Position numbers and translations under genes: made by a program. Shown here piece after piece: positions 1 through 64,000 of a DNA stretch of 64,000 bases. Each line of letters opens with the position of its first letter. Position 1 is the stretch's first letter. The notes below the pieces were generated by a model. That model was not told the DNA's origin. It searched no databases and worked only from the letters and a program-made list of their open reading frames with translations. Source of the DNA: Lacisediminihabitans changchengi (GTDB lineage: Bacteria; Actinomycetota; Actinomycetes; Actinomycetales; Microbacteriaceae); contig NZ_JAEPES010000001.1 in assembly GCF_016634425.1 (NCBI RefSeq), positions 124,001-188,000 of the forward strand, given 5' to 3'.

Positions 1-166
1 CGAACGGCGCGAGAACGATGCCGCCGACCCCGGCGCGCACGGTGACGGCTGCTGCCGGAGACCAGCCGGACTCGAGCAGCGGCTTCACGAAGGCTCCGGA
101 GAGCCCGAAGGTCGCCGCGGCGACGAGCGCGATGAGCAGGCCGAGGGATGTCGACGAGCGCGTCAT
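1..166 (-). CDS. EamA/DMT-family transporter, N-terminal fragment (cut by window edge)
   Basis: Reading leftward from an ATG at 164-166 gives 55 codons with no stop before the window edge. The peptide begins MTRSSTSLGLLIALVAAATF and continues with GLSGAFVKPLLESGWSPAAAV, a first membrane helix followed by the short polar turn typical of EamA drug/metabolite transporters. The rest of the protein lies outside. It is divergent from the CGNR gene at 239, with about 70 bp between them. Substrate cannot be judged. A second, complete EamA protein lies at 48957-49895. Confidence 0.75.
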   Translation of the reverse strand, partial: MTRSSTSLGLLIALVAAATFGLSGAFVKPLLESGWSPAAAVTVRAGVGGIVLAPF

Positions 167-238
167 GAAAACCTCCGAGTCGTGGCCCATCCTGGCTGAC
201 ACCCCCGACATTAGGATGGCCGGGAGTAAGGAGTCAAC

Positions 239-811
239 TTGCAATTAGCCCCTGACACAGAAGAGGTGCTGGCGTTCACCGTCACGCTCGCCAACACCGA
301 CCCCACCGCCTCCCGCAGCGGCGAGGATGAACTCGCCACTATCGCCCAACTTCGCGACCTGCTGGCCCTCGCCCGGTACTCCGGTCGCATCGATCACGAT
401 GAGCCGGAACGCCGCGACGTGCTCGCCACCCGCGACCGACTGCGCGCGATCTGGTCGCTCGACCGAGACGATGCCGTCGACGAGGTCAACGCGATGCTGC
501 GCGAGGCGAAGGCACTCCCCCAGCTCACCCGGCACGACGGCAGCGACTGGCACTGGCATGCGACCGCTCCGGATGCCCCGCTCGCGGAACGCATCCGGGT
601 GGAGGTCGCGCTGGCCCTCGCCGACGTCATCCGCATGGACGCCACCGACCGGCTGCGGGTCTGCGCCGCCCCGGACTGCAGCGGTCTGCTGGTCGACCTG
701 TCGCGCAACGGCTCGAAGCGGTTCTGCAGCGTGCGTTGCGGCAACCGGGTGAACATGATCGCGTTCCGGGAACGCGCGTCGGGCACCCAAGCGCGTGCGC
801 TACTCAACTAG
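239..811 (+). CDS. CGNR zinc finger (ABATE-type) putative transcriptional regulator
   Basis: A 190-aa protein with a helical N-terminal part and a C-terminal zinc-ribbon with cysteines 142, 147, 163 and 167; the last one opens the diagnostic CGNR signature, preceded by SRNGSKRFCS. This is the arrangement of the CGNR/ABATE family, thought to bind DNA or a stress ligand; its exact targets are not known. The TTG start at 239 is chosen because AAGGAG at 228-233 lies five bases upstream. It is convergent with gatA, with only 13 bp between the stops, and divergent from the EamA gene at the window edge, which it may regulate (inference from position only). Confidence 0.85.
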   Translation: MQLAPDTEEVLAFTVTLANTDPTASRSGEDELATIAQLRDLLALARYSGRIDHDEPERRDVLATRDRLRAIWSLDRDDAVDEVNAMLREAKALPQLTRHDGSDWHWHATAPDAPLAERIRVEVALALADVIRMDATDRLRVCAAPDCSGLLVDLSRNGSKRFCSVRCGNRVNMIAFRERASGTQARALLN

Positions 812-824
812 CGGCGCGCCGAAG

Positions 825-2342
825 CTATGCCAGCGAGGGCACCTGCGAGATGAGGGTGTGACCCCACGCGTCTTCGAGGATCGCCTCGATGGCGGCTCCG
901 TGCTCGTAGAGCCGAGCATCCGCTCGCGCCGGCGCCATGATCTGAAGCCCGGTGGGGAGGCCGTCTTCGGGGGCGAGCCCCATCGGAAGCCCCATGCCCG
1001 GGATGCCCGCGAGGTTCGCGGGTATCGTCGTGACGTCGTTGAGGTACATGGCCAGCGGGTCGTTGATCTTCTCGCCGAGCTTGAACGCCGTGGTCGGCGC
1101 TGCCGGGCTGATCAGGATGTCGGCCTGCGCGAACGCAGCATCGAAGTCGCGCTGGATCAGCGTGCGCACCTTCTGCGCGCTGCCGTAGTACGCGTCGTAG
1201 TAGCCCGCGCTCAGCGCATACGTGCCGAGGATGATGCGGCGCTTCACCTCGGGACCGAAGCCAGCCTCGCGGGTCGCGGCCATGACATCCTCGACCGTTC
1301 CGCCACCGACCGGGTTGACCCGCAGCCCGAAGCGCACGGAATCGAACTTGGCCAGGTTGCTGGAGGCCTCGGCCGGGAGGATCAGGTAGTACGCGGCGAC
1401 CGCGTACTCGAAGTTGGGCGCGGAGACCTCGACGATCTCCGCACCGTTGGCCGAGAGCAGGTCGAGGGTCTCGTGGAAGCGCTGGCTGACGCCGGCCTGG
1501 AACCCGGGGGCGTCGAGCTCCTTGACCACGCCGACACGCACGTTCTCGAGGCTGCGGGTCGTCTTGCCGCGGCGGGCAGCGGCGGCGAAGCTCGGCCAGG
1601 CCTCTTTCAGCGACGTGGAGTCGCGCGGGTCGTGCCCGCCGATCACGTCGTGCAACAGGGCCGCGTCGAGCACGGTGCGGGTGACAGGTCCGACCTGATC
1701 GAGCGAGCTCGCCAGGGCGATGGCGCCGTAGCGGGAGACGCCGCCGTATGTGGGCTTGACGCCGACCGAGCCGGTGACCGCGGCAGGCTGACGGATGCTT
1801 CCTCCGGTGTCACTGCCAAGTGCGAGCGGCGCTTCAAACGCTGCCACCGCTGCCGCAGAACCACCACCAGAACCGCCTGGAATCCGGTCGAGATCCCACG
1901 GGTTGTGGGTCGGGCCGAAAGCGGAGTGCTCGGTTGACGACCCCATGGCGAACTCGTCCATGTTGGTCTTGCCGAGCGGGATGAGGTTGGCGGCGCGCAG
2001 GCGGGCGACGACCGTGGCGTCGTATGGCGGGATCCAGCCCTCGAGGATGCGTGACCCAGCGGTCGACGGCATGTCCAGGGTGCAGAGCACGTCTTTGATG
2101 GCAATCGGCACGCCGGCCAGTTCGCCGAGCTCGCTGCCGGTGCGGCGCAGCACGTCGACGCCCTCGGCGGTGTCGATGGCATCCTTCGAGACGTGGAGGA
2201 AGGCGTGAACATCGCCGTCGACGGCGGCGATGCGATCGAGGTGCGCCTGCGTCACCTCGACGCTGGAGACTTCGCGCTTCTGCAGCAGCTCGCTGAGGTC
2301 GGCGGCGGAAAGACGGGTGAGGTCCGAGTTCAGATCGGGCAT
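825..2342 (-). CDS. gatA: Asp-tRNA(Asn)/Glu-tRNA(Gln) amidotransferase subunit A
   Basis: A 505-aa amidase-signature protein. It releases ammonia from glutamine for the amidation of mischarged Glu-tRNA(Gln) or Asp-tRNA(Asn). The Ser-cisSer-Lys triad is visible as K83 (AIKD), S158 (GGSGGGS) and S182 (DTGGSIRQP). The ATG overlaps the gatC stop by one base (TAATG), so the two are translationally coupled. The gatB subunit is not immediately downstream: the next gene is the convergent CGNR regulator. The enzyme needs GatB, so gatB must lie elsewhere in the genome. Confidence 0.97.
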
Positions 2343-2641
2343 TACTGCTCCTCCCCCAGGATCGCGGAGACCTTGAAGCGACTGCCGTCGTGCTCCGGGG
2401 CACCACTCAGTGCTTCTTCAAGCGAAAGGGTGTCGCCGACGACATCGGGACGGTAGACGTTGCTGAGCGGGATCGGGTGACTCGTGGCCGGGACATCCGG
2501 GGTCGCCACCTCGCTCACCTTGGCAATGGAGTCGATGATCACGGCGAGTTCGCCGGTGAGCTTCTCGATCTCGTCAGGGGTGAGGCCGATGCGAGCGAGG
2601 TTCGCGAGATGCGCGACGACGTCGGTCGTTATTTCAGACAT
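2342..2641 (-). CDS. gatC: Asp-tRNA(Asn)/Glu-tRNA(Gln) amidotransferase subunit C
   Basis: A 99-aa protein beginning [20 protein letters not shown] and ending in the extended segment ([11 protein letters not shown], then [16 protein letters not shown]) by which GatC wraps between GatA and GatB. Length is normal for the family. GGAG lies four to five bases before the ATG. It is the first gene of the gatC-gatA pair. The 121 bp separating it from the upstream phosphoesterase leave room for its own promoter, though none is obvious. Confidence 0.95.
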
Positions 2642-2762
2642 GGTGCTCCGAGCGTGGCTGTCGTGGGAATGGTCCCAGTCTATTCGGGACCCGGGGGTCT
2701 ATTCGGGCCGGGCGGTTCTCGTTGGGCGCAGAGGTTCCGTTCGCGACAGGCGGGCCATCGCC

Positions 2763-4547
2763 TCAGCGTTGACCGTCGCCGCCGCCCTTGGGCTCGTCGC
2801 GCACCCCGAATAGTCCCTTGCCGTGTTTCACCAGTACGGCGTAGGCATCGGCATAGTTGATCGGCACCTCCGCGGCCGGGTCGTACTTGGCCAGCAGCAT
2901 GCCGACCAGTCCGATGCCCGGTGCGGTGAGCAGGCGGCCGGGAGCGTTGGCTGCCAGGGCGGGCGCCTTCGACTCCGGGTTTGACGGAACGTAGGCGGGG
3001 TAGACCTCCGGCCACAGAGCGGGCTGGCGCGGTTTTGCCAGGTTGACCGCGTTGAAGATGCCGCGCGCCTGGTCGTCGCGATGGCTGAGCGGCTCCAGTC
3101 CGTGCAATTGACAGAGGGTATGGATGATCGAGCCGTGATGCATCTCGTCGTTGATCACCGTGCCCTTGCGGGTATAGGCCGAGACGACGATCGTCGGCAC
3201 ACGGCAACCAAGGCGGTCGAAGCTGAACCCCATCTCGCCCGACTCTGGCTTTCCCGAGGGCGGTACCGCCGGCGGCGGCGGCACGTGATCGTATGTCCCG
3301 CCGTGTTCGTCGAAGGTCATGATGAAGGCGGTGTTCATCGCGTTCGAGCCGGTCTGCGATGCTCCGTTCTTGATCGACGTGTAGACCTGAGCGATCAAGA
3401 CTTCGGCCGCGCGAGCGTCAGACAGAGCGCTCTCGAAGAGCTGGTCCTCTTCGCGCTCGGTGTCGGCGAAATGGTGCGGTGGATGCATGTCGTTGTGGTT
3501 GAACACCATGCGCGGCTCGACGAAGGCATAGGCCGGCAGATTGCCGTCCCGCGCATCCTCGTGAAACTGCTCCATGCTGCGGAAGTTCGTCTTCCAATAC
3601 TTCTCGATGTGCGCCGCATGCAGCATGCCGGTGAGCGAGACCAGCTGGTCGGCGTCGTAGTAGACCCGCCAGGTCTTGCCCGCCGTCTCGAGTCGATTGA
3701 AGATCGTGGAGCCGTCGAAGGCGTCGAGCCACTTGTTGTAGCCGCCTCCACCCATGTTGGTGACGTACCCGTGTGACGTACCGGCGTTGAAGAACGAGCG
3801 ATTGCAGAAGGTCTGCGATGGCACGCCGGCGAACCAGTGGTCGTAGACACCGAAGTTCTGCGCCAGGGTCGAGATCACCGGCAGCATGTCGGGAGTGAAA
3901 CCGCCCATGGCCACCCGGTACTGCTCCGTCGTCGCGACCTTGCCCTCGCTCTCCATGGTGAAGTTGATCTCGTAGTCGTTCACGAAACCCGACATCGTCG
4001 GATGCGAGGTGTCGCGGGGCGCGTTGAACGGCGGTCGCAGGCCGTTGCGGAAGATATCGGCGTTCGACGGCGGATCGATCGTGCCGAACAGTTGCGTGTT
4101 GACGTGCGGGTACGTCTCGCCGGGATCGGGGTCGGGCGAGCTCATGATGTGGTCGGTTGAGCCCTGATACGGGTGCGCCTCCACCACCGTGCCATCGAAC
4201 GCGGTATTGCTATGCTCGCCCGCCTTCAGCCCCTCGAAGCGCTGACCAAGCGGCGGCTCCTGCCCCTCATACAGCCAGCCGAGGATGTTGTCGAAGGAGC
4301 GATTCTCGTACATGAGCACGACGACGTGGTCGAAGCCCGGTCCTGAACGTGCGGGAAGCGGGGTGAAGCCGTGCTCGGTCTCGGGCTGGGAGATCGCCGC
4401 CTGCAGGCTCGCTCCGCCGACACCACCGGCGATGAGTCCGGTCGCCGCGATTCCGGCACCGGCGAAGAACGCCCGCCGCGACGGGTCCGCCGGCGTGTCG
4501 CCCATGCGCGGGCGGTCGGCGGGCGTGTCACGGTTGCGGCGGGCCAT
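2763..4547 (-). CDS. Tat-exported phosphoesterase, phospholipase C / acid phosphatase family
   Basis: A 594-aa protein of the PF04185 phosphoesterase family (bacterial phospholipase C, AcpA-type acid phosphatase). The N-terminus has a twin-arginine signal: SRRAFFAG at 23-30 followed by a hydrophobic stretch to about residue 50. The mature part starts with the metal-binding core FDHVVVLMYENRSFDNILG (72-90), where E81 and N82 are the usual ligands; TFDEHGG and VPTIVVSAY further on are also family motifs. It is therefore likely folded in the cytoplasm and exported to hydrolyse phosphate esters or phospholipids outside. Substrate (phosphatidylcholine versus general phosphomonoesters) cannot be told. 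It stands between ligA and gatC, which are adjacent in many related genomes. Confidence 0.88.
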   Translation of the reverse strand: MARRNRDTPADRPRMGDTPADPSRRAFFAGAGIAATGLIAGGVGGASLQAAISQPETEHGFTPLPARSGPGFDHVVVLMYENRSFDNILGWLYEGQEPPLGQRFEGLKAGEHSNTAFDGTVVEAHPYQGSTDHIMSSPDPDPGETYPHVNTQLFGTIDPPSNADIFRNGLRPPFNAPRDTSHPTMSGFVNDYEINFTMESEGKVATTEQYRVAMGGFTPDMLPVISTLAQNFGVYDHWFAGVPSQTFCNRSFFNAGTSHGYVTNMGGGGYNKWLDAFDGSTIFNRLETAGKTWRVYYDADQLVSLTGMLHAAHIEKYWKTNFRSMEQFHEDARDGNLPAYAFVEPRMVFNHNDMHPPHHFADTEREEDQLFESALSDARAAEVLIAQVYTSIKNGASQTGSNAMNTAFIMTFDEHGGTYDHVPPPPAVPPSGKPESGEMGFSFDRLGCRVPTIVVSAYTRKGTVINDEMHHGSIIHTLCQLHGLEPLSHRDDQARGIFNAVNLAKPRQPALWPEVYPAYVPSNPESKAPALAANAPGRLLTAPGIGLVGMLLAKYDPAAEVPINYADAYAVLVKHGKGLFGVRDEPKGGGDGQR

Positions 4548-4584
4548 GCCCCCATAGTGCCACCGGCCCTAGAGCACGCAAGCC

Positions 4585-6075
4585 CTATCGCGAGGCGAGC
4601 GTGCGCGTGGCGTCTGCCTGTGAACCGTCGGTCACCAGCGAGCCCTTGCCCAGGCCGATGAGCGCGAGGTTGCGCATGGCCTCCGATCCGGGATCGAAGT
4701 AGCCCAGGTGGCCCACCGCGGCGGAGAGTTTCTTGTGGGTGATCGCATCGGTGGTGCCGGAGACATCCATCTTGTGTGCCCCGAAAGATGCCGCCCCCGG
4801 GTCGCTGCCGTAGAACGCGGTGTTCACGATCGGGTCGAGCTCTGCCTCGCCGACATAGACGTTGTCATTGGCCACCGAAAGCTGGCTCGCGCTCTGCGCC
4901 GCGGCGCCAGGAGAGCCGATCAGGGCGAGTGCATTGACCGAGATGCCGCCCTTCGCAAGCTCGACCATCGCGGTGGTGGACCCGTACGAGTGACCGATCA
5001 CCGTGACGTACGGCTCGGCTCCGTGACGAGCCGCCTTGACCCCCTGCACCGCGTTGCCGAGGAAGCCGGCGCCGGCATCTGCGCGCGTGAGAGAGGTGAT
5101 GTCGAGCACACCCGGGGTGGAGTATCCGATCCAGGCGACGGTGGCGGCGGTCTTGCCCTGATACGACGCGTCGGTCGTCGCGAGCCGCTTCAGCCACGAG
5201 GTCTGCTGCTGCTGCAGGTCTTGGGCGATGACCGTCCAGTCGTACATCTGCCCCTGCACGGTGAAGAACATGCCAGGAACGAGGTAGCTCACATAATCGG
5301 CCTTCGTGATGTCGCCGACGACGACGGCGGCACGGCCATCTCCGCTCGGGTCGAACGTCATCAACTGCCGATTCGGCTCGCTCTTCGTGGTGTGGAGCGT
5401 GCGCTGGATCTGCTTCAAGATCTCGAGGTGATGCTTCGACGATACGAGTGAGCCCCGCCCGGCACCGACGTTCACCGACTTCTTCGCGGCGGTGATCTCG
5501 GATCGCAGCGCGACCCGGTTGGCCGAATCGCGCACCGAGAACGGCAGGCCCTCGAGGTTGCCGGCGAGCTCCGGGGCGGATGCCGCGAACTTCAGCTGCT
5601 CGGAGCTCGAGAGTCCCGTCCACCAGCGTGAGACGCTCGCCGCGCGCGGCGGGTTGACAACGAGACGATGAATGGCGGCCGGGTTGGACTTCACAAAAGC
5701 CGCGAGATCGTCGGTGGGGAGCATTCCGAGCTGGGTCAGTAGCGCGCTGCCGCCGAGCTTCGGTAGGAGCGACAGGTCGACGGCTCCTGAGCGCGGAAAG
5801 GTGGCTTCCGCCCCAGTGGACGATGATTCCTTGGACGATGGCCGAGTAGAGGATGGGCCTGAGTCCGTGGGAGATGCCGGAATACCGGTGATGCTGCTCG
5901 CCGACACCGTTGGCCCGAGAAACAGAGAATCGGTCGCGGTTTCGGATTTCCGCTGAGCGGGGTCGGTAAAGCTGAGGGTGACGATCGATGACGAACCTAT
6001 TTCGTGAACGACAAACGCCTCTGCCACGCCGCCCAGGGCACCAGAGGTAGTCAGAGCTGCCGAATCGACCAGCAC
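4585..6075 (-). CDS. Alpha/beta hydrolase, DUF1023 family (N-terminus uncertain)
   Basis: A 496-aa protein from the GTG at 6075. The C-terminal half has the alpha/beta-hydrolase fold typical of DUF1023 (PF06259): YLVPGMFFTVQGQMYDWT, VAWIGYSTPG, then the nucleophile elbow GHSYGS and a late acidic/His region. Substrate is unknown; actinobacterial members are usually secreted or membrane-linked. No signal peptide follows the annotated start. The frame stays open for 12 codons upstream (SFRADVHDWNRS, protein-like) before an in-frame TGA, and there is no Shine-Dalgarno sequence. The gene may therefore have lost its 5' end, or the start may be unusual. Confidence 0.7.
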   Translation of the reverse strand: MLVDSAALTTSGALGGVAEAFVVHEIGSSSIVTLSFTDPAQRKSETATDSLFLGPTVSASSITGIPASPTDSGPSSTRPSSKESSSTGAEATFPRSGAVDLSLLPKLGGSALLTQLGMLPTDDLAAFVKSNPAAIHRLVVNPPRAASVSRWWTGLSSSEQLKFAASAPELAGNLEGLPFSVRDSANRVALRSEITAAKKSVNVGAGRGSLVSSKHHLEILKQIQRTLHTTKSEPNRQLMTFDPSGDGRAAVVVGDITKADYVSYLVPGMFFTVQGQMYDWTVIAQDLQQQQTSWLKRLATTDASYQGKTAATVAWIGYSTPGVLDITSLTRADAGAGFLGNAVQGVKAARHGAEPYVTVIGHSYGSTTAMVELAKGGISVNALALIGSPGAAAQSASQLSVANDNVYVGEAELDPIVNTAFYGSDPGAASFGAHKMDVSGTTDAITHKKLSAAVGHLGYFDPGSEAMRNLALIGLGKGSLVTDGSQADATRTLASR

Positions 6076-6358
6076 GGAACGGTTCCAATCGTGAACGTCG
6101 GCTCGAAAACTTCAGCCGATGTAACGCGAGTTGCACGCACCCCCCAATAGTAGGGGCGGATTGTGTACCCCGGCCAGACCCTAGAGCAGCAAAAAAGGCG
6201 ATATATCGGGCGTTTTTCATGATTTTCTATGAATTCGGTACCCCGATCGGCAATTTCCGATCCGGCCACAATCTGGCCGCAATAAATGGTCAGCCATCGA
6301 TCAGGTGTTGCGAAGGCTGCACCCAGGGATTTCTGCGCCGGAGAGCAGAGAGTCACCG
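6076..6358. other. AT-richer intergenic stretch between ligA and the DUF1023 hydrolase
   Basis: This 283-bp gap is clearly less GC-rich than its surroundings (for example aaaaaaggcgatatatcg and catgattttctatgaattc near 6188-6237). I see no convincing gene; the small reading frames here have no family resemblance. It lies downstream of ligA and upstream of the hydrolase, so it should hold a ligA terminator and a hydrolase promoter, but I cannot fix either. The base composition may mark an insertion or deletion junction. Confidence 0.5.
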
Positions 6359-8728
<2,370 letters not shown>

Positions 8729-9841
8729 TCAGGAGGATGCGGGCATCGGCACGGCAGACACCGTACGGTCGATCGTGAACTGACCCAGCACCCGGGTGCC
8801 CACGTAGATCACGGCAGTCTGGCCGGGCGCGACACCGTTCAGCGGGGTAGTCGGGGTCGCGACGAGCACGCCGTCACGCAGCACCGCGATGGCGGGCACC
8901 GGGTCGGCGTGGGCGCGAATCTGCACCTCGCAGTCGAAGGGGACGGTCGCGTCATCCGGTGCGAGCCCCGCCCAGCTGAACTTCGAGCCGGAGATCTCGG
9001 CGATGTCGAGGGCTTCTTTTGGCCCGACCACTACCTCGTTGGTCGCCGGCTTGACCTCGAGCACGAAGCGGGGACGGCCGTCGGGCGACGGCACACCGAG
9101 GTTCAGTCCCTTGCGCTGACCGACGGTGAAGGCGTGAGCGCCCTCGTGGCTGCCGACGACCGAGCCGTCGCGTTCGAGGATGCGACCCTGCTCGGCGCCG
9201 ACTCGCTCGGCAAGCCAGCCGCGGGTGTCACCGTCGGGGATGAAGCAGATGTCGTGCGAGTCCGGCTTATTTGCGACGCTGAAGCCGCGGGCCGCGGCCT
9301 CGGCCCGAACCTCCGCCTTCGAGGGGGTCGCTCCCAGCGGGAACATGCTGTGGGCGAGCTGGTCCGCGGTGAGCACGCCGAGCACATAGGACTGGTCCTT
9401 GGCCCAGGCGGCCGCACGATGCAGCTCGCGGTTGCCATGATCGTCGGTGCTGATGCTGGCGTAGTGACCGGTGGCGACGGCGTCGAAGCCCAGGTCGATC
9501 GCCTTTTCGAGCAGAGCGGCGAACTTGATGCGCTCATTGCAGCGCATGCAGGGGTTCGGCGTGCGACCCGCCGAGTATTCGGCGATGAAGTCGTCGACCA
9601 CGTCGAGCTTGAATCGCTCCGAGAAGTCCCAGACGTAATACGGGATGCCGATGATGTTGGCCGCCCGCTGCGCATCCATCGAGTCCTCGATGGTGCAGCA
9701 TCCGCGGCTGCCAGTGCGGAGCGTGCCCGGCATGCGGCTGAGCGCAAGGTGCACGCCGACCACATCGTGGCCGGCCTCGACGGCGCGCGCCGCGGCCACG
9801 GCAGAGTCGACCCCGCCACTCATCGCCGCTAGTACTCTCAT
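8729..9841 (-). CDS. mnmA: tRNA-specific 2-thiouridylase
   Basis: A 370-aa enzyme that puts sulfur on U34 of the Lys, Glu and Gln tRNAs. It has the PP-loop [10 protein letters not shown] at 8-17 for ATP, the first catalytic cysteine in [12 protein letters not shown], and the second in [10 protein letters not shown]. The sulfur comes from a cysteine desulfurase, which is encoded just upstream in the same orientation (10415-11626). GGGAGG lies nine bases before the ATG. Length is normal. It precedes ligA by 54 bp, an arrangement common in Actinobacteria. Confidence 0.97.
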
Positions 9842-9894
9842 CGAACGCTGCCTCCCATGGGTTCCAGTCTAAACGCGAGGTTCTGAGGGTCGAC

Positions 9895-10422
9895 CTACGT
9901 GGGCAGGTCGGGGCTGGCCAGCTGCACGGAGATCGCGGGCGCATTGTCGACGCGTGGGTCTGCGCTGAGCTGCAGCAACCAGGAGCTGGCCGCAATAGAC
10001 CCGCTCGACAGGGTCACCTTATAGACCTCCTCGACATCCGTGGTCTGCAGCACGTTCCAGCCGGATGCGTGAAGTCGGTCGACGAGCGCCTTGGTGATCA
10101 CCGTGGGATCGACGGTCGATTTCAGGGTCACCAGCTGGATCACCCCGTAGATCGCCTTCGCCGAGTCGGTTGCGGGAACGAGCTGGTCTTTTGAATCGAT
10201 GTTGGCGACGATGTCGCCGGGCAACAGCGCGTCCAGAGCGCCGGCCAACCGGAGGGTCTCGGTCTTCGCGCTGTCGGCGTCGTACTTCGCCGGGAACTTC
10301 GACTTCAACGCCGGATCGGGCACCGCCGTCTGCGTCGGCGACGGACTCGGCGCGGGAGTCGACGACGTGCAGCCGGTGAGGAGTACGGCAGCGGCGAGCA
10401 CGATCGGTATGGCCCTAAGCAC
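9895..10422 (-). CDS. Hypothetical lipoprotein in the iscS-mnmA operon
   Basis: A 175-aa protein with a lipoprotein signal (AIPIVLAAAVLLTGC, lipobox LLTGC, modified Cys at 18) and a Ser/Pro/Thr-rich linker before a globular domain of about 130 residues. I do not recognise the domain. Its start overlaps the 3' end of the cysteine desulfurase gene by eight bases and mnmA follows 53 bp later, so it is very probably co-transcribed with both. It should sit on the outer face of the cytoplasmic membrane, so any link to tRNA thiolation is only by position. Confidence 0.75.
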   Translation of the reverse strand: MLRAIPIVLAAAVLLTGCTSSTPAPSPSPTQTAVPDPALKSKFPAKYDADSAKTETLRLAGALDALLPGDIVANIDSKDQLVPATDSAKAIYGVIQLVTLKSTVDPTVITKALVDRLHASGWNVLQTTDVEEVYKVTLSSGSIAASSWLLQLSADPRVDNAPAISVQLASPDLPT

Positions 10423-11626
10423 GAAGATCCGCCGTCACGTCGCGATCGGCGAGACCCGCGCGGCTGGCCCGCGCGTAGGCCTCGGGCAGCGCGGCGAGGA
10501 AGGCATCGACATCCGCCTCGGTGGTGCTGTGCCCCACAGTGATGCGCAGCGCTCCCCTGGCCTCGACATCGCCGAGCCCCATCGCGAGCAGCACGTGAGA
10601 GGGCTCGGGGATGCCAGCCCGGCAGGCCGATCCGGTCGAGACCGACACGCCCGCGACATCCAGAAGGAAGAGGAGGGAATCGCCCTCGCAGCCCGGAAAA
10701 GTGAAGTGTGCGTTGTTGTCGACGCGATCACTCGGATCGCCGTGGAGTACGGCCTCTGGCACCGCGGCCCGCACCCCTGCGATGACCCGGTCGCGCAACC
10801 GCGTGAGCGAGGCAGACGGATGCTGCGCCGCGACCCCGAAAGAGATGGCCGCCGGCGCATCCTGAGTACCCGACCGCACGTCGCGTTGCTGCCCGCCGCC
10901 GTGAATCAGCGGCACCACGGTCGCACTGCGTGAGAGCACGAGCGCCCCGATGCCGAGCGGTCCGCCGATCTTGTGGGCCGACACGCTCAGCGCTGCGAGG
11001 CCGGAATCGCGGAAGTCGATCGGGAGATGCTTGTAGACGGAGACCGCGTCGGCGTGCACCGGAACGCCGTACCGGGTGGCCAGTTCGACGACCTCGGCGA
11101 TCGGCTGGATCGTGCCGACCTCGTTGTTGGCCCAGAGCAGGGTGATGAGGGCGACGTCGTCGTACTCGTCGAGGGCCACGGCGAGCGCCTCCAGGGAGAG
11201 ACGGCCGACGGAGTCGAGAGGCAGCCACTCGATGATCGCTCCCTCGTAGCGCTCGAGCCACTCGACCGTGTCGATGGTGGCGTGGTGCTCACCGAGCGGC
11301 ACGAGGATGCGCGGGCGTGGCGCGGGTCTCGATGTGCGGCCTCCTTCGTCGGTCGCTACTCGACCAACGGTATTGCGGGCCCAGTACAGGCCCTTCACGG
11401 CGAGGTTGATCGACTCGGTTCCCCCCGAGGTGAACACGATCTCGATCGGATCACAGCCGAGCGACGACGCGACCTGCTCGCGCGCTTCCTCGAGCATCCG
11501 TTTCGCGTTCTGCCCCTGGCTGTGGATCGAGGAGGGATTGCCGACGATGCCGAGGGCACCCGTGTACGCCTCGATCGCCTCGGGCAGCATCGGCGTGGTC
11601 GCCGCATGATCGAGGTAGACGGGCAC
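10415..11626 (-). CDS. iscS: Cysteine desulfurase (IscS/NifS family) with an in-frame repeat-derived insertion
   Basis: A 403-aa PLP enzyme that takes sulfur from cysteine; it probably serves MnmA, encoded two genes downstream. The PLP lysine is K219 (SVSAHKIGG) and the catalytic cysteine C335 (STGSACRAGIPEPS). Residues 86-103 (TVGRVATDEGGRTSRPAP) interrupt the normally continuous strand/loop between LYWARN and RILVPLGEHHATIDT. Their DNA reads as a copy of the palindromic intergenic repeat seen elsewhere in the window. The frame stays open and all catalytic motifs are intact, so the enzyme is probably active with a longer surface loop. AGGAG precedes the GTG start. Confidence 0.93.
   Translation of the reverse strand: MPVYLDHAATTPMLPEAIEAYTGALGIVGNPSSIHSQGQNAKRMLEEAREQVASSLGCDPIEIVFTSGGTESINLAVKGLYWARNTVGRVATDEGGRTSRPAPRPRILVPLGEHHATIDTVEWLERYEGAIIEWLPLDSVGRLSLEALAVALDEYDDVALITLLWANNEVGTIQPIAEVVELATRYGVPVHADAVSVYKHLPIDFRDSGLAALSVSAHKIGGPLGIGALVLSRSATVVPLIHGGGQQRDVRSGTQDAPAAISFGVAAQHPSASLTRLRDRVIAGVRAAVPEAVLHGDPSDRVDNNAHFTFPGCEGDSLLFLLDVAGVSVSTGSACRAGIPEPSHVLLAMGLGDVEARGALRITVGHSTTEADVDAFLAALPEAYARASRAGLADRDVTADLRA
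11325..11370. repeat. Palindromic intergenic-type repeat inside the cysteine desulfurase gene
   Basis: On the plus strand it begins GGTCTCGATGTGCGG and ends GTCGCTACTCGACCAACGG. This matches the two ends of the repeats at 42540-42638 and 46519-46592. Here it lies inside a coding region and is translated without a stop. Confidence 0.7.
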
Positions 11627-11681
11627 GGCGACTCCTGTAGCGAGAGCGCCACGACTGGCGCTTCCTGAAACTCTGACGCCT

Positions 11682-11694
11682 TACTCTAGATCGC
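11682..11694 (+). promoter_or_regulatory. Candidate leaderless promoter -10 of glgX
   Basis: TACTCT at 11682-11687 ends seven bases before the ATG of glgX, and no Shine-Dalgarno sequence is visible. The whole gap to the divergent cysteine desulfurase gene is only 68 bp. Confidence 0.35.
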
Positions 11695-13731
11695 ATGCCT
11701 GAGACCGACCCGCTCCGCGATCTCGGCGTGCAGCTGACCCCGAATGGTGGTCGCCTTCGCGTCTGGAGTGAGAGCGCCTCGGCGCTCGAGCTCTGCCTGT
11801 TCAGTGAGAAAGACCTCAACTGGGCCACCGAATCGATCCCTCTCGTGCGCGATAGCCACGGAGTGTGGGAGGTGACCACCCCGAACCTGGCGGCTGGCAC
11901 GCGATACTCGGTGCGGGCGTCGGGCCCGACCGGGCCGATGAACCAGTTCGACCCGACGCTGCACCTCATCGATCCATGGGCACGGGGGCTCGCGCGAACC
12001 TCGACCGGTTGGCGGTCGTATGTGCAGAACGACGCCTTCGATTGGGCCGGGTCGACCAAGCCGCAGACGCCGCTCGATCACACGGTGATCTACGAGGCGC
12101 ACGCCAAGGGCATGTCGAAGCTCAACCCGGCCGTTCCCGAAGAGTTGCGCGGCACGTACGCCGGCCTCGCCCATGAGACAGCGATCGAGTATCTGAAAGA
12201 TCTCGGCGTTACCGCCATTCAGCTGCTTCCCGTGCAGCAGTTCGTCAGCGAGCAGCGCCTGCTCAAGCAGAACCTCAGCAACTACTGGGGCTACAACACG
12301 CTCAACTTCTTCACCCCGCACGCCGCCTACGCGTCGCGCGCCGCGCAGACCGGCGGCACGGGCGCCGTGCTTCGCGAGTTCAAGGGCATGGTCAAACTGC
12401 TGCACGAGGCCGGTCTCGAGGTCTACATGGACGTGGTCTACAACCACACCGCCGAAGAAGGCCGCACCGGCCCCACCACGTCGCTGCGCGGCATCGACAA
12501 CGCCAACTATTACCGCCAGAACTCGCTCGGTGACTACATCGACGTGACCGGATGCGGCAACACCGTCAATTTCGCCACACCGGCCGCCCAGCGCCTCGTG
12601 CTCGATTCGCTGCGCTACTGGGCAAACGAAGTGCAGATCGACGGATTCCGGTTCGACCTGGCCGCCACGCTGGGTCGGGATGCCGGAATCGAGTTCGATC
12701 CGCACCATCCGCTGCTCGAGGCGATCGTCTCCGACCCCGCGCTGAAGAACGTCAAGATGATCGCCGAGCCGTGGGACGTGGGGATGGGCGGCTGGCAGGT
12801 CGGCAACTTCCCCGACGGCTGGTCAGAGTGGAACGACGGCTTTCGCGACCAGGCCCGCGAGTTCTGGCTCACCGACATCGGTGCCGCCCGGGTACACGGC
12901 GTCCCTCCGATCGGCATCGGCCCGCTGGCCGGCAAGCTGGCGGGTTCGGCTGGGGTGTTCTCGCAAGAACGGGGGCCGCTGGCATCCGTCAACTTCGTCA
13001 CCGCGCACGACGGCTTCACCCTCGCCGACCTCACCGCCTACAACCAGAAACACAACCTCGGCAACGGTGAGAACAACCGGGACGGCACCGACAGCAACTA
13101 CTCGTTCAACTACGGCGTCGAAGGCCCGACCCACGACCCGGCGATCCTGGGCTCCCGGGACAAGGCCGTGCGCAATCTGCTTGGCACGCTGCTGCTGTCG
13201 GCGGGAGTGCCGATGATCACCGCCGGCGACGAGTTCGGCCGCAGCCAGCGCGGCAACAACAACGCGTATTGCCACGACAGCGAGCTGACCTGGCTGCCGT
13301 GGGAGCACTGGGATTGGCAGGACGACCTGTTTCGGGTGTCGAAGAAGCTGCTGCGGTTACGACGCGAAAACCCGGCGCTACGGCCGGTGCGGTTCGCCGT
13401 GAACGGCGAGACCGTTCCCTCCGCCTCACAGATGGACTGGTTCAACAAGGAGGGTCTGTCGATGTCGGTCGACGACTGGGATTCGCCTTCCGAGCGCACG
13501 CTGCAATACCTGGCTGCATCGACCCCCGAGTTCGAAGACTTCAACCGCATCTTGCTCATCGTGCACGGCCTGGAACGCTCCGAGACGGTCTGTCTTCCCG
13601 AGCACGAGGGCGTCACCGGGTACGAGTTGCTCTGGAACAGCGCCGACGACAACGCGACGAGCGAGACCTACGCGCCGACCACCGAGCTGGTGCTGGCGCC
13701 GACCTCCATGCAGCTGTTCCGGGCGATCTGA
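11695..13731 (+). CDS. glgX: Glycogen debranching enzyme GlgX
   Basis: A 678-aa isoamylase-type GH13 enzyme that removes alpha-1,6 branches from phosphorylase-trimmed glycogen. An N-terminal CBM48-like domain (LTPNGGRLRVWSESASALEL, about 9-110) precedes the barrel. Visible barrel motifs are DVVYNHTAEEG, FRFDLAATLGRD (nucleophile Asp), MIAEPWDVG (acid Glu) and VTAHDGFT. DEFGRSQRGNNNAYC is the GlgX-type active-site loop. It belongs functionally with glgP, glgE and glgB a few kb downstream, although the intervening genes are not in the same operon. Confidence 0.96.
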   Translation: MPETDPLRDLGVQLTPNGGRLRVWSESASALELCLFSEKDLNWATESIPLVRDSHGVWEVTTPNLAAGTRYSVRASGPTGPMNQFDPTLHLIDPWARGLARTSTGWRSYVQNDAFDWAGSTKPQTPLDHTVIYEAHAKGMSKLNPAVPEELRGTYAGLAHETAIEYLKDLGVTAIQLLPVQQFVSEQRLLKQNLSNYWGYNTLNFFTPHAAYASRAAQTGGTGAVLREFKGMVKLLHEAGLEVYMDVVYNHTAEEGRTGPTTSLRGIDNANYYRQNSLGDYIDVTGCGNTVNFATPAAQRLVLDSLRYWANEVQIDGFRFDLAATLGRDAGIEFDPHHPLLEAIVSDPALKNVKMIAEPWDVGMGGWQVGNFPDGWSEWNDGFRDQAREFWLTDIGAARVHGVPPIGIGPLAGKLAGSAGVFSQERGPLASVNFVTAHDGFTLADLTAYNQKHNLGNGENNRDGTDSNYSFNYGVEGPTHDPAILGSRDKAVRNLLGTLLLSAGVPMITAGDEFGRSQRGNNNAYCHDSELTWLPWEHWDWQDDLFRVSKKLLRLRRENPALRPVRFAVNGETVPSASQMDWFNKEGLSMSVDDWDSPSERTLQYLAASTPEFEDFNRILLIVHGLERSETVCLPEHEGVTGYELLWNSADDNATSETYAPTTELVLAPTSMQLFRAI

Positions 13732-13745
13732 GCGAGCTGCAGACC

Positions 13746-14216
13746 ATGGCAGGCACTCCGGCGACCGTCGCGCTCACGGCGCTCGGCATCCGTTTCATCG
13801 AGCACGAGTACACGCACGACGCGGCCGTGACGTCGTACGGGCTCGAGGCTGCTGAGGTGCTGGGGGTCGAGCCGGAGAGCGTGTTCAAGACCCTTCTGGC
13901 GGATGCCGACGGCACGCTGATCGTCGGGATCGTGCCGGTCACCGGCAAGCTCGACCTCAAAGCTCTCGCCGCGGCGGCGGGCGTGAAGAAACTCGAGATG
14001 GCCGATCCCCGTGTCGCCGAGCGTAAGACCGGCTACGTGGTCGGAGGAATCAGCCCGATCGGCCAGAAGTCGCGACTGACGACGGTGCTCGACGAGACCG
14101 CAGAACTCTTCGACACGATCTTCGTCTCCGGCGGACGTCGCGGTTTCGACGTCGAGCTCGCCCCGGCCGGCCTGCTGCGGGCGACGAACGGCACCGCGGC
14201 GGCGATCGCTCGCTGA
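13746..14216 (+). CDS. ybaK: YbaK/EbsC-type Cys-tRNA(Pro) deacylase
   Basis: A 156-aa protein of the YbaK/ProX editing family, which hydrolyses Cys misattached to tRNA(Pro). It starts MAGTPATVALTALGIRF and carries the family core: SVFKTLLADADG, TGKLDLKALAAAAGVKKLEMADP with the catalytic-region lysines, GGISPIG and ETAELFDTIFVSGGRRGFDVELAP. The ATG at 13746 is preferred because the family N-terminus begins there; longer in-frame starts lie inside glgX. It begins only 14 bp after the glgX stop, so it is probably co-transcribed. Confidence 0.92.
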   Translation: MAGTPATVALTALGIRFIEHEYTHDAAVTSYGLEAAEVLGVEPESVFKTLLADADGTLIVGIVPVTGKLDLKALAAAAGVKKLEMADPRVAERKTGYVVGGISPIGQKSRLTTVLDETAELFDTIFVSGGRRGFDVELAPAGLLRATNGTAAAIAR

Positions 14217-14233
14217 CCCGGCCTCCGCCACCC

Positions 14234-14261
14234 GTGCCCCGCGCCCCGCGCCCCGCGCCCC
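14234..14261 (+). repeat. Heptanucleotide tandem repeat, 4 units
   Basis: Four units of GCGCCCC (the first reads GTGCCCC), directly after the deacylase stop and one base before a large perfect hairpin. Confidence 0.85.
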
Positions 14262-14262
14262 G

Positions 14263-14322
14263 CACGTTTGCCCGAATATGCAGGTTCTTGGGCCACGAAA
14301 CCTGCATATTCGGGCAAACGTG
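14263..14322. repeat. Perfect 24-bp inverted repeat (large hairpin)
   Basis: The left arm 14263-14286 starts CACGTTTGCCCGAATATG and is exactly complementary to the right arm 14299-14322; the loop is 12 bases. It lies 46 bp after the deacylase stop, between it and the convergent GntR gene. There is no T-run after either arm, so it is not a classical intrinsic terminator. It could be a bidirectional transcription block, a REP-type element or a protein-binding palindrome. Confidence 0.9.
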
Positions 14323-14486
14323 GAGAGAATCGGGGTGCTTAGCGTCGTTCGCGGGCGACGATCGCTTGTCGCCCGGAACGGCCCGGAACGACGTGAAGTG
14401 ACTGCCCCGATATTCCTGATCCCCACGGCCTAGTAACATCGCGTATCAAAAAAGCGTCCGCGTTTCGCAGTGCAACTATTCCGTCC

Positions 14487-14852
14487 TCAGCGAACGGCAC
14501 CCGCCTCGAATGTGTCACGCAGAAGCCTGACGGCGTCGTCGACACCCAGCCCGAGAGCCACAGCCTGCCGCGCATATGATTCCGCTGCGGATTGCGCCTG
14601 CCGACGGACCGGGTCAGCATGCGGGGCGACGAACGTGCCATGGCGCCCGCGCGTCTCGATCACGCCCGCGCGCTCGAGCTCGCGGTAGGCGCGCGCGACA
14701 GTGTTGGGAGCCAGCCGCAGATCGCTCGCGAGTTTGCGCACCGTGGGGAGCCGGGCATCCGGCGGCAACTCGCCCGACTGCACCTGCGCGACCAATTGCA
14801 CCCGAATCTGCTCGAACGGCGGCACAGCCGAGCGCGGGTCGACGACGATCAC
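14487..14852 (-). CDS. GntR-family regulator, YtrA-like
   Basis: A 121-aa regulator with a winged helix (VPPFEQIRVQLVAQVQSGEL, LPTVRKLASDLRLAPNTVARAYREL, and a GVIETRGRHGTFVA wing). Only about 40 residues follow, the short tail typical of the YtrA subfamily. Such proteins usually repress a neighbouring membrane or ABC transporter operon. Its GTG overlaps the stop of the upstream membrane-protein gene (GTGA), so both are made together. It probably controls that operon through the repeated TATCAA site at 15849-15869. Confidence 0.9.
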   Translation of the reverse strand: MIVVDPRSAVPPFEQIRVQLVAQVQSGELPPDARLPTVRKLASDLRLAPNTVARAYRELERAGVIETRGRHGTFVAPHADPVRRQAQSAAESYARQAVALGLGVDDAVRLLRDTFEAGAVR

Positions 14853-15823
14853 GGGCGGCGCTCCGCAGCCCTAGCGTCGTCGCTCTCCTCAGAGTCGTCC
14901 TCTTCCGAATCGTCGACAATCTCGCCCACGTCGCCGAGGATCGGCCAGAGACGATACCGAAAGTAGTTTCGCCCGCCGCCGTAGTTGAATACGCGACTGA
15001 GCGCGATAATCCCGAGGTTGGCCGAAAGTTGCAGAACGATTCGTGCCCACTGGGGCTCGATCGGAGTGTCAAGCGCTCTCAAAATGCCAAGGCCTGCGAA
15101 CACGACGGCCAGCCAACCGACCTCGCTTTCGAACACCCACAGGTTGCGCAATGTATCTGCTCGTAGCGCATCGCTCCAGGCGAGTTCGAGCTGGTCAGAT
15201 GCCGCCTGCTTGTGGCGGATGACGATGCGAGCAGCGATCGCGCCGCCGATAGCGAGCACGACTGCTAGCGCAGCCACCCACACTGCGGAACTCTCAAAGT
15301 ACCGCGGCGGGTCGATGACCCCGATCGAGGACAAAACGAGGCCCATGACCGCCAGAAGTGAGGCGGTGAGGATCAAAGCCGGCACCAGCCAGAACCGCAC
15401 CGGACTGATGTAGTCGCGAATGGTGACGGACACCGCTCGGGCGACGCGGGGAGCGTGCTCGTCTGGAGAAAACAACTCGTCGCTGACCGACGCCGCCATC
15501 GAACCGGCCGTGACGCCGAGGAGCATGAGCGGCAATACAGCACCCCAGACGAAACCCTGGAAGTCGGCCGGATGGACGATGGCGAACAGGAGCGCCGAAA
15601 GGAGAAGACCCACCAGCGCACCGCTGGCGCTTCCGTTCTCCGTTCGCCGCAGTCGCCTGATCACCGCAGCGGTGATGACTTCGTCTGACACTCGCAACTC
15701 GGACTGGTGAGCGAACAGCTCGAAGCGACGCTGCCAGTCTCGCAACCGCGTGACCGCGAAGCCGATCGCGATGCCGACGAGCCCGAGCCCGAATAGCGCC
15801 AGCAGCGTGGTCGTGTCCGTCAT
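14849..15823 (-). CDS. Multi-pass membrane protein of unknown function, partner of GntR regulator
   Basis: A 324-aa protein with about seven hydrophobic segments (LLALFGLGLVGIAIGFAV at the start, then GALVGLLLSALLFAIV, FVWGAVLPLMLLGV, WLVPALILTASLLAVMGLVL, AVWVAALAVVLAIGGAI, and two near the end). It ends in an acidic tail (DDSEEDDSEESDDA). I do not recognise the family. The ATG at 15823 is chosen over a GTG nine bases upstream because GGGGAG is well spaced before it. It is first in a two-gene operon with a YtrA-like repressor, which suggests an inducible envelope or transport role. Confidence 0.8.
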   Translation of the reverse strand: MTDTTTLLALFGLGLVGIAIGFAVTRLRDWQRRFELFAHQSELRVSDEVITAAVIRRLRRTENGSASGALVGLLLSALLFAIVHPADFQGFVWGAVLPLMLLGVTAGSMAASVSDELFSPDEHAPRVARAVSVTIRDYISPVRFWLVPALILTASLLAVMGLVLSSIGVIDPPRYFESSAVWVAALAVVLAIGGAIAARIVIRHKQAASDQLELAWSDALRADTLRNLWVFESEVGWLAVVFAGLGILRALDTPIEPQWARIVLQLSANLGIIALSRVFNYGGGRNYFRYRLWPILGDVGEIVDDSEEDDSEESDDARAAERRP

Positions 15824-15848
15824 TGCTTCCACTCCCCGTTGATTGGAC

Positions 15849-15869
15849 TTTGTATCAATGTATCAATAC
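15849..15869. promoter_or_regulatory. Candidate operator for the GntR regulator
   Basis: TTGTATCAATGTATCAATAC contains an 8-bp direct repeat (TATCAATG, TATCAATA) with partly palindromic ends (GTAT and ATAC). It lies 26 bp upstream of the membrane-protein ATG and is AT-rich in a GC-rich setting. This is where an autoregulatory GntR site would be expected. Confidence 0.45.
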
Positions 15870-15912
15870 GAGCCCGGGGAGTCGAGGGTCGGTGCGAGTC
15901 GGCGTCGGGGCG

Positions 15913-18507
15913 CTACGACGCGACGGCGATGAGTCCCATCTCGGCGGCCTCGGCGAGCAGCGGATTGCGCGGCACCACGCGCACGTTGTAGCCGAAGCTT
16001 CCCGCACGTGAGAGAGTGACCGTTCCGGTGTACTGCGTGACGACGGGAAACTGCACGCTGCTGCCCGGGTTGGACGAGGGTGCGCCCTCCAGTGACCCGG
16101 AAAGTTCGATACGCTCCGGCTTCTCGAGGGTGTCCCCGTCTCGAGCACGGCCATAGACGACCTCGACGGCCACGTCATCCGGGGAGAGTCCGCCGAGCGT
16201 CACCGAGGCCCTCACGTGGAGTTGGTCGCCTACCTGCGGTACGGCATCCACTCCGCCCGACTCGACGTGCGTCACCGCGACGTTCGGCCAGGCCGCGCGC
16301 ACCTTCTCTTTCCAGGCGGCGAAGGCGCGCGCCGGGGCGAATGCGTCTGCCGCGATCGTTCGTGCGGCGATCGCCGCCGGCGTGTACAAGCGTTCGACGT
16401 ACTCGCGCACCATGCGATTCGCCGACAGCTCGGGCGACAGCGTTGCCAGGGTGTGACGGATTCCCTGCACCCAGCGCTTCGGCACATCGTCGGCGTCACG
16501 ATCGTAGAAGCGCGGTGCGATCTGGTTCTCGATCAGGTCGTACATCGAGTTGGCTTCGAGCTTGTCGCGCTCGGCGTGGTCGCCGGCGGCATCGGCGCTC
16601 GGGATGGCCCAGCCGTTCTCCTCGTCGTAGAACTCGGCCCACCAGCCGTCGAGGATGGACAGGTTGAGCGAGCCGTTGAGCGCCGCCTTCATGCCGGAGG
16701 TGCCGCAGGCCTCAAGGGGGCGGAGCGGATTGTTCAGCCAGATGTCCGTGCCCGGGTAGAGCTTCTGCGCCATCGCGATGTCGTAGTTGGGAAGGAACAC
16801 CATACGACCCCGGATGTCGGGCTCCTGAGAGAACTCCACCAGCTTCTGAATCAGACGCTTGCCCTCATCGTCGGCCGGGTGCGACTTTCCGGCGATGACG
16901 ATCTGCACCGGATGTTCTTTGGAGAGCAAAATGGACCGCAGGCGTTCCGGGTCGTTGAGCATTAGGGTGAGGCGCTTGTACGTGGGCACGCGCCGGGCGA
17001 AGCCGATGGTGAGCACCTTCGGGTCGAGCAGTTCGCTGAACCAGCCGGGGTCGCCGACACCGGGATTCTGCTCCTCCCAGGCGGCAGAGACGCGGCGGCG
17101 GGCATCCTGCACGAACTGTTCGCGCATGCCGTTGCGGACGGTCCAGAGGTCGAGATCGCTGACCGCCTCCGATCCCCAGTCGGCCGCGGTGGTATCGAGG
17201 GTGCCGAGCTTGTCCTGCGCCAAGGCAACCAGGGAGGGGTCGGTCCAGGTGGGAGCGTGCACACCGTTCGTGACGGAGGTGATCGGGACATCCGCCTGAT
17301 CGAATCCGGGCCAGAGCTGCCCGAACATCCCGCGGCTGACCTCGCCGTGCAGCAGCGAGACGCCGTTGGCGTGCTGACTGAGCCGGAAGCCCATGACCGC
17401 CATGTTGTACATGCCGGGGGTACCGCCGTGGTAGTCCTCGGCACCGATTGCTAGTACGTCGGCGACCGCCACTCCGGGAAGCAGGTCGGTGGAGAAGTAC
17501 TGGCTGATGAGCGAGGCGTCGAAACGGTCGATACCCGCTGGTACTGGCGTGTGGGTGGTGAATACCGTGCTGGCCCGCACGACCTGGAGCGCGTCTTGGA
17601 ACGTCAGCCCCGCCGCGACGAGATCGTTGATGCGCTCCAGCCCCTGGAAGCCGGCGTGGCCCTCGTTGGTGTGGAACACCTCGGGTGCAGGGATGTCGGT
17701 CAGTTCGGTGAGCAGCTTAATCGCCCGCACACCACCGATGCCGAGAAGCAGCTCCTGCAGCAGCCGGTGCTCTCCCCCGCCGCCGTACAGTCGGTCGGTG
17801 ACCGAGCGCAGGTCGTCGTCGTTGTCGGGGATGTCCGTGTCGAGTAACAGCAGCGGCACGCGCCCGACCTGCACTCGCCAGACCCGCGCGTAGAGGGCAC
17901 GCCCGCCCGGCAGCGCTAGCACGACCTGGGCGGCCGTGCCGTCCGGATGACGCAAAACCGACAGCGGCAGTCCGTCCGGATCGAGCACCGGATAGGCCTC
18001 CTCCTGCCAGCCGTCGGCGGAGATCGACTGGGCGAAGTAGCCGGAACGGTAGAACAGGCCGACGCCGATGATGGGCACACCGAGGTCTGATGCGCTCTTG
18101 AGGTGGTCGCCGGCGAGGATTCCGAGGCCGCCCGAGTACTGCGGCAGCGCAGCGGCGATACCGAACTCCGGGGAGAAGTACCCGATCGACTTCGGCGCAC
18201 TCTCCGACGTGTTCTGCTGGCACCAGCGCGGTTCGGTGAGGTAGGTGTGCAGGTCGGCGAGCAACTCGTTGGCGCGATTGACGAACTCCGAGTTATCCGC
18301 CAACTCGGTGAGACGAGCCGGCTCGACGGCTCCGAGCAGCGCGATCGGGTCGTACTGGCTGGCTACCCACTCAGCCGGAGAGATCTGCTCGAACAGGCGT
18401 CTGGTCGGCAGATGCCACGACCAGCGCAGGTTGGTCGCGAGTTCCTCGAGCGCACCGAGGGAGGCTGGGAGGACTGTACGGACAGTAAAACGTCGGATTG
18501 CCTTCAC
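15913..18507 (-). CDS. glgP: Alpha-glucan (glycogen) phosphorylase
   Basis: An 864-aa GT35 phosphorylase that releases glucose-1-phosphate from alpha-1,4-glucan. Motifs include NLRWSWHLPT near the N-terminus, YFSPEFGIAAALPQYSGGLGILAGDH, and PLRPLEACGTSGMKAALNGSLNL, whose lysine holds PLP. The GTG at 18507 is preferred because the family begins MKAIRRFTVR and GTGGGA precedes it; a longer start at 18528 would add only seven residues. It is divergent from glgE with 118 bp between. It can either degrade glycogen or, as the GlgE pathway implies, help recycle linear glucans. Confidence 0.95.
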   Translation of the reverse strand: MKAIRRFTVRTVLPASLGALEELATNLRWSWHLPTRRLFEQISPAEWVASQYDPIALLGAVEPARLTELADNSEFVNRANELLADLHTYLTEPRWCQQNTSESAPKSIGYFSPEFGIAAALPQYSGGLGILAGDHLKSASDLGVPIIGVGLFYRSGYFAQSISADGWQEEAYPVLDPDGLPLSVLRHPDGTAAQVVLALPGGRALYARVWRVQVGRVPLLLLDTDIPDNDDDLRSVTDRLYGGGGEHRLLQELLLGIGGVRAIKLLTELTDIPAPEVFHTNEGHAGFQGLERINDLVAAGLTFQDALQVVRASTVFTTHTPVPAGIDRFDASLISQYFSTDLLPGVAVADVLAIGAEDYHGGTPGMYNMAVMGFRLSQHANGVSLLHGEVSRGMFGQLWPGFDQADVPITSVTNGVHAPTWTDPSLVALAQDKLGTLDTTAADWGSEAVSDLDLWTVRNGMREQFVQDARRRVSAAWEEQNPGVGDPGWFSELLDPKVLTIGFARRVPTYKRLTLMLNDPERLRSILLSKEHPVQIVIAGKSHPADDEGKRLIQKLVEFSQEPDIRGRMVFLPNYDIAMAQKLYPGTDIWLNNPLRPLEACGTSGMKAALNGSLNLSILDGWWAEFYDEENGWAIPSADAAGDHAERDKLEANSMYDLIENQIAPRFYDRDADDVPKRWVQGIRHTLATLSPELSANRMVREYVERLYTPAAIAARTIAADAFAPARAFAAWKEKVRAAWPNVAVTHVESGGVDAVPQVGDQLHVRASVTLGGLSPDDVAVEVVYGRARDGDTLEKPERIELSGSLEGAPSSNPGSSVQFPVVTQYTGTVTLSRAGSFGYNVRVVPRNPLLAEAAEMGLIAVAS

Positions 18508-18625
18508 GGTCCCACCATAGGCCCGCACAGGTTGCCGCGGCGATCACTGAAATGAACACGGCGTACACACGATGCGAATGGGGGTTTGCAAACTCGTCGC
18601 AGGGGCTACTGTGCGGAGGGTGGCT
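18508..18625. promoter_or_regulatory. Divergent promoter region glgP / glgE
   Basis: This 118-bp gap must serve both directions. For glgE, TTTGCA (18585-18590) and TACTGT (18607-18612), 16 bp apart, could be -35 and -10. GGAGG at 18615-18619 is the glgE ribosome site, which would leave a very short leader. Confidence 0.35.
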
Positions 18626-20644
18626 ATGGATTATGAACCACGGATCGGTCGCATCCCGATCCGAAACCTGTCCCCCCTTCAACCCGAAGACCGCTGGTCG
18701 GCTAAGGCTTTTGCCGGCGAGGTGGTGCCGTTCAGCGCGACCATCTTCAAAGAGGGTCACGATCAGCTCGGGGCCGACCTCGTGCTCATCAGCCCCAGCG
18801 GCGAGCGCACGACCCACCGGCTGACCGACCTCGGCGAGGGCAGCGACCGCTGGGAGGTGTTGGCCCAACTGCCGGTGGCAGGCGAATGGCGTTGGCACAT
18901 TCAGGCCTGGGTCGACGAGTGGGCGACCTGGCTGCACAACGCAGAGATCAAGATCCCGGCCGGCGTCGACGTGCCGCTCATGCTCGGCATCGGTGCCGAT
19001 TTGTTGAAGCGCGCGGCCAAAGCCGACCCGACCAGCACCGTGCTGAAGGATGCCGCCAAAGGCTTCGCCAGCAAGCGCGCGTCAGCAGAAGAACGTCTTG
19101 CGATCGCGCTGGACCCCCTGCTCACCGCGGAGATCGAGCGCACCCCGCTCGCCGCCATCCTCTCCCGCGGCGAGGAGCAGACCCTGCGGGTGGAGCGTGC
19201 GCGCGCCGGCCTCGGGGCCTGGTACGAGTTCTTCCCCCGGTCGGAGGGCGCCAAGAAGAACCGCGACGGCAGCTGGAAAAGCGGAACCTTCCGCTCCGCC
19301 GCCAAACGCCTGCCGGCCGTGGCCGCGATGGGCTTCGACGTGCTCTACCTTCCGCCGATTCATCCGATCGGGGTCAGCTTTCGCAAGGGGCCGAACAACA
19401 CGCTGAATGCCGGACCGAATGACCCCGGCTCGCCCTGGGCCATCGGGTCGGCGTTGGGCGGCCACGACGCCATCCACCCCGATCTCGGCACCGAGGCGGA
19501 TTTCGTCACCTTCCTGAAGGCGACGAAGAAGGCGGGACTCGAACTCGCCATCGACCTGGCTCTGCAGTGCTCGCCCGATCATCCCTGGGTCACGGAGCAC
19601 CCCGAGTGGTTCACCACGCTCCCGGATGGGTCGATCGCCTACGCCGAGAACCCGCCCAAGAAGTACCAGGACATCTACCCGCTCAACTTCGACAACGACT
19701 TCGAGGGCCTGAGCCGTGAAGTGCTGCGCATCGTGCAGTACTGGATCGGGCTGGGCGTGAAGATCTTCCGGGTGGACAACCCGCACACCAAGCCGCTCCA
19801 GTTTTGGGAGTGGCTGCTGCACGAGGTCAACACCGAGCACCCCGAGATCGTGTTCCTGGCCGAAGCGTTCACCGCGCCGGCGATGATGTACTCGCTCGGA
19901 CAGGCCGGGTTCCAGCAGTCGTACACCTACTTCACCTGGCGCAACACGAAGCTCGAGCTCGAGGAGTTCCTCGACGGTCTCGCCCATGAGACGGATGCCT
20001 TCTTCCGGCCGAATCTCTTCGTGAACACGCCCGACATCCTCACCGCCTACCTGCAGTTCGGCGGTGTGGCCGCGTACAAGATCCGCGCGGCGATCGCCGC
20101 GACGGCCTCGCCGAGTTGGGGCGTGTACGCGGGCTACGAGCTGTTCGAGAACGTGGCAAGGCCCGGCTCAGAAGAGAACATCGACAACGAGAAGTACGAG
20201 TACAAAGCCCGCGATTACGCTGCTGCCGAAGCCGAAGGCCGCTCGCTGGCGCCGTACATCACGCGACTCAATGAGATCCGGCACCAGCATCCGGCCCTCC
20301 AGCAGTTGCGCAACCTCGATGTGCACTGGAGCGATGACGACTCGATTCTGGTCTACAGCAAGTACATTGCACCCGAGTTCACGGCGAATGGCAGCGGCGA
20401 CGGGATCATCGTTGTCGCCAACGTCGATCCTCACTCGGTGCGCGAGACCACGGTGCACCTCGACCCGCGCAAATTCGGCTACCTCGCCGGCGAGACCTTC
20501 GAGGTGACCGACCTCCTCACCGGGCAGGTGTACACATGGGGCACGGACAACTACGTCCGGCTGGACGCGTTCACCGAACCCGTCCACATCCTGAGCATCG
20601 CGCTCCGCACCCCTACCGCCACCAATCACAAGAGAGGCGAATGA
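18626..20644 (+). CDS. glgE: Alpha-1,4-glucan:maltose-1-phosphate maltosyltransferase
   Basis: A 672-aa GH13 subfamily 3 enzyme that extends alpha-glucan with maltosyl units from maltose-1-phosphate. An N-terminal domain ([28 protein letters not shown]) precedes the long helical insertion ([10 protein letters not shown]) and the barrel. Typical motifs are [40 protein letters not shown] (nucleophile Asp), [12 protein letters not shown] (acid Glu) and [14 protein letters not shown]. The ATG at 18626 has GGAGG six bases upstream. It overlaps glgB by ATGA. Maltose-1-phosphate synthesis genes (treS/pep2 or glgM) are not in the window. Confidence 0.96.
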
Positions 20645-22893
20645 TGTCAGACACCAACGGCACGACGCCCCCCGCGACATCCACCCAAACGGGTCCGGTT
20701 CTTGCTGGACGCAAGCTCGCGAAGGCGAACACGGCAACCCTCCCGGCGCTGCACCCCGATCACGTCACGGCCCTCGTCGAGGGCCGCCACCCACAGCCAC
20801 ATGAGGCTCTCGGCCAGCATCCGATCGATGGCGGATTCGTCGTTCGCGCCATCCGCCCGCTCGCGCAATCGGTGACGGCGGTGCGTGCCGACGGCTCGCG
20901 GGTACCGCTCACCCACTCCGCCCATGGGCTCTGGCACGGCTTCGCGCCCGGCGAGGGCCAGGCGTACACGCTGGAGACCGTCTATGACGGCGCACCGGAC
21001 TGGACCGTGGATGATCCATACCGATTCGTGCCGTCGGTGGGCGAGGTCGACCTCTACCTGTGGGGCCAGGGCCGCCACGAACAGCTCTGGCACGTACTCG
21101 GCGCGCACTACCGACCGCACGAAGACGTGGCTGGCACGAGCTTCTCGGTCTGGGCACCGCACGCGACCGCAGCCCGCGTGATCGGCGACTTCAACGACTG
21201 GAACGGCGTCGGCCATGCCATGAGGCGTCTCGACGACAACGGGGTCTGGGAGCTGTTCATCCCGGGCCTGCACCCGGGCACCGCCTACAAGTTCGAACTG
21301 CGAACGCAGGGCGGCGAGTGGGTCACCCGCGCCGACCCGATGGCGCGGTACACCGAGATTCCCCCGCTCACCGCATCGAAGGTCGGCGAGAGCCAGTACA
21401 GCTGGAGCGACGGCGAGTGGATGTCCGGGCGGGCGAACATAGACCCGCACAATTCCCCGATGAGCGTCTATGAGCTGCACGTGGGATCCTGGCGGCCGGG
21501 ACTCGGCTACCGCGATCTCGCCGATCAACTGATCGAGTACATCCACGAGACCGGGTTCACCCACGTGGAGTTCATGCCGCTTGCGGAGCATCCGTTCGGT
21601 GGGTCTTGGGGCTACCAGGTGACCGGCTATTACGCACCGACCAGCCGATTCGGGCATCCCGACGACCTGCGGTACCTGATCGACCGCCTGCATCAGGCGA
21701 ACATCGGCGTGATCATGGACTGGGTTCCCGCGCACTTCCCGAAAGACGAGTGGGCCTTGGCCAACTTCGACGGGCAGCCGCTCTACGAGCACTCCGATCC
21801 GCGCAGGGGCGAACAGCCGGACTGGGGAACCCTGGTGTTCAACTTCGGCGACTCTCAGGTGCGCAACTTTCTCGTCGCCAACGCGCTGTACTGGCTCGAA
21901 GACTTCCACATCGACGGTCTCCGGGTCGACGCTGTGGCCTCGATGCTCTACCTCGATTACTCCCGCGAAGACGGCCAGTGGCTGCCGAACAAGAACGGCG
22001 GGCGCGAGAACCTCGAGGCGATCAGTTTTCTGCAAGAGGTGAACGCCACCGCCTACAAGCGCAATCCCGGGATCGTGATGATCGCCGAGGAGTCCACTGC
22101 ATGGTCGGGCGTCACCCGCCCCACCAACGCGGACGGGCTCGGGTTCGGCATCAAGTGGAACATGGGCTGGATGCACGACAGCCTCTCGTACATGGAGGAG
22201 GACCCGATCAACCGGTCCTACCACCACAACGAGATCACTTTCTCGATGGTCTACGCCTACACGGAACAGTTTCTGCTGCCGATCAGCCACGACGAGGTCG
22301 TGCACGGCAAGGGCTCGCTGCTGCACAAGATGCCAGGAGACCAGTGGCAGAAACTCGCCAATCTTCGGGCGTTCCTGTCGTTCATGTGGGCGCATCCCGG
22401 CAAGCAGTTGCTCTTCATGGGCCAGGAATTCGGCCAGCCCTCGGAGTGGTCGGAGGAGCGCGGCCTCGACTGGTGGATTCTCGACCAGCCGGTGCATCGC
22501 GGTTTGCTGAACCTCGTCGGGGCGCTCAACCGTGTCTACCGCGACACTCCTTCCCTCTGGCTGCGCGATAACGATCCTGGCGGATTCGAATGGCTCGATG
22601 CTGGCGACGCCCAGCACAATGCGGTGTCGTTCCTGCGCTGGGATGACGACGGCAATCCGATAGCGGTGCTGATGAACTTCTCCGGCAACCCGGTGGGGCC
22701 GTATCGCATCGGCTTGCCCTTCGCGGGCACCTGGGACGAGATCCTCAACACGGATGCCGCGGAGTACGGCGGCTCGGGAGTCGGCAACTTCGGCGCGGTC
22801 GAAGCGACGGACACTCCGTGGGGTGACCGTCCGGCCTCCGCCGAACTCACACTGCCGCCGCTCGCCGGACTCTGGCTCAAGCTCCGCCGGTAG
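20641..22893 (+). CDS. glgB: 1,4-alpha-glucan branching enzyme
   Basis: A 750-aa GH13 branching enzyme that introduces alpha-1,6 links into the glucan made by GlgE. Two N-terminal CBM48-type modules (about 40-130 and 165-260; [28 protein letters not shown]) precede the barrel, where [13 protein letters not shown] (nucleophile), MIAEESTAW (acid) and [15 protein letters not shown] are visible. The 750-aa length with two N-terminal modules is that of actinobacterial GlgB. The ATG at 20641 overlaps the glgE stop and is preceded by AGAGAGG. Confidence 0.97.
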
Positions 22894-22901
22894 CTCGGGC
22901 G

Positions 22902-22942
22902 TTGGTCGAGTAGCGCACGCGCTCGGGCGCTACTCGACCAGC
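22902..22942. repeat. Palindromic repeat between convergent glgB and ybbN-like gene
   Basis: TGGTCGAGTAGCGC (22903-22916) is perfectly complementary to GCGCTACTCGACCA (22928-22941), with an 11-base loop. It fills the 56-bp gap between two convergent genes, so it may end transcription in both directions. It shares its arms with the repeats near 42.6 kb and 46.5 kb. Confidence 0.85.
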
Positions 22943-22949
22943 GACGGGG

Positions 22950-23879
22950 CTAGTAGAGCAACATCGTCAGCTGGCGACGCGCAGCGATCACGCGAGGGTC
23001 CTCGCCGCCGGCGATCTCGAAGAAGTCGACGAGTCGCGCGCGCACTCGGTCTTTGCCCGCCTGATCGAGCGTCGGGAACAGGTCCAGCAGACGCAGGAAG
23101 GCATCCTCGAGGTGCCCGCCCGAGACATCCAGATCCGCCACGGCAAGCTGAGCATCGAGATCCGTCGGCGTGGCTCCGGCGGCGGCGCGGATGTCGGCGG
23201 CGCTCGCACTACCCAGTCGGGCCAGCAGCGACACCTGTGCCAGCCCGGCCACGGCCAGCTGGTCGCGCGGGTTCTGCGCGATGGCCGTCTTGTACTCCGC
23301 GATCGCCGTCTCGTAGTCGCCGGTGGCAATCGCGTCGTAGGCCTCCTGGTGATGCGGCGGCAGCGGCTCTTCGACCGGCTCGGCGTTCTCGGCGGGGGCA
23401 TCCGCGTTCTGCGGGGTGGCCACGCCGGTCACGTTGTTCTGCGCGGCGAGGGTCGCGACCTGCTCGAGCACCTGGCGGATCTCCGCGTCGGAGATCTCGC
23501 CCTCATAGAGTGCGATGGGGCGTCCGCCGATAACGGCGGCGACCGTGGGCGCCGCCGTGGCGCGGAAGGCCTCGCGCAGCTGGGGGTTGCCGTTCACCTC
23601 GACGTTGGCCAGCATGAACCGGCCTCCATACGACAGGATGACGCTCTGCAGCAGCGCCGACGGGCTACCGGCGTACAGCTCGACGATGACGGGTACCTGC
23701 TGCGAGAGGTCGAGGATGCCGGTGAAGTTGGCATCCGTTCCATCTAGCACCAGCGACGGGACCGGCACCCCTCCCCCGGGAGCCGCCGCGGGTGCACCCT
23801 GGGGTGCCGCGGGACGGGTGAGCGAAGAGAGGTCTACGGCGCCGCGCAGGTTGGCGGCGGACGGAGGAAGATTGGTCAC
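22950..23879 (-). CDS. YbbN-like thioredoxin-domain / TPR co-chaperone
   Basis: A 309-aa protein with a thioredoxin-like N-terminal domain (FTGILDLSQQVPVIVELYAGSPSALLQ). The CxxC active site is replaced by GSPS, so it cannot act as a disulfide reductase. A helical region with TPR-like repeats follows (HHQEAYDAIATGDYETAIAEYKTAIAQNP, DQLAVAGLAQVSLLARLG). This is the plan of E. coli YbbN (CnoX), a chaperone-linked holdase. The first 65 residues are Pro/Ala-rich. The GTG start overlaps the upstream gene stop (GTGA). Confidence 0.85.
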   Translation of the reverse strand: MTNLPPSAANLRGAVDLSSLTRPAAPQGAPAAAPGGGVPVPSLVLDGTDANFTGILDLSQQVPVIVELYAGSPSALLQSVILSYGGRFMLANVEVNGNPQLREAFRATAAPTVAAVIGGRPIALYEGEISDAEIRQVLEQVATLAAQNNVTGVATPQNADAPAENAEPVEEPLPPHHQEAYDAIATGDYETAIAEYKTAIAQNPRDQLAVAGLAQVSLLARLGSASAADIRAAAGATPTDLDAQLAVADLDVSGGHLEDAFLRLLDLFPTLDQAGKDRVRARLVDFFEIAGGEDPRVIAARRQLTMLLY

Positions 23880-25633
23880 GGCAATTCCTTGGCTGAGATC
23901 AGACCCGAAGCGAACCCGAGCAGTGTGATCTTGCCCTTGGTTCCGGCCTTCGGCACATAGAACAACAACTGGTCACCGTAGACCGAGACGGTGCCTTTCG
24001 TCGAGCCGGTGATGCCGGAGAGCGTTTTGACCTGGCCTTCGGGGTTGACCGCGGCGCCGGCCTCATTCGGCTTGACGGTGACCGTCTCCTCGAGTTCGGT
24101 CGCCACGATGGCCCCGGAATCGTTGGTGGAGAGGGCAATGACCGGATTGGTTCCGTTGCCGTTGGCCACCGTCATCGCCGCTGTCGCCGGCAACGCCGCG
24201 GCGGTCGCCTTGCGGTAGTCGTTGCCGAAACTCGAGATGAACTTGTCGGCGGTCAGGTCGAAGTCCTTGGTGAACGGACTCGCCGTTCCCTTGTCGAGGA
24301 TGTCGCCGTAGTCGAGCGCGAGATCCTGCGGGGCGAGCTTCAGCAGTTTCGAGTCGGGCGAGACGGGCGACGCCCCGATGTTGGCGGCCGACACCTTGGG
24401 GAAGTCGACCTTCGCTTCGAGCTGCACCGCGTAGTTGACCTTGTAATCGTCTCGTGCCGTGTCTTGCACGAGCATGAGGGCGACGGGCGGAACGGTCTTG
24501 TCCTGCGGGTTCTGCACCACGGTGAAGACGGTGCGGGGCCAGGCGTCGGTCGCCTGCGGAAGGGTGAGACCCACGGCGGTCGCGGGAATCGGGAACAGCG
24601 CGGGAACGGTGTTGTCGACCTTGCGGATCGCATAGTTCGCCGACCGCAGGGCTAGAGCAGCGCCGGTGAACCGAGTCGCGGCGAGGGTCGGATCGTTGGT
24701 CTTGTCGGCTTCGGTGGCAACGGTGGAGATGCGCGCCACGATCTCTTTGAGCTGCGGGATCGACACCGCTGGCGGGTCGAGCTTCTCCCCGGCCGGTGCC
24801 GCCGTGGTCGGGGAGGGCGAGGGGGTGGCCTGATGTGCGCCACCGAGGAACTCCGGCCAGAGCTCGGACGAGCATCCGCTGAGAAGCAGCGTGCCCACCA
24901 GCAGCACGGGAGTCGCCACGACCATCTTGCGCCGGATCGAGCGTCGTCCCGCGGTCGACGAGACCGCGCGGCGCTGGCGGTACCCGCGCTGCCGAGGCAC
25001 CTTCGGCATCTTGGGAGTCTTTCGCCGCGGCCCCCTGGACCGACGATGATGGACGACCGCCCAGATATACAGGCCGATGCCGATGAGCAGCAGCAGCAGT
25101 CCCCCGGCCATCAACGGACCCGACCACGGGGTGCGATTGTCGAGCGGCCACTGCAGAGAGATATTGTTCGGAGCCGGGTCGGTGCCGTTGGACACGATGA
25201 GCACGGTGATGTCGCTCGGCACGTTGACGGTGAAGGTAAGGGCCTTGGCGTGCGAGAAGTGTCCAAGCCACAGGTCGGACCCTGCCGGGTTCGGGACCTT
25301 CGTCGCCTTACCCTCGACGACCGTGTTGGTGAGCTTCTGCGTCGACGCTTTGTAGCCGATTCGGTTGTAGGTGGTCTTGCCGACCCAGGCCTTCACGTCT
25401 TCGGTTCGACCGTATGCGGCGAAAACAGTGGATGAACCGCTGATGTCGATCTTCTGACGCCCGGGTAGCGACTGCAGGGTCTTCGAATCGATCAGCGTCA
25501 CAGTGGCGGGCGAGTCTGTGGAGACGGACGCCGTCAGGGTCGATGGCGCGGCGAGCACGGTTCGCTGGGCGAATCCGTACGCGATCATTCCGAAAGCGAT
25601 GACAAACGCCACGATGGCGGCGACAAAACGCAC
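23876..25633 (-). CDS. Membrane/secreted protein of unknown function with internal lipobox-like segment
   Basis: A 585-aa protein from the GTG at 25633, chosen because AAAGGAG lies nine bases upstream and the protein then opens with a signal-anchor (VRFVAAIVAFVIAFGMIAYG). An extracytoplasmic domain (about 30-170) follows, then a second membrane helix (SGPLMAGGLLLLLIGIGLYI, 171-194) and a strongly basic stretch (200-236). A third hydrophobic segment ends in a lipobox-like LLLSGC at 249-254, with a Pro/Ser/Thr linker and a 300-residue globular domain after it. I do not recognise either domain. The layout looks like an anchored protein joined to a lipoprotein. It is coupled to the YbbN-like gene by a 4-nt overlap. 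Confidence 0.75.
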   Translation of the reverse strand: MRFVAAIVAFVIAFGMIAYGFAQRTVLAAPSTLTASVSTDSPATVTLIDSKTLQSLPGRQKIDISGSSTVFAAYGRTEDVKAWVGKTTYNRIGYKASTQKLTNTVVEGKATKVPNPAGSDLWLGHFSHAKALTFTVNVPSDITVLIVSNGTDPAPNNISLQWPLDNRTPWSGPLMAGGLLLLLIGIGLYIWAVVHHRRSRGPRRKTPKMPKVPRQRGYRQRRAVSSTAGRRSIRRKMVVATPVLLVGTLLLSGCSSELWPEFLGGAHQATPSPSPTTAAPAGEKLDPPAVSIPQLKEIVARISTVATEADKTNDPTLAATRFTGAALALRSANYAIRKVDNTVPALFPIPATAVGLTLPQATDAWPRTVFTVVQNPQDKTVPPVALMLVQDTARDDYKVNYAVQLEAKVDFPKVSAANIGASPVSPDSKLLKLAPQDLALDYGDILDKGTASPFTKDFDLTADKFISSFGNDYRKATAAALPATAAMTVANGNGTNPVIALSTNDSGAIVATELEETVTVKPNEAGAAVNPEGQVKTLSGITGSTKGTVSVYGDQLLFYVPKAGTKGKITLLGFASGLISAKELP

Positions 25634-25903
25634 GTTGGGGTACTCCTTTCGTGTTGCTCGACGCGACAGGAGGTCGGCGACCCATGTCTCGATGCACTCA
25701 AATGAGCGATCGTGACGACTCGCACTAGGGGGCGAGTACAGGGGTTCCAGGCTGGTGGGCCCGGGGTGGCAACAGGCAAAGACATCCCAGGGTAGCCCAG
25801 GCAGGCTGTGAACGTGCCTCATGGCTCAGGCTAAACTCTGAGCGTTCGGCCCCTGACCCCGATAGGCGCCGTCAATACTTTACGAACTCACGAGGAGATC
25901 ACC
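25634..25903. promoter_or_regulatory. Divergent intergenic region, 270 bp
   Basis: It lies between the 585-aa membrane protein (minus) and the DivIVA-like gene (plus), so it should contain both promoters. GAGGAG precedes the plus-strand GTG at 25904. A TAAACT near 25831 could be a -10, but no matching -35 stands out. A long in-frame extension of the minus-strand gene covers part of this stretch but has no signal or family features. Confidence 0.35.
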
Positions 25904-27790
25904 GTGGCTGCCGACGACGAGTCCTTCAGTACCGCCATGCGCGGATACAACCGCGACGAGGTGGATAGCGCTATTCAGGACCTGCGCCGCGAGCTCATCA
26001 AGGCCAACGCCGACAAGGCCGAAGCGAGCAAAGAGGTCAAGCGCCTGAACTCGACCGTCGAGGATCTGCAGGCGGAGATCGAGGAGACCGGCAGCCCCAC
26101 CTACAGCGGGCTCGGCACGAAACTCGAGAACACGCTGCGCGTCGCCGAAGAGCAGTCGACCCGCATCATCAGCCAGGCCGACATCGACGCCGAGAAGCTG
26201 CGCAGCAGCGTGCAGGCCGAGATCACCGCGCTGCGCGTGGACGCCATGGAGGCCGCCGAGCGCGTCGTGACGGAAGCCAGGGCCACCGCGAAGGCGGCGC
26301 TCGATTCCGCATATTCCGAGGCGGCCGAGCGGCGGGAGCTCGCGAATGCGGAGGCCGAAGCGCTCACGCAGGACGCCCTGCGGGAGGCCGCGGCCATCCG
26401 TGGCGCCGTCGCCACCGAAGCCGCCGAGGCCCGCACCACCGCGAAGCGTGAGGCAGCTGCCGTTCGCGCAGACGCCGAGCGTGAGGCGGCAGAGCTCAAG
26501 GTCGTCGCCAGCCGAGAGGCAACCGAGGCTCGAGATGCCGCCGCCGCGCTCGCCCGCGAGACCGAGCTCGGCCGAGCCGAATTCATCAGCGAGAACGAGA
26601 AGCAGTGGGGAGACCTCGCCCGCGAGACGGAACAGCAGCGCACCGACCTCGCTCGCGAGATCGAGGAGAGCCGCGCCCTGCTCATCCAGAACGCTCACGA
26701 CCAGCGCGCTGAGCTCAAGCGCGAGATCGACGAGGCGCGCACCACCCTCGAACACGACACCGCTGATGCCCGTGCTCGCCTCGAGCACGAGACCACCGCC
26801 ACGCGCGACGCACTCGCGAACGAGGCTGCGGCGACGCGGTCGGCACTGGAGCAGGAGGCCGTAGCCACCCGCGATCTGCTGGAGCAGGAGACATCCGCTG
26901 CCCGGTCAGCGCTGACGCAGGAGACCGCAGCTGCCCGCGCCGCCATCGAACTCGAGGCCGCTGCCGCCCGCACCGACCTGATGCAGCACACGAACGCCGT
27001 TCACGCCGCGCTCGAGCTGGAGCTCAGCAGCGCCCGCACCGCTCTCGAGCAGGAGATCGCCGCCGGCCGCGCCGAGGCCGAGCTGGAGATCACCAGCGCC
27101 CGCACCCAGCTGGAGCTCGACACCAAGCGCACCCTTGACGAACTCGACCAGGAAGTCGAGGAGGCCCGCGCCAAGCTCGAGGCCGAGCTGGAGGCTGCGC
27201 GTTCGGCGCTCGCCATCGACCTCGAGCAGCAACGCACCAACGCCGAGCGCGAGATCGAGGCCCTCGAGGCTGAGGTCACCCGCGAGTCGGAGCAGACCCG
27301 CGCACAACTCGCGCACGACGTGGCCGAGACGCGCAGCCGCATCGCCCTGGACGCCGAGCAGGCTCGCGCCGATCTGGATGTCGAGCTAAAGTCACGCAGG
27401 GACGAAGCCGAGAAAGATTTCCTGGCCAAGCACCAGGAGGCGGTGTCGCAGATGCAGAAGTACCTCGACGATGCGCAGGCGCAGCTGGCCGAGCTCACCG
27501 CAGCCGCCGCCGAAAAGCGGCACGAGGCGGACAACATCGTCAGCGAGACGCGAGCCGCGGCACGCGAGCTCACCGAGAAAACCGCCAACGACACTTCTGC
27601 AGCCATCTCTGCCGCCGAGGCCCGCGCGATCGAGCTCGTGAAGGACGCGGAGAAGCGCAGTGCTCAACTCGTGTCCGACGCGGAAGACCGCCTGGCCAAG
27701 ATTAGAATTGAGCGCGAAGCCGTCGCCGGCTACTTCGAGAGCCTTCGCGGTGTGCTGACGCAGGCCGAGAGGGTTTCTTCGGGCGAGTAG
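25904..27790 (+). CDS. DivIVA-domain long coiled-coil protein (Scy/FilP-like)
   Basis: A 628-aa protein that begins with a DivIVA-type motif (MRGYNRDEVDSAIQDLRREL, from residue 12) and then is almost entirely Ala/Glu/Arg-rich coiled coil to about residue 600, with 7- and 11-residue-like periodicity (repeated AxxxLExExxxARxxL). Such proteins form polar or filamentous scaffolds in Actinobacteria, as DivIVA, Scy and FilP do. Membrane curvature binding through the N-terminus is likely. GAGGAG precedes the GTG. The stop is in GGCGAGTAGCGC, resembling the stop-containing repeats elsewhere. The downstream permease follows after 39 bp. Confidence 0.82.
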   Translation: MAADDESFSTAMRGYNRDEVDSAIQDLRRELIKANADKAEASKEVKRLNSTVEDLQAEIEETGSPTYSGLGTKLENTLRVAEEQSTRIISQADIDAEKLRSSVQAEITALRVDAMEAAERVVTEARATAKAALDSAYSEAAERRELANAEAEALTQDALREAAAIRGAVATEAAEARTTAKREAAAVRADAEREAAELKVVASREATEARDAAAALARETELGRAEFISENEKQWGDLARETEQQRTDLAREIEESRALLIQNAHDQRAELKREIDEARTTLEHDTADARARLEHETTATRDALANEAAATRSALEQEAVATRDLLEQETSAARSALTQETAAARAAIELEAAAARTDLMQHTNAVHAALELELSSARTALEQEIAAGRAEAELEITSARTQLELDTKRTLDELDQEVEEARAKLEAELEAARSALAIDLEQQRTNAEREIEALEAEVTRESEQTRAQLAHDVAETRSRIALDAEQARADLDVELKSRRDEAEKDFLAKHQEAVSQMQKYLDDAQAQLAELTAAAAEKRHEADNIVSETRAAARELTEKTANDTSAAISAAEARAIELVKDAEKRSAQLVSDAEDRLAKIRIEREAVAGYFESLRGVLTQAERVSSGE

Positions 27791-27829
27791 CGCGCGCGGA
27801 GACGTTCACACACCGAGCCGGGGGACGCC

Positions 27830-28894
27830 GTGAAGATTCAGAACGCATTCCGGCTTGGACTTCTGGGCGGGCTCGGCGTCATCGTGGCGATCGCCATCGG
27901 CGGGGCCGTGGCGACGCTCTCCACGATCCTCACCTACATCGGCGCAGCGCTGTTCCTCTCGCTCGGTATCGACCCGGCCGTGTCGTGGCTGGAGAAGCGC
28001 AAATTCCCGCGCTGGGCTGCCATCCTCACGGTGCTGGTCGTGGTGATCGGGGTGCTCGTCGGCCTCGTGTTCGCTCTCGTGCCGGTCATCGTCGACCAGG
28101 TGAACAACCTCATCGGCACGCTGCCCGCCTTCATCAGCACGGTGACGACATCACAGTTCATCCCCGACATCCAGAAGAACCTGCCGAGCTTCATCGACCT
28201 GCAACAGCTGATCGACAATGCGGGCGGCTACCTCACCAGCAACGCCGGCAAGATCGGTGGCGGACTGCTGAACGTGGGTATCGGCATCGCCGGAGGCGTG
28301 ACGGGTCTGTTCATCATCAGCATCCTGACGATCTATTTCGTCGCGTCGCTGTCCGCTCTCAAGCGTGGGGTCTACCGCCTGGTGCCCGCCTCGAAGCGCG
28401 AGCGGTTCGCCGACATCGCAGAGCAGATCACCGACGCCGTGGGTCGGTATGTGATCGGTCAGGCGACGATCGCCCTCGCCAACGGAATCGCGAGCTTCAT
28501 TTTCCTCTCGATCATGTCGTTCTTCGGCGTGAAATACCCGGCACTGTTCGCCTTCATCGCCTTCCTGTTCGCCCTGGTTCCGCTGGTCGGAACCTTGTCG
28601 GGCAGCATTTTGATAACCCTCAGCACGCTCGCGATCACCGTCGGCGAAAGCGGGCCGTGGCCGACCATCATCGTCGCGATCTACTACCTCGCCTACATGC
28701 AGATCGAGGCTTACGTCATCAACCCGCGGGTGATGACGCGGGCGGTCAAGGTGCCGGGTGCCATCGTCGTTATCGCGGCTCTGGCTGGCGGCTCGCTGCT
28801 CGGCATCCTCGGCGCCCTGATCGCCATCCCGGTCGCTGCCGCGGTGTTGCTGATCATCGACCAGGTCGTCGTACCTCGCCAAAACGAGTTGTAG
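27830..28894 (+). CDS. AI-2E family permease
   Basis: A 354-aa integral membrane protein of PF01594 (YdiK/TqsA/YhhT group). About eight helices are visible. Family marks are GAALFLSLGIDPAVSWLEKRK near the start, PAFISTVTTSQFI in the soluble middle, and YLAYMQIEAYVINPRVMTRAV near the end. Members have been linked to export of autoinducer-2 or to sodium/proton antiport; the substrate here is unknown. It starts with GTG and may be co-transcribed with the coiled-coil gene upstream. Confidence 0.9.
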   Translation: MKIQNAFRLGLLGGLGVIVAIAIGGAVATLSTILTYIGAALFLSLGIDPAVSWLEKRKFPRWAAILTVLVVVIGVLVGLVFALVPVIVDQVNNLIGTLPAFISTVTTSQFIPDIQKNLPSFIDLQQLIDNAGGYLTSNAGKIGGGLLNVGIGIAGGVTGLFIISILTIYFVASLSALKRGVYRLVPASKRERFADIAEQITDAVGRYVIGQATIALANGIASFIFLSIMSFFGVKYPALFAFIAFLFALVPLVGTLSGSILITLSTLAITVGESGPWPTIIVAIYYLAYMQIEAYVINPRVMTRAVKVPGAIVVIAALAGGSLLGILGALIAIPVAAAVLLIIDQVVVPRQNEL

Positions 28895-28897
28895 AGG

Positions 28898-29647
28898 CTA
28901 TGCCAGCCGGTCGGCCGGGAACCACTCGGGCAGCGGCAGCGCTGCCGGGTTGAGCCGCAGAACTATTTCGCTGAGCACGCGGCGGGTCTGACTCTCCCCC
29001 ACCCACAGGTGCTTGCCGCCCTCGACCGCCACGAAGTCGATCTGCGGCACCACAGCGAACCGCTCCGCGGCGTCCGCCGGGCGCAGGAAGTCGTCCAGCT
29101 CGGGAATGAGCGCGACCAGCTTTCGACCTGAATCGGCCCAGGCTGCTATCTCGGCATCCGACGTGCGGTGCAGCGGCGGAGAGAGCAGGATGGCCCCCTC
29201 GATCGGATGTTCGAGACCCCACTTGAGCGTGACCTCGGTGCCGAACGACCAGCCCACCAGCCACGGATGTGGGAGTCCGCGAGCCGCGACGAGATCCATC
29301 GCCGCAGACAGATCGAAGCGTTCGGTGACGCCGTCGCCGAACGACCCCTCGGAGGTACCGTGCGGCGAGGTGACCCCGCGGAAGTTGAAGCGCAGCACGG
29401 CGAGGTCGGCAAGCGCCGGCAGTCGAGCGGCGGCCTTGCGAATGATGTGCGAGTCCATGAATCCGCCCGCCGTCGGCAACGGATGCAGCGCAACGATCGT
29501 GGCGACCGGGTCGCGGTGCAGGGGCAGCGAGAGTTCGCCGACCAGACTCAAGCCATCGGAGGTGCGGAGTTCGACCGCCTCCCTCCGGGCCGGGAGCTCC
29601 ACCGCGCCGCGGATCTCGATGCCCGGGTCTTCGGGCGCTGTGGTCAT
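28898..29647 (-). CDS. Alpha/beta hydrolase (dienelactone hydrolase-like)
   Basis: A 249-aa cytoplasmic hydrolase from the ATG at 29647 (MTTAPEDPG). It shows VATIVALHPLPTAGG (oxyanion region), LAVLRFNFRGVTSPHGTSEG, the elbow GWSFGTEV with the nucleophile serine, and a late His in VEGGKHLWVGE. This resembles the family of small serine hydrolases annotated as alpha/beta hydrolase or KANL3/Tex30-like; substrate unknown. The ATG overlaps the stop of the upstream 100-aa gene (ATGA), so both are translated together. Confidence 0.85.
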   Translation of the reverse strand: MTTAPEDPGIEIRGAVELPARREAVELRTSDGLSLVGELSLPLHRDPVATIVALHPLPTAGGFMDSHIIRKAAARLPALADLAVLRFNFRGVTSPHGTSEGSFGDGVTERFDLSAAMDLVAARGLPHPWLVGWSFGTEVTLKWGLEHPIEGAILLSPPLHRTSDAEIAAWADSGRKLVALIPELDDFLRPADAAERFAVVPQIDFVAVEGGKHLWVGESQTRRVLSEIVLRLNPAALPLPEWFPADRLA

Positions 29648-29946
29648 CGGATCTTCCAGCAGTGCGAGTGCCAGTGGCGACGGGCGGCGATGTCGTCGGC
29701 CTCGCCCATCAGGCCATCCGCCCGCCACGCGACGAGGTGCGGGGTACCGGGAGCGATCTCGAGGCCACAGCCGGGGCACACGTAGTACTTGACCGCGGAG
29801 GCCGGCGCAATGGGCTGTACGTTCCACAGACCGTCACGTTTCGATTCGCTGTGCAGCGCCCCATGGAGAACGCGGGAGAGGTCGACATCCTCGTCACTCC
29901 GCGCGTCAGACTGGTGGGGTCTGCGCGGACGATTGGATCTAGGCAC
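29644..29946 (-). CDS. Small conserved zinc-ribbon-like protein, function unknown
   Basis: A 100-aa protein with YYVCPGCGLEIAPGTPHLVAW and a C-terminal HWHSHCWKIR. The two CxxC cysteines plus late Cys/His suggest a single zinc site. Similar short proteins are common in Actinobacteria, sometimes labelled ATP/GTP-binding without evidence. The basic N-terminus (MPRSNRPRRPHQ) could contact nucleic acid. It is coupled to the alpha/beta hydrolase by a 4-nt overlap. Confidence 0.8.
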   Translation of the reverse strand: MPRSNRPRRPHQSDARSDEDVDLSRVLHGALHSESKRDGLWNVQPIAPASAVKYYVCPGCGLEIAPGTPHLVAWRADGLMGEADDIAARRHWHSHCWKIR

Positions 29947-30002
29947 CCGTCAAGCCTACGAGGTCTGCCGACAGGCCGGGCGCTCATGACCCGCTCGGAT
30001 TG

Positions 30003-30080
30003 TCGATCGGTTCGATCGGTTCGATCGGTTCGATCGGTTCGATCGGTTCGATCGGTTCGATCGGTTCGATCGGTTCGATC
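30003..30080. repeat. 9-bp tandem repeat, 8.7 units
   Basis: Perfect copies of TCGATCGGT; each unit contains the palindrome CGATCG. It lies 23 bp downstream of the stop of the transglycosylase gene at 30104 (minus strand). It encodes nothing recognisable. Confidence 0.97.
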
Positions 30081-30103
30081 CTGGCCTACGGGGCCAGGCG
30101 CTA

Positions 30104-30769
30104 TCAGTACCAGCCCGTGGACTGGCTGTGACCCCAGGCGTTACACGGCGTGCCATAGCGCCCGCTGATATAGCCGAGCCCCCAGGTGATCTGGGTGGCG
30201 GCGCTGGTCTCCCAGTCGGCCCCGGCTGACGCCATCTTCGACCCGGGCAGAGCCTGCGGGATGCCGTACGCGCCACTGGACTGATTGCCCGCTGTGGTGC
30301 TCCAGTGCGACTCTTTGTTCCAGAGCGAGACCAGGCAGGAGAACTCGTCGTCGCCCCAGCCACGCGCTTGAACCATTCCGTAGGCGATCTGCTGAGCCTC
30401 ACCCGCCGGCACCGCAGGACCCGCGGCAGCCTTGCCCTTGGCTGCGACCGGAGGCGCCACCGGAATGATCTTGGCGGTGACGGTGTAGTTGTCGCGCGCG
30501 CCGGGAGCGGACACCGGGCCGATCACGCTCAGGCTCTGAGGCGCCGGATGAGCCGCCGCACCGCCAACCGCGATGGGGTCGGCGTAGGCCGCGGGAGTCT
30601 GCGGCGCGAACACCAAAACGACGACGAATGCGAGAGCGGCGGTGAACGCGAAGATGGGCAATGAGTACTGCATGCGAGTATGCCTCATTTGAGCGGACCG
30701 CCCGCGGGGCCGGGCACCGACTCCGCTAGGGGAGGCTACGGGCGATAAAGAATTCGCTTGCCTACTCAT
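30104..30769 (-). CDS. Secreted lytic transglycosylase (SLT/Rpf-like domain)
   Basis: A 221-aa protein with a signal anchor (YSLPIFAFTAALAFVVVLVF, 35-54), a Pro/Ala-rich linker and a C-terminal lysozyme-fold domain. FSCLVSLWNKESHWSTTAGN carries the catalytic glutamate E153, followed by SSGAYGIPQALPGSKMASAG and the closing TQITWGLGYISGRYGTPCNAW. It cleaves peptidoglycan outside the cell, in growth or resuscitation. Internal Met28 or Met33 would give a more typical short signal peptide, so the true start may be 81-96 bp later. A 9-bp minisatellite follows the stop. Confidence 0.9.
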   Translation of the reverse strand: MSRQANSLSPVASPSGVGARPRGRSAQMRHTRMQYSLPIFAFTAALAFVVVLVFAPQTPAAYADPIAVGGAAAHPAPQSLSVIGPVSAPGARDNYTVTAKIIPVAPPVAAKGKAAAGPAVPAGEAQQIAYGMVQARGWGDDEFSCLVSLWNKESHWSTTAGNQSSGAYGIPQALPGSKMASAGADWETSAATQITWGLGYISGRYGTPCNAWGHSQSTGWY

Positions 30770-30812
30770 CGCCTACCAATTTAGCCCAGATGGCCGCAAA
30801 AGGCCCATCGAG

Positions 30813-31364
30813 TCAGCGCACTGCCAGCATCACCGAGACGACGGAGTCGAGCAACAGGTCCACCTGAGCTTCGCGGTAGCCGCCCTTCTTGGGGCGGAAG
30901 GCCACGGTGCGCACCTCTTCGATGCTCATCGGGCGCCCCTCCTGGAAGTAGCTGGTGAGCCGAGCGGCAAAGGCGTCGACCTGCTTGCGGTCGTACCCCG
31001 TGCTGAGCAGTTTCACCCGATCGAAGCGGTGACCAAGCGGCCGCGCGAGTCGCGCCAGGATCTCCTGCGCGATAGTGCGTGCCTCCGTGTACCAGGCCTG
31101 GTCGCCGCTCTGCTGCACCGCGCGCTCACGCTCACGATTGGCGAAGGCGTCTTCAAGCCGCTCCAGCGCCGCATCCACGTGGGTCGGCGAGTAGCCGCCC
31201 TTCTGCATCGCGAAAGCGATCTGCCGGATGGACTCCGAACTCACCACGACGGGGGCGTTCGGATCGGCGGTGTAGGCCTGGCGGGCATCCTCGAGAAAGT
31301 CTTCGACCTGTTCGATGCTGTAGCCGCGTCGCGACGTTCGGGTGCGGGGAAACGTAGTACTCAC
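30813..31364 (-). CDS. DivIVA-domain protein, short, downstream of cdsA
   Basis: A 183-aa protein starting at GTG 31364 (VSTTFPRTRTSRRGYSIEQV). It contains DivIVA-type repeats: GYSIEQVEDFLEDARQAY, GGYSPTHVDAALERLEDAF, GYDRKQVDAFAARLTSYF and GGYREAQVDLLLDSVVS, four copies of the G-Y-x3-x-V-D pattern. That spacing is seen in the actinobacterial DivIVA-domain repeat proteins (TIGR03544 type). It probably takes part in envelope or division scaffolding. It follows cdsA by 41 bp in the same direction. Confidence 0.85.
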   Translation of the reverse strand: MSTTFPRTRTSRRGYSIEQVEDFLEDARQAYTADPNAPVVVSSESIRQIAFAMQKGGYSPTHVDAALERLEDAFANRERERAVQQSGDQAWYTEARTIAQEILARLARPLGHRFDRVKLLSTGYDRKQVDAFAARLTSYFQEGRPMSIEEVRTVAFRPKKGGYREAQVDLLLDSVVSVMLAVR

Positions 31365-31405
31365 GCGACCATTGTGCCCTACGGCACGGGGAGTCGGCAG
31401 AGCGG

Positions 31406-32416
31406 TCAGTGCGTAGCGAAGATCAGGAACAAGACGTATGCGCCCGCCGCGCTCGGCAGCGTCGAGTCGAGACGATCCAGGAACCCGCCGTGGCCGGGCA
31501 GGAAGGTACTGATGTCTTTGATTCCGAGGTCGCGTTTGATCAGCGACTCGGTGAGATCGCCGATCGTGGCCGTGAAGACCATCACAGCCCCGAACACGAG
31601 GCCGAACCACCACGGCTCGTGCAGCATGAACAGCGACAGCAGGATGCCCGCGATCAGAGCCACGACGACCGAGCCGGCGAACCCCTCCCAGGTCTTCTTC
31701 GGGCTGATCTTCGGCGCCATCTTGTGCTTGCCGAAGAGCAGTCCAGACACATAGGCGCCGGTGTCGATGCCGACCACGATGATGAGGAAGGCGAGAGTCC
31801 ACCACTCCCCGCCGCGCTGCGCGGTGAGCACCACGGTGAAGCTCGCGAGGAAGACCACGTATACCTGCACCAGGGTCGTCGCCCCGAGATCCGCCCAGAA
31901 CGCGCGAACGGTGGTGCGATGACTGGGAAATGCCGACTCGACCAGGCGCCACAGCGCCACGAATACGATGCCGCCGAGCAGCGCTAACCATGCACCGCCC
32001 GCTCCCCCATAGAAGGCCGCGGGAACGATGGCGACGCCCGCCACCACACTTCCGACGCGGGGAACTTTGCGCCCCGCGAAACGTAGCGCGCTGGCGAGCT
32101 CGAACGTGGTGAAGCCGATGAGGAGCGCCGCGAAGACCATGAACAGCGCCTTGACGATCAGCAGGCTGGCAAGCAGACCACCGCCGAGCACCAGACCGAT
32201 CAGGATGGCTACCGGCAAATTGCGGCCGGTGCGTGCCTGGATCTTCTCCTGCGTCGCATCGAACTGGGCGCGGGTCGCGGCGACCTGCACCCTGAAGTCT
32301 TCCTCGAGTCCGTGCGCCATGGCCTCTGCGTCGGCGCGACGGAACGGCCGACGCCGCCTGGGCGCGGTCGGCTGGCCGCCCTCCGAAGGCTGAGCGTCAT
32401 CAGGAGCGCGAGTCAT
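31406..32416 (-). CDS. cdsA: Phosphatidate cytidylyltransferase
   Basis: A 336-aa membrane enzyme that makes CDP-diacylglycerol from phosphatidate and CTP. The C-terminal signature SLIKRDLGIKDISTFLPGHG with GFLDRLDS is diagnostic. A basic, hydrophilic N-terminus of about 75 residues precedes some eight helices. The start overlaps the frr stop by one base, which places it in the rpsB-tsf-pyrH-frr-cdsA block conserved in bacteria. Confidence 0.96.
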   Translation of the reverse strand: MTRAPDDAQPSEGGQPTAPRRRRPFRRADAEAMAHGLEEDFRVQVAATRAQFDATQEKIQARTGRNLPVAILIGLVLGGGLLASLLIVKALFMVFAALLIGFTTFELASALRFAGRKVPRVGSVVAGVAIVPAAFYGGAGGAWLALLGGIVFVALWRLVESAFPSHRTTVRAFWADLGATTLVQVYVVFLASFTVVLTAQRGGEWWTLAFLIIVVGIDTGAYVSGLLFGKHKMAPKISPKKTWEGFAGSVVVALIAGILLSLFMLHEPWWFGLVFGAVMVFTATIGDLTESLIKRDLGIKDISTFLPGHGGFLDRLDSTLPSAAGAYVLFLIFATH

Positions 32417-32970
32417 CAGACCTCGAGAAGCTCGGCTTCTTTTTTCTTCAGTGCGTCATCGATCGCGTCGATGTTGGCCTTGGTGACCGCCTCGAGCTCC
32501 TTCTCGCCGCGAGCGATCTCGTCTTCGCCGACCTCTTTCTTGAGGCCGTCGAGGTCGTCTTTCGCGCTGCGACGGATGTTGCGGATCGACACCTTGGCGT
32601 CCTCGCCCTTGCCGCGCACGATCTTCACGAACTCGCGGCGACGCTCTTCGGTGAGCTCGGGCAGTGTCACACGGATGATCGTGCCGTCGTTGCCCACGTT
32701 GGCACCCAGGTTCGGTGCGTTGGTGATCGCGCGCTCGATCTCTTTCAACGCACCCTTGTCATACGGCGTGACAAGCAGGGTGCGCGCCTCGGGGTTGTTC
32801 ATTCCCGCGAGCTGGCCGAGCGGAGTCGGCGTTCCGTAGTAGTCCACCAGGATCTTCTGAAATAGCGCCGGGTTTGCACGCCCGGTGCGGACGTTGCTGA
32901 AATCGTCTTTCGCCGCCTCGACGGACTTGTGCATCTTGTCTTTGGCTTCTGCCAGGACTTCAGGGATCAC
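32416..32970 (-). CDS. frr: Ribosome recycling factor
   Basis: A 184-aa protein of standard length. It starts [20 protein letters not shown] and carries [23 protein letters not shown] and [18 protein letters not shown], the three-helix and hinge motifs of RRF. With EF-G it splits post-termination ribosomes. It lies 109 bp after pyrH and overlaps cdsA by one base. Confidence 0.97.
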
Positions 32971-33079
32971 GGTGTTGCTCCTTCGAGGGCGGTCTGTCGA
33001 GAGTTTATCGGGCTAGGAACTGGCTGCGGTGACGCCGGGCCGCTGTGGCTGGCTGACTGGCGGGCCGGCTGCTGCTGAG

Positions 33080-33793
33080 CTAGTTGTTGACGAGTGTGCC
33101 GATGCGATCGCCCGCGATCGCTTTCGTCAGGTTGCCGGCCGGGGACATCCCGAACACGACCATGGGCATCTTGTTGTCCATGCACAGGCTGAAGGCGGTC
33201 GAGTCGACGACCTTCAGGCCCTGAACGAGAGCCTCCTGATAGGTGATCTCGTCGATCTTCTTGGCGTCGGCGTTGTGTCGCGGATCGGCGTCGTACACGC
33301 CGTCGACACCGTTCTTGGCCACCAGCACCACGTCGGCACTGATCTCCAGCGCACGCTGTGCAGCGACGGTGTCGGTGGAGAAGTACGGCAAGCCGGCGCC
33401 GGCACCGAAGATGACGACGCGCCCCTTCTCGAGGTGGCGCTCCGCGCGGCGCGGGATGTACGGCTCGGCGACCTGGGTCATCGAGATGGCGGACTGCACG
33501 CGGGTCGCGGCTCCCGCCTGCTCCAGGAAGTCCTGCAGGGCGAGGGCGTTCATGACGGTGCCCAGCATGCCCATGTAGTCCGCACGGCCACGGTCCATTC
33601 CGCGCTGGCTGAGCTCGGCACCTCGGAAGAAGTTGCCACCTCCGACGACGATGGCGATCTCGACATCCTGAGCCGCCGCAGCGATCTCTTTGGCGAGCTC
33701 ACTCACCACGTCGGGATTGACGCCGAGCGAGCCTCCGCCGAATGCCTCGCCGGAGAGTTTGAGGAGAACCCGTCTCTTGTGCGCGTCGGTCAT
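33080..33793 (-). CDS. pyrH: UMP kinase
   Basis: A 237-aa amino-acid-kinase-fold enzyme that phosphorylates UMP to [17 protein letters not shown] at the N-terminus, [21 protein letters not shown] and [20 protein letters not shown] are the bacterial PyrH motifs. It is hexameric and usually regulated by GTP and UTP. A GGAG-type site (GAAGGAGAAAGC) precedes the ATG. A hairpin lies between it and tsf. Confidence 0.97.
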
Positions 33794-33858
33794 GCTTTCT
33801 CCTTCAATCGGTGTGCGGTATCCAGGCTACCGGTCGTAAACCGTGCGCCTGGCATGGG

Positions 33859-33893
33859 AATGGGCCCGGCCGCGTGCGCGGTCCGAGCCCATT
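33859..33893 (-). terminator. Hairpin between tsf and pyrH
   Basis: AATGGGC (33859-33865) pairs with GCCCATT (33887-33893), and the inner GGCCGCG/CGCGGTCC-like segments add more pairs. It lies 24 bp after the tsf stop on the minus strand. No T-run follows, so it may attenuate rather than fully stop transcription into pyrH. Confidence 0.5.
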
Positions 33894-33916
33894 TCCGGGG
33901 TGCTGCTAGATGGTAA

Positions 33917-34744
33917 TTACGCGCCGACCTTGAAACGTGCGAAGTCGGTGACGGTGAGGCCGGCATCCTTCAGCACGGTTGCGACGGACTGCTTGTTGTC
34001 GCGTGCGTAGTCCTGCTCGGTGAGCACGACCTGCTTGAAGAAGGCACCAACGCGTCCCTCGATGATCTTCGGCAGGGCGGCCTCGGGCTTGCCCTCGCCG
34101 CGGCTGATCTCCTCGACGATGCGACGCTCGTTCTCGACGTCGGCCGCGGGGACCTGGTCGCGGGTGAGGTACTGCGGGTCGGCGAACGAGATGTGCTGCG
34201 CGATGCTACGAGCGGTCTCCGCGTCGTCACCGGTGTAGCCCACGACCACGCCGACCTGCGGCGGCAGGTCTTTGTTGGTCTTGTGCAGGTAGACGGCGAA
34301 GTGCTCGCCGGTCACCAGCGCGACGCGACGAAGCTCGATCTTCTCACCGAGGATCGCTGCCTCGTCGCTGATGAGCTCGGCGACGGTCTTCGACCCGGCG
34401 GTGGCCGCAAGGGCTTCCTCGACGGTTGCGGCGCCAGCTGCGGCGACCGCATCCAGCACCTGGTCGCCGAGCGTGACGAACTTCGCGCTCTTGGCGACAA
34501 AGTCGGTCTCGCAGGCCAGCTCGATGAGCGTGGTCGTCGAGCCGTTGTCCTTTGCCGCGATCAGGCCCTCGCTGGTGGAGCGGTCGGAGCGCTTTGCATT
34601 GCTCTTCGCGCCGCGCAGACGGAGCAGCTCGGTGGCCTTCTCGAGGTCACCGCCCGCTTCGACGAGAGCGTTCTTGGTCTCGACCATGCCGGTGCCGAGG
34701 CGCTCGCGCAGGGTCTTGAGGTCGTCCAGGCTGAAATCTGCCAT
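33917..34744 (-). CDS. tsf: Elongation factor Ts
   Basis: A 275-aa guanine-exchange factor for EF-Tu. It opens with MADFSLDDLKTLRERLGTGM, then the family segment LIELACETDFVAKSAKF and the repeat domains. Length is typical. The ATG at 34744 is chosen because the N-terminal UBA-like domain starts there; a longer open frame upstream has no family sequence. It follows rpsB by 49 bp. Confidence 0.97.
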   Translation of the reverse strand: MADFSLDDLKTLRERLGTGMVETKNALVEAGGDLEKATELLRLRGAKSNAKRSDRSTSEGLIAAKDNGSTTTLIELACETDFVAKSAKFVTLGDQVLDAVAAAGAATVEEALAATAGSKTVAELISDEAAILGEKIELRRVALVTGEHFAVYLHKTNKDLPPQVGVVVGYTGDDAETARSIAQHISFADPQYLTRDQVPAADVENERRIVEEISRGEGKPEAALPKIIEGRVGAFFKQVVLTEQDYARDNKQSVATVLKDAGLTVTDFARFKVGA

Positions 34745-34793
34745 GGCTGGTTCCTTTGCTACTAGAAAAGAGGAGCTGTGCTGACGAGGGAAA

Positions 34794-35846
34794 CTACTTG
34801 GCGGACGGCTTGGCGGCCGCGGCCTTCTCGGCCGGGGTCTCCTTCTCGGCGGGAGTCGCCTCGGCCTCGAGACGGGCCTCGGCCTCGTCGTCGGTCTCGG
34901 TCTTCGGGGTGACGACCAGGTCGGCATCCGCGATGGCGGCGAGATCGGCGGCTGCAACGGCATCCGCGTCGTTCTCCTCGACCGGGACCTCGGCAGCAAT
35001 GACGGCCTCGACCGCAGCGGTGTCGGGGGTGGTCGACCCGACGAGACCGTCGACGGCCTCGATGGCCTCAGCCTCGGTGGACGGGGTCTCGGATGCCGCG
35101 AGCAGCTCCGCTTCCCATGCGGCGAGGGGCTCGAGAACGACGCCCTCCTCCGGCTTCTGGTGGCGCTGGATCAGACCCTCGGCAGCGGCATCCGCGATGA
35201 TGCGGGTGAGCAGACCGACGGAGCGGATGGCGTCGTCGTTACCCGGGATCGGGTACTGGACCTCGTCGGGGTCGCAGTTGGTGTCGAGGATCGCGATGAC
35301 CGGGATACCGAGCTTGTGCGCCTCGTCGATGGCGAGGTGCTCCTTCTTGGTGTCGACGATCCAGATCGCGGACGGGGTCTTGGTGAGGTTGCGGATACCA
35401 CCGAGCGAACGCTGCAGCTTGATCAGCTCGCGGCGCTGGATGAGCAGCTCCTTCTTGGTGTAGCCACGCGTGGTGTCGTCGAAGTCGATTTCTTCGAGTT
35501 CCTTCATGCGGGCCAGACGCTTGGAGACCGTCTGGAAATTGGTGAGGAGGCCACCGAGCCAGCGCTGGTTGACGAACGGCTGGCCGACGCGCTGCGCCTG
35601 CTCTGCGATCGAACCCTGGGCCTGCTTCTTGGTACCGACGAAGAGGATGGTTCCACCGTGCGCGACGGTGTCCTTGACGTAGTCGTAGGTCTTGTCGATG
35701 TACGACAGCGACTGCTGCAGGTCGATGATGTGGCTGCCCGAGCGCTCGGTCAGAATGAAGCGCTTCATCTTCGGGTTCCAGCGACGGGTCTGGTGTCCGA
35801 AGTGGACGCCGCTGTCGAGCAGCTGGCGGATGGTGACGACGGCCAT
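34794..35846 (-). CDS. rpsB: 30S ribosomal protein S2 with long acidic C-terminal extension
   Basis: A 350-aa S2. The first 245 residues are the ordinary protein ([59 protein letters not shown]). The last 100 or so residues are an Ala/Glu/Asp/Val-rich tail ([20 protein letters not shown] onward, ending [14 protein letters not shown]) absent from E. coli S2 (about 240 aa). Such tails occur in related Actinobacteria. It is the first gene of the rpsB-tsf-pyrH-frr-cdsA block. Confidence 0.97.
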
Positions 35847-36172
35847 GGCCGATTCCTATTCCGCGCGCACGGCGACGCCTGTGCACGCTTATCTCAGTTG
35901 ACTCCGCGGACCGGGTGGCCGCGAACCTGGTGCCCGGCGCTCACCCGCTCGGCACTCGCTCATCGTTTCGACGAGCGTGATGGAGACTGGTGGGTGATGT
36001 GCCACGGTCGGGATCGACCGCAGATGGGCACGCGTAGTCACCTCGCGTGATGCGGGGTGCTCCGAAAAGTGTAGCACCGGGTCTCGTCCTCCACCGCCCG
36101 CATCCCTGGTCACGTCTGCACAGATCGCTGCTTCGACGCCACCGACCATCGTCGTCAGCGCATCCTCGATCT
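35847..36172. promoter_or_regulatory. Divergent region upstream of rpsB and the M23 gene, 326 bp
   Basis: It should contain the rpsB promoter and leader and the promoter of the plus-strand M23 gene. I see no clear ribosomal-protein binding structure or -35/-10 pair. The M23 frame stays open back to 36047, but that extension (MMRGAPKSVAPGLVLHRPH) is Arg/His/Pro-rich and not signal-like. I therefore treat it as non-coding. Confidence 0.35.
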
Positions 36173-36805
36173 ATGTCGTCCCCGTCCGCCGCCGCCCGAC
36201 CGATCCGGCTTGTCGGTTGGGTGATCCTGTCTGCTGTCGTGCTCGCCACGGTGGTGCTGGTCTCCCCCGGCTACCCCGCGCGTGCCGTCTCGCCTGAGAC
36301 CGCGACGCCGACAGTGGATGCGAGGGCGGGGACGACAGCCCGCGTCACGTCGGCCAGGTGGAGCTGGCCGATCCCGGCACCGCATCCGGTGGTCCGTCCG
36401 TTCGTGGCGCCGGCAACCTCGTACGGGGCCGGACATCGCGGCATCGACGTGGGTGCGGCATCCGAGACGACCGTGCTGGCGCCGGCTGACGGGGTCGTCT
36501 TCTTCTCGGGAGTGGTCGTAGATCGCCCCGTGCTGTCCATCACGCACGACGGCGGACTCGTGTCGAGCTACGAACCGGTGGCGTCGACGCTTCCTGCTGG
36601 AACGGCCGTGACGCGGGGATCCGAGGTGGGAACCCTTCTACCCGGCCACTGCGCCGAGACCTGCCTGCACATCGGGGTGCGGCTGCACGGGGAGTATGTC
36701 TCGCCGCTCAACTATCTCGGCGGGGTTCCTCGCGCGGTGCTGCTGCCCACCCGGGCGACTCCGCCGGCTTCTCGCCTATCGTTGTCTGATGCCCAGCCGC
36801 CGTGA
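36173..36805 (+). CDS. Exported M23 (LytM-type) peptidase-fold protein, possibly degenerate
   Basis: A 210-aa protein with a signal anchor (RLVGWVILSAVVLATVVLV, 12-30) and a LytM domain. The zinc ligands H88 and D92 are seen in GAGHRGIDVG, but the usual HxH is CLHIGVR: C164 replaces the first His and H166 remains. So it may be a non-catalytic regulator of cell-wall hydrolases, or belong to the actinobacterial subgroup with CLHWG-type motifs. It is divergent from rpsB, and its 3' end overlaps the next gene by 17 bases. Confidence 0.8.
   Translation: MSSPSAAARPIRLVGWVILSAVVLATVVLVSPGYPARAVSPETATPTVDARAGTTARVTSARWSWPIPAPHPVVRPFVAPATSYGAGHRGIDVGAASETTVLAPADGVVFFSGVVVDRPVLSITHDGGLVSSYEPVASTLPAGTAVTRGSEVGTLLPGHCAETCLHIGVRLHGEYVSPLNYLGGVPRAVLLPTRATPPASRLSLSDAQPP
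36777..36788 (+). promoter_or_regulatory. Candidate leaderless promoter -10 of the 118-aa gene
   Basis: TATCGT (36777-36782), then six bases, then ATG at 36789. It lies inside the end of the M23 gene. Confidence 0.4.
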
Positions 36806-37145
36806 AGTAGCCCAACGCCTCGATGTCCCGCTCGAGATGGTGCAGCGGCACGGTATTCCGCCGCGACTCAGCGAGGCGGAATTCGTCGAGCTCGACACGA
36901 ATCCGCCGGCCTGGCTGCAGCAGTCCCGGGCGAACCGCACCTCGAAGCGTCCGGTGTGGGTGACACTCAGGTGTGACATCTGCGGGTTTCAGGAGCAGGC
37001 CAGGCCGAAGAAGTGGTGGCCGCAATTCACCTACCTCAGCTGCTCGCACCATGACATCTGGGAGCTGCCAGAACCGGCCGCCGGGCTGGCTCGCGAGGAG
37101 ATCGATGGGGTCGGGAGCACGTTCGTCGGGGTCGTCGACCGCTAG
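36789..37145 (+). CDS. Conserved-looking small protein of unknown function
   Basis: A 118-aa protein starting MPSRREVAQRLDVPLEMVQR. It has a short helix-turn-helix-like opening followed by a Trp-rich domain with CDICGF and LSCSHHDIW, which could form a zinc site (two CxxC-like cysteines plus Cys/His). I do not recognise the family. The start overlaps the M23 gene by 17 bases, and a TATCGT-N6-ATG arrangement suggests its own leaderless transcript. It is convergent with xerC, with 11 bp between the stops. Confidence 0.7.
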   Translation: MPSRREVAQRLDVPLEMVQRHGIPPRLSEAEFVELDTNPPAWLQQSRANRTSKRPVWVTLRCDICGFQEQARPKKWWPQFTYLSCSHHDIWELPEPAAGLAREEIDGVGSTFVGVVDR

Positions 37146-37156
37146 TAGCACGGCAG

Positions 37157-38086
37157 TCAGGCGCGCGGGTGCGCTCGGCCATAACTCTCTTTGAGGCGCT
37201 CTGCCGACACGTGGGTGTAGATCTGCGTGGTGCCGAGGCTGGCATGGCCGAGCATCTCCTGCACGGCGCGGAGGTCTGCGCCCCCGTCGAGCAGATGTGT
37301 AGCGGCCGTGTGGCGCAAGGTGTGTGGGCCCGATGATCCCGAGCCCGGCAAGCCCTCGAGCAGACGCGCCACCAGAGAGTAGACCGAGCGCGTACCGACC
37401 CGCGCGCCGCGGGCACCGAGAAAGAGGGCGGATGTCGTCGGCGATCCCTGCGCGAGCAGTTCCCTGCGCCCGCGGGTGAGATAGTCCGCGACAGCGTTCT
37501 TCGCCGGAACACCGAACGGCACGACCCGCTCCTTGGACCCCTTGCCGAGCACTCGAACGGTCAGTCGATCCAGGTCGATGTCTCCGAGGTCGAGACCGGT
37601 CACCTCGCTGACGCGCAGCGCGGAAGCGTAGAGCAACTCGACGATCGCCAGGTTCCGGAGCGCGAGGGGGTCGCCCTCGGCGGCGAGGAGCACGAGCGCG
37701 TCGAGCATGGAGTCCATCTGGGTGCGGGTGAGCACGCGCGGGAGGCGATGGTCGGTCTTCGGTGAGGTGAGGCGAGCGCCAACATCCTTCGCTACTGCGC
37801 CATCGCGGAACAGCCAGGCGGTGAGTCCCCGAGCCGAGGCGGACCGGCGCGCCAAGGTCGGCTTCGCCAGTCCCGCCTGGGAGCCCTGCCAGAGCCAGTC
37901 CCTCAGGAGTTCCAGGTCGAGGTCGTCGGTGTCGCGGATCCCCCGCTCGGCGGCGAACACACTGAGCTGCTCGAGGTCGGAGCGATAGGCGCGCACCGTG
38001 TGGGCGCTGAAACCACGCTCCACAGCGAGATGGGCGGCATAGTCATCGACGGCGCGTTCGAGGTGCACTGCTCCATGCTCTCGCAC
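37157..38086 (-). CDS. xerC: Tyrosine recombinase XerC
   Basis: A 309-aa site-specific recombinase for resolving chromosome dimers at dif. The N-terminal SAM-like domain (DDYAAHLAVERGFSAHTVRAY) is followed by the catalytic domain with ALRVSEVTGLDLGDID (first Arg), GKGSKERVVPFG (Lys), HTLRHTAATHLLDGGAD (His and Arg) and GHASLGTTQIYTHV (His and the nucleophile Tyr). All residues of the RKHRHY set are present. It lies downstream of dprA, as in many Actinobacteria, with a phosphodiesterase gene between. Confidence 0.94.
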   Translation of the reverse strand: MREHGAVHLERAVDDYAAHLAVERGFSAHTVRAYRSDLEQLSVFAAERGIRDTDDLDLELLRDWLWQGSQAGLAKPTLARRSASARGLTAWLFRDGAVAKDVGARLTSPKTDHRLPRVLTRTQMDSMLDALVLLAAEGDPLALRNLAIVELLYASALRVSEVTGLDLGDIDLDRLTVRVLGKGSKERVVPFGVPAKNAVADYLTRGRRELLAQGSPTTSALFLGARGARVGTRSVYSLVARLLEGLPGSGSSGPHTLRHTAATHLLDGGADLRAVQEMLGHASLGTTQIYTHVSAERLKESYGRAHPRA

Positions 38087-38104
38087 GGGGCTAGGGGTGC
38101 GGGG

Positions 38105-39112
38105 CTACGACGCGGGCCCGGTCGCAGATGCAGGCTCGTTCGGGGACGCGGCCCCGATCGGGGACGTGGGCTCCGAGGCCTCGCGCTCGGCGACGCTGAA
38201 GGCCGAGCTCTTGCTCGAGAACGCCTCTAGGCGTTCTTCGGGGCTCATCGCGGCGATCGCATCGAGGAAGACACCGCTGAAGCCGCTCACCTGGGTGAAC
38301 CGCTCGATCGGCACCACGGAGTGGACGATCTGGTCGTCGTACACGTGCACAAGATTGAAAGCCTGGGCGCCGTCGACACCGGAGAGTCCGTCGCCGGGCT
38401 CTGCGACATCCATCGTGTAACACGTGGCGGCGGCGACCGAGACGGGCACTCCGGCGAAGACGCTGTGCGTCGTGTAGTGAAGGTGACCGCCGAGGATGCC
38501 GCGCACGTCCGTTCCGCGGATCACGTCTGCCAGGCGGCTCTGGTCTTTCAGCTCGATGAGTGCCATCAGGTCGATCGGGGTGGGAATCGGCGGGTGGTGC
38601 AGCGCGAGTATGGTGCCGTGCGGGGCCGGCTCGGAGAGTACGTCGCGCAGCCAGTCGAGCTGGGCATCCGTGATCTCGCCGTGGTGGTACCCCGGAACGG
38701 TGCTGTCGATCGCGATGATGCGGAGACCGTCGATGTCGTAGACACGGTCTTGCGGAGCATCCGTCTGGTCTTCTTCGGCGAGTGGCTCGTCAAGCAGCTC
38801 GATGGAGAAACGGAAACGCTCGTCGTGGTTTCCCATCACCCAGATGACCTGTGCGCCCATGCGAGCCGCGGCTGGTTCGACGATGGACCGCAGGCTGCGA
38901 TAGGCGTCGGGTTCGGCGAGGTCGGCGAGGTCCCCGGTGAAGACGATGGCCCGCGGGTTGGTCTTCGAGCGCTCCAGTTGCTCGATCGCCTTGATCAGAT
39001 TCTCCCGCGACGGGATCTTTCCGTACAACGGGCGGTCGCCCCCGAGGAAGTGCGTGTCGCTGATGTGGGCGATCACGTGAGCGGGCTCGGGATACTGTCC
39101 GAATTGGGTCAC
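38105..39112 (-). CDS. Metallophosphoesterase, CpdA-like 3',5'-cyclic nucleotide phosphodiesterase
   Basis: A 335-aa calcineurin-like enzyme with all five metal motifs: AHISDTHFLG, FTGDLADLAEP, VMGNHDERF, ALHHPPIP and GGHLHYTTHS. The arrangement and length match the CpdA/Rv0805 group, which hydrolyses cAMP and related nucleotides. Cyclic-nucleotide activity is an inference; such enzymes also act on other phosphodiesters. The last 40 residues are Ser/Ala/Pro-rich and probably disordered. It stands between dprA and xerC. Confidence 0.85.
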   Translation of the reverse strand: MTQFGQYPEPAHVIAHISDTHFLGGDRPLYGKIPSRENLIKAIEQLERSKTNPRAIVFTGDLADLAEPDAYRSLRSIVEPAAARMGAQVIWVMGNHDERFRFSIELLDEPLAEEDQTDAPQDRVYDIDGLRIIAIDSTVPGYHHGEITDAQLDWLRDVLSEPAPHGTILALHHPPIPTPIDLMALIELKDQSRLADVIRGTDVRGILGGHLHYTTHSVFAGVPVSVAAATCYTMDVAEPGDGLSGVDGAQAFNLVHVYDDQIVHSVVPIERFTQVSGFSGVFLDAIAAMSPEERLEAFSSKSSAFSVAEREASEPTSPIGAASPNEPASATGPAS

Positions 39113-39200
39113 GCCCCAACACTAAGACCGGGGCACCGACATCCTTGCCCGGGACGGCGAGAGCCACAACGGCACAGCAGAGTCGTTGCCCACTGTTCAT

Positions 39201-39302
39201 GTGGCGTTCGTGATTCACGTGGCGTTCTCGATTTACGTGGCGTTCTCGATTCACGTGGCGTTCTTGATTCACGTGGCGTTCTTGATTCACGTGGCGTTCT
39301 TG
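39201..39302. repeat. 18-bp tandem repeat, 5.7 units, at the 3' end of dprA
   Basis: Units of GTGGCGTTCTTGATTCAC on the plus strand, with changes such as TC for TT in some copies. The dprA stop codon is inside the unit at the right-hand end, so the repeat starts with the last codons of dprA (KNAT-stop) and runs downstream of it. Confidence 0.95.
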
Positions 39303-40558
39303 CGGAGCCACCCACGCTCGCGCTCGGCCACGGTGCCCTCGAGCTCGAGAGCGCCCAGGACGGCGCGAACCGCGGCAACCGAGAGACCGGCGCGGGCCGC
39401 GATGTCGTGGGAGGCGCGCGGGGCACGGGTGCTGAGCGCGTCGATCACGCGCACCATGTCGGACGTCGGGCTCGATGCCGAACCGGCCGGGTCGGGATCG
39501 CCGGGCCAGAGCGCAGTCCCGTCACCGAGCGGCGCGAGCTCCGCCATCTGATCGGTATTGGTGACACAGGTAGCGTCATATTCGCGAATCAGCCGGTGGC
39601 AGCCGGCCGAGGCCGCGCTGGTCACGGGACCCGGAACTGCGCCGAGCGGCCGGCCAAGAGCTGACGCGTGCCCTGCGGTATTGAGCGACCCCGACCGCCA
39701 TCCCGCCTCGAGCACGATGGTGGCCAGGCTCGACGCGGCAATGAGTCGATTGCGCTGGAGGAAGCGCCACTTGGTCGGCGAGGAACCGCAGGGAAGCTCA
39801 GAGATGACTGCGCCCTTCTCCACGATGCGGGTCAGGAGTGCGTCGTGTCCGCTCGGGTAGAACCGGTCGACACCGCCCGCAAGGAACGCGATGGTCTGGC
39901 CGGAACTGGCAAGCGCTGCTCTGTGAGCCATACCGTCGATGCCATAGGCCGCGCCCGACACGATGGTGTAGCCCCGGTCGACCAGGCCCGCCGATGCTTC
40001 CATGGTGACGTGCTCGCCGTAGCCGGTTGCGGCACGGGCGCCGACCAGAGCGATCGAGCTCTGCAGGGTGGCGAGCGTGGACAGGTTTCCCCGCACCCAC
40101 ACCGCGATCGGGGCGTGAGGACCAAGATCGTCGAAGCCGCCTGGCCACTGCGGGTCACCCGGAACGAGCAGCGTGGTCTCGTAGCGCGCGGCCTGCGAGA
40201 GTGCGACCACCACGTCGGGCGATTTGACCCGCGGCGCCCATCGATCGATCGCAGACTGCAGGTTATCGGCCGACAGGTCATCGGCCGCCAGCTCGTCGCC
40301 TCCGCTATCGACAACAATCTGCCTCAGCCCAGCACCGTCGATCTTCTTGATCAGTGCGCTGAGGGCTGGGGTGGCTCCGATCAACTGCACCACGAGCCCC
40401 GCGAAGCGATCCCCCGGTTCCGCGATCGCCGTCCACGCCGCTCGGGCGAACCGCTCCGAAACCGCATCGGGCGCAAGGCCAGGCACCAGGGCGTGCGGCG
40501 TGACGGCATGAATGAGCGGGGTGACGGCCGACTCCTCAAGCTCGAAAATTGTGGTCAC
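39287..40558 (-). CDS. dprA: DNA-processing protein DprA/Smf
   Basis: A 423-aa protein from the GTG at 40558, which has a strong GAGGAGG before it and overlaps the comM stop (GTGA). The Rossmann-like core shows SIALVGARAATGYGEHVT, VSGAAYGIDGMAHRAAL and FLAGGVDRFYPSGHDALL, the single-strand DNA and RecA-loading domain. An N-terminal helical part and a C-terminal winged helix (ASHDIAARAGLSVAAVRAVL) complete it. Its role is protection of incoming DNA in transformation or recombination. The final codons belong to an 18-bp tandem repeat. Confidence 0.93.
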   Translation of the reverse strand: MTTIFELEESAVTPLIHAVTPHALVPGLAPDAVSERFARAAWTAIAEPGDRFAGLVVQLIGATPALSALIKKIDGAGLRQIVVDSGGDELAADDLSADNLQSAIDRWAPRVKSPDVVVALSQAARYETTLLVPGDPQWPGGFDDLGPHAPIAVWVRGNLSTLATLQSSIALVGARAATGYGEHVTMEASAGLVDRGYTIVSGAAYGIDGMAHRAALASSGQTIAFLAGGVDRFYPSGHDALLTRIVEKGAVISELPCGSSPTKWRFLQRNRLIAASSLATIVLEAGWRSGSLNTAGHASALGRPLGAVPGPVTSAASAGCHRLIREYDATCVTNTDQMAELAPLGDGTALWPGDPDPAGSASSPTSDMVRVIDALSTRAPRASHDIAARAGLSVAAVRAVLGALELEGTVAERERGWLRKNAT

Positions 40559-42090
40559 AACGACCTCCTCAGGTAGAGCGCGCGACCGATGTGGTCTGCG
40601 GTGGGCCGGGATGCGCCGTCGAGATCGGCGATGGTATAGCCGAGGCGGAGAACACGGTCGTAGCCGCGCATGGTCAGGCCACCCCGCTCGAGGGCTCGAT
40701 CGATGGAAGCGGTCGTCGCGGGAGACAGACGCCGTGATGGCTCCCGCAACCAGGAACCCGGCACCTCCGAGTTGAGCTTCCACGGGGTGGCGGCGAGGCG
40801 CTCGCGGGCGGCCGCGCGCGCCTGCACGACGCGGGTTCGGGCATCCGCCGAGCTGAGGCGCGGCGCTTCGTCCGAGAGGCGCAGTCGCGCAGCGGTCACC
40901 CGCGCGACGCGCAATTGGATGTCGATGCGATCGAGCAGGGGGCCGGACAGCCGGGCGAGATACCGCCTCCTGCTCGCCGGTGGGCATACGCACTCCGAGT
41001 CGGAGGCACCGTACTGCCCGCACGGACAGGGGTTCGCCGCCAGCACGAGCTGAAATCGTGCTGGGAAGTAGGCGACGGCATTAGCTCGGTGGATCGTGAT
41101 CACGCCGGATTCCAAAGGCTGACGCAGGGCGTCGAGTACCACGGGCGAGAACTCCGGCGCCTCGTCCATGAAGAGCACACCGTGCGAAGCGCGCGCCGCC
41201 GCACCGGGGCGGATCGCGCCACTGCCACCCCCGACGAGCGACGCCGCCGTCGCGGTGTGATGCGGCGATTCGAGTGGCGGGCGGGAGCTCAGCTCGGATC
41301 CGACCGGGAGTCCGGCGAGCGATCTCAGCGAGCTCACCTCAAGCGCCTCCTGCGGCTCGAGATCGGGCAGCAGCCCGGGAAGCCGCGCCGCGAGCATGGT
41401 CTTGCCCGCGCCGGGCGGACCGAGCAGAAAGGCATGGTGCCCGCCGGCCGCGGCCACGAGCATGGCCTCGATCGCATCCTCATTGCCGACGATGTCGGCG
41501 AGATCGAGTCTCTCGCCGTCGTTTTCGGCGACCGCGCGCTGCGGCGCCAAAATGGGGTCGACCGGAACGGGGTCGAACTCCGCTCCGTGCCAGATGGCAG
41601 CGTCACGCACCGACGGCACGCCGATCACGCGGATTCCGGGGACGAGCGCCGCCTCATCCGCATTCCCCGTGGGCACCATCACGGTCTCGGCGCCCGCTCG
41701 GGCAGCGGCGAGAACCGCGGGGAGGATGCCCGTGGTCGGGCGCAGGCGACCGTCGAGACCGAGCTCACCGAGGTGCACCACCCGCTGCACCGATTGCCCC
41801 GACACCGTGCCCTCGGCTGCGAGGATCGCCATGGCGATCGCCAGGTCGAAGCCCGAGCCGTGCTTCGGAAGGGCTGCGGGCGAGAGGTTGACAGTGATCT
41901 TGCGGGTCGGAAAACCGCAGCCCGAATTGGTGGCAGCGGCACGCACTCGATCGCGTGCCTCGCCGAGCGCTGTGTCGGGCAGGCCGATGATAGTGAACCC
42001 CGGCAGGTTGCTCGAAATATCTGCCTCTACCTGCACGAGCGAGCCGGTGAGCCCGAGGAGGGCGACGGATGCCGTGTGGCCGACCGCCAT
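40555..42090 (-). CDS. comM: ComM-type Mg-chelatase-like AAA ATPase
   Basis: A 511-aa protein of the YifB/ComM family, a hexameric helicase that promotes branch migration during natural transformation. The N-terminal Lon-like domain (VEADISSNLPGFTIIGLPDT) precedes Walker A in LGPPGAGKTMLAARLPG, Walker B in GVLFMDEAPEF, a cysteine cluster (NPCPCGQYG, CVCPP) and the C-terminal lid. It overlaps yraN by one base and dprA by four. The three genes form a transformation/recombination operon. Confidence 0.95.
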   Translation of the reverse strand: MAVGHTASVALLGLTGSLVQVEADISSNLPGFTIIGLPDTALGEARDRVRAAATNSGCGFPTRKITVNLSPAALPKHGSGFDLAIAMAILAAEGTVSGQSVQRVVHLGELGLDGRLRPTTGILPAVLAAARAGAETVMVPTGNADEAALVPGIRVIGVPSVRDAAIWHGAEFDPVPVDPILAPQRAVAENDGERLDLADIVGNEDAIEAMLVAAAGGHHAFLLGPPGAGKTMLAARLPGLLPDLEPQEALEVSSLRSLAGLPVGSELSSRPPLESPHHTATAASLVGGGSGAIRPGAAARASHGVLFMDEAPEFSPVVLDALRQPLESGVITIHRANAVAYFPARFQLVLAANPCPCGQYGASDSECVCPPASRRRYLARLSGPLLDRIDIQLRVARVTAARLRLSDEAPRLSSADARTRVVQARAAARERLAATPWKLNSEVPGSWLREPSRRLSPATTASIDRALERGGLTMRGYDRVLRLGYTIADLDGASRPTADHIGRALYLRRSL

Positions 42091-42443
42091 CAGAACACCC
42101 GCCTGAGGTGCTCGATGGTGGGCTCGCCGCCCGAGGGGGCGATGACGCCGATCGCGTCGATGCGAATGCGATGGTGCCCGTCATGTGCCTCGCACCACGC
42201 CGCGGCGAGGCGTCGCAACCGGGCCAGTTTTGGGGCGGTGATGGCCTCGAGCGGATGTCCGAACGCCGTGCTCGAGCGCGTCTTGACCTCGACGAAGACC
42301 GTCTCGGCGCCGTCGGTGGCGACGATGTCGATCTCACCCTGGGAACACCGCCAGTTGCGGTCGATGACGAGCATCCCCGCCTCGGTCAGAGCGGTCGCGG
42401 CGAGGTCTTCGCCTCGCGTTCCGAGTATGTCTTTCGCTGCCAT
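42090..42443 (-). CDS. yraN: YraN/UPF0102 nuclease-fold protein
   Basis: A 117-aa member of UPF0102, an endonuclease-like fold. GTRGEDLAATALTEAGMLVIDRNWRC and EIDIVATDGAETVFVEVKTRSS hold the predicted D-ExK-type active-site residues. The biochemical role is unproven in the family. It is coupled to comM (one-base overlap) and is the first gene of yraN-comM-dprA. Confidence 0.93.
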   Translation of the reverse strand: MAAKDILGTRGEDLAATALTEAGMLVIDRNWRCSQGEIDIVATDGAETVFVEVKTRSSTAFGHPLEAITAPKLARLRRLAAAWCEAHDGHHRIRIDAIGVIAPSGGEPTIEHLRRVF

Positions 42444-42539
42444 GTCAGGAGTCTGACGAGGGCGTCGGGGCTAAGGGACGGTGTGGACAGCATCCGTGGG
42501 AATGGTGACGGCGATCGGCGCTGTGGAGGAGAGGTGCTG

Positions 42540-42638
42540 GGTCTCGATACGCGTCCTCGTCCCTCGGCGCTACTCGACCGACGGGGCGGCTACTCCTCGG
42601 GCGCTACTCGACCGACGGGGGTGGCTACTCGTCGAGCG
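42540..42638. repeat. Composite palindromic repeat reaching into the DUF2469 gene
   Basis: It starts GGTCTCGATACGCG and contains GCGCTACTCGACCGACGGGG twice (42568-42587 and 42601-42620), plus GGCTACTCCTCG and GGCTACTCGTCG. On the minus strand the last piece reads GAGTAGCC and supplies the stop codon of the DUF2469 gene (42625-42627). Confidence 0.75.
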
Positions 42639-42948
42639 CGAGTTCCTTGGGCAGCTCGAGTTCTTTCGCCGAGAGCTCTTCCACGTTCACGTCTTTGAAG
42701 GTGAGCACTCGCACCGACTTGACGAACCGATCGGAGCGATAGACGTCCCAGACCCAGACGTCGTTCATCGTCAGTTCGAAGTAGAAGTCGTGCTCGGTGT
42801 CTTGCCGCAGCAGCTCCACCTCGTTGGCGAGGTAGAAGCGTCGCTCGGTCTCGACCACATAGCGGAACTGGGAGACGACATCCCGGTACTCCCGGTACAG
42901 CGCCAATTCGACTTCGCGGTCGTAGTCTTCGAACTCGTCTTCATCCAT
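42625..42948 (-). CDS. DUF2469 protein
   Basis: A 107-aa acidic protein starting MDEDEFEDYDREVELALYRE, the characteristic opening of the actinobacterial DUF2469 family (function unknown). It almost always sits next to rnhB and yraN, as here. Its start overlaps rnhB by eight bases. Its stop codon falls in the palindromic repeat at 42540-42638, so the C-terminus may be repeat-derived. Confidence 0.92.
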   Translation of the reverse strand: MDEDEFEDYDREVELALYREYRDVVSQFRYVVETERRFYLANEVELLRQDTEHDFYFELTMNDVWVWDVYRSDRFVKSVRVLTFKDVNVEELSAKELELPKELALDE

Positions 42949-43630
42949 GCTGCAGCAATCCTACGTCCGGCCGAGCATCGGCCGGCTCCGCCGCGTGCAG
43001 CCAGGTGTGGCGGTGCAGTTCCGTCGCCCCCAGCTCGTTGATCGCGGCGTAGTGCCCCGCGCTGCCGTAGCCCTTGTTCGACGCCCAGCCGTACGCCGGC
43101 CGGTCACCGTGATGGGCGATCATCAGCGTGTCCCTGTGCACCTTCGCCACGACGGATGCCGCGGCCACCGAACCACAGTCGCGGTCGGCCTTCACCCGGG
43201 TGCGCACCGCGAGCGGCGAGGCCAGTGCGGGGGTCAGCCAGTCGTGCGATCCGTCGAGCAGCACCACCGAATCCGATACTCGGGCACCGGCCTCGTGCAG
43301 CATAGTCAGCGCGCGCTTTCCGGCGAGGCCGAGGGCAGCGATGATGCCGACTCGGTCGACCTCTTGGGCGCTCGCGAGCCCCACCGCGGAGTGCAGGGCC
43401 CAGGAAGCCGCGAGCGGCGCGAGCAGTTCCCGCTTCTTCTCGGCGAGCAGCTTGGAGTCGCGCAAGCCGACCGGCAGCGGACCCACGCTCAGATCGACGA
43501 CGCAGAGTCCGACAGCGACCGGACCGGCGATCGCTCCGCGACCGACCTCGTCGCAGCCGATGACGAAGCGAGCGCCCTCGGCGTGGAGTTGTGTTTCAAC
43601 CTCGAGGGTGGGCTCGACGACCGCCATCAC
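42941..43630 (-). CDS. rnhB: Ribonuclease HII
   Basis: A 229-aa RNase HII that removes ribonucleotides and RNA primers from DNA. The active-site region is FVIGCDEVGRGAIAGPVAVG, with Asp and Glu of the D-E-D-D set, followed by LLDGSHDWL and VKADRDCGSVAAASVVAKV. It starts 10 bp after the lepB stop and overlaps DUF2469 downstream, so it is in the lepB operon. Confidence 0.95.
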   Translation of the reverse strand: MMAVVEPTLEVETQLHAEGARFVIGCDEVGRGAIAGPVAVGLCVVDLSVGPLPVGLRDSKLLAEKKRELLAPLAASWALHSAVGLASAQEVDRVGIIAALGLAGKRALTMLHEAGARVSDSVVLLDGSHDWLTPALASPLAVRTRVKADRDCGSVAAASVVAKVHRDTLMIAHHGDRPAYGWASNKGYGSAGHYAAINELGATELHRHTWLHAAEPADARPDVGLLQHG

Positions 43631-43640
43631 TTGTCGCGCA

Positions 43641-44414
43641 CTACTTGTCTTCGACGCCAGCGAAGACGTTCGGAAAGTCGCTCAACCAGGTCCAGTGGCT
43701 GGCGGGCCAGCTCACCACGAAAGCGCGGCCCACGACGTCGTCCATCGGCACGAAACCCTTGCTCGGGGTGTCCCGGTTGAAGCGGGAGTCGCGCGAGTTG
43801 TAGCGGTTGTCGCCCATCACCCAGAGACTGTTCTTCGGCACGGTGACCGAGAAGTCATCCCCCGAGGCCCGGCTGACGCCGATCGGCAGCTTGAGGTATG
43901 GCTCCTTGAGCGGAACGCCGTTGACCGTCATCTGGCCGAACGCGTTGCAGCACTCCACCTTGTCGCCGGGGAGGCCGATGACGCGCTTGATGAGGTGATC
44001 GTTACTGTCGGGGGCGCTGATGCCGACGAGCGCGAGGAACCAGTCCACCGCGCCCACGACGCCGCCCTGCTGCACGGTCGGCTGGTTCTCGGGAAGCCAC
44101 CCACCCGGGTCTTTGAAGACGACGACGTCGCCGCGCTCCACCGGGACAGCGTTCGGAACGAGCTCGTTCACGATGATGCGGTCGTCGATCTGGAGGGTGT
44201 TCTCCATCGAGCCGGAGGGGATGTAGAACGAGCGGATCAAGAACGCCTTGATGCCGATCGAGATGATGATCGCCGCGAGGAAGATCAGGATGATGTCGCG
44301 GATGAACAGCTTCACGCCACGTGACTGGCGACGCCGTGTGTCCGCCGCGCCTGCGCCGCTGGACCGTACGTCCTGTGAATCCGTGCCGGGCGCGGCTGGA
44401 TCGATTTCTGTCAT
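43641..44414 (-). CDS. lepB: Signal peptidase I
   Basis: A 257-aa type I signal peptidase with one N-terminal membrane helix (IILIFLAAIIISIGI, 41-55). The catalytic serine is S69 (IPSGSMENTL) and the general base K143 (LIKRVIGLPGDKV). GDNRYNSRDSR is the third family box. It removes signal peptides on the outer face of the membrane. A strong hairpin lies just upstream and overlaps its probable ribosome-binding site. Confidence 0.96.
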   Translation of the reverse strand: MTEIDPAAPGTDSQDVRSSGAGAADTRRRQSRGVKLFIRDIILIFLAAIIISIGIKAFLIRSFYIPSGSMENTLQIDDRIIVNELVPNAVPVERGDVVVFKDPGGWLPENQPTVQQGGVVGAVDWFLALVGISAPDSNDHLIKRVIGLPGDKVECCNAFGQMTVNGVPLKEPYLKLPIGVSRASGDDFSVTVPKNSLWVMGDNRYNSRDSRFNRDTPSKGFVPMDDVVGRAFVVSWPASHWTWLSDFPNVFAGVEDK

Positions 44415-44421
44415 TAAACCC

Positions 44422-44458
44422 CTGAGCTCCCCACCATATTAACTGGTGGGGAGCTCAG
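44422..44458. terminator. Perfect 15-bp hairpin between rplS and lepB
   Basis: CTGAGCTCCCCACCA (44422-44436) is fully complementary to 44444-44458, with a 7-base AT-rich loop. On the minus strand it begins 25 bp after the rplS stop and is followed by GGGTTTAATG, the lepB start. The arm's last bases run into AGGGG, the likely lepB Shine-Dalgarno sequence. It may terminate rplS transcripts and/or mask the lepB ribosome site. Confidence 0.8.
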
Positions 44459-44482
44459 AGAATGCTCGATGGGAGGCGAGGC

Positions 44483-44833
44483 CTAGTGGGCGTCGCGCTT
44501 CTCCTTGATCTTCGCCTTCTTGCCGCGAAGGTTGCGCAGGTAGTACAGCTTGGCGCGACGCACGTCACCGCGGGTGACGACCTCGATGTGGTCGATGACC
44601 GGGGAGTGCACCGGGAAGGTACGCTCGACGCCGACCTGGAAGCTGACCTTGCGAACCGTGAAGGTCTCGCGGACGCCTTCGTTCTGGCGGCCGATGACGA
44701 CGCCCTGGAAGACCTGGATACGCGAGCGCGTACCTTCGATGATGTTGACGTGGACCTTCACGTTGTCGCCAGCGCGGAAGTCGGGGATGTCGTTGCGGAG
44801 TGATGCCGCGTCGACTGCGTCGAGAATATGCAT
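44483..44833 (-). CDS. rplS: 50S ribosomal protein L19
   Basis: A 116-aa L19 of normal length. It shows [39 protein letters not shown] and [20 protein letters not shown]. It bridges the 50S and 30S subunits. Normally it follows trmD; here map and a membrane-protein gene separate it from trmD, and a 208-bp gap upstream implies its own promoter. Confidence 0.97.
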
Positions 44834-45041
44834 GGTGGTTCGCTCTCTGTAACCGCCACAGGTCGATCACGCTGATAGGTGTGACACAAAAAGGAATTGG
44901 TGCCCCAGTAACTGCCGGCTCCCCTGTGGCAGAGCCGTGCTGCAAGGCACAAGTTGCCATTCTGCCACATCCTGTTGCAACTCTGCATCACGCTGTTGAA
45001 TATCTGCACCACAGCTCCCCCGTCGCAGGAGAGCGGATGTC
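44834..45041. promoter_or_regulatory. Leader/promoter region of rplS, 208 bp
   Basis: It is less GC-rich than its surroundings and contains near-repeats of CTCTGCATCACGCTGTTG and TATCTGCACCACAG. The only recognisable neighbours are the rplS start and the stop of the membrane-protein gene. A promoter for rplS must be here, but I cannot assign -35 and -10 with confidence. Confidence 0.35.
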
Positions 45042-45647
45042 CTAGGCCGTCGCTCCCGCGGCCGGCGGCACCGGCGTATCCGGGTCCGCATCGGAGACAT
45101 AGGCCTCGGCGGGAAGGACGGTGATCGCGCGGGTATCCACATCCGCTATCTCTCGCAGCTCGCGGTCATCCAGTCCGGTCAGGGATTTCACGCGCTCCGG
45201 GCGCGTCTCGACCAGGTATTCGACCAGCACCACCCAGAAGCTGAGCAGGCCACCCATGATGATGAAGCCGCCGGCGATATCGGCGATGGTGAAGGAGGCG
45301 TCGCGGAGGCCCTGCCCGAAAAGTACGGTCGCGACCGAGGTGCCCTGCTCGTAGCTGTGCACGGAGTCGACGACGAAGAAGCCGTAGACGATCACGGCGA
45401 GGTACCAGATCGAGAGCAGCCAGGCATCGGCGTGAGTGACCGCCCCGGCCATCCGTGACTTCTTACGAGCCCAGCTGAGCGTGGCGACGACCGCGAGGAA
45501 CACCAGCAGGAGCGGCGCGAGAAAGAGCTGGATCGCGTAGTGCCAGCCGAGGATGACGCCGAAGAAGACGCGCCCGATCAGCATCCAGAGCGGGAGCACG
45601 ATGGTTGCGGCGAACTGCGAGTTGAAGAGTGCTCGCCGGTACCACAT
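45042..45647 (-). CDS. Four-helix membrane protein of unknown function
   Basis: A 201-aa protein from the ATG at 45647 (MWYRRALFNSQFAATIVLPL). Hydrophobic segments lie at about 12-32, 38-58, 77-97 and 125-145, followed by a soluble tail (RVKSLTGLDDRELREIADVD) ending in Pro/Ala. I do not recognise the family. It is divergent from map, 80 bp away, and lies upstream of rplS on the same strand. Confidence 0.75.
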   Translation of the reverse strand: MWYRRALFNSQFAATIVLPLWMLIGRVFFGVILGWHYAIQLFLAPLLLVFLAVVATLSWARKKSRMAGAVTHADAWLLSIWYLAVIVYGFFVVDSVHSYEQGTSVATVLFGQGLRDASFTIADIAGGFIIMGGLLSFWVVLVEYLVETRPERVKSLTGLDDRELREIADVDTRAITVLPAEAYVSDADPDTPVPPAAGATA

Positions 45648-45727
45648 GCCCCAAAGTCTACGCAACCCACGGGGGCACCCCGCCCCGGGAGACAATGGGG
45701 GGACCACGGTTCAGACAGAGGAGACAC

Positions 45728-46507
45728 GTGATCGAGCTCAGGACCCCGGCCGAAATCGAGCAGATGAAGCCAGCCGGCGCCTTCGTGGCGCAGGTTCTGA
45801 CGACCGTGCGCGAAGCCGCAACGGTCGGAGTCGACCTGCTGAGACTGGATGCGATCGCGGCGGAGATGATCCGCAAGGCCGGGGCTAAGAGCACCTATGT
45901 GGACTACCACCCGTCGTTCGGCGCTATGCCCTTCGGCAAGGTGATCTGCACCTCGGTGAACGACGCCGTCTTGCACGGGCTCCCCCACGCCTACCGACTC
46001 AAAGACGGAGACCTGCTCACCCTCGACTTCGCCTGCGAGGTTGACGGCTGGGTCGCCGACTCTGCCGTCTCGTTTGTTGTGGGCACTCCGCGCGAGGCTG
46101 ACCTGACGATCATCGAGACGACCGAACGTGCACTCGACGCGGCCATCGCGGCGGCGCAGCCGGGCGGACGGATGGGCGACGTCTCCGCCGCAATCGGCGA
46201 GGTCTGCCATGCGGCCGGGTACAGCGTCAACCTCGATTTCGGCGGTCACGGGGTAGGCCGCACGATGCACGGCGATCCGCATGTGCCGAACGATGGGCGG
46301 GCTGGACGCGGCGTCCATCTGCGCCCCGGGCTGGTCTTCGCGATAGAGCCCTGGCTGATGGAGACCACCGATCGCATCTTCACCGATCCGGATGGCTGGA
46401 CCCTCCGCAGCGCGGACGGCTCGCGGGCCGCACACTCCGAGCACACCATCGCGATCACCGAGGACGGCCCGCTGATCCTCACCGCCCGCGACTCCTTGGT
46501 CGAGTAG
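45728..46507 (+). CDS. map: Methionine aminopeptidase, type I
   Basis: A 259-aa metalloprotease that trims the initiator methionine. The pita-bread fold motifs are GAKSTYVDYHPSFG, DLLTLDFACEVDGWVADSAV (two metal Asp), GHGVGRTMHGDP (His) and FAIEPWLM (Glu), with a final AAHSEHTIAI Glu. GAGGAG lies four bases before the GTG at 45728; a longer frame upstream is not family-like. Its stop codon is part of a TTGGTCGAGTAG repeat copy, so the terminal residues (SLVE) are repeat-encoded. It sits in reverse orientation inside the usual rpsP-trmD-rplS region. Confidence 0.95.
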   Translation: MIELRTPAEIEQMKPAGAFVAQVLTTVREAATVGVDLLRLDAIAAEMIRKAGAKSTYVDYHPSFGAMPFGKVICTSVNDAVLHGLPHAYRLKDGDLLTLDFACEVDGWVADSAVSFVVGTPREADLTIIETTERALDAAIAAAQPGGRMGDVSAAIGEVCHAAGYSVNLDFGGHGVGRTMHGDPHVPNDGRAGRGVHLRPGLVFAIEPWLMETTDRIFTDPDGWTLRSADGSRAAHSEHTIAITEDGPLILTARDSLVE

Positions 46508-46592
46508 GCCGCGACTCGTTGGTCGAGTAGCGCCCGAGCGTCCGCGCGAGGACGCGTATCGAGGCCTCGATACGGCTGCTCCTCGACCAGCG
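46496..46592. repeat. Palindromic repeat cluster between map and trmD
   Basis: TTGGTCGAGTAG occurs at 46496-46507 and again at 46519-46530, each preceded by CGCGACTC. A larger unit 46519-46592 ends GCTCCTCGACCAGCGG and contains the internal palindrome TATCGAGGCCTCGATA. It gives map its stop codon and ends four bases before the trmD stop, so it separates two convergent genes. Confidence 0.8.
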
Positions 46593-46596
46593 GCAG

Positions 46597-47292
46597 TTAC
46601 AGCGGGGGCAGCAGGTCGGGGCGCACGCGGCGGGTGCGCTCCAGCTGCTGCTCGTGCCGCCAGGTCGCGATTGCGCCATGGTTGCCGCTCAGCAGCACCG
46701 GGGGCACGGCGAGGCCGCGCCACTCCGCGGGCTTGGTGTAGCTCGGGTACTCGAGCAGGCCATCCGAATGGCTCTCCTCGACCAGGCTCGCCGGGTTGCC
46801 GACGACACCGGGGATGAGTCGGCCGATGGCCTCGATCATCGCCATCGTGGCGACCTCTCCCCCGTTCAGCACGTAGTCACCCATGCTCACCAGGCGCACC
46901 CGGGCGCGGGTGGCGGCATAGTCGACGACGCGCTGGTCGATGCCTTCGTAGCGACCGCAGCCGAACACGAGGTGCTGCTCGGCCGAGAGTTCCTGTGCCA
47001 TCGCCTGGGTGAAGACCTCCCCGGCGGGTGAGGGAAAGAGGATGACCGGGGCCGCGCCCGCAGCCCCGTCAAGAATGCCGTCCAGGGCCTCGCCCCACGG
47101 CTCCGGCTTCATCACCATGCCGGCACCGCCGCCGTACGGGGTGTCGTCGACGGTGCGATGCCGGTCGTGCGCGGAATCGCGCAGATCATGAACGCCGAGA
47201 TCGATCAGGCCGGTCTGCCGGGCTTTGCCGAGCAGGGACACGTCGAGCACGGAGAAGAACTCCGGAAAGATCGTGACGATGTCGATGCGCAC
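46597..47292 (-). CDS. trmD: tRNA (guanine-N1)-methyltransferase
   Basis: A 231-aa SPOUT enzyme that methylates G37 of tRNAs. Motifs: [47 protein letters not shown] and the trefoil-knot segment [20 protein letters not shown]. It follows rimM by 9 bp in the rpsP-khpA-rimM-trmD operon. The gene ends at a palindromic repeat. Confidence 0.97.
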
Positions 47293-47301
47293 GACGGAAA
47301 G

Positions 47302-47943
47302 CTATTCGGCAGGCTGGTCGGTCGAGCCGGTCTTGTCGTCCGCTACTTCTGACGCAATCTCGTCGGCGGTGTCTGCGACCTCCGACTCGTCGTCATCCTC
47401 GTCGTCGTCATCCTCGACCGGCTCGAAGAGCCCGACCGGAGGCGTGACGGTGAGGGTGCCCGCAGCGATGTCGACCGCCGGGACGATGGCCTTCACGAAC
47501 GGAACCAGCACCTCACCGGACTCCGTCGTCACGTGCAGCAGATCCTGCGCGGGAAGGTGGTCGACGAGGGTGACCGAGCCGATCTTTTGGCCGTCGCGGA
47601 TGACCGCGAGACCGACCAGCTGGTGGTCGTACCAGGCGTCTTCCTCGTCCGAGGCTTCGGCGAGGTCCTGGTCCACCCAGAGGATGGCCTTGATCAGGGT
47701 CTCCGCCGCGGAGCGATCAGAGACACCCTTGAAGAAGGCGACCGGGTGGGAGTTGTACCACTTCAGTTCCTGCAGCTCCAGCGTCTTGCCGTGCCAGGGT
47801 GAGCTGGTCGGCACCTGGAGGGTGAACACGGCGCCCGGAACGAAACGTCGCTCCGGGGCATCCGTGTACAGCTCGATTTTGATTGCGCCCTTGAGGCCAT
47901 GGGCCTTCGTCAGGCGGCCGACCCTGAGCTGGTCGGTTGTCAC
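47302..47943 (-). CDS. rimM: Ribosome maturation factor RimM
   Basis: A 213-aa 30S assembly factor. LRVGRLTKAHGLKGAIKIEL is the N-terminal barrel, and the PRC-barrel follows (LAEASDEEDAWYDHQLVGLAV, VDHLPAQDLLHV, VPFVKAIVPAVD). The GTG at 47943 is preferred because AGGA stands about six bases upstream; a TTG at 47967 would add eight residues. The last 45 residues are an acidic tail (DDDDEDDDESE). It is between khpA and trmD. Confidence 0.95.
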   Translation of the reverse strand: MTTDQLRVGRLTKAHGLKGAIKIELYTDAPERRFVPGAVFTLQVPTSSPWHGKTLELQELKWYNSHPVAFFKGVSDRSAAETLIKAILWVDQDLAEASDEEDAWYDHQLVGLAVIRDGQKIGSVTLVDHLPAQDLLHVTTESGEVLVPFVKAIVPAVDIAAGTLTVTPPVGLFEPVEDDDDEDDDESEVADTADEIASEVADDKTGSTDQPAE

Positions 47944-47980
47944 TGGTTTTCCTGCTGATGTTTCCAAGCTGAGCGGCTGA

Positions 47981-48217
47981 CTAGAAATCGGTGTCCACCA
48001 CGTCGACGCGCACCTTGCGGCCGTCGGCGAGAGCCGAGACCAGGGTGCGGAGCGCCTTCGCGGTGCGTCCGGCGCGACCGATCACGCGACCGAGGTCTTC
48101 GGGGTGCACGCGCACCTCGAGCACATCGCCGCGCGGCGAGTTCTTCGCGAGGACCTGAACATCGTCGGGGTTATCGACGATGCCTTTCACCAGGTGTTCG
48201 AGAGCCGCTGAAAGCAT
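47981..48217 (-). CDS. khpA: KH-domain RNA-binding protein KhpA
   Basis: A 78-aa protein made of one KH domain, with the GxxG loop in LGRVIGRAGRTAKALRTLV. KhpA works with KhpB in small-RNA and cell-division control in Gram-positive bacteria. Its place between rpsP and rimM is standard. Confidence 0.95.
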   Translation of the reverse strand: MLSAALEHLVKGIVDNPDDVQVLAKNSPRGDVLEVRVHPEDLGRVIGRAGRTAKALRTLVSALADGRKVRVDVVDTDF

Positions 48218-48222
48218 GGGTC

Positions 48223-48741
48223 TTAGGCCTTGTCGGCGTTCGCAGCGTCGACGCCGCTGTTGTCGACCTGGGCCGGGGTCTCGTGCGTGACGGTGGTCGA
48301 GTCGTCAGCCTCTTCGGCACGAACGGCGTCGGCAGCAGCATCCGCTTCAACCGGGGTCGCAGCCGCGGTCGCCTCGGGGGCAGCCTTGACCTCGGCCTTG
48401 GGCTTGAGCACCGGCTTCTTCTTCTCGTCGGCGACGAACTCTTCCTTGGCCTGCTTGGTCTTCACCGTGCTGACCGCGTTCTTGTCACCCTTGAAGATGC
48501 CCCAGTCGCCCGTGAGCTTCAGCAGCGCGGCGACCTGCTCGGTCGGCTGGGCGCCGACGCTGAGCCAGTACTGCGCACGCTCGGAGTCGACCTCGATCAG
48601 CGAGGGCTCCTCGGTGGGGTGGTACTTGCCGATCTCCTCGAGCACACGACCATCGCGCTTGGCGCGCGCGTCGGCGACGACGATGCGGTAGTAGGGAGCG
48701 CGGATCTTGCCCATGCGCTTCAGACGAATTTTTACAGCCAC
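48223..48741 (-). CDS. rpsP: 30S ribosomal protein S16 with long C-terminal extension
   Basis: A 172-aa S16. The first 85 residues are the conserved protein ([62 protein letters not shown]). The remaining 85 are Lys-rich then Ala/Glu/Asp-rich ([20 protein letters not shown]), giving double the E. coli length. GGAGAAAT precedes the GTG. First gene of the rpsP-khpA-rimM-trmD operon. Confidence 0.97.
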
Positions 48742-48956
48742 AATTTCTCCGTGAGTTTTTGTTGGGGCGAGTTGCTTGCCGTGAGCGTGGGGTGCACACC
48801 CGGCATGAAAGCTCTAATGGGAGTCGATGCCCTTTGATTAGAGGGTCGAAGGGCGAAAGACTCGACTGACCATTCTTGCAGATTTCTGGGGCCTCGGTAA
48901 CCAGTCCTGGTGGGGACTGGTTATGCGGGGCGCGCACTCCGTCCGATCATGGCGAC
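48742..48956. promoter_or_regulatory. Upstream region of rpsP with hairpins, 215 bp
   Basis: It holds the rpsP promoter and leader and the end of the EamA transcript. A CTCTAAT...ATTAGAG pair (near 48811-48842) and the hairpin at 48899-48922 are visible. No -35/-10 pair can be named with confidence. Confidence 0.35.
48899..48922 (-). terminator. Hairpin downstream of the EamA gene
   Basis: AACCAGTCC (48899-48907) pairs perfectly with GGACTGGTT (48914-48922) around a 6-base loop, 34 bp after the EamA stop on the minus strand. There is no T-run after it. It probably separates the EamA transcript from rpsP. Confidence 0.55.
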
Positions 48957-49895
48957 TCAGCGCGGGCGACGGCGGGAGAGCGCAACGCCGACCAGGCAGA
49001 CGACGCCGCCGGCAATGGCGAGCCAGCCCGGAATCTCGCCGAAGAACAGGAAGGCGAAGATGACGACGATGGTCGGTACGACGTAGGTGGTGACGCCGAG
49101 CTGCCCCGCCGGCATCTTCGACAGCGCGTAGGCCCACGTGCTGAAGGCGAGCGCGGTCGGCACCGCACCGAGATAGACGGCACCGAGGATGCTGCCCACC
49201 GGAGCGCGGGACAGATCGTGCACCAGCTGCCCGGCGAAGGGGCTGCACGCCACCGCGCCGATCACCGCACCGAGGAACGTGACCTGCCGCGCAGGCAGCC
49301 GCTTGAGTGCCGGCTTCTGGCAGAGCACTCCGATTGCGTAGGTGATCGCGGCGACAAGGGCCCAGATCAGCCCGATCGGGTCACCGAGGCCGGGTTGTTG
49401 CAGGGCCGAGAGCCCGGTGGAGATGCCGATCAGCACGACGCCAACGAAGGCAACGCCTGCCCCGATCGCCAACCAGCGCGGAATGCCCTCGCCCAGGAAG
49501 ACGCCGGCACCGAGCGCGATCAGGATCGGCCCGATGTTGACCACCATGGCGGTGGTACCCGCGTCGAGGGTGTGTTCGGCCAGGTTGAGCGTCACGTTGT
49601 ATGCACCGAACCAGGCCACTCCGAAGACGATGACCAGCAGCCACTCCCGCGCGGACATCCTGGTCCACCGACGGCCAATCATGACCACGCCCAGGATGAT
49701 CGCGCCCACGGTTAATCGCGCCAGCGCTAACGCTCCCCCGCTGAAGTGCGGTGCCACCCCGCGAATCACCAGGAACGCGCTCGCCCACGCCAGCACCGTC
49801 ACCACGATCGCGACGATTACGGAGGGGCGGAGTCCGGGGGCGCGAACGGGAGCGAGGGAGGCGGACGACGATGAGGAGGGCGTCGGGGAAGTCAC
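48957..49895 (-). CDS. EamA/DMT-family transporter
   Basis: A 312-aa protein with ten hydrophobic segments arranged as two EamA repeats (VTVLAWASAFLVIRGVAPHF, VGVVLIGISTGLSAL; then GLIWALVAAITYAIGVLCQK to the end). The GTG at 49895 (VTSPTPSSSSASLAPVRAPG) is chosen because it starts just before the first helix. The frame stays open for another 300 bases upstream, but that part is encoded by tandem repeats and is unlikely to be translated. Substrate unknown; DMT members often export metabolites or amino acids. Confidence 0.88.
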   Translation of the reverse strand: MTSPTPSSSSSASLAPVRAPGLRPSVIVAIVVTVLAWASAFLVIRGVAPHFSGGALALARLTVGAIILGVVMIGRRWTRMSAREWLLVIVFGVAWFGAYNVTLNLAEHTLDAGTTAMVVNIGPILIALGAGVFLGEGIPRWLAIGAGVAFVGVVLIGISTGLSALQQPGLGDPIGLIWALVAAITYAIGVLCQKPALKRLPARQVTFLGAVIGAVACSPFAGQLVHDLSRAPVGSILGAVYLGAVPTALAFSTWAYALSKMPAGQLGVTTYVVPTIVVIFAFLFFGEIPGWLAIAGGVVCLVGVALSRRRPR

Positions 49896-49928
49896 GCTCA
49901 CGAGGCTAGCGAATGCCGGAGTGCTCCT

Positions 49929-50008
49929 CTTCCGAAATGAAGGTCTTCCGAAATGAAGGTCTTCCGAAATGAAGGTCTTCCGAAATGAAGGTCTTCCGAA
50001 ATGAAGGT
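49929..50008. repeat. 16-bp tandem repeat, 5 perfect units
   Basis: CTTCCGAAATGAAGGT repeated five times, 34 bp upstream of the EamA start. The inner segment TTCCGAAATGAAGG recurs in reverse complement once at 50067-50080, at the edge of the next repeat array. Confidence 0.97.
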
Positions 50009-50073
50009 GATTTTGAACTGGGCGCGGAGTGTTGACGACGACACACCGCATCCGTTCTGAAAAAGCCTTCATT
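50009..50073. other. Spacer between two minisatellites
   Basis: This 65-bp spacer, and the 65 bp at 50218-50282 after the second array, show no gene or clear signal. Together with the arrays, 49896-50282 is a 387-bp stretch without a supported gene between the EamA start and the LLM oxidoreductase stop. Confidence 0.5.
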
Positions 50074-50217
50074 TCGGAAATGTGCACGCCATCGGAAATG
50101 TGCAGGCCGTCGGAAATGTGCAGGCCGTCGGAGATGTGCACGCCATCGGAAATGTGCAGGCCGTCGGAGATGTGCATGCCATCGGAAATGTGCACGCCAT
50201 CGGAAATGTGTACGCCG
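50074..50217. repeat. 18-bp tandem repeat, 8 units
   Basis: Units of TCGGAAATGTGCACGCCA with recurrent A/G and C/G changes (for example TCGGAGATGTGCACGCCA). It lies 65 bp downstream of the LLM oxidoreductase stop on the minus strand. One reading frame would give a repeated HISDG(M/L/V) hexapeptide, but no start signal supports translation. Confidence 0.97.
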
Positions 50218-50282
50218 TCAGGTCAGCAACGTGCACAAGGTGCAGGGCCCCGCTTCGGAGAAATGGAGCGCCGGAAGCGCCG

Positions 50283-51104
50283 CTACTTCGCGTTTTTCGC
50301 GTCGCGCCAGTCGAGCCAGTCGCGCACCGGCGAGAGGTCGTAGTCGGGGCCGCTGATGCCGAGCGTGAAGAGCGTTGTACCGAGCTCGAACACCTCGTCG
50401 GCGTCGGCGACGGTGCGGCGAGACAGTTCGGTCGAGATCTCGATCTGGCTCGTGTCGCGACCGACGGCGTCACCGTGCTCGGCCAGGATGCCCAGCTTGC
50501 GCTCCAGGGTCGCCGCGTCGCTGAACGAGTGCCAGATGTCGGCGTGCTTCGCGACGATACGCAGCGTCTTCTTCTCGCCACCGCCACCGATCAGCACCGG
50601 GATGTGCCGGGTGGGCGGCGGGTTGAGCTTGGTCCAGCGCTCCTCGATGACCGGCAGGTTGGCGGCGAGCGCGTCGAGCCGCTGCCCGACGGTGCCGAAC
50701 TCGTAGCCGTACTCGTCATAGTCGCGCTCGAACCAGCCCGAGCCGGTGCCGAAGATGAAGCGCCCGGTTCCGGTTCCCTTCGCGCTGATGTGGTCGATGG
50801 TGCGGGCCATGTCGGCCTGCAGGTTCGCGTTGCGGTAGCTGTTGCAGTTGACCAAGGCACCGAGTTCGACGCGGCTGGTCTGCTCGGCGAGGGCCGCGAG
50901 CATCGTCCAGGACTCGAAGTGCAGGCCATCCGGTTCGCCGGAGAGCGGGTAGAAGTGGTCCCAGTTGAAGAGGATGTCTACGCCCATCTCCTCGAGCTCG
51001 GCCGCGGTGTCGCGGATTTTCTCGTAGTAGGCGTGCTGGGGGGCGATCTGCACCCCGAGGCGGACAGGCCTGCCACCAACTGTGCTGCTCTTCTCTGAAG
51101 TCAT
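50283..51104 (-). CDS. LLM-class (F420-dependent-type) oxidoreductase
   Basis: A 273-aa luciferase-like TIM-barrel flavin/F420 oxidoreductase. VRLGVQIAPQHAYYEKIRDT, VDILFNWDHFYPLSGEPDG, GRFIFGTGSGWFERDYDEYG and PVLIGGGGEKKTLRI are the class motifs. Substrate unknown. It starts 51 bp after the 2,4-dienoyl-CoA reductase-like gene and on the same strand, so it may be the last gene of the 58.4-51.2 kb operon. Two tandem-repeat arrays follow its stop. Confidence 0.87.
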   Translation of the reverse strand: MTSEKSSTVGGRPVRLGVQIAPQHAYYEKIRDTAAELEEMGVDILFNWDHFYPLSGEPDGLHFESWTMLAALAEQTSRVELGALVNCNSYRNANLQADMARTIDHISAKGTGTGRFIFGTGSGWFERDYDEYGYEFGTVGQRLDALAANLPVIEERWTKLNPPPTRHIPVLIGGGGEKKTLRIVAKHADIWHSFSDAATLERKLGILAEHGDAVGRDTSQIEISTELSRRTVADADEVFELGTTLFTLGISGPDYDLSPVRDWLDWRDAKNAK

Positions 51105-51155
51105 GAAATCGAGCCTACGACTGCAAGACGGCGCGGAGGTGTCGACCCGGCAAAT

Positions 51156-53192
51156 TCACGCTCGCGTGATCTCGCGCGCGGCGGCCAGCGCCTCGGCCGT
51201 CGCTCGAACCGCATCCACCCCGGTCGCGTCGCGGGCGCCCCCGACCACCAGATGACGGATGCCGGCGGCCACGAGCCCCGGCACGAGCGAGTCGTTCCGC
51301 TCCTGCCCCGCACACACGATCACCGTTCGCCCGGGGATCATCTCGATCCCCTCGGCGGTCTCGATCTCGACACCGTCAGCGGTGATCCGCCGGTAGCCGA
51401 GGTCGGTGCGCATGCTCACGCCGTGATCGCGAAGGCGCCCGAGCGCCACCCAGCGCGAGCTGATGCCGATCCCGGCGCCGAAGCGGCCGGAGCGGCGCAA
51501 CACGGTCACCTGACTGCCGGGGCGGAGTCGCGTCGTGTGCCCCACCCGCGCCAGGTGATCGGTGGGCGGCAGGTCGAACCGCGCGGAGAACTCCACGGCG
51601 CGGGTGCGTTCGTCGTGCGACTCGACCAGGTACGCGGCGACATCCACGCCGATCCCTCCCCCGCCGATGATCGCCACCGTTCCCGGCGGCACCCCCTCGC
51701 GCAGCGCACGCTCGTAGCTCAGCACGTGCGGCAGATCGGCGCCGGGGATGTCGACCCGACGCGGCACAACGCCGGTCGCCACGATCACCCCGTCAAAGTC
51801 TGCGAGGTCGTCAGCGGTTGCGAGTGTCCCGAAGCGCAGCTCAGAGCCGGCGAGTTGCGTCAGCGCCGCACTCACGGTGAGCGCGTAGTCCTCCTTGCCC
51901 GGGATACGGGCCGCCAGAGCGAACTGGCCGCCCGGTTCGTCGGCGTCGAACAGGGTCACCGCGTGCCCCCGTCGATGGAGATCGGCCGCAGCAGCGAGGC
52001 CCGCCGGCCCGGCGCCCACTACCGCGACCGAGCGTCGTGTCTCGAGCACCAGCGGATAGCGCGTCTCCCGCGCCGCCCTCGGGTTGACCAGGCACGACAC
52101 CGGTTCGAAGACGAGCGACCGGTCGATGCAGGCCTGATTGCAGCCGATGCAGGAGTTCACGGCACCGAAGTCTTCCGCGAAACTGCGCTCCACGATTCGC
52201 GGGTCGGCGAGAAAGGGCCGCGCCAGGGCGACCGCCGCGATGTCGCCCCGGGACAACACCGCCTCCACGTCGCGCAGGTCGGTGAGGCGGTTGCTCGCGA
52301 TCACCGGGACAGCACCGTCGACAACGGCAGCGATGCGCTCGGCGTACACGAGCCAGGCGCCGTGCGGCACCGACGCCTGCACGGTCGGCACGCGCGACTC
52401 GTGCCAGCCGACGCCGACGCTCAGACCGTCGACACCAGCACCATACTCAGTTCTCGGCACCAGTGACCGAGCGAGGTCATCCGTCTCCTCCTGGGTGGAC
52501 GATCCTGGCATCAGGTCGGCGCCCGACATCCGCACCAGCACCGGGAGGTCGCCCACCGCCGCCCGCACCGCGCGCAGCGTCTCGACCGCGAACCGCCGCC
52601 GCCGAGCGGCGTCACCGCCCCACTCGTCGTCGCGCAGGTTGGTGAGCGGAGAGCAGAACTGGTTGATCAGATAGCCCTCCGAGGCCATGATCTCGACCGC
52701 GTCGAAGCCGACCTCCCTGGCAACGGATGCCGCGCGCGCAAAGTCCTCGATGGTGGCGAGCACTTCGTGCCCCGAGAGCTGTCGCGGCACGGCGCCACGC
52801 GCGGCACTCCACGGCACAGCGGAGGGAGCCACCGCCTGCATCGGCCCGTCTGCGTCGGCGAGGCTCAGCGCGTATCGTCCGGCGTGGAACAGCTGCGCGG
52901 AGATCAAGCCGCCCGCCTCGTGCACGGAATCGGTGACCTTCTGCCAGCGTGAACGCTGATCGGTCAGCACCCCGTAGTCGGGACCGCCGCGGCCGACCGA
53001 GCTGACCGCGAGGCCGCCGGTGATGACGAGCGCGGCACCGCCGATCACCCGTTCGCGGTAGAACTCGGCGAGAGCCGCTCCCCCGTCGTCGGCCACCTCC
53101 AGCCCGGTATGCATCGAGCCCATGACGACCCGGTGCTGGACCTCCAGCCCGCCGAGCCGCCACGGACTGCGGGTGAGCGGAAGGAGGTTCAC
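51156..53192 (-). CDS. 2,4-dienoyl-CoA reductase-type old yellow enzyme, FadH-like
   Basis: A 678-aa enzyme with the FadH plan: an N-terminal FMN TIM barrel (1-370), a 4Fe-4S cluster and a C-terminal FAD/NADPH domain (VAVVGAGPAGLAAAADL from 389). The active-site tyrosine Y174 (SEGYLINQF) and histidine H264 (VGWHESRVPT) match those of E. coli FadH. Cluster cysteines are C348, C351, C355 and C367. It should reduce a conjugated dienoyl-CoA with NADPH. In this operon the likely substrate is a cyclohexadienyl-carbonyl-CoA intermediate (inference). Its GTG overlaps the SDR stop by four bases. Confidence 0.92.
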   Translation of the reverse strand: MNLLPLTRSPWRLGGLEVQHRVVMGSMHTGLEVADDGGAALAEFYRERVIGGAALVITGGLAVSSVGRGGPDYGVLTDQRSRWQKVTDSVHEAGGLISAQLFHAGRYALSLADADGPMQAVAPSAVPWSAARGAVPRQLSGHEVLATIEDFARAASVAREVGFDAVEIMASEGYLINQFCSPLTNLRDDEWGGDAARRRRFAVETLRAVRAAVGDLPVLVRMSGADLMPGSSTQEETDDLARSLVPRTEYGAGVDGLSVGVGWHESRVPTVQASVPHGAWLVYAERIAAVVDGAVPVIASNRLTDLRDVEAVLSRGDIAAVALARPFLADPRIVERSFAEDFGAVNSCIGCNQACIDRSLVFEPVSCLVNPRAARETRYPLVLETRRSVAVVGAGPAGLAAAADLHRRGHAVTLFDADEPGGQFALAARIPGKEDYALTVSAALTQLAGSELRFGTLATADDLADFDGVIVATGVVPRRVDIPGADLPHVLSYERALREGVPPGTVAIIGGGGIGVDVAAYLVESHDERTRAVEFSARFDLPPTDHLARVGHTTRLRPGSQVTVLRRSGRFGAGIGISSRWVALGRLRDHGVSMRTDLGYRRITADGVEIETAEGIEMIPGRTVIVCAGQERNDSLVPGLVAAGIRHLVVGGARDATGVDAVRATAEALAAAREITRA

Positions 53193-54007
53193 TCAGAACC
53201 GAACACAGCCGCGCGCAGGTCTCCCGTGGTGTCGGCCCAGAACGGCGGCGCGACCACGGTGAGCCCGCCATCGACGACGAGCGTCTGCCCGGTGATGTAG
53301 CCGGCCTGCGGAGACAGCAGGAATTCGACGGCGGAGGCCATGTCATCCGCTGTTCCGGGGCGGCCGAGCGGGATCTTCTCGATCACCGTCTCCATGGGGG
53401 CCATGCCGGGAACGCTGTTGTAGAAATAGTCGAGCGAGTCGGTATCGATGAGGCCGCCGTTGACCGCGTTGACGGTGATATTGCGCGGGCCGAACTCGGT
53501 GGCCATGAACTTCACATACGACTCGTTCGCGGCCTTGGCCGCGCCGAGCGAGGCATAGGTCGGGAACGCCCGCAACGACCCGTAGCTGGTGACCACCACG
53601 ATGCGCCCGCCGGTCGCCGGCATGAGGTCGACCGCGCGCTGTGCGCCGAGCACGAAGGAGCGCACGTTCATCGCCCAGTTGCGATCGAGGTGGTGCAGCT
53701 TGAGTGCGCTGACCGGCTTGAAGGCGCTGGCGGCGGCGTTCGCGACGAAATAGTCGAGCCGGCCGAACCGCTCCCGTGCCGCCTCGAACAGCGCGTCGAT
53801 ATCGTCGGGCTCCTCCATGTCGGCGCGTACGGTGATGCCGTCGGCACCGGCAGCCCGCACCTCGGCGAGCGCCTCCTCGGCGAGGTCGGCGTTGGCTTTG
53901 TAGTTGATGACGATGTCGACACCGCGAGCGGCGAGCTTGCCGGCCAACAGTCGACCGATCCCGCGGGAGCTCCCGGTGATGAGGGCGACGGGCGAGTCTT
54001 CTGACAT
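53189..54007 (-). CDS. SDR enoyl-thioester reductase, FabL/ChcA-like (putative 1-cyclohexenylcarbonyl-CoA reductase)
   Basis: A 272-aa short-chain dehydrogenase fold. The cofactor loop is ITGSSRGIG (10-18). The active site is Y151 and K158, spaced Y-x6-K rather than the Y-x3-K of ordinary SDRs; this spacing is the mark of enoyl reductases such as FabI and FabL. NAVNGGLIDTDSL closely resembles the FabL segment NAVSGGAIDTDAL. ChcA of Streptomyces collinus, which reduces 1-cyclohexenylcarbonyl-CoA, belongs to this general type. Its place between an acyl-CoA dehydrogenase and a dienoyl-CoA reductase fits that role. Other enoyl-CoA substrates remain possible. Confidence 0.85.
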   Translation of the reverse strand: MSEDSPVALITGSSRGIGRLLAGKLAARGVDIVINYKANADLAEEALAEVRAAGADGITVRADMEEPDDIDALFEAARERFGRLDYFVANAAASAFKPVSALKLHHLDRNWAMNVRSFVLGAQRAVDLMPATGGRIVVVTSYGSLRAFPTYASLGAAKAANESYVKFMATEFGPRNITVNAVNGGLIDTDSLDYFYNSVPGMAPMETVIEKIPLGRPGTADDMASAVEFLLSPQAGYITGQTLVVDGGLTVVAPPFWADTTGDLRAAVFGSE

Positions 54008-54032
54008 GTCTTCTCTATTCAGTTCTCGGGGG

Positions 54033-55205
54033 TTAGTTCGTCACAGCGCCGGTGACGACCGCGCGCCCGACGATGAGTTTCTGAATCTCATTGGTTCCCT
54101 CTTCGAACCGCTGCGCCCTGGCGTCTCGGTACACCCGCTCGATCGGGTTGCGCTTCCAGTAGCCGCTGCCGCCGTGCACCTGCAGTGCCTTGTCCGTGAC
54201 CCGGGTGAGCATGTCGACGGCGATCATCTTCGAGGCGCTCGAGAGCACCCCCGCATCGGCTGCGCCCTCTTCGAAGGCCTTCGCCGCGTGGATGACCAGT
54301 GCTCTCGCCGCGGCGATGTCGGCGTAATTCTCGGCCAGGTAGAACTGGATCGCCTGCCGATCGGCGATCTTCTTGCCGAAGGTCTCGCGGCGATTCGCGT
54401 ACTCGACGGCGAGCTCCTGGGCACGCTCGGCCAGGCCGACGCAGCTCATCGCGACGGAGACCCGGCTCGGCAGCAGGAATCCGCCGAGCATGATCGTGAG
54501 TCCCTGCCCCTCCTCGCCCAGCCGATTCGCCACGGGCACCGGGGTGTTATCGAAGTGCAGGATGGCGTGATCGGTGCCGCGAACCCCCATGGTCTCGGAG
54601 TCGTCGATCACCTCGGCGCCCGGAAGCCCGGCGTTGGGGACCAACAGCGCGACGGTGCCGTCCTGCCCGGTCGAGCCCTCGAGCCGGGCGAGCAGCAGCC
54701 AGTAGTCGCATTTCACCCCGAAGGTGATCAGCTGCTTCTCGCCGCTGAGATAGTAGGTGTCGCCCTCTCGACGGACGGTGGTGCGGATGTCCGCGCCGGT
54801 TCCGGCCGTCGCCTCCGTGAGTGTGAAGGCCACCAGCACATCGCCCGCCACCGACGGGCGTACGATCTGGTCGCGCTGCGCCTCGGTCGCGAACTCATCC
54901 ATGGCCCGCCAGGTGCCGTTGATCACATGCACCAGCATGCGGATCGAGGCGTGCGAACGGGAGAAGATCTCCATCAGCTCCAGGTATCGGCTGAACGGGA
55001 TGTCTTTGCCGCCGAGTCGTTCCGGAGCCGCCAGCCCGAGAAAACCGTGGGCCTTCAGGTCGAGAAACAGCTCGGGCGGCACGATCCCGGTCGCTTCGAT
55101 CTGGTTCGCGAAATCCTCGCCGGGGCCCCGCACCCACGCATCGACGTCGGCTTTGAGCAACTGGAACGCCGCGTCGTCGAGGACGGCCATGTCGAGGACG
55201 GTCAT
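54033..55205 (-). CDS. Acyl-CoA dehydrogenase-family flavoprotein
   Basis: A 390-aa acyl-CoA dehydrogenase. Motifs are VAFTLTEATAGTGADI, YYLSGEKQLITFG, ALQVHGGSGYWKRNPIERVY and FEEGTNEIQ with E369 at the usual catalytic-base position. The ATG overlaps the stop of the EPSP-synthase-like/CoA-ligase gene (ATGA), with AAGGAG five bases upstream. In the cyclohexanecarboxyl-CoA pathway an enzyme of this family acts on a ring-carboxyl CoA thioester; that assignment is by context. Confidence 0.9.
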   Translation of the reverse strand: MTVLDMAVLDDAAFQLLKADVDAWVRGPGEDFANQIEATGIVPPELFLDLKAHGFLGLAAPERLGGKDIPFSRYLELMEIFSRSHASIRMLVHVINGTWRAMDEFATEAQRDQIVRPSVAGDVLVAFTLTEATAGTGADIRTTVRREGDTYYLSGEKQLITFGVKCDYWLLLARLEGSTGQDGTVALLVPNAGLPGAEVIDDSETMGVRGTDHAILHFDNTPVPVANRLGEEGQGLTIMLGGFLLPSRVSVAMSCVGLAERAQELAVEYANRRETFGKKIADRQAIQFYLAENYADIAAARALVIHAAKAFEEGAADAGVLSSASKMIAVDMLTRVTDKALQVHGGSGYWKRNPIERVYRDARAQRFEEGTNEIQKLIVGRAVVTGAVTN

Positions 55206-58200
55206 ACTGTCTCCTTCTGCATTGAGTGAGAAGTCTGCGTTGACTGAGAAGTCTGCGTTGACTGAGAACTCTGCGTTGACTGAGAACTGTCCGGTGGAGC
55301 GGCATCTCCCAGCGCAGCGGCGCGCTCTCTGAGGATATTCTTCTGCACCTTGCCCACGGCGTTTCGGGGCAGCGCGTCGATCGGCTCGATCCGCTCCGGC
55401 CAGTAATACTTCGAGACGCCGGCCCGATCGAGATAGCGCTGCATCTCGCGCAGCCCCAGCAGCGAGCCGCGGGCCGGAACGATGAACGCGCACGCGCGCT
55501 CACCGAGCCGCGCGTCGGGCATGGCGACGATTGCCACGTCGGCCACCTGCTCATGCTGGTAGAGCAGATTCTCGATCTCGGCCACCGGAATCTTCTCCCC
55601 TCCCCGGTTGATGACATCCTTCACCCGTCCGGTGAGATGCAGAAACCCGGACGCGTCGAGATACGCGAGATCGCCGGTGCGATACCAGCCGTCGGCGGTG
55701 AAGACATCTGCGGTGAGGTCGGGCCGCTCGAGATAACCGTCGAACATTGTGGGCGACAGCAGCTCGAAGTTGCCCTCGACCCCCGCGGGCATCCGGGCTC
55801 CGGTGTCGTCGACGATGCGGATGCGCACACCGCGCAGGGCGCGCCCGTCGCTGCCCCAGGCATCCGCTGCCCTATCGCCGGGGGCTGCCAGAGCGCCGAG
55901 ACACGTCTCGGTGGTGCCGAACGCGCCGAGAACCGACGCGTCGAGCACCGTGGTGGCCCGCCCGGCGAGGTCTCGGGGAACCGCTGCACCGGTCACCACG
56001 AAGATGCGCAGCGACTCCGGCGCCGGAGCGCCGTGTTCCACCAGGTCGACCAGATCGGTGAGAAACGGGGTCGCCGCCTGCACGAACGTCGCCCGCGCCT
56101 GCCCGAAGGCATGATCTAGCGCGAGCGAGGCATCCCAGGCGGGCTGGATCACGCTGGCGACCCCGAGTCGCCAGGCCAGCAACATGCCATAGAGAAACCC
56201 GGTCTGGTGGGCGAGCGGCGAGGGAACGTAGATGCGGTCGTCGGCGGTGAGATCGAGGTGGCGCACCTCCATCGCCGTGGCCAGGGCGAGGGTGCGGTGA
56301 GAGTGCTGAACGCCCTTCGGCTCCCCCGTCGTGCCGGAGGTGAACAGTAGCTGGAACAGGTCATCGGGGCGAGGAGCGCGCGACCGGATCAGCTCGAGGT
56401 CAGGGGTCACGGCGGCGAGCGCACTGTCGTAGTAGCGCCATGACCAGTTGGTTGGGGCGTTGCGGTCGTTCGCTGCCTCCGGAATGGGAGCGGATGACGT
56501 CGACTCCTCGCTCCCATATCGGCTCTCGGAGCGCAGCACCACGATGTTCTCCAGGGCGAGCGACCTACCCTGGGAACGTGCTTCGGCCACCACGTCGATG
56601 AGTTCGGCCGCCGGGCGCCGCCTGCGAAAGACGTTCGGGAGGAACAGCACCCTGGCGTGCGAACGGGCGAGCGTCATCGTGACCTCGCGGGTGCCGAACA
56701 CCGGCATGATCGGTGTCACGACGGCGCCGATCTGCGCGATGCCGAGGGTGATCGCCACGAACTCGCGCCAGTTGGGCAGTTGCAGTGCCACGGCATCCCC
56801 GCGCTGCACGCCGAGGTCGAGCAGCAGCGCCGAGATGCGATCGGCCTCGTCCTGGAGTTCGCGCCACGAGGTCGAGGCTGGCTTCTCTGCGCCCACCTCG
56901 ATCACCGCCGGCGCATCGGGCTGTGCCACGGCGAGCGCGCGAACGGCCTCGGTGAGCACGAGCGGATCGGCCGCCAGACCGTCAGACCACCCCGGGGCTG
57001 CGCCGTCGACATCCGTAGCACCCTCCCGCGCGCCGCCCTCTGCCTCGGTCGCTACCTCTTCGGCCGCCTCCGCCGCTGCGGCCGCGGCTGGCGCCGCGAT
57101 ACACACGTCCAGCGCGATCGAGGTCATCGATTCGAGAAAGGTCGGGTAGCTGATGCGATAGGCCCGCGGATACGTCAGATCAGACTGCCCTGCCGCCCGC
57201 GTCGCAGCGACGGCAAGCGCCATCAGCACGCGATGGTCATTGAACGACGACATCCCGGCCGCGCGCAGCCCGGCCGACTCGAGACCCGTCACCCCGGTCA
57301 CCCGCAGCTCATCGGCGGACTGCTCGACGGCGCCGCCCATGCGGTTCAGCTGCAACATCGCCGCCACCCGATCCGATTCCTTCAACCTGATGTGGCCGAT
57401 GTTGCGAAAATTGCTGGTGCCGTCTGCGAACGTCGCCATCGTGGCCAGCACCGGCAGCAGGTCGGGAATGGGCTGACAGTCGATATCGAGCGGTTTCAGA
57501 CGGATGCCGTCGTGCCGAATGCGCACGAACCCGGTCTCGTCCCGCTCGAGTGGCACTCCCATCGCGGTCGCCAGGTCGAGGAACTCCGCTTCGGGGTGAT
57601 CGGTCTCGGCGGCGGTGGTGGCATGAAGCCCACGGAACAGCACGTCGGAGGGATGGATCGCCGCTGCCGCGATGCCGAATGCGGCCGAGCCGATGTCGGG
57701 CGGAAGCACGTATGTCGTCGGCGCGGCGGTCTGATTCGCCGGGATGCGGTAGGTGAGCCAGTCGTCATCGTGCTCCACCATCAGGCCGAACTGCCGCATC
57801 ATCCGCACGGTCAGCTCTACGTACGGCTGCTCGTTCAGCGCCCCTCCGGTCACATGGATGACGGAGTCGTTCATGGCGAAGGGCGCGAGCAACAGCAGAC
57901 CGCTCAGCCACTGCGACAGGGTGCCGGCGATGGAGACCTCACCGCCCGTCGGGCGCTGCGGGTGCACGGTGATCGGCGGGCAGTCATCCGTCGCTTCGAG
58001 GCGCACGCCCAGCTGGCGCAGCGAATCGAGCAGCGCTCTGATGGGGCGCCGACGAAAGTACTTCATACCGGTGAGCGTCGTCGGCCGGTCGGATAGTGCG
58101 GCAAGACCGGTCATGAAGTACAACGTCGTACCCGAAGAACCGACGTTGAGCAGCCCCTCGTTCCCCCGACTTCCGCGCTCGATCAGGTCGGTACCGTGGT

Positions 58201-58447
58201 AGCGACTGCTGCCGGCCGGCGCGCCGGTGACGAGGTAGTCATTTCCCTCGATACGGATGTCGGTGCCCAACGACCGCAAGACGCTCACCGTCCACTCCAC
58301 CTGCCTGGTCGTCGAAATACCGGTGATCACTGACGTGCCCGGTGCGAGGGAGGCCAGCACGAGCGCGCGATGCGCGTGGTATTTCGAGACCGGGATGTGG
58401 AGCTCTCCGGTCAGACGGTGGTCGGTTCCCCTCACCAGCAAGCGCAC
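55202..58447 (-). CDS. Fusion of EPSP-synthase-like domain and AMP-dependent acyl-CoA ligase
   Basis: A 1081-aa two-domain protein. Residues 1-445 form an AroA (EPSP synthase) fold. K22, R27, R134, S178, Q179, D329, K356, E357, R360, H405 and R406 match key E. coli EPSPS residues. However, the positions of S23, R100, S169 and K411 are Y23, Y110, L177 and I432, so ordinary EPSP synthesis is doubtful. An Ala/Glu-rich linker spans 451-490. Residues 495-1045 are an acyl-CoA synthetase with LLFTSGTTGEPKG (701-713), YRTGD (922-926) and the A10 lysine K1033. The GTG has AAAGGTG seven bases upstream. The last 25 residues (SQSTQT-type) come from an 18-bp tandem repeat. It likely performs the first dehydration and the CoA activation in cyclohexanecarboxyl-CoA synthesis. 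Confidence 0.9.
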   Translation of the reverse strand: MRLLVRGTDHRLTGELHIPVSKYHAHRALVLASLAPGTSVITGISTTRQVEWTVSVLRSLGTDIRIEGNDYLVTGAPAGSSRYHGTDLIERGSRGNEGLLNVGSSGTTLYFMTGLAALSDRPTTLTGMKYFRRRPIRALLDSLRQLGVRLEATDDCPPITVHPQRPTGGEVSIAGTLSQWLSGLLLLAPFAMNDSVIHVTGGALNEQPYVELTVRMMRQFGLMVEHDDDWLTYRIPANQTAAPTTYVLPPDIGSAAFGIAAAAIHPSDVLFRGLHATTAAETDHPEAEFLDLATAMGVPLERDETGFVRIRHDGIRLKPLDIDCQPIPDLLPVLATMATFADGTSNFRNIGHIRLKESDRVAAMLQLNRMGGAVEQSADELRVTGVTGLESAGLRAAGMSSFNDHRVLMALAVAATRAAGQSDLTYPRAYRISYPTFLESMTSIALDVCIAAPAAAAAAEAAEEVATEAEGGAREGATDVDGAAPGWSDGLAADPLVLTEAVRALAVAQPDAPAVIEVGAEKPASTSWRELQDEADRISALLLDLGVQRGDAVALQLPNWREFVAITLGIAQIGAVVTPIMPVFGTREVTMTLARSHARVLFLPNVFRRRRPAAELIDVVAEARSQGRSLALENIVVLRSESRYGSEESTSSAPIPEAANDRNAPTNWSWRYYDSALAAVTPDLELIRSRAPRPDDLFQLLFTSGTTGEPKGVQHSHRTLALATAMEVRHLDLTADDRIYVPSPLAHQTGFLYGMLLAWRLGVASVIQPAWDASLALDHAFGQARATFVQAATPFLTDLVDLVEHGAPAPESLRIFVVTGAAVPRDLAGRATTVLDASVLGAFGTTETCLGALAAPGDRAADAWGSDGRALRGVRIRIVDDTGARMPAGVEGNFELLSPTMFDGYLERPDLTADVFTADGWYRTGDLAYLDASGFLHLTGRVKDVINRGGEKIPVAEIENLLYQHEQVADVAIVAMPDARLGERACAFIVPARGSLLGLREMQRYLDRAGVSKYYWPERIEPIDALPRNAVGKVQKNILRERAAALGDAAPPDSSQSTQSSQSTQTSQSTQTSHSMQKETV
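55210..55289. repeat. 18-bp tandem repeat, 3 full and 2 partial units, in coding sequence
   Basis: Units GAGAAGTCTGCGTTGACT at 55228, 55246 and 55264 (one G-to-C change), with degenerate flanking copies. It encodes the SQSTQT-like tail of the fusion protein and stops about five bases before the ribosome site of the next gene. Confidence 0.92.
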
Positions 58448-58559
58448 GGAGCTTCACCTTTCCTCCGTCGCGAGGGCGGAAGAGGACGGTGCGGCCGAGA
58501 CCGCACAGGCGGCGCTCCGCTCGGCTCACCACACGGAATCAGCGGGGAGCCGAGCCAGA

Positions 58560-58614
58560 GCGACGGGGATCGCCCGTCGCTAAAAAAGCTATTGCCTGAT
58601 CGCCGCGGCGATCA
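58560..58614. promoter_or_regulatory. Paired palindromes upstream of the fusion-gene operon
   Basis: TGATCGCCGCGGCGATCA (58597-58614) is a perfect 18-bp palindrome. GCGACGGG (58560-58567) pairs with CCCGTCGC (58573-58580) around a 5-base loop. Between them, on the minus strand, is TTTTTT. They could be the ffh terminator region, or operator sites for the downstream operon. Confidence 0.5.
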
Positions 58615-58639
58615 ACACGCGGAGGGGCCTTTTCTGGGC

Positions 58640-58751
58640 CAGGCTCAGCGCCGGGCAGGTTCAGCGCCGGGCAGGTTCAGCGCCGTTCAGGTTCAGCGCC
58701 GTTCAGGTTCAGCGCCGTTCAGGTTCAGCGCCGTTCAGATTCAGAGCCGGG
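58640..58751. repeat. 16-bp tandem repeat, 7 units, directly after ffh
   Basis: Seven units of CAGGTTCAGCGCCGTT (two end in GGG instead of GTT; the outermost are slightly degenerate). The array begins two bases after the ffh stop codon. Confidence 0.96.
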
Positions 58752-58752
58752 G

Positions 58753-60369
58753 TCAGCCGCGGCCGAGGAACTTCTGCAGCGAGGCGAGTTCTTCCTCGCT
58801 CGGTCCTCCCGCTGACCCGGGGTTGCCCCCACCGAGCCCGAAGCCCGAGCCTGCAGCGGCGCCACTGGACGGCTTCGCTCCCGCGGCCATGGCAGCGTTC
58901 TCCGCCGCGCGCTTGGCCGGGTTGCCCGACTTCGAGCTCTTCTTCTTCGGCTGCTGCTTGCGGCCACCGCCAAAGTTCGCTCCCGGAATCGGGCCCATGC
59001 CGGGAACCTGTGGCACACCGCCCTTGGCGACGGTCTTCATCATCTTGGCGGCCTGCTCGAAACGGTTGACCAGGGCGTTTACCTCGGTGACCGTCGTGCC
59101 GGAACCGCGAGCGATGCGCACCCGACGCGAGCCGTTCAGCACCTTGGGCTGGCGGCGCTCCTGCATCGTCATCGACTGGATGATCGCCTCGGTGCGCGTG
59201 ATCTCCGACTCGTCGAAGTTCTCGAGCTGCTGGCGCATGCCCTTGGCGCCGGGCAGCATCCCGAGCATGTTCTTGATCGAGCCCATGTTCTTGAGCTGCT
59301 GCATCTGCTTCAAGAAGTCGTCGAGGGTGAAGCTGTCCGTCGCGAACTTCTCCGCGGTCTTGCGCGCCTCCTCCTCATCGAAGGCACCCTGCGCCTGCTC
59401 GATCAGGGTGAGGATGTCACCGAGGTCGAGGATGCGGCTGGCCATGCGGTCGGGATAGAACGGCTCGAAGTCATCCAGGCCCTCACCGGTCGAGGCGAAG
59501 ATGATCGGGCGACCGGTGACAGAGGCGACGGAGAGCGCCGCGCCACCGCGGGCGTCACCGTCGAGCTTGGTGAGCACGACCGCGGTGAAGTCGACGCCCT
59601 CCTGGAAGGCCTTGGCCGTCGCGACCGCGTCCTGGCCGATCATGGCGTCGATGACGAAGAAGACCTCATCGGGATCGATGGCCTTGCGGATGTCGGCAGC
59701 CTGCTTCATCAGTTCTTGGTCGACACCGAGACGGCCGGCCGTGTCGACGATGACAACGTCGTACTGCTTGTCGCGGGCGAACTTCATCGCGTCTTTGGCG
59801 ACCTTGACCGGGTTGCCGACGGTTCCGCCGAAGAAGCCGCGGCTCGGGGCCGCGTCCTCGGCGCCCACGTTGCCGGGCTCAGGCGCGAAGACCGGAACGC
59901 CGGCCTGCTCGCCGACGACCTTGAGCTGGGTGACGGCGTTAGGGCGCTGGAGGTCGGCGGCGACCAGCAGCGGAGTGTGATTCTCTTTGGCGAGCCACTT
60001 GGCGAGCTTGCCGGCGAGGGTCGTCTTACCGGCACCCTGAAGGCCGGCGAGCATGATGACCGTCGGCGGATTCTTGGAGAACTGGATGCGGCGGGCTTCG
60101 CCACCGAGGATGGCGACCAGTTCGTCGTTGACGATCTGCACCACCTGCTGGGCCGGGTTCAGCGCCTTCGAGACCTCGTCACCGAGGGCGCGCTCGCGCA
60201 CCTTCGAGGTGAAGTCTTTGACGACATCGAGCGAGACGTCGGCGTCGAGCAGGGCGCGACGGATCTCGCGGACGGTACCGTCGACATCCGCCGGGCTGAG
60301 CTTGCCCTTGCCGCGGAGGTTCTTGAAGGTATCGACGAGTCGGTCGGTGAGGTTTCCAAACGTGGCCAT
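58753..60369 (-). CDS. ffh: Signal recognition particle protein Ffh
   Basis: A 538-aa SRP54 GTPase with the N domain, G domain (GLQGAGKTTLAGKLAKWLA, DTAGRLGVDQEL, TKLDGDARGGAAL) and the Met-rich M domain (MLPGAKGMRQQLENFDESEI, GSRRVRIARGSGTTVTEVN). The last 70 residues are a Gly/Ala/Lys-rich tail. It targets nascent membrane proteins. It ends two bases before a 16-bp minisatellite and is divergent from the LLM gene at 60427. Confidence 0.97.
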   Translation of the reverse strand: MATFGNLTDRLVDTFKNLRGKGKLSPADVDGTVREIRRALLDADVSLDVVKDFTSKVRERALGDEVSKALNPAQQVVQIVNDELVAILGGEARRIQFSKNPPTVIMLAGLQGAGKTTLAGKLAKWLAKENHTPLLVAADLQRPNAVTQLKVVGEQAGVPVFAPEPGNVGAEDAAPSRGFFGGTVGNPVKVAKDAMKFARDKQYDVVIVDTAGRLGVDQELMKQAADIRKAIDPDEVFFVIDAMIGQDAVATAKAFQEGVDFTAVVLTKLDGDARGGAALSVASVTGRPIIFASTGEGLDDFEPFYPDRMASRILDLGDILTLIEQAQGAFDEEEARKTAEKFATDSFTLDDFLKQMQQLKNMGSIKNMLGMLPGAKGMRQQLENFDESEITRTEAIIQSMTMQERRQPKVLNGSRRVRIARGSGTTVTEVNALVNRFEQAAKMMKTVAKGGVPQVPGMGPIPGANFGGGRKQQPKKKSSKSGNPAKRAAENAAMAAGAKPSSGAAAGSGFGLGGGNPGSAGGPSEEELASLQKFLGRG

Positions 60370-60414
60370 GGTGTCTCCAGTTTAACCCGGCATCCCCTGG
60401 GCACCCGCACTCTC

Positions 60415-60426
60415 TAGGCTCGGGGC
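60415..60426 (+). promoter_or_regulatory. Candidate leaderless promoter -10 of the LLM gene at 60427
   Basis: TAGGCT (60415-60420), six bases, then ATG at 60427; no Shine-Dalgarno sequence is visible. Confidence 0.45.
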
Positions 60427-61332
60427 ATGCGCTTCGGAATCGTCATCCTCCCCCAACAGCCCTGGACGGATGCTCGCCGCCTGTGGGTCTCTGCCGAGAC
60501 CCTGGGTTTCGACCACGCCTGGACCTACGACCATCTCTCCTGGCGCTCGCTCGCCGACGAGCCATGGGGCGCGACTATTCCGACGCTCACCGCGGCAGCG
60601 ACGGCGACCTCGACCATCCGGCTTGGCACGTTCGTCGCCTCGCCCAACTTTCGGCATCCAGTGACGTTCGCCAAAGACATCGCAACCCTCGACGACATCG
60701 CCGGTGGGCGGTTCATCCTGGGAGTCGGGTCGGGTGGTACCGGATTCGATGCGTACGTGCTCGGCTATCGCGAGCTGAGCCCGAAGGAACGCTACGAGCG
60801 TTTCGCTGAGTTCGTCACCCAGCTGGATGCGCTGCTCCGCTTCGAAACGGATGGCCCGATCTCCCTCGATGGCGACTGGTTCACGGCGCACGAGGCACGC
60901 ATGGTCGGGGTGCCGGCGCAGCTGCCGCGCGTGCCGTTCGTGATGGCGGCGAACGGGCCGAAGGCGCTCGCTCTGACCGCCCGCTACGGGCAGGGCTGGG
61001 TGACCACAGGGCGCGATGGCGCGACGGGCGAGGAGTGGTGGGAGTCGGTTCGCGAGCTGTCGTCGCGGCTCGACGACACGGGTTCCTCCGTCGATCGCTA
61101 CCTTTCTCTCGACTCGGGCGGGCAGTACGCGCTCGAGAGCGTCGCGGCTTTCGACGACCTGGTCGGTCGTGCCGAGCACCTCGGATTCACCGATGTGATC
61201 ACCCACTGGCCGCGCGAGTCGGGGATCTACGCGGGATCGGAGAGCGTGCTCGACGCTGTGGCAGCGCGCATCGCAGAACTCAGAGAAGCACAGTCTTTGG
61301 GAGAAGCACAGTCCTTTGGAGAAGCACAGTGA
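60427..61332 (+). CDS. LLM-class (F420-dependent-type) oxidoreductase
   Basis: A 301-aa luciferase-like protein. FGIVILPQQPWTDARRLWVS, GFDHAWTYDHLSW, TIRLGTFVASPNFRHPVTFA, GGRFILGVGSGGTGFDAYV and PFVMAANGPKALALTARYG are class motifs; F420 rather than FMN is likely but unproven. The final residues (EAQSLGEAQSFGEAQ) come from an 18-bp tandem repeat. Its stop overlaps the start of the aldo/keto reductase (GTGA). The pair may act on a common carbonyl substrate. Confidence 0.88.
   Translation: MRFGIVILPQQPWTDARRLWVSAETLGFDHAWTYDHLSWRSLADEPWGATIPTLTAAATATSTIRLGTFVASPNFRHPVTFAKDIATLDDIAGGRFILGVGSGGTGFDAYVLGYRELSPKERYERFAEFVTQLDALLRFETDGPISLDGDWFTAHEARMVGVPAQLPRVPFVMAANGPKALALTARYGQGWVTTGRDGATGEEWWESVRELSSRLDDTGSSVDRYLSLDSGGQYALESVAAFDDLVGRAEHLGFTDVITHWPRESGIYAGSESVLDAVAARIAELREAQSLGEAQSFGEAQ
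61283..61332. repeat. 18-bp tandem repeat, 2.8 units, containing the next gene's ribosome site
   Basis: GAGAAGCACAGTCTTTGG at 61283 and 61301 (the second copy carries one substitution and a one-base shift) and a partial third copy at 61319. The third copy supplies GGAGAAG and the GTG of the aldo/keto reductase, and the stop of the LLM gene. Confidence 0.88.
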
Positions 61333-62327
61333 TCACGCGTGACCTTGGCACCAGCGGTATCCCGATCACCGAATACCTCGTCGGTGGTGCAGCGATCGGC
61401 GGTATCGGTTCGGCTCCCTCCCGTGTCGGGCTCGGCATGAAGACCGATGAGGCGCTCGAGCGACTCGACGAGGCCTACGAGGTCGGCATCCGTGCGGTCG
61501 ACACGGCCAACTCGTTTGCCCGAGGCGAGAGCGAACGCGTGATCGGACGCTGGCGTGAGGAACGCGAGCATGACGACGTGCTCGTCTCCACGAAGGTCGG
61601 CAATGTGGTCGAGCGAGGTCAGGAGACCATTTCCCTCTCGGCCGACCACATCGACCGCCAGCTCGCGCTCAGTCGGTCGCGGCTCGGGCGGGTCGATCTG
61701 TACGTCACGCATGCTGCAGACCCGTACACGCCGCTCGAGGAGACCGTCACGGCTTTTGCTGGGGCGATCGACGCCGAGCAGATCAGGGCGTGGGGATGTT
61801 CCAACGTCACCGTTCGCGAAGTCGAAGCCTGGCTGCTCGCCGCCGACCGGGCGGGGCTGCCTCGTCCAGCGCTGGTGCAAAACGAGTTCAGCCTGCTCAC
61901 CCGAGCCTCCGAACCCGACCTGTTGCCGTTGCTTGCGGCGGAGGGCATTGGTTTCGTCGGGTTCTCGCCTCTAGCCGGCGGCATCCTGTCCGACCGGATG
62001 GTGGATGCTGCACAGCAGTCCGGCGGCGATCCGGACGAGTTGCCCGACCCCGCGCCGGGGAGTCGGCTTGCGCTGGCACCGGCGATGTACGCGTCGTCGT
62101 TCACGCTCGAGAACCTGGCCCGCGTCACCGCACTGCGGAAGCTGGCCAGGGAACTCGACGTGTCGACCAGTGGTCTTGCTCTCGCGTGGCTACGACGGCA
62201 TCCGTTGGTCACCGCGACGATCGTCGCGCCGAGGCGGACCGCGCAATGGGATGCAGTCACCGAGTCGCTCGCGCTTGACCTTCCTGAGGATGTGGCCGAG
62301 CAGGTGAGCGCGCTCTTCCCGCTCTGA
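61329..62327 (+). CDS. Aldo/keto reductase family oxidoreductase
   Basis: A 332-aa AKR-fold NADPH enzyme. It opens DLGTSGIPITEYLVGGAAIG, with RAVDTANSFARGESERVIG (catalytic Asp; Ser-Phe where most have Tyr), STKVGN (Lys), DLYVTHAADPYTPLEETV (His) and IRAWGCSNVTVREVEAW. The usual Tyr of the AKR tetrad is seen as N-S-F, which is worth noting. Closest by eye to the L-fucose dehydrogenase/YgjR-like groups. The GTG overlaps the LLM stop, and its ribosome site lies in a tandem repeat. Confidence 0.87.
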   Translation: MITRDLGTSGIPITEYLVGGAAIGGIGSAPSRVGLGMKTDEALERLDEAYEVGIRAVDTANSFARGESERVIGRWREEREHDDVLVSTKVGNVVERGQETISLSADHIDRQLALSRSRLGRVDLYVTHAADPYTPLEETVTAFAGAIDAEQIRAWGCSNVTVREVEAWLLAADRAGLPRPALVQNEFSLLTRASEPDLLPLLAAEGIGFVGFSPLAGGILSDRMVDAAQQSGGDPDELPDPAPGSRLALAPAMYASSFTLENLARVTALRKLARELDVSTSGLALAWLRRHPLVTATIVAPRRTAQWDAVTESLALDLPEDVAEQVSALFPL

Positions 62328-62416
62328 GCAGCGCGCGGGGTCTAATCGGGGGTGCGCTGGGTCCGACCGGTGGCGCCTGGGTCTGACGTGCGCTGGTCTG
62401 ACCGGTCGTGCCACCG
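62328..62416. other. Short convergent gap, 89 bp
   Basis: Between the aldo/keto reductase and the DUF222/HNH gene. It has near-repeats of GGTGCGCTGGGTCCGACCGG and GTGCGCTGGTCTGACCGGTC, a short degenerate duplication. No clear terminator. Confidence 0.4.
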
Positions 62417-63772
62417 CTACCCAGTGCCCATCGGGATCACCACCTTCCCTCCGCGTCGGGGCACCCGGTCGGTGTCGATCCACGGTGGTGGGACGAAGTA
62501 TGGCACCCGTTCGCGCATCACGATCTCCCATCCGTCGTCGTGGATGCGGTGGTGGTGGAACGAGCACAACGGGATGCCGTTGGCCAGATCGGTCGGCCCG
62601 CCGTTCGACCACCAGTGGAGATGGTGCGCCTCGGTGTAGCTGGGTGGGTGCGCGCAGGACGGGAAAACACAGCCGCCGAAGTGTTCGGCCAATGCCTGTC
62701 GTTGTGCGGTGCTGAACAGTCGTCGTGACCGGCCCAGGTCGAGCACCTCGCCCTCCCCACCGAGCACTGCGGGGATGATGTTCGCCTCCGCCGCAAGGAG
62801 ACGTGCGGTGGTGGCGGAGATCCCGGCCTCGATGCCGTCTATCTGTGCGGCACCGCACCCGTCGAGGAGCTGGTCGAGAGTCATCCGTATAACCATCGTC
62901 ACCAGAGGAACCGTTGGCGCCGTCCCGAAGGATGCAATGGCCGCCCGGAACAGCTCTTCGGCGGCATCGGCGCGGCGTTGTGGCATGGTGCGGTCGTCGA
63001 GATCCACCATCCCATCCGTGGCGAGCCCCTGCTGGTCGCGGTCGCGTTTTTGCCGCAACTGCTCCCCTACGAGATGGTCGATACCGGCGCGGACGAGTCC
63101 GGCTGTTTCGGGTGGCATGGTCCACACGAACCGGGTCATTCCGTCCGGAAGCTGCACCATCGTCAACGACCGGCGGTGCCGGCGGATCACATCTCGTGGT
63201 TCGGCACCGTCTTGGTCGAGGTGGTCACGGACGTGCCGGGCGATACCGGCGACCTGTTTCACCGTCAACCCAGGCGCGTGATCGACCAGTGCCCGTTCGC
63301 CGGCAAGACGTGCGTCGGCACTGCAGCGGGGGGCGGCCTGCTCGAGTTCGTGCACGATCACCGCCGCGGCGTCGGCACTGACCGCACCCGTGGCCAGCGC
63401 CTCCCCGATGGCTGGGTAGCGGGCGGGAAGCGCTGATCCGTCCACCGCGGTCGCCGCCCTGGTTGCCTCACCAACCTCACACAGTCGGACACCCTCAGCT
63501 GAGGTGAGCTGCCACAACTCGGCAAGGAACAGCCCCGGTCTCGAGTGACCCGCCCGTCGCGCTATGCCGTCGCCACCGAGGTGAGGTGCTGAGCGGTGCG
63601 CGAGTTCGCCAGCGACCTGCGTCTGTGCATGATCGAGAGCCCGCCGCACACTGCGGAGATCCGCGGTGAGCGCGAGAAACTCGTCCGCCGACAGCGCCTC
63701 GAGATCGACGTCTCCCCACTCGTCAGCGAACGCACCGATGCGTGACGCGAGGGCCCGGGTGGAGAGCATCAT
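62417..63772 (-). CDS. DUF222/HNH endonuclease domain protein
   Basis: A 451-aa protein with an N-terminal DUF222 region (about 10-330, helical) and a C-terminal HNH motif: CVFPSCAHPPSYTEAHHLHW, NGGPTDLANGIPLCSFHHH, IHDDGWEI. Proteins of this type are present in many copies in Actinobacteria, often near repeats or mobile elements; their targets are not established. Length is normal and the HNH histidines and asparagine are intact. No partner genes mark it as part of a known element. Confidence 0.88.
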   Translation of the reverse strand: MMLSTRALASRIGAFADEWGDVDLEALSADEFLALTADLRSVRRALDHAQTQVAGELAHRSAPHLGGDGIARRAGHSRPGLFLAELWQLTSAEGVRLCEVGEATRAATAVDGSALPARYPAIGEALATGAVSADAAAVIVHELEQAAPRCSADARLAGERALVDHAPGLTVKQVAGIARHVRDHLDQDGAEPRDVIRRHRRSLTMVQLPDGMTRFVWTMPPETAGLVRAGIDHLVGEQLRQKRDRDQQGLATDGMVDLDDRTMPQRRADAAEELFRAAIASFGTAPTVPLVTMVIRMTLDQLLDGCGAAQIDGIEAGISATTARLLAAEANIIPAVLGGEGEVLDLGRSRRLFSTAQRQALAEHFGGCVFPSCAHPPSYTEAHHLHWWSNGGPTDLANGIPLCSFHHHRIHDDGWEIVMRERVPYFVPPPWIDTDRVPRRGGKVVIPMGTG

Positions 63773-63878
63773 AGGATGAGTTTCTCACCGACCACCGACA
63801 TTCCGATCGGGCCAATAATGCTGACCAGAGGGTTTTTATAAGTCCAACGAGTGGTGGGCCTGTGGAGGAGAGGAGGCG

Positions 63879-63900
63879 CCCTTCGACGAGCTCAGGGACC
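63879..63900. repeat. Short palindromic repeat motif (CTTCGACGAGCTCAGGG type)
   Basis: The core CTTCGACGAGCTCAGGG resembles a short element scattered between genes in many high-GC bacteria. Only one copy is seen in this window, so the assignment rests on general knowledge. Confidence 0.4.
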
Positions 63901-63920
63901 ACACTCGCCACCATCCCGGC

Positions 63921-63932
63921 TACCGTTGCCGC
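63921..63932 (+). promoter_or_regulatory. Candidate leaderless promoter -10
   Basis: TACCGT (63921-63926), six bases, then the ATG at 63933; the same spacing as at ligA and 60427. Confidence 0.4.
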
Positions 63933-64000
63933 ATGAGCCTGATCCTGCCGTTCGGTGACCGCACACCCTCCGTCGCCCCCACCGCCTGGGTCGCGCCGAC
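63933..64000 (+). CDS. Gamma-carbonic-anhydrase-like hexapeptide protein, N-terminal fragment (cut by window edge)
   Basis: Only 22 codons are inside the window: MSLILPFGDRTPSVAPTAWV then AP. The segment PSVAPTAWVAP is the typical opening of the gamma-carbonic anhydrase/YrdA left-handed beta-helix family. The metal-binding histidines lie beyond the edge, so activity cannot be judged. Confidence 0.65.
   Translation, partial: MSLILPFGDRTPSVAPTAWVAP

What the first reader, a model, noticed from the sequence alone, without database searches (positions are those of the whole stretch)
55202..58447. Single-chain fusion of an AroA-like domain and an acyl-CoA ligase with substituted EPSP-synthase active site
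The frame is open for 1081 codons with two complete domains and an Ala/Glu linker (451-490). By eye, the positions of E. coli S23, R100, S169 and K411 are Tyr, Tyr, Leu and Ile, while K22, R27, R124, Q171, D313, K340, E341, R344, H385 and R386 are kept. Loss of some substrate and phosphate contacts, with the acid-base residues retained, suggests an elimination on a shikimate-type substrate rather than enolpyruvyl transfer. Fusion to the ligase would pass the unstable dihydroxycyclohexadiene acid straight to CoA. I know of the two activities as separate proteins; the fusion may be undescribed.
Basis: partly seen in the sequence, partly recalled or inferred. Interest (0 to 1): 0.9.

Follow-up and report, generated by a model that had tools for sequence, protein, structure and literature searches.

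The report
Fused shikimate-to-cyclohexane-acid enzyme gene
This gene joins a repurposed aromatic-amino-acid enzyme to a CoA ligase and heads a four-gene set that most likely turns shikimate into a cyclohexane building block for unusual membrane fats; related fused genes recur in actinobacteria, so it is a good example of a known kind rather than a new invention.

Summary
On the minus strand, 58447 to 55202, one open frame of 1081 codons encodes an EPSP-synthase-like domain, a disordered linker and a complete acyl-CoA ligase. Further changes were missed, notably S197 to Glu. An ordinary aroA lies elsewhere in the assembly. It is not a sequencing error: 70 of 80 named loci carry the fusion; Herbiconiux has the two genes unfused.

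The fusion starts a conserved cassette (fusion, acyl-CoA dehydrogenase, SDR, old-yellow-enzyme reductase) in the order of plmJK-plmL-chcA-plmM of phoslactomycin clusters, which make cyclohexanecarboxyl-CoA. So 'undescribed fusion' probably does not hold. No modular-PKS dehydratase domain was found in the window's genome. The cassette also occurs in Curtobacterium pusillum and Propionibacterium cyclohexanicum, documented makers of omega-cyclohexyl fatty acids. Best reading: it makes the cyclohexanecarboxyl-CoA starter for such lipids, and the AroA-like domain is a PEP-independent shikimate 1,4-dehydratase that hands its diene acid to the ligase. The chemistry is inferred, not shown.

The parts
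55202..58447 (-). fused gene: EPSP-synthase-like domain + acyl-CoA ligase, 1081 aa
   Evidence: fused in 70 of 80 named loci
57125..58420 (-). EPSP-synthase-like domain (residues 10-441)
   Evidence: PF00275 E 1.4e-76; PDB EPSPS hits down to E 7.7e-49; Foldseek best hits are EPSP synthases
56969..57097 (-). Ala/Glu-rich linker (residues 451-493), predicted disordered
   Evidence: pLDDT under 50
55730..56932 (-). AMP-binding domain of the ligase (residues 506-906)
   Evidence: PF00501 E 4.3e-69
55349..55579 (-). AMP-binding C-terminal domain (residues 957-1033)
   Evidence: PF13193 E 1e-11
54033..55205 (-). acyl-CoA dehydrogenase (PlmL position); its likely ATG overlaps the fusion's stop codon (ATGA)
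   Evidence: PF00441/02770/02771; junction read; relatives align from this point
53189..54007 (-). short-chain dehydrogenase/reductase, FabL-like (ChcA position)
   Evidence: PF13561 E 1.2e-57; NF005975 FabL 242 bits, below its cut-off of 328
51156..53192 (-). old-yellow-enzyme / 2-enoate reductase type flavoprotein (PlmM position)
   Evidence: PF00724 E 5.5e-57, PF07992
58753..60369 (-). ffh (SRP protein), upstream neighbour also in many Microbacteriaceae; flank, not part of the pathway
   Evidence: TIGR00959 above cut-off; same neighbour

Best explanation
The gene is the entry enzyme of a cyclohexanecarboxyl-CoA (CHC-CoA) cassette. The N-terminal domain, derived from EPSP synthase, most likely removes water from shikimate by 1,4-elimination (the 3-OH and a proton from C6) without PEP, giving a dihydroxycyclohexadiene carboxylate. 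The C-terminal domain activates that unstable acid with ATP and CoA. The following acyl-CoA dehydrogenase-like protein, SDR and OYE-type reductase reduce and dehydrate it to CHC-CoA. In this actinobacterium, in which no modular-PKS dehydratase domain was found, the product most likely primes fatty-acid synthesis, giving omega-cyclohexyl fatty acids. Shown here: domains, substitutions, operon, conservation, co-occurrence in documented producers. Inferred: every reaction step, the substrate (shikimate rather than its 3-phosphate), E206 as the acid that expels the 3-OH, and the lipid end product in this strain.
For: Order fusion-ACAD-SDR-OYE equals plmJK-plmL-chcA-plmM as listed for phoslactomycin-type clusters with CHC-CoA starter (PMC5852498 passages and section 7). 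The set recurs: 57 of 70 fused named loci show all three other genes in the held DNA. The cassette is in C. pusillum (L071, L077, L093, L109) and P. cyclohexanicum (L115), documented omega-cyclohexyl fatty acid makers (PMC3426160, PMC5023266 passages); Herbiconiux, where cyclohexyl-C17:0 'may be present' (PMC10011130 passage), has it with the two first domains as two genes. No PS-DH domain in the own genome nor in 7 of 7 non-Streptomyces/Streptosporangium genomes tested, but in 11 of 11 of the latter. Active-site changes hold through 89 rows. Separate AroA.
Against: No activity or lipid data for this strain. The AroA-like domain still passes NCBI's aroA equivalog cut-off (307.6 against 287.25 bits) and keeps most of the residues recalled as PEP contacts (K22, R124, R344, R386), which a PEP-free dehydratase would not obviously need. 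The ligase is far below the cut-off of the cyclohexanecarboxylate-CoA ligase equivalog (430.3 against 792.3 bits). PMC5852498 speaks of six CHC-CoA genes, only four positions are matched here. Of the 70 fused named loci, six with more DNA downstream lack recognisable partners: L114 and L125 show only the dehydrogenase, L128, L131, L136 and L137 no OYE. The cassette also occurs in Curtobacterium luteum and C. flaccumfaciens, which I do not know as producers (recalled). Two members of the window's own genus show no match.
Confidence: 0.72

Rival explanations
1. Same pathway, but the AroA-like domain acts on shikimate-3-phosphate and eliminates phosphate, as chorismate synthase does with EPSP, giving the same diene acid.
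For: K340, S170 and Q171, recalled as phosphate contacts, are kept (89 of 89), and phosphate is a better leaving group than hydroxide.
Against: S169 is lost and S197, recalled as close to the 3-phosphate, is Glu in 89 of 89; an invariant acid there should repel phosphate.
Confidence: 0.17
2. A second working EPSP synthase (for example glyphosate-tolerant) that happens to be fused to a ligase.
For: Passes TIGR01356 (307.6 against 287.25 bits); D313, E341, H385 kept.
Against: S23, N94, R100, S169, S197 and K411 changed across the family; a normal AroA is present; the operon is CoA-ester chemistry, not aromatic amino acid synthesis.
Confidence: 0.04
3. The cassette makes CHC-CoA or a related cyclic acyl-CoA for a polyketide or another secondary metabolite rather than for lipids.
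For: In several Streptomyces the fused gene lies about 17-20 kb from PKS dehydratase domains; in the two stretches scanned, class II DAHP synthase, DHQ synthase-like and GFO/IDH/MocA oxidoreductase genes of the AHBA kind lie near.
Against: No PS-DH domain in the own genome (a PKS without that domain is not excluded), and the upstream neighbour is ffh, as in many other Microbacteriaceae.
Confidence: 0.12

Closest known systems
plmJK-plmL-chcA-plmM of phoslactomycin clusters (pnP1-P4, lmP1-P4)
   Same: Matching functions in the same order; the first gene carries two letters, J and K, in one gene annotated as AMP ligase; starter CHC-CoA (PMC5852498 passages and section 7).
   Different: There it primes a modular PKS; here no PS-DH domain was found in the genome and ffh is next door. 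I held no PlmJK sequence, so its fused nature rests on the name, the table and recall.
CHC-CoA genes of the ansatrienin cluster (ansJ, ansK, ansL, ansM, chcA; recalled)
   Same: Same set of activities, shikimate-derived cyclohexanecarbonyl unit (recalled).
   Different: Recalled as separate J and K genes. The ansamycin-like Streptomyces loci seen here (L116, L119) carry them fused.
Omega-cyclohexyl fatty acid synthesis of Alicyclobacillus and Sulfobacillus
   Same: Same kind of lipid (PMC5023266 and PMC4378227 passages); shikimate origin and genes for it stated for Sulfobacillus (PMC4378227).
   Different: I could not test whether those Bacillota use this EPSPS-like family; the passage names no genes.
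EPSP synthase (AroA)
   Same: Fold and most charged active-site residues.
   Different: S23, N94, R100, S169, S197 and K411 replaced throughout the family; fused to a ligase; ordinary AroA present besides.

Membership tests
CHC-CoA cassette (plm/ans type) | Genes for EPSPS-like enzyme, acyl-CoA ligase, acyl-CoA dehydrogenase, SDR reductase and OYE-type reductase together in this order | tested here: met
   order compared with the PMC5852498 Table 2 passage
CHC-CoA cassette (plm/ans type) | SDR is orthologous to ChcA | tested here: inconclusive
   FabL-like SDR in the ChcA position; no ChcA reference sequence held
CHC-CoA cassette (plm/ans type) | Produces CHC-CoA from shikimate | not testable with these tools
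   needs enzymes or labelled feeding
EPSP synthase (AroA) | Profile and fold | tested here: met
   TIGR01356 307.6 bits, cut-off 287.25; Foldseek top ten all EPSPS, TM to target 0.83-0.86
EPSP synthase (AroA) | Ligand residues S23, R100, S169, S197, K411 (roles recalled) | tested here: not met
   replaced or deleted in every readable row of 89 (K411: 88 Ile, 1 Thr; two rows have gaps at S23)
EPSP synthase (AroA) | Enolpyruvyl transfer to shikimate-3-phosphate | not testable with these tools
   biochemical assay needed
Cyclohexanecarboxylate-CoA ligase TIGR03208 equivalog | Score over the curated cut-off | tested here: not met
   430.3 against 792.3 bits
Omega-cyclohexyl fatty acid producers | Cassette shared with documented producers | tested here: met
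   C. pusillum and P. cyclohexanicum loci; producers documented in passages of PMC3426160, PMC5023266
Omega-cyclohexyl fatty acid producers | Cyclohexyl acyl chains in the lipids of this organism | not testable with these tools
   needs GC-MS of the strain

The most novel reading that the evidence does not exclude
The AroA-like domain is a PEP-independent shikimate 1,4-dehydratase, a new reaction for the enolpyruvyl-transferase fold, in which invariant Glu206 (E. coli S197) sits where the 3-phosphate would be and expels the 3-hydroxyl; the tether to the ligase protects a diene acid that would otherwise aromatise, and the ffh-linked cassette is the genetic basis of omega-cyclohexyl membrane lipids in Microbacteriaceae, as its relative is in Propionibacterium cyclohexanicum.
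Probability: 0.45. Interest if true: 0.6.

Novelty: new member of a known kind. Interest (0 to 1): 0.4.

Why it matters
Omega-cyclohexyl fatty acids have been known in C. pusillum and P. cyclohexanicum for decades (works of 1981 and 1997 cited in the papers). This ties that trait to a compact four-gene cassette whose presence or absence can be checked in any genome, and it names the likely enzyme and residues for the first step. It also flags a naming trap: the protein passes the standard aroA model, so automatic annotation may call a non-AroA enzyme AroA.

Tried and rejected
Sequencing error joining two genes: rejected. The fused frame recurs in 17 of 150 family genomes (own included; one of the 17 is cut by a contig end), with 2 further genomes split and 2 with a ligase hit only, and in 70 of 80 named loci. 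The 10 named loci not fused are 7 in the Herbiconiux group (L097-L101, L103, L110; L098 is titled Microbacteriaceae bacterium), a broken copy in Frondihabitans sucicola (L074), a fragmented Curtobacterium assembly (L113) and one Eremiobacterota MAG (L134). Direction of fusion: the tree has 61 of the 89 family rows (I dropped 28 before building, mostly Curtobacterium) plus two AroA references, with 13 open forks and a long-branch warning, so I claim no direction; five split Herbiconiux-group rows fall with the fused L104 at 94/87.

Plasmids: no match to the EPSPS-like domain at E 1e-40. Phylum sample: 5 of 396 genomes at E 1e-70, own included; the other four carry stand-alone genes that overlap a separate ligase gene by 8 bases. 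Literature: all 10 searches used (listings were capped in several). I opened passages or sections of eight papers; none describes the biochemistry of this fusion. The original phoslactomycin and ansatrienin cluster papers did not appear in the listings. Statements on ansJ/ansK and on shikimate 1,4-elimination are recalled. The ligand roles of individual E. coli AroA residues are recalled too (one search found nothing). No promoter-like site, and 4 terminator-like sites against 3.1 expected, in 50000-59000.

Full report
What is there. The finding's coordinates are right but the gene lies on the minus strand: GTG at 58447, stop at 55204-55202, 1081 aa. A GGAGGA lies 13 bases upstream of the GTG (sequence). 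Pfam gives EPSP_synthase at residues 10-441, AMP-binding at 506-906 and AMP-binding_C at 957-1033, each over its cut-off. A model of the whole chain has mean pLDDT 71 and pTM 0.49, with the linker, 451-493, under 50. Its ten best Foldseek matches are EPSP synthases (TM to target 0.83-0.86); aryl-acid adenylating enzymes and acyl-CoA synthetases follow. Parts of the ligase are poorly modelled.

The active site. I took E. coli K-12 AroA from its genome record and the own genome's AroA as references. In 19 family rows and then 89 rows (window, 80 named loci, 8 others; not all independent, since some loci are the same contig fetched twice), K22, R27, G96, R124, S170, Q171, Y200, D313, K340, E341, R344, D384, H385 and R386 are kept in every row that has the position (two rows lack residues 22-27). 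S23 is Tyr, N26 His, R100 Tyr, F172 Trp, S197 Glu and N336 His in every such row; N94 is Ser in 88 and Ala in 1; K411 is Ile in 88 and Thr in 1; S169 falls on a one-residue gap (Leu if the gap is moved one column). Not every change is diagnostic: the own ordinary AroA has His at 336, His at 340 and Glu at 313. The strongest extra clue is Glu for S197, a residue that I recall as near the 3-phosphate of the substrate.

A separate AroA exists. The own genome (3.41 Mb, 6 contigs, 96.8% complete, 11.6% contamination) has three PF00275 genes: the window's, one on contig C2 that reads as ordinary AroA (340.6 bits) and one on C1 that I read as MurA (assigned by eye). The contamination figure is a caveat on which organism the C2 copy belongs to.

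The operon. The stop of the fusion overlaps the likely ATG of an acyl-CoA dehydrogenase gene (ATGA, 55205-55202). An SDR (54007-53189) and an OYE-type flavoprotein (53192-51156) follow, the last two overlapping by four bases. For phoslactomycin-type clusters the table of PMC5852498 lists plmJK (AMP-dependent synthetase and ligase), plmL (short-chain-CoA dehydrogenase), chcA (cyclohexenylcarbonyl-CoA reductase) and plmM (NADH:FMN oxidoreductase) in that order, and the text gives six genes to cyclohexanecarboxyl-CoA starter synthesis (passages; section 7). The match of function and order is close for these four. I held no PlmJK sequence; that it is a fusion of J and K is from the name and recall.

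Distribution. In 150 genomes of the window's family, 21 match at E 1e-60: 17 with the fused gene (own included), 2 with the two domains as separate overlapping genes, 2 with a ligase hit only. In 396 genomes of the phylum 5 match at E 1e-70, own included. The scan of named genomes found 226 relatives and kept the best 80: among them Curtobacterium, Subtercola, Frondihabitans, Humibacter, Gryllotalpicola, Herbiconiux, Luteimicrobium, Kocuria, Propionibacterium cyclohexanicum, Microlunatus, Streptomyces, Streptosporangium, Arthrobacter and relatives, Acidothermus, and Eremiobacterota MAGs. Of these 80, 70 have both domains in one frame. Of the 70, 57 show all three other genes in the DNA held and 13 do not: seven run out of contig (L061, L076, L084, L102, L112, L117, L129), L114 and L125 show only the dehydrogenase, and L128, L131, L136 and L137 the dehydrogenase and SDR but no OYE. 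Herbiconiux has the two domains as two genes; in L098 and L101 the frames overlap by four bases. The window's sequence groups with three Microbacteriaceae MAG sequences (98/95) and is at most 79% identical to any row, a Subtercola.

What it feeds. Modular-PKS dehydratase domains (PF14765) occur in 11 of 18 genomes tested, exactly the ten Streptomyces and one Streptosporangium, and in none of the seven others, which include C. pusillum, P. cyclohexanicum, Subtercola lobariae and Humibacter albus; the own genome has none. Of the best copies in those eleven genomes, four lie about 17-18 kb from a listed PKS dehydratase domain (G547, G549, G550, G552; the listing is cut, so this is a lower bound), and in L111 a ketosynthase frame lies about 5 kb past the fused gene; for the other six no near PKS was seen in the listing. 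Two second copies lie about 20 kb from one (G548, G554). In L145, the contig of L119, the neighbours include a PKS with an AMP-binding loading part, a dehydroquinate-synthase-like gene and a GFO/IDH/MocA oxidoreductase; in L146, the contig of L116, a class II DAHP synthase lies beside the cassette. I read these as ansamycin (AHBA) clusters of the ansatrienin kind, which carry a cyclohexanecarbonyl group (recalled); no AHBA synthase was among the frames I scanned. In Microbacteriaceae with enough DNA the cassette often sits by ffh. C. pusillum and P. cyclohexanicum are documented makers of omega-cyclohexyl fatty acids (PMC3426160 and PMC5023266 passages), a 1986 title reports them in another Curtobacterium from zinc-treated soil (reference in PMC5118839), and Herbiconiux may have cyclohexyl-C17:0 (PMC10011130 passage). 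That these taxa carry the cassette is the main evidence for a lipid role. The match is not perfect as far as I know: C. luteum and C. flaccumfaciens carry it too, and I do not recall them as producers.

How it likely works. From recalled labelling work, CHC-CoA synthesis starts by a 1,4-elimination of water from shikimate, then CoA activation and alternating reductions and dehydrations. An EPSPS fold already binds a shikimate ring and holds acid-base residues. Loss of the S169, K411 and N94 side chains should weaken PEP and phosphate binding, while Glu206 in place of S197 could protonate the leaving 3-hydroxyl. This is inference. The kept K22, R124, R344 and R386 are unexplained by a PEP-free reaction and are the best argument for rivals. 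Tethering the ligase would shorten the life of a free diene acid that tends to aromatise; but split forms exist (Herbiconiux; the four genomes), so the tether is not essential.

Verdict. The part that may be new is the link from this ffh-side cassette to cyclohexyl lipids in Microbacteriaceae, and a sharp, testable proposal for the first enzyme. My ten literature searches (listed in Tried and rejected) showed no paper on this link, but the library lacks most subscription journals and listings were capped, so I make no claim of priority.

Noticed in passing
window 55216-55286: An 18-base unit repeated 3.9 times encodes the Ser/Gln/Thr-rich C-terminal tail of the fusion; the 11 aligned relatives do not show this repeat.
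   Followed up: partly
window 58640-58749: A 16-base unit repeated 6.9 times lies between ffh and the fused gene.
   Followed up: no
G000 C1:897152-898198 and C3:436061-437107 (L003, L004): Two ligase hits with identical score, identity and frame length on two contigs; with 11.6% contamination this hints at a duplicated or mixed assembly.
   Followed up: no
L143 (G554) and L144 (G548): Three Streptomyces genomes (G548, G554, G555) have a second family copy; in the two that I fetched it is fused but none of the other cassette genes was recognised within the 20 kb held.
   Followed up: partly
L147-L150: Four genomes of another family in the phylum carry stand-alone EPSPS-like and ligase genes overlapping by 8 bases, 45-47% identical to the window's domains.
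   Followed up: partly
window 62417-63772: DUF222 protein whose C-terminal part weakly matches a phosphorothioated-DNA restriction endonuclease model (31.1 bits, cut-off 180), probably just an HNH part.
   Followed up: no
L124, L127, L129, L134: Eremiobacterota MAGs carry the fused or split gene too, outside Actinomycetota; transfer or binning error not resolved.
   Followed up: no
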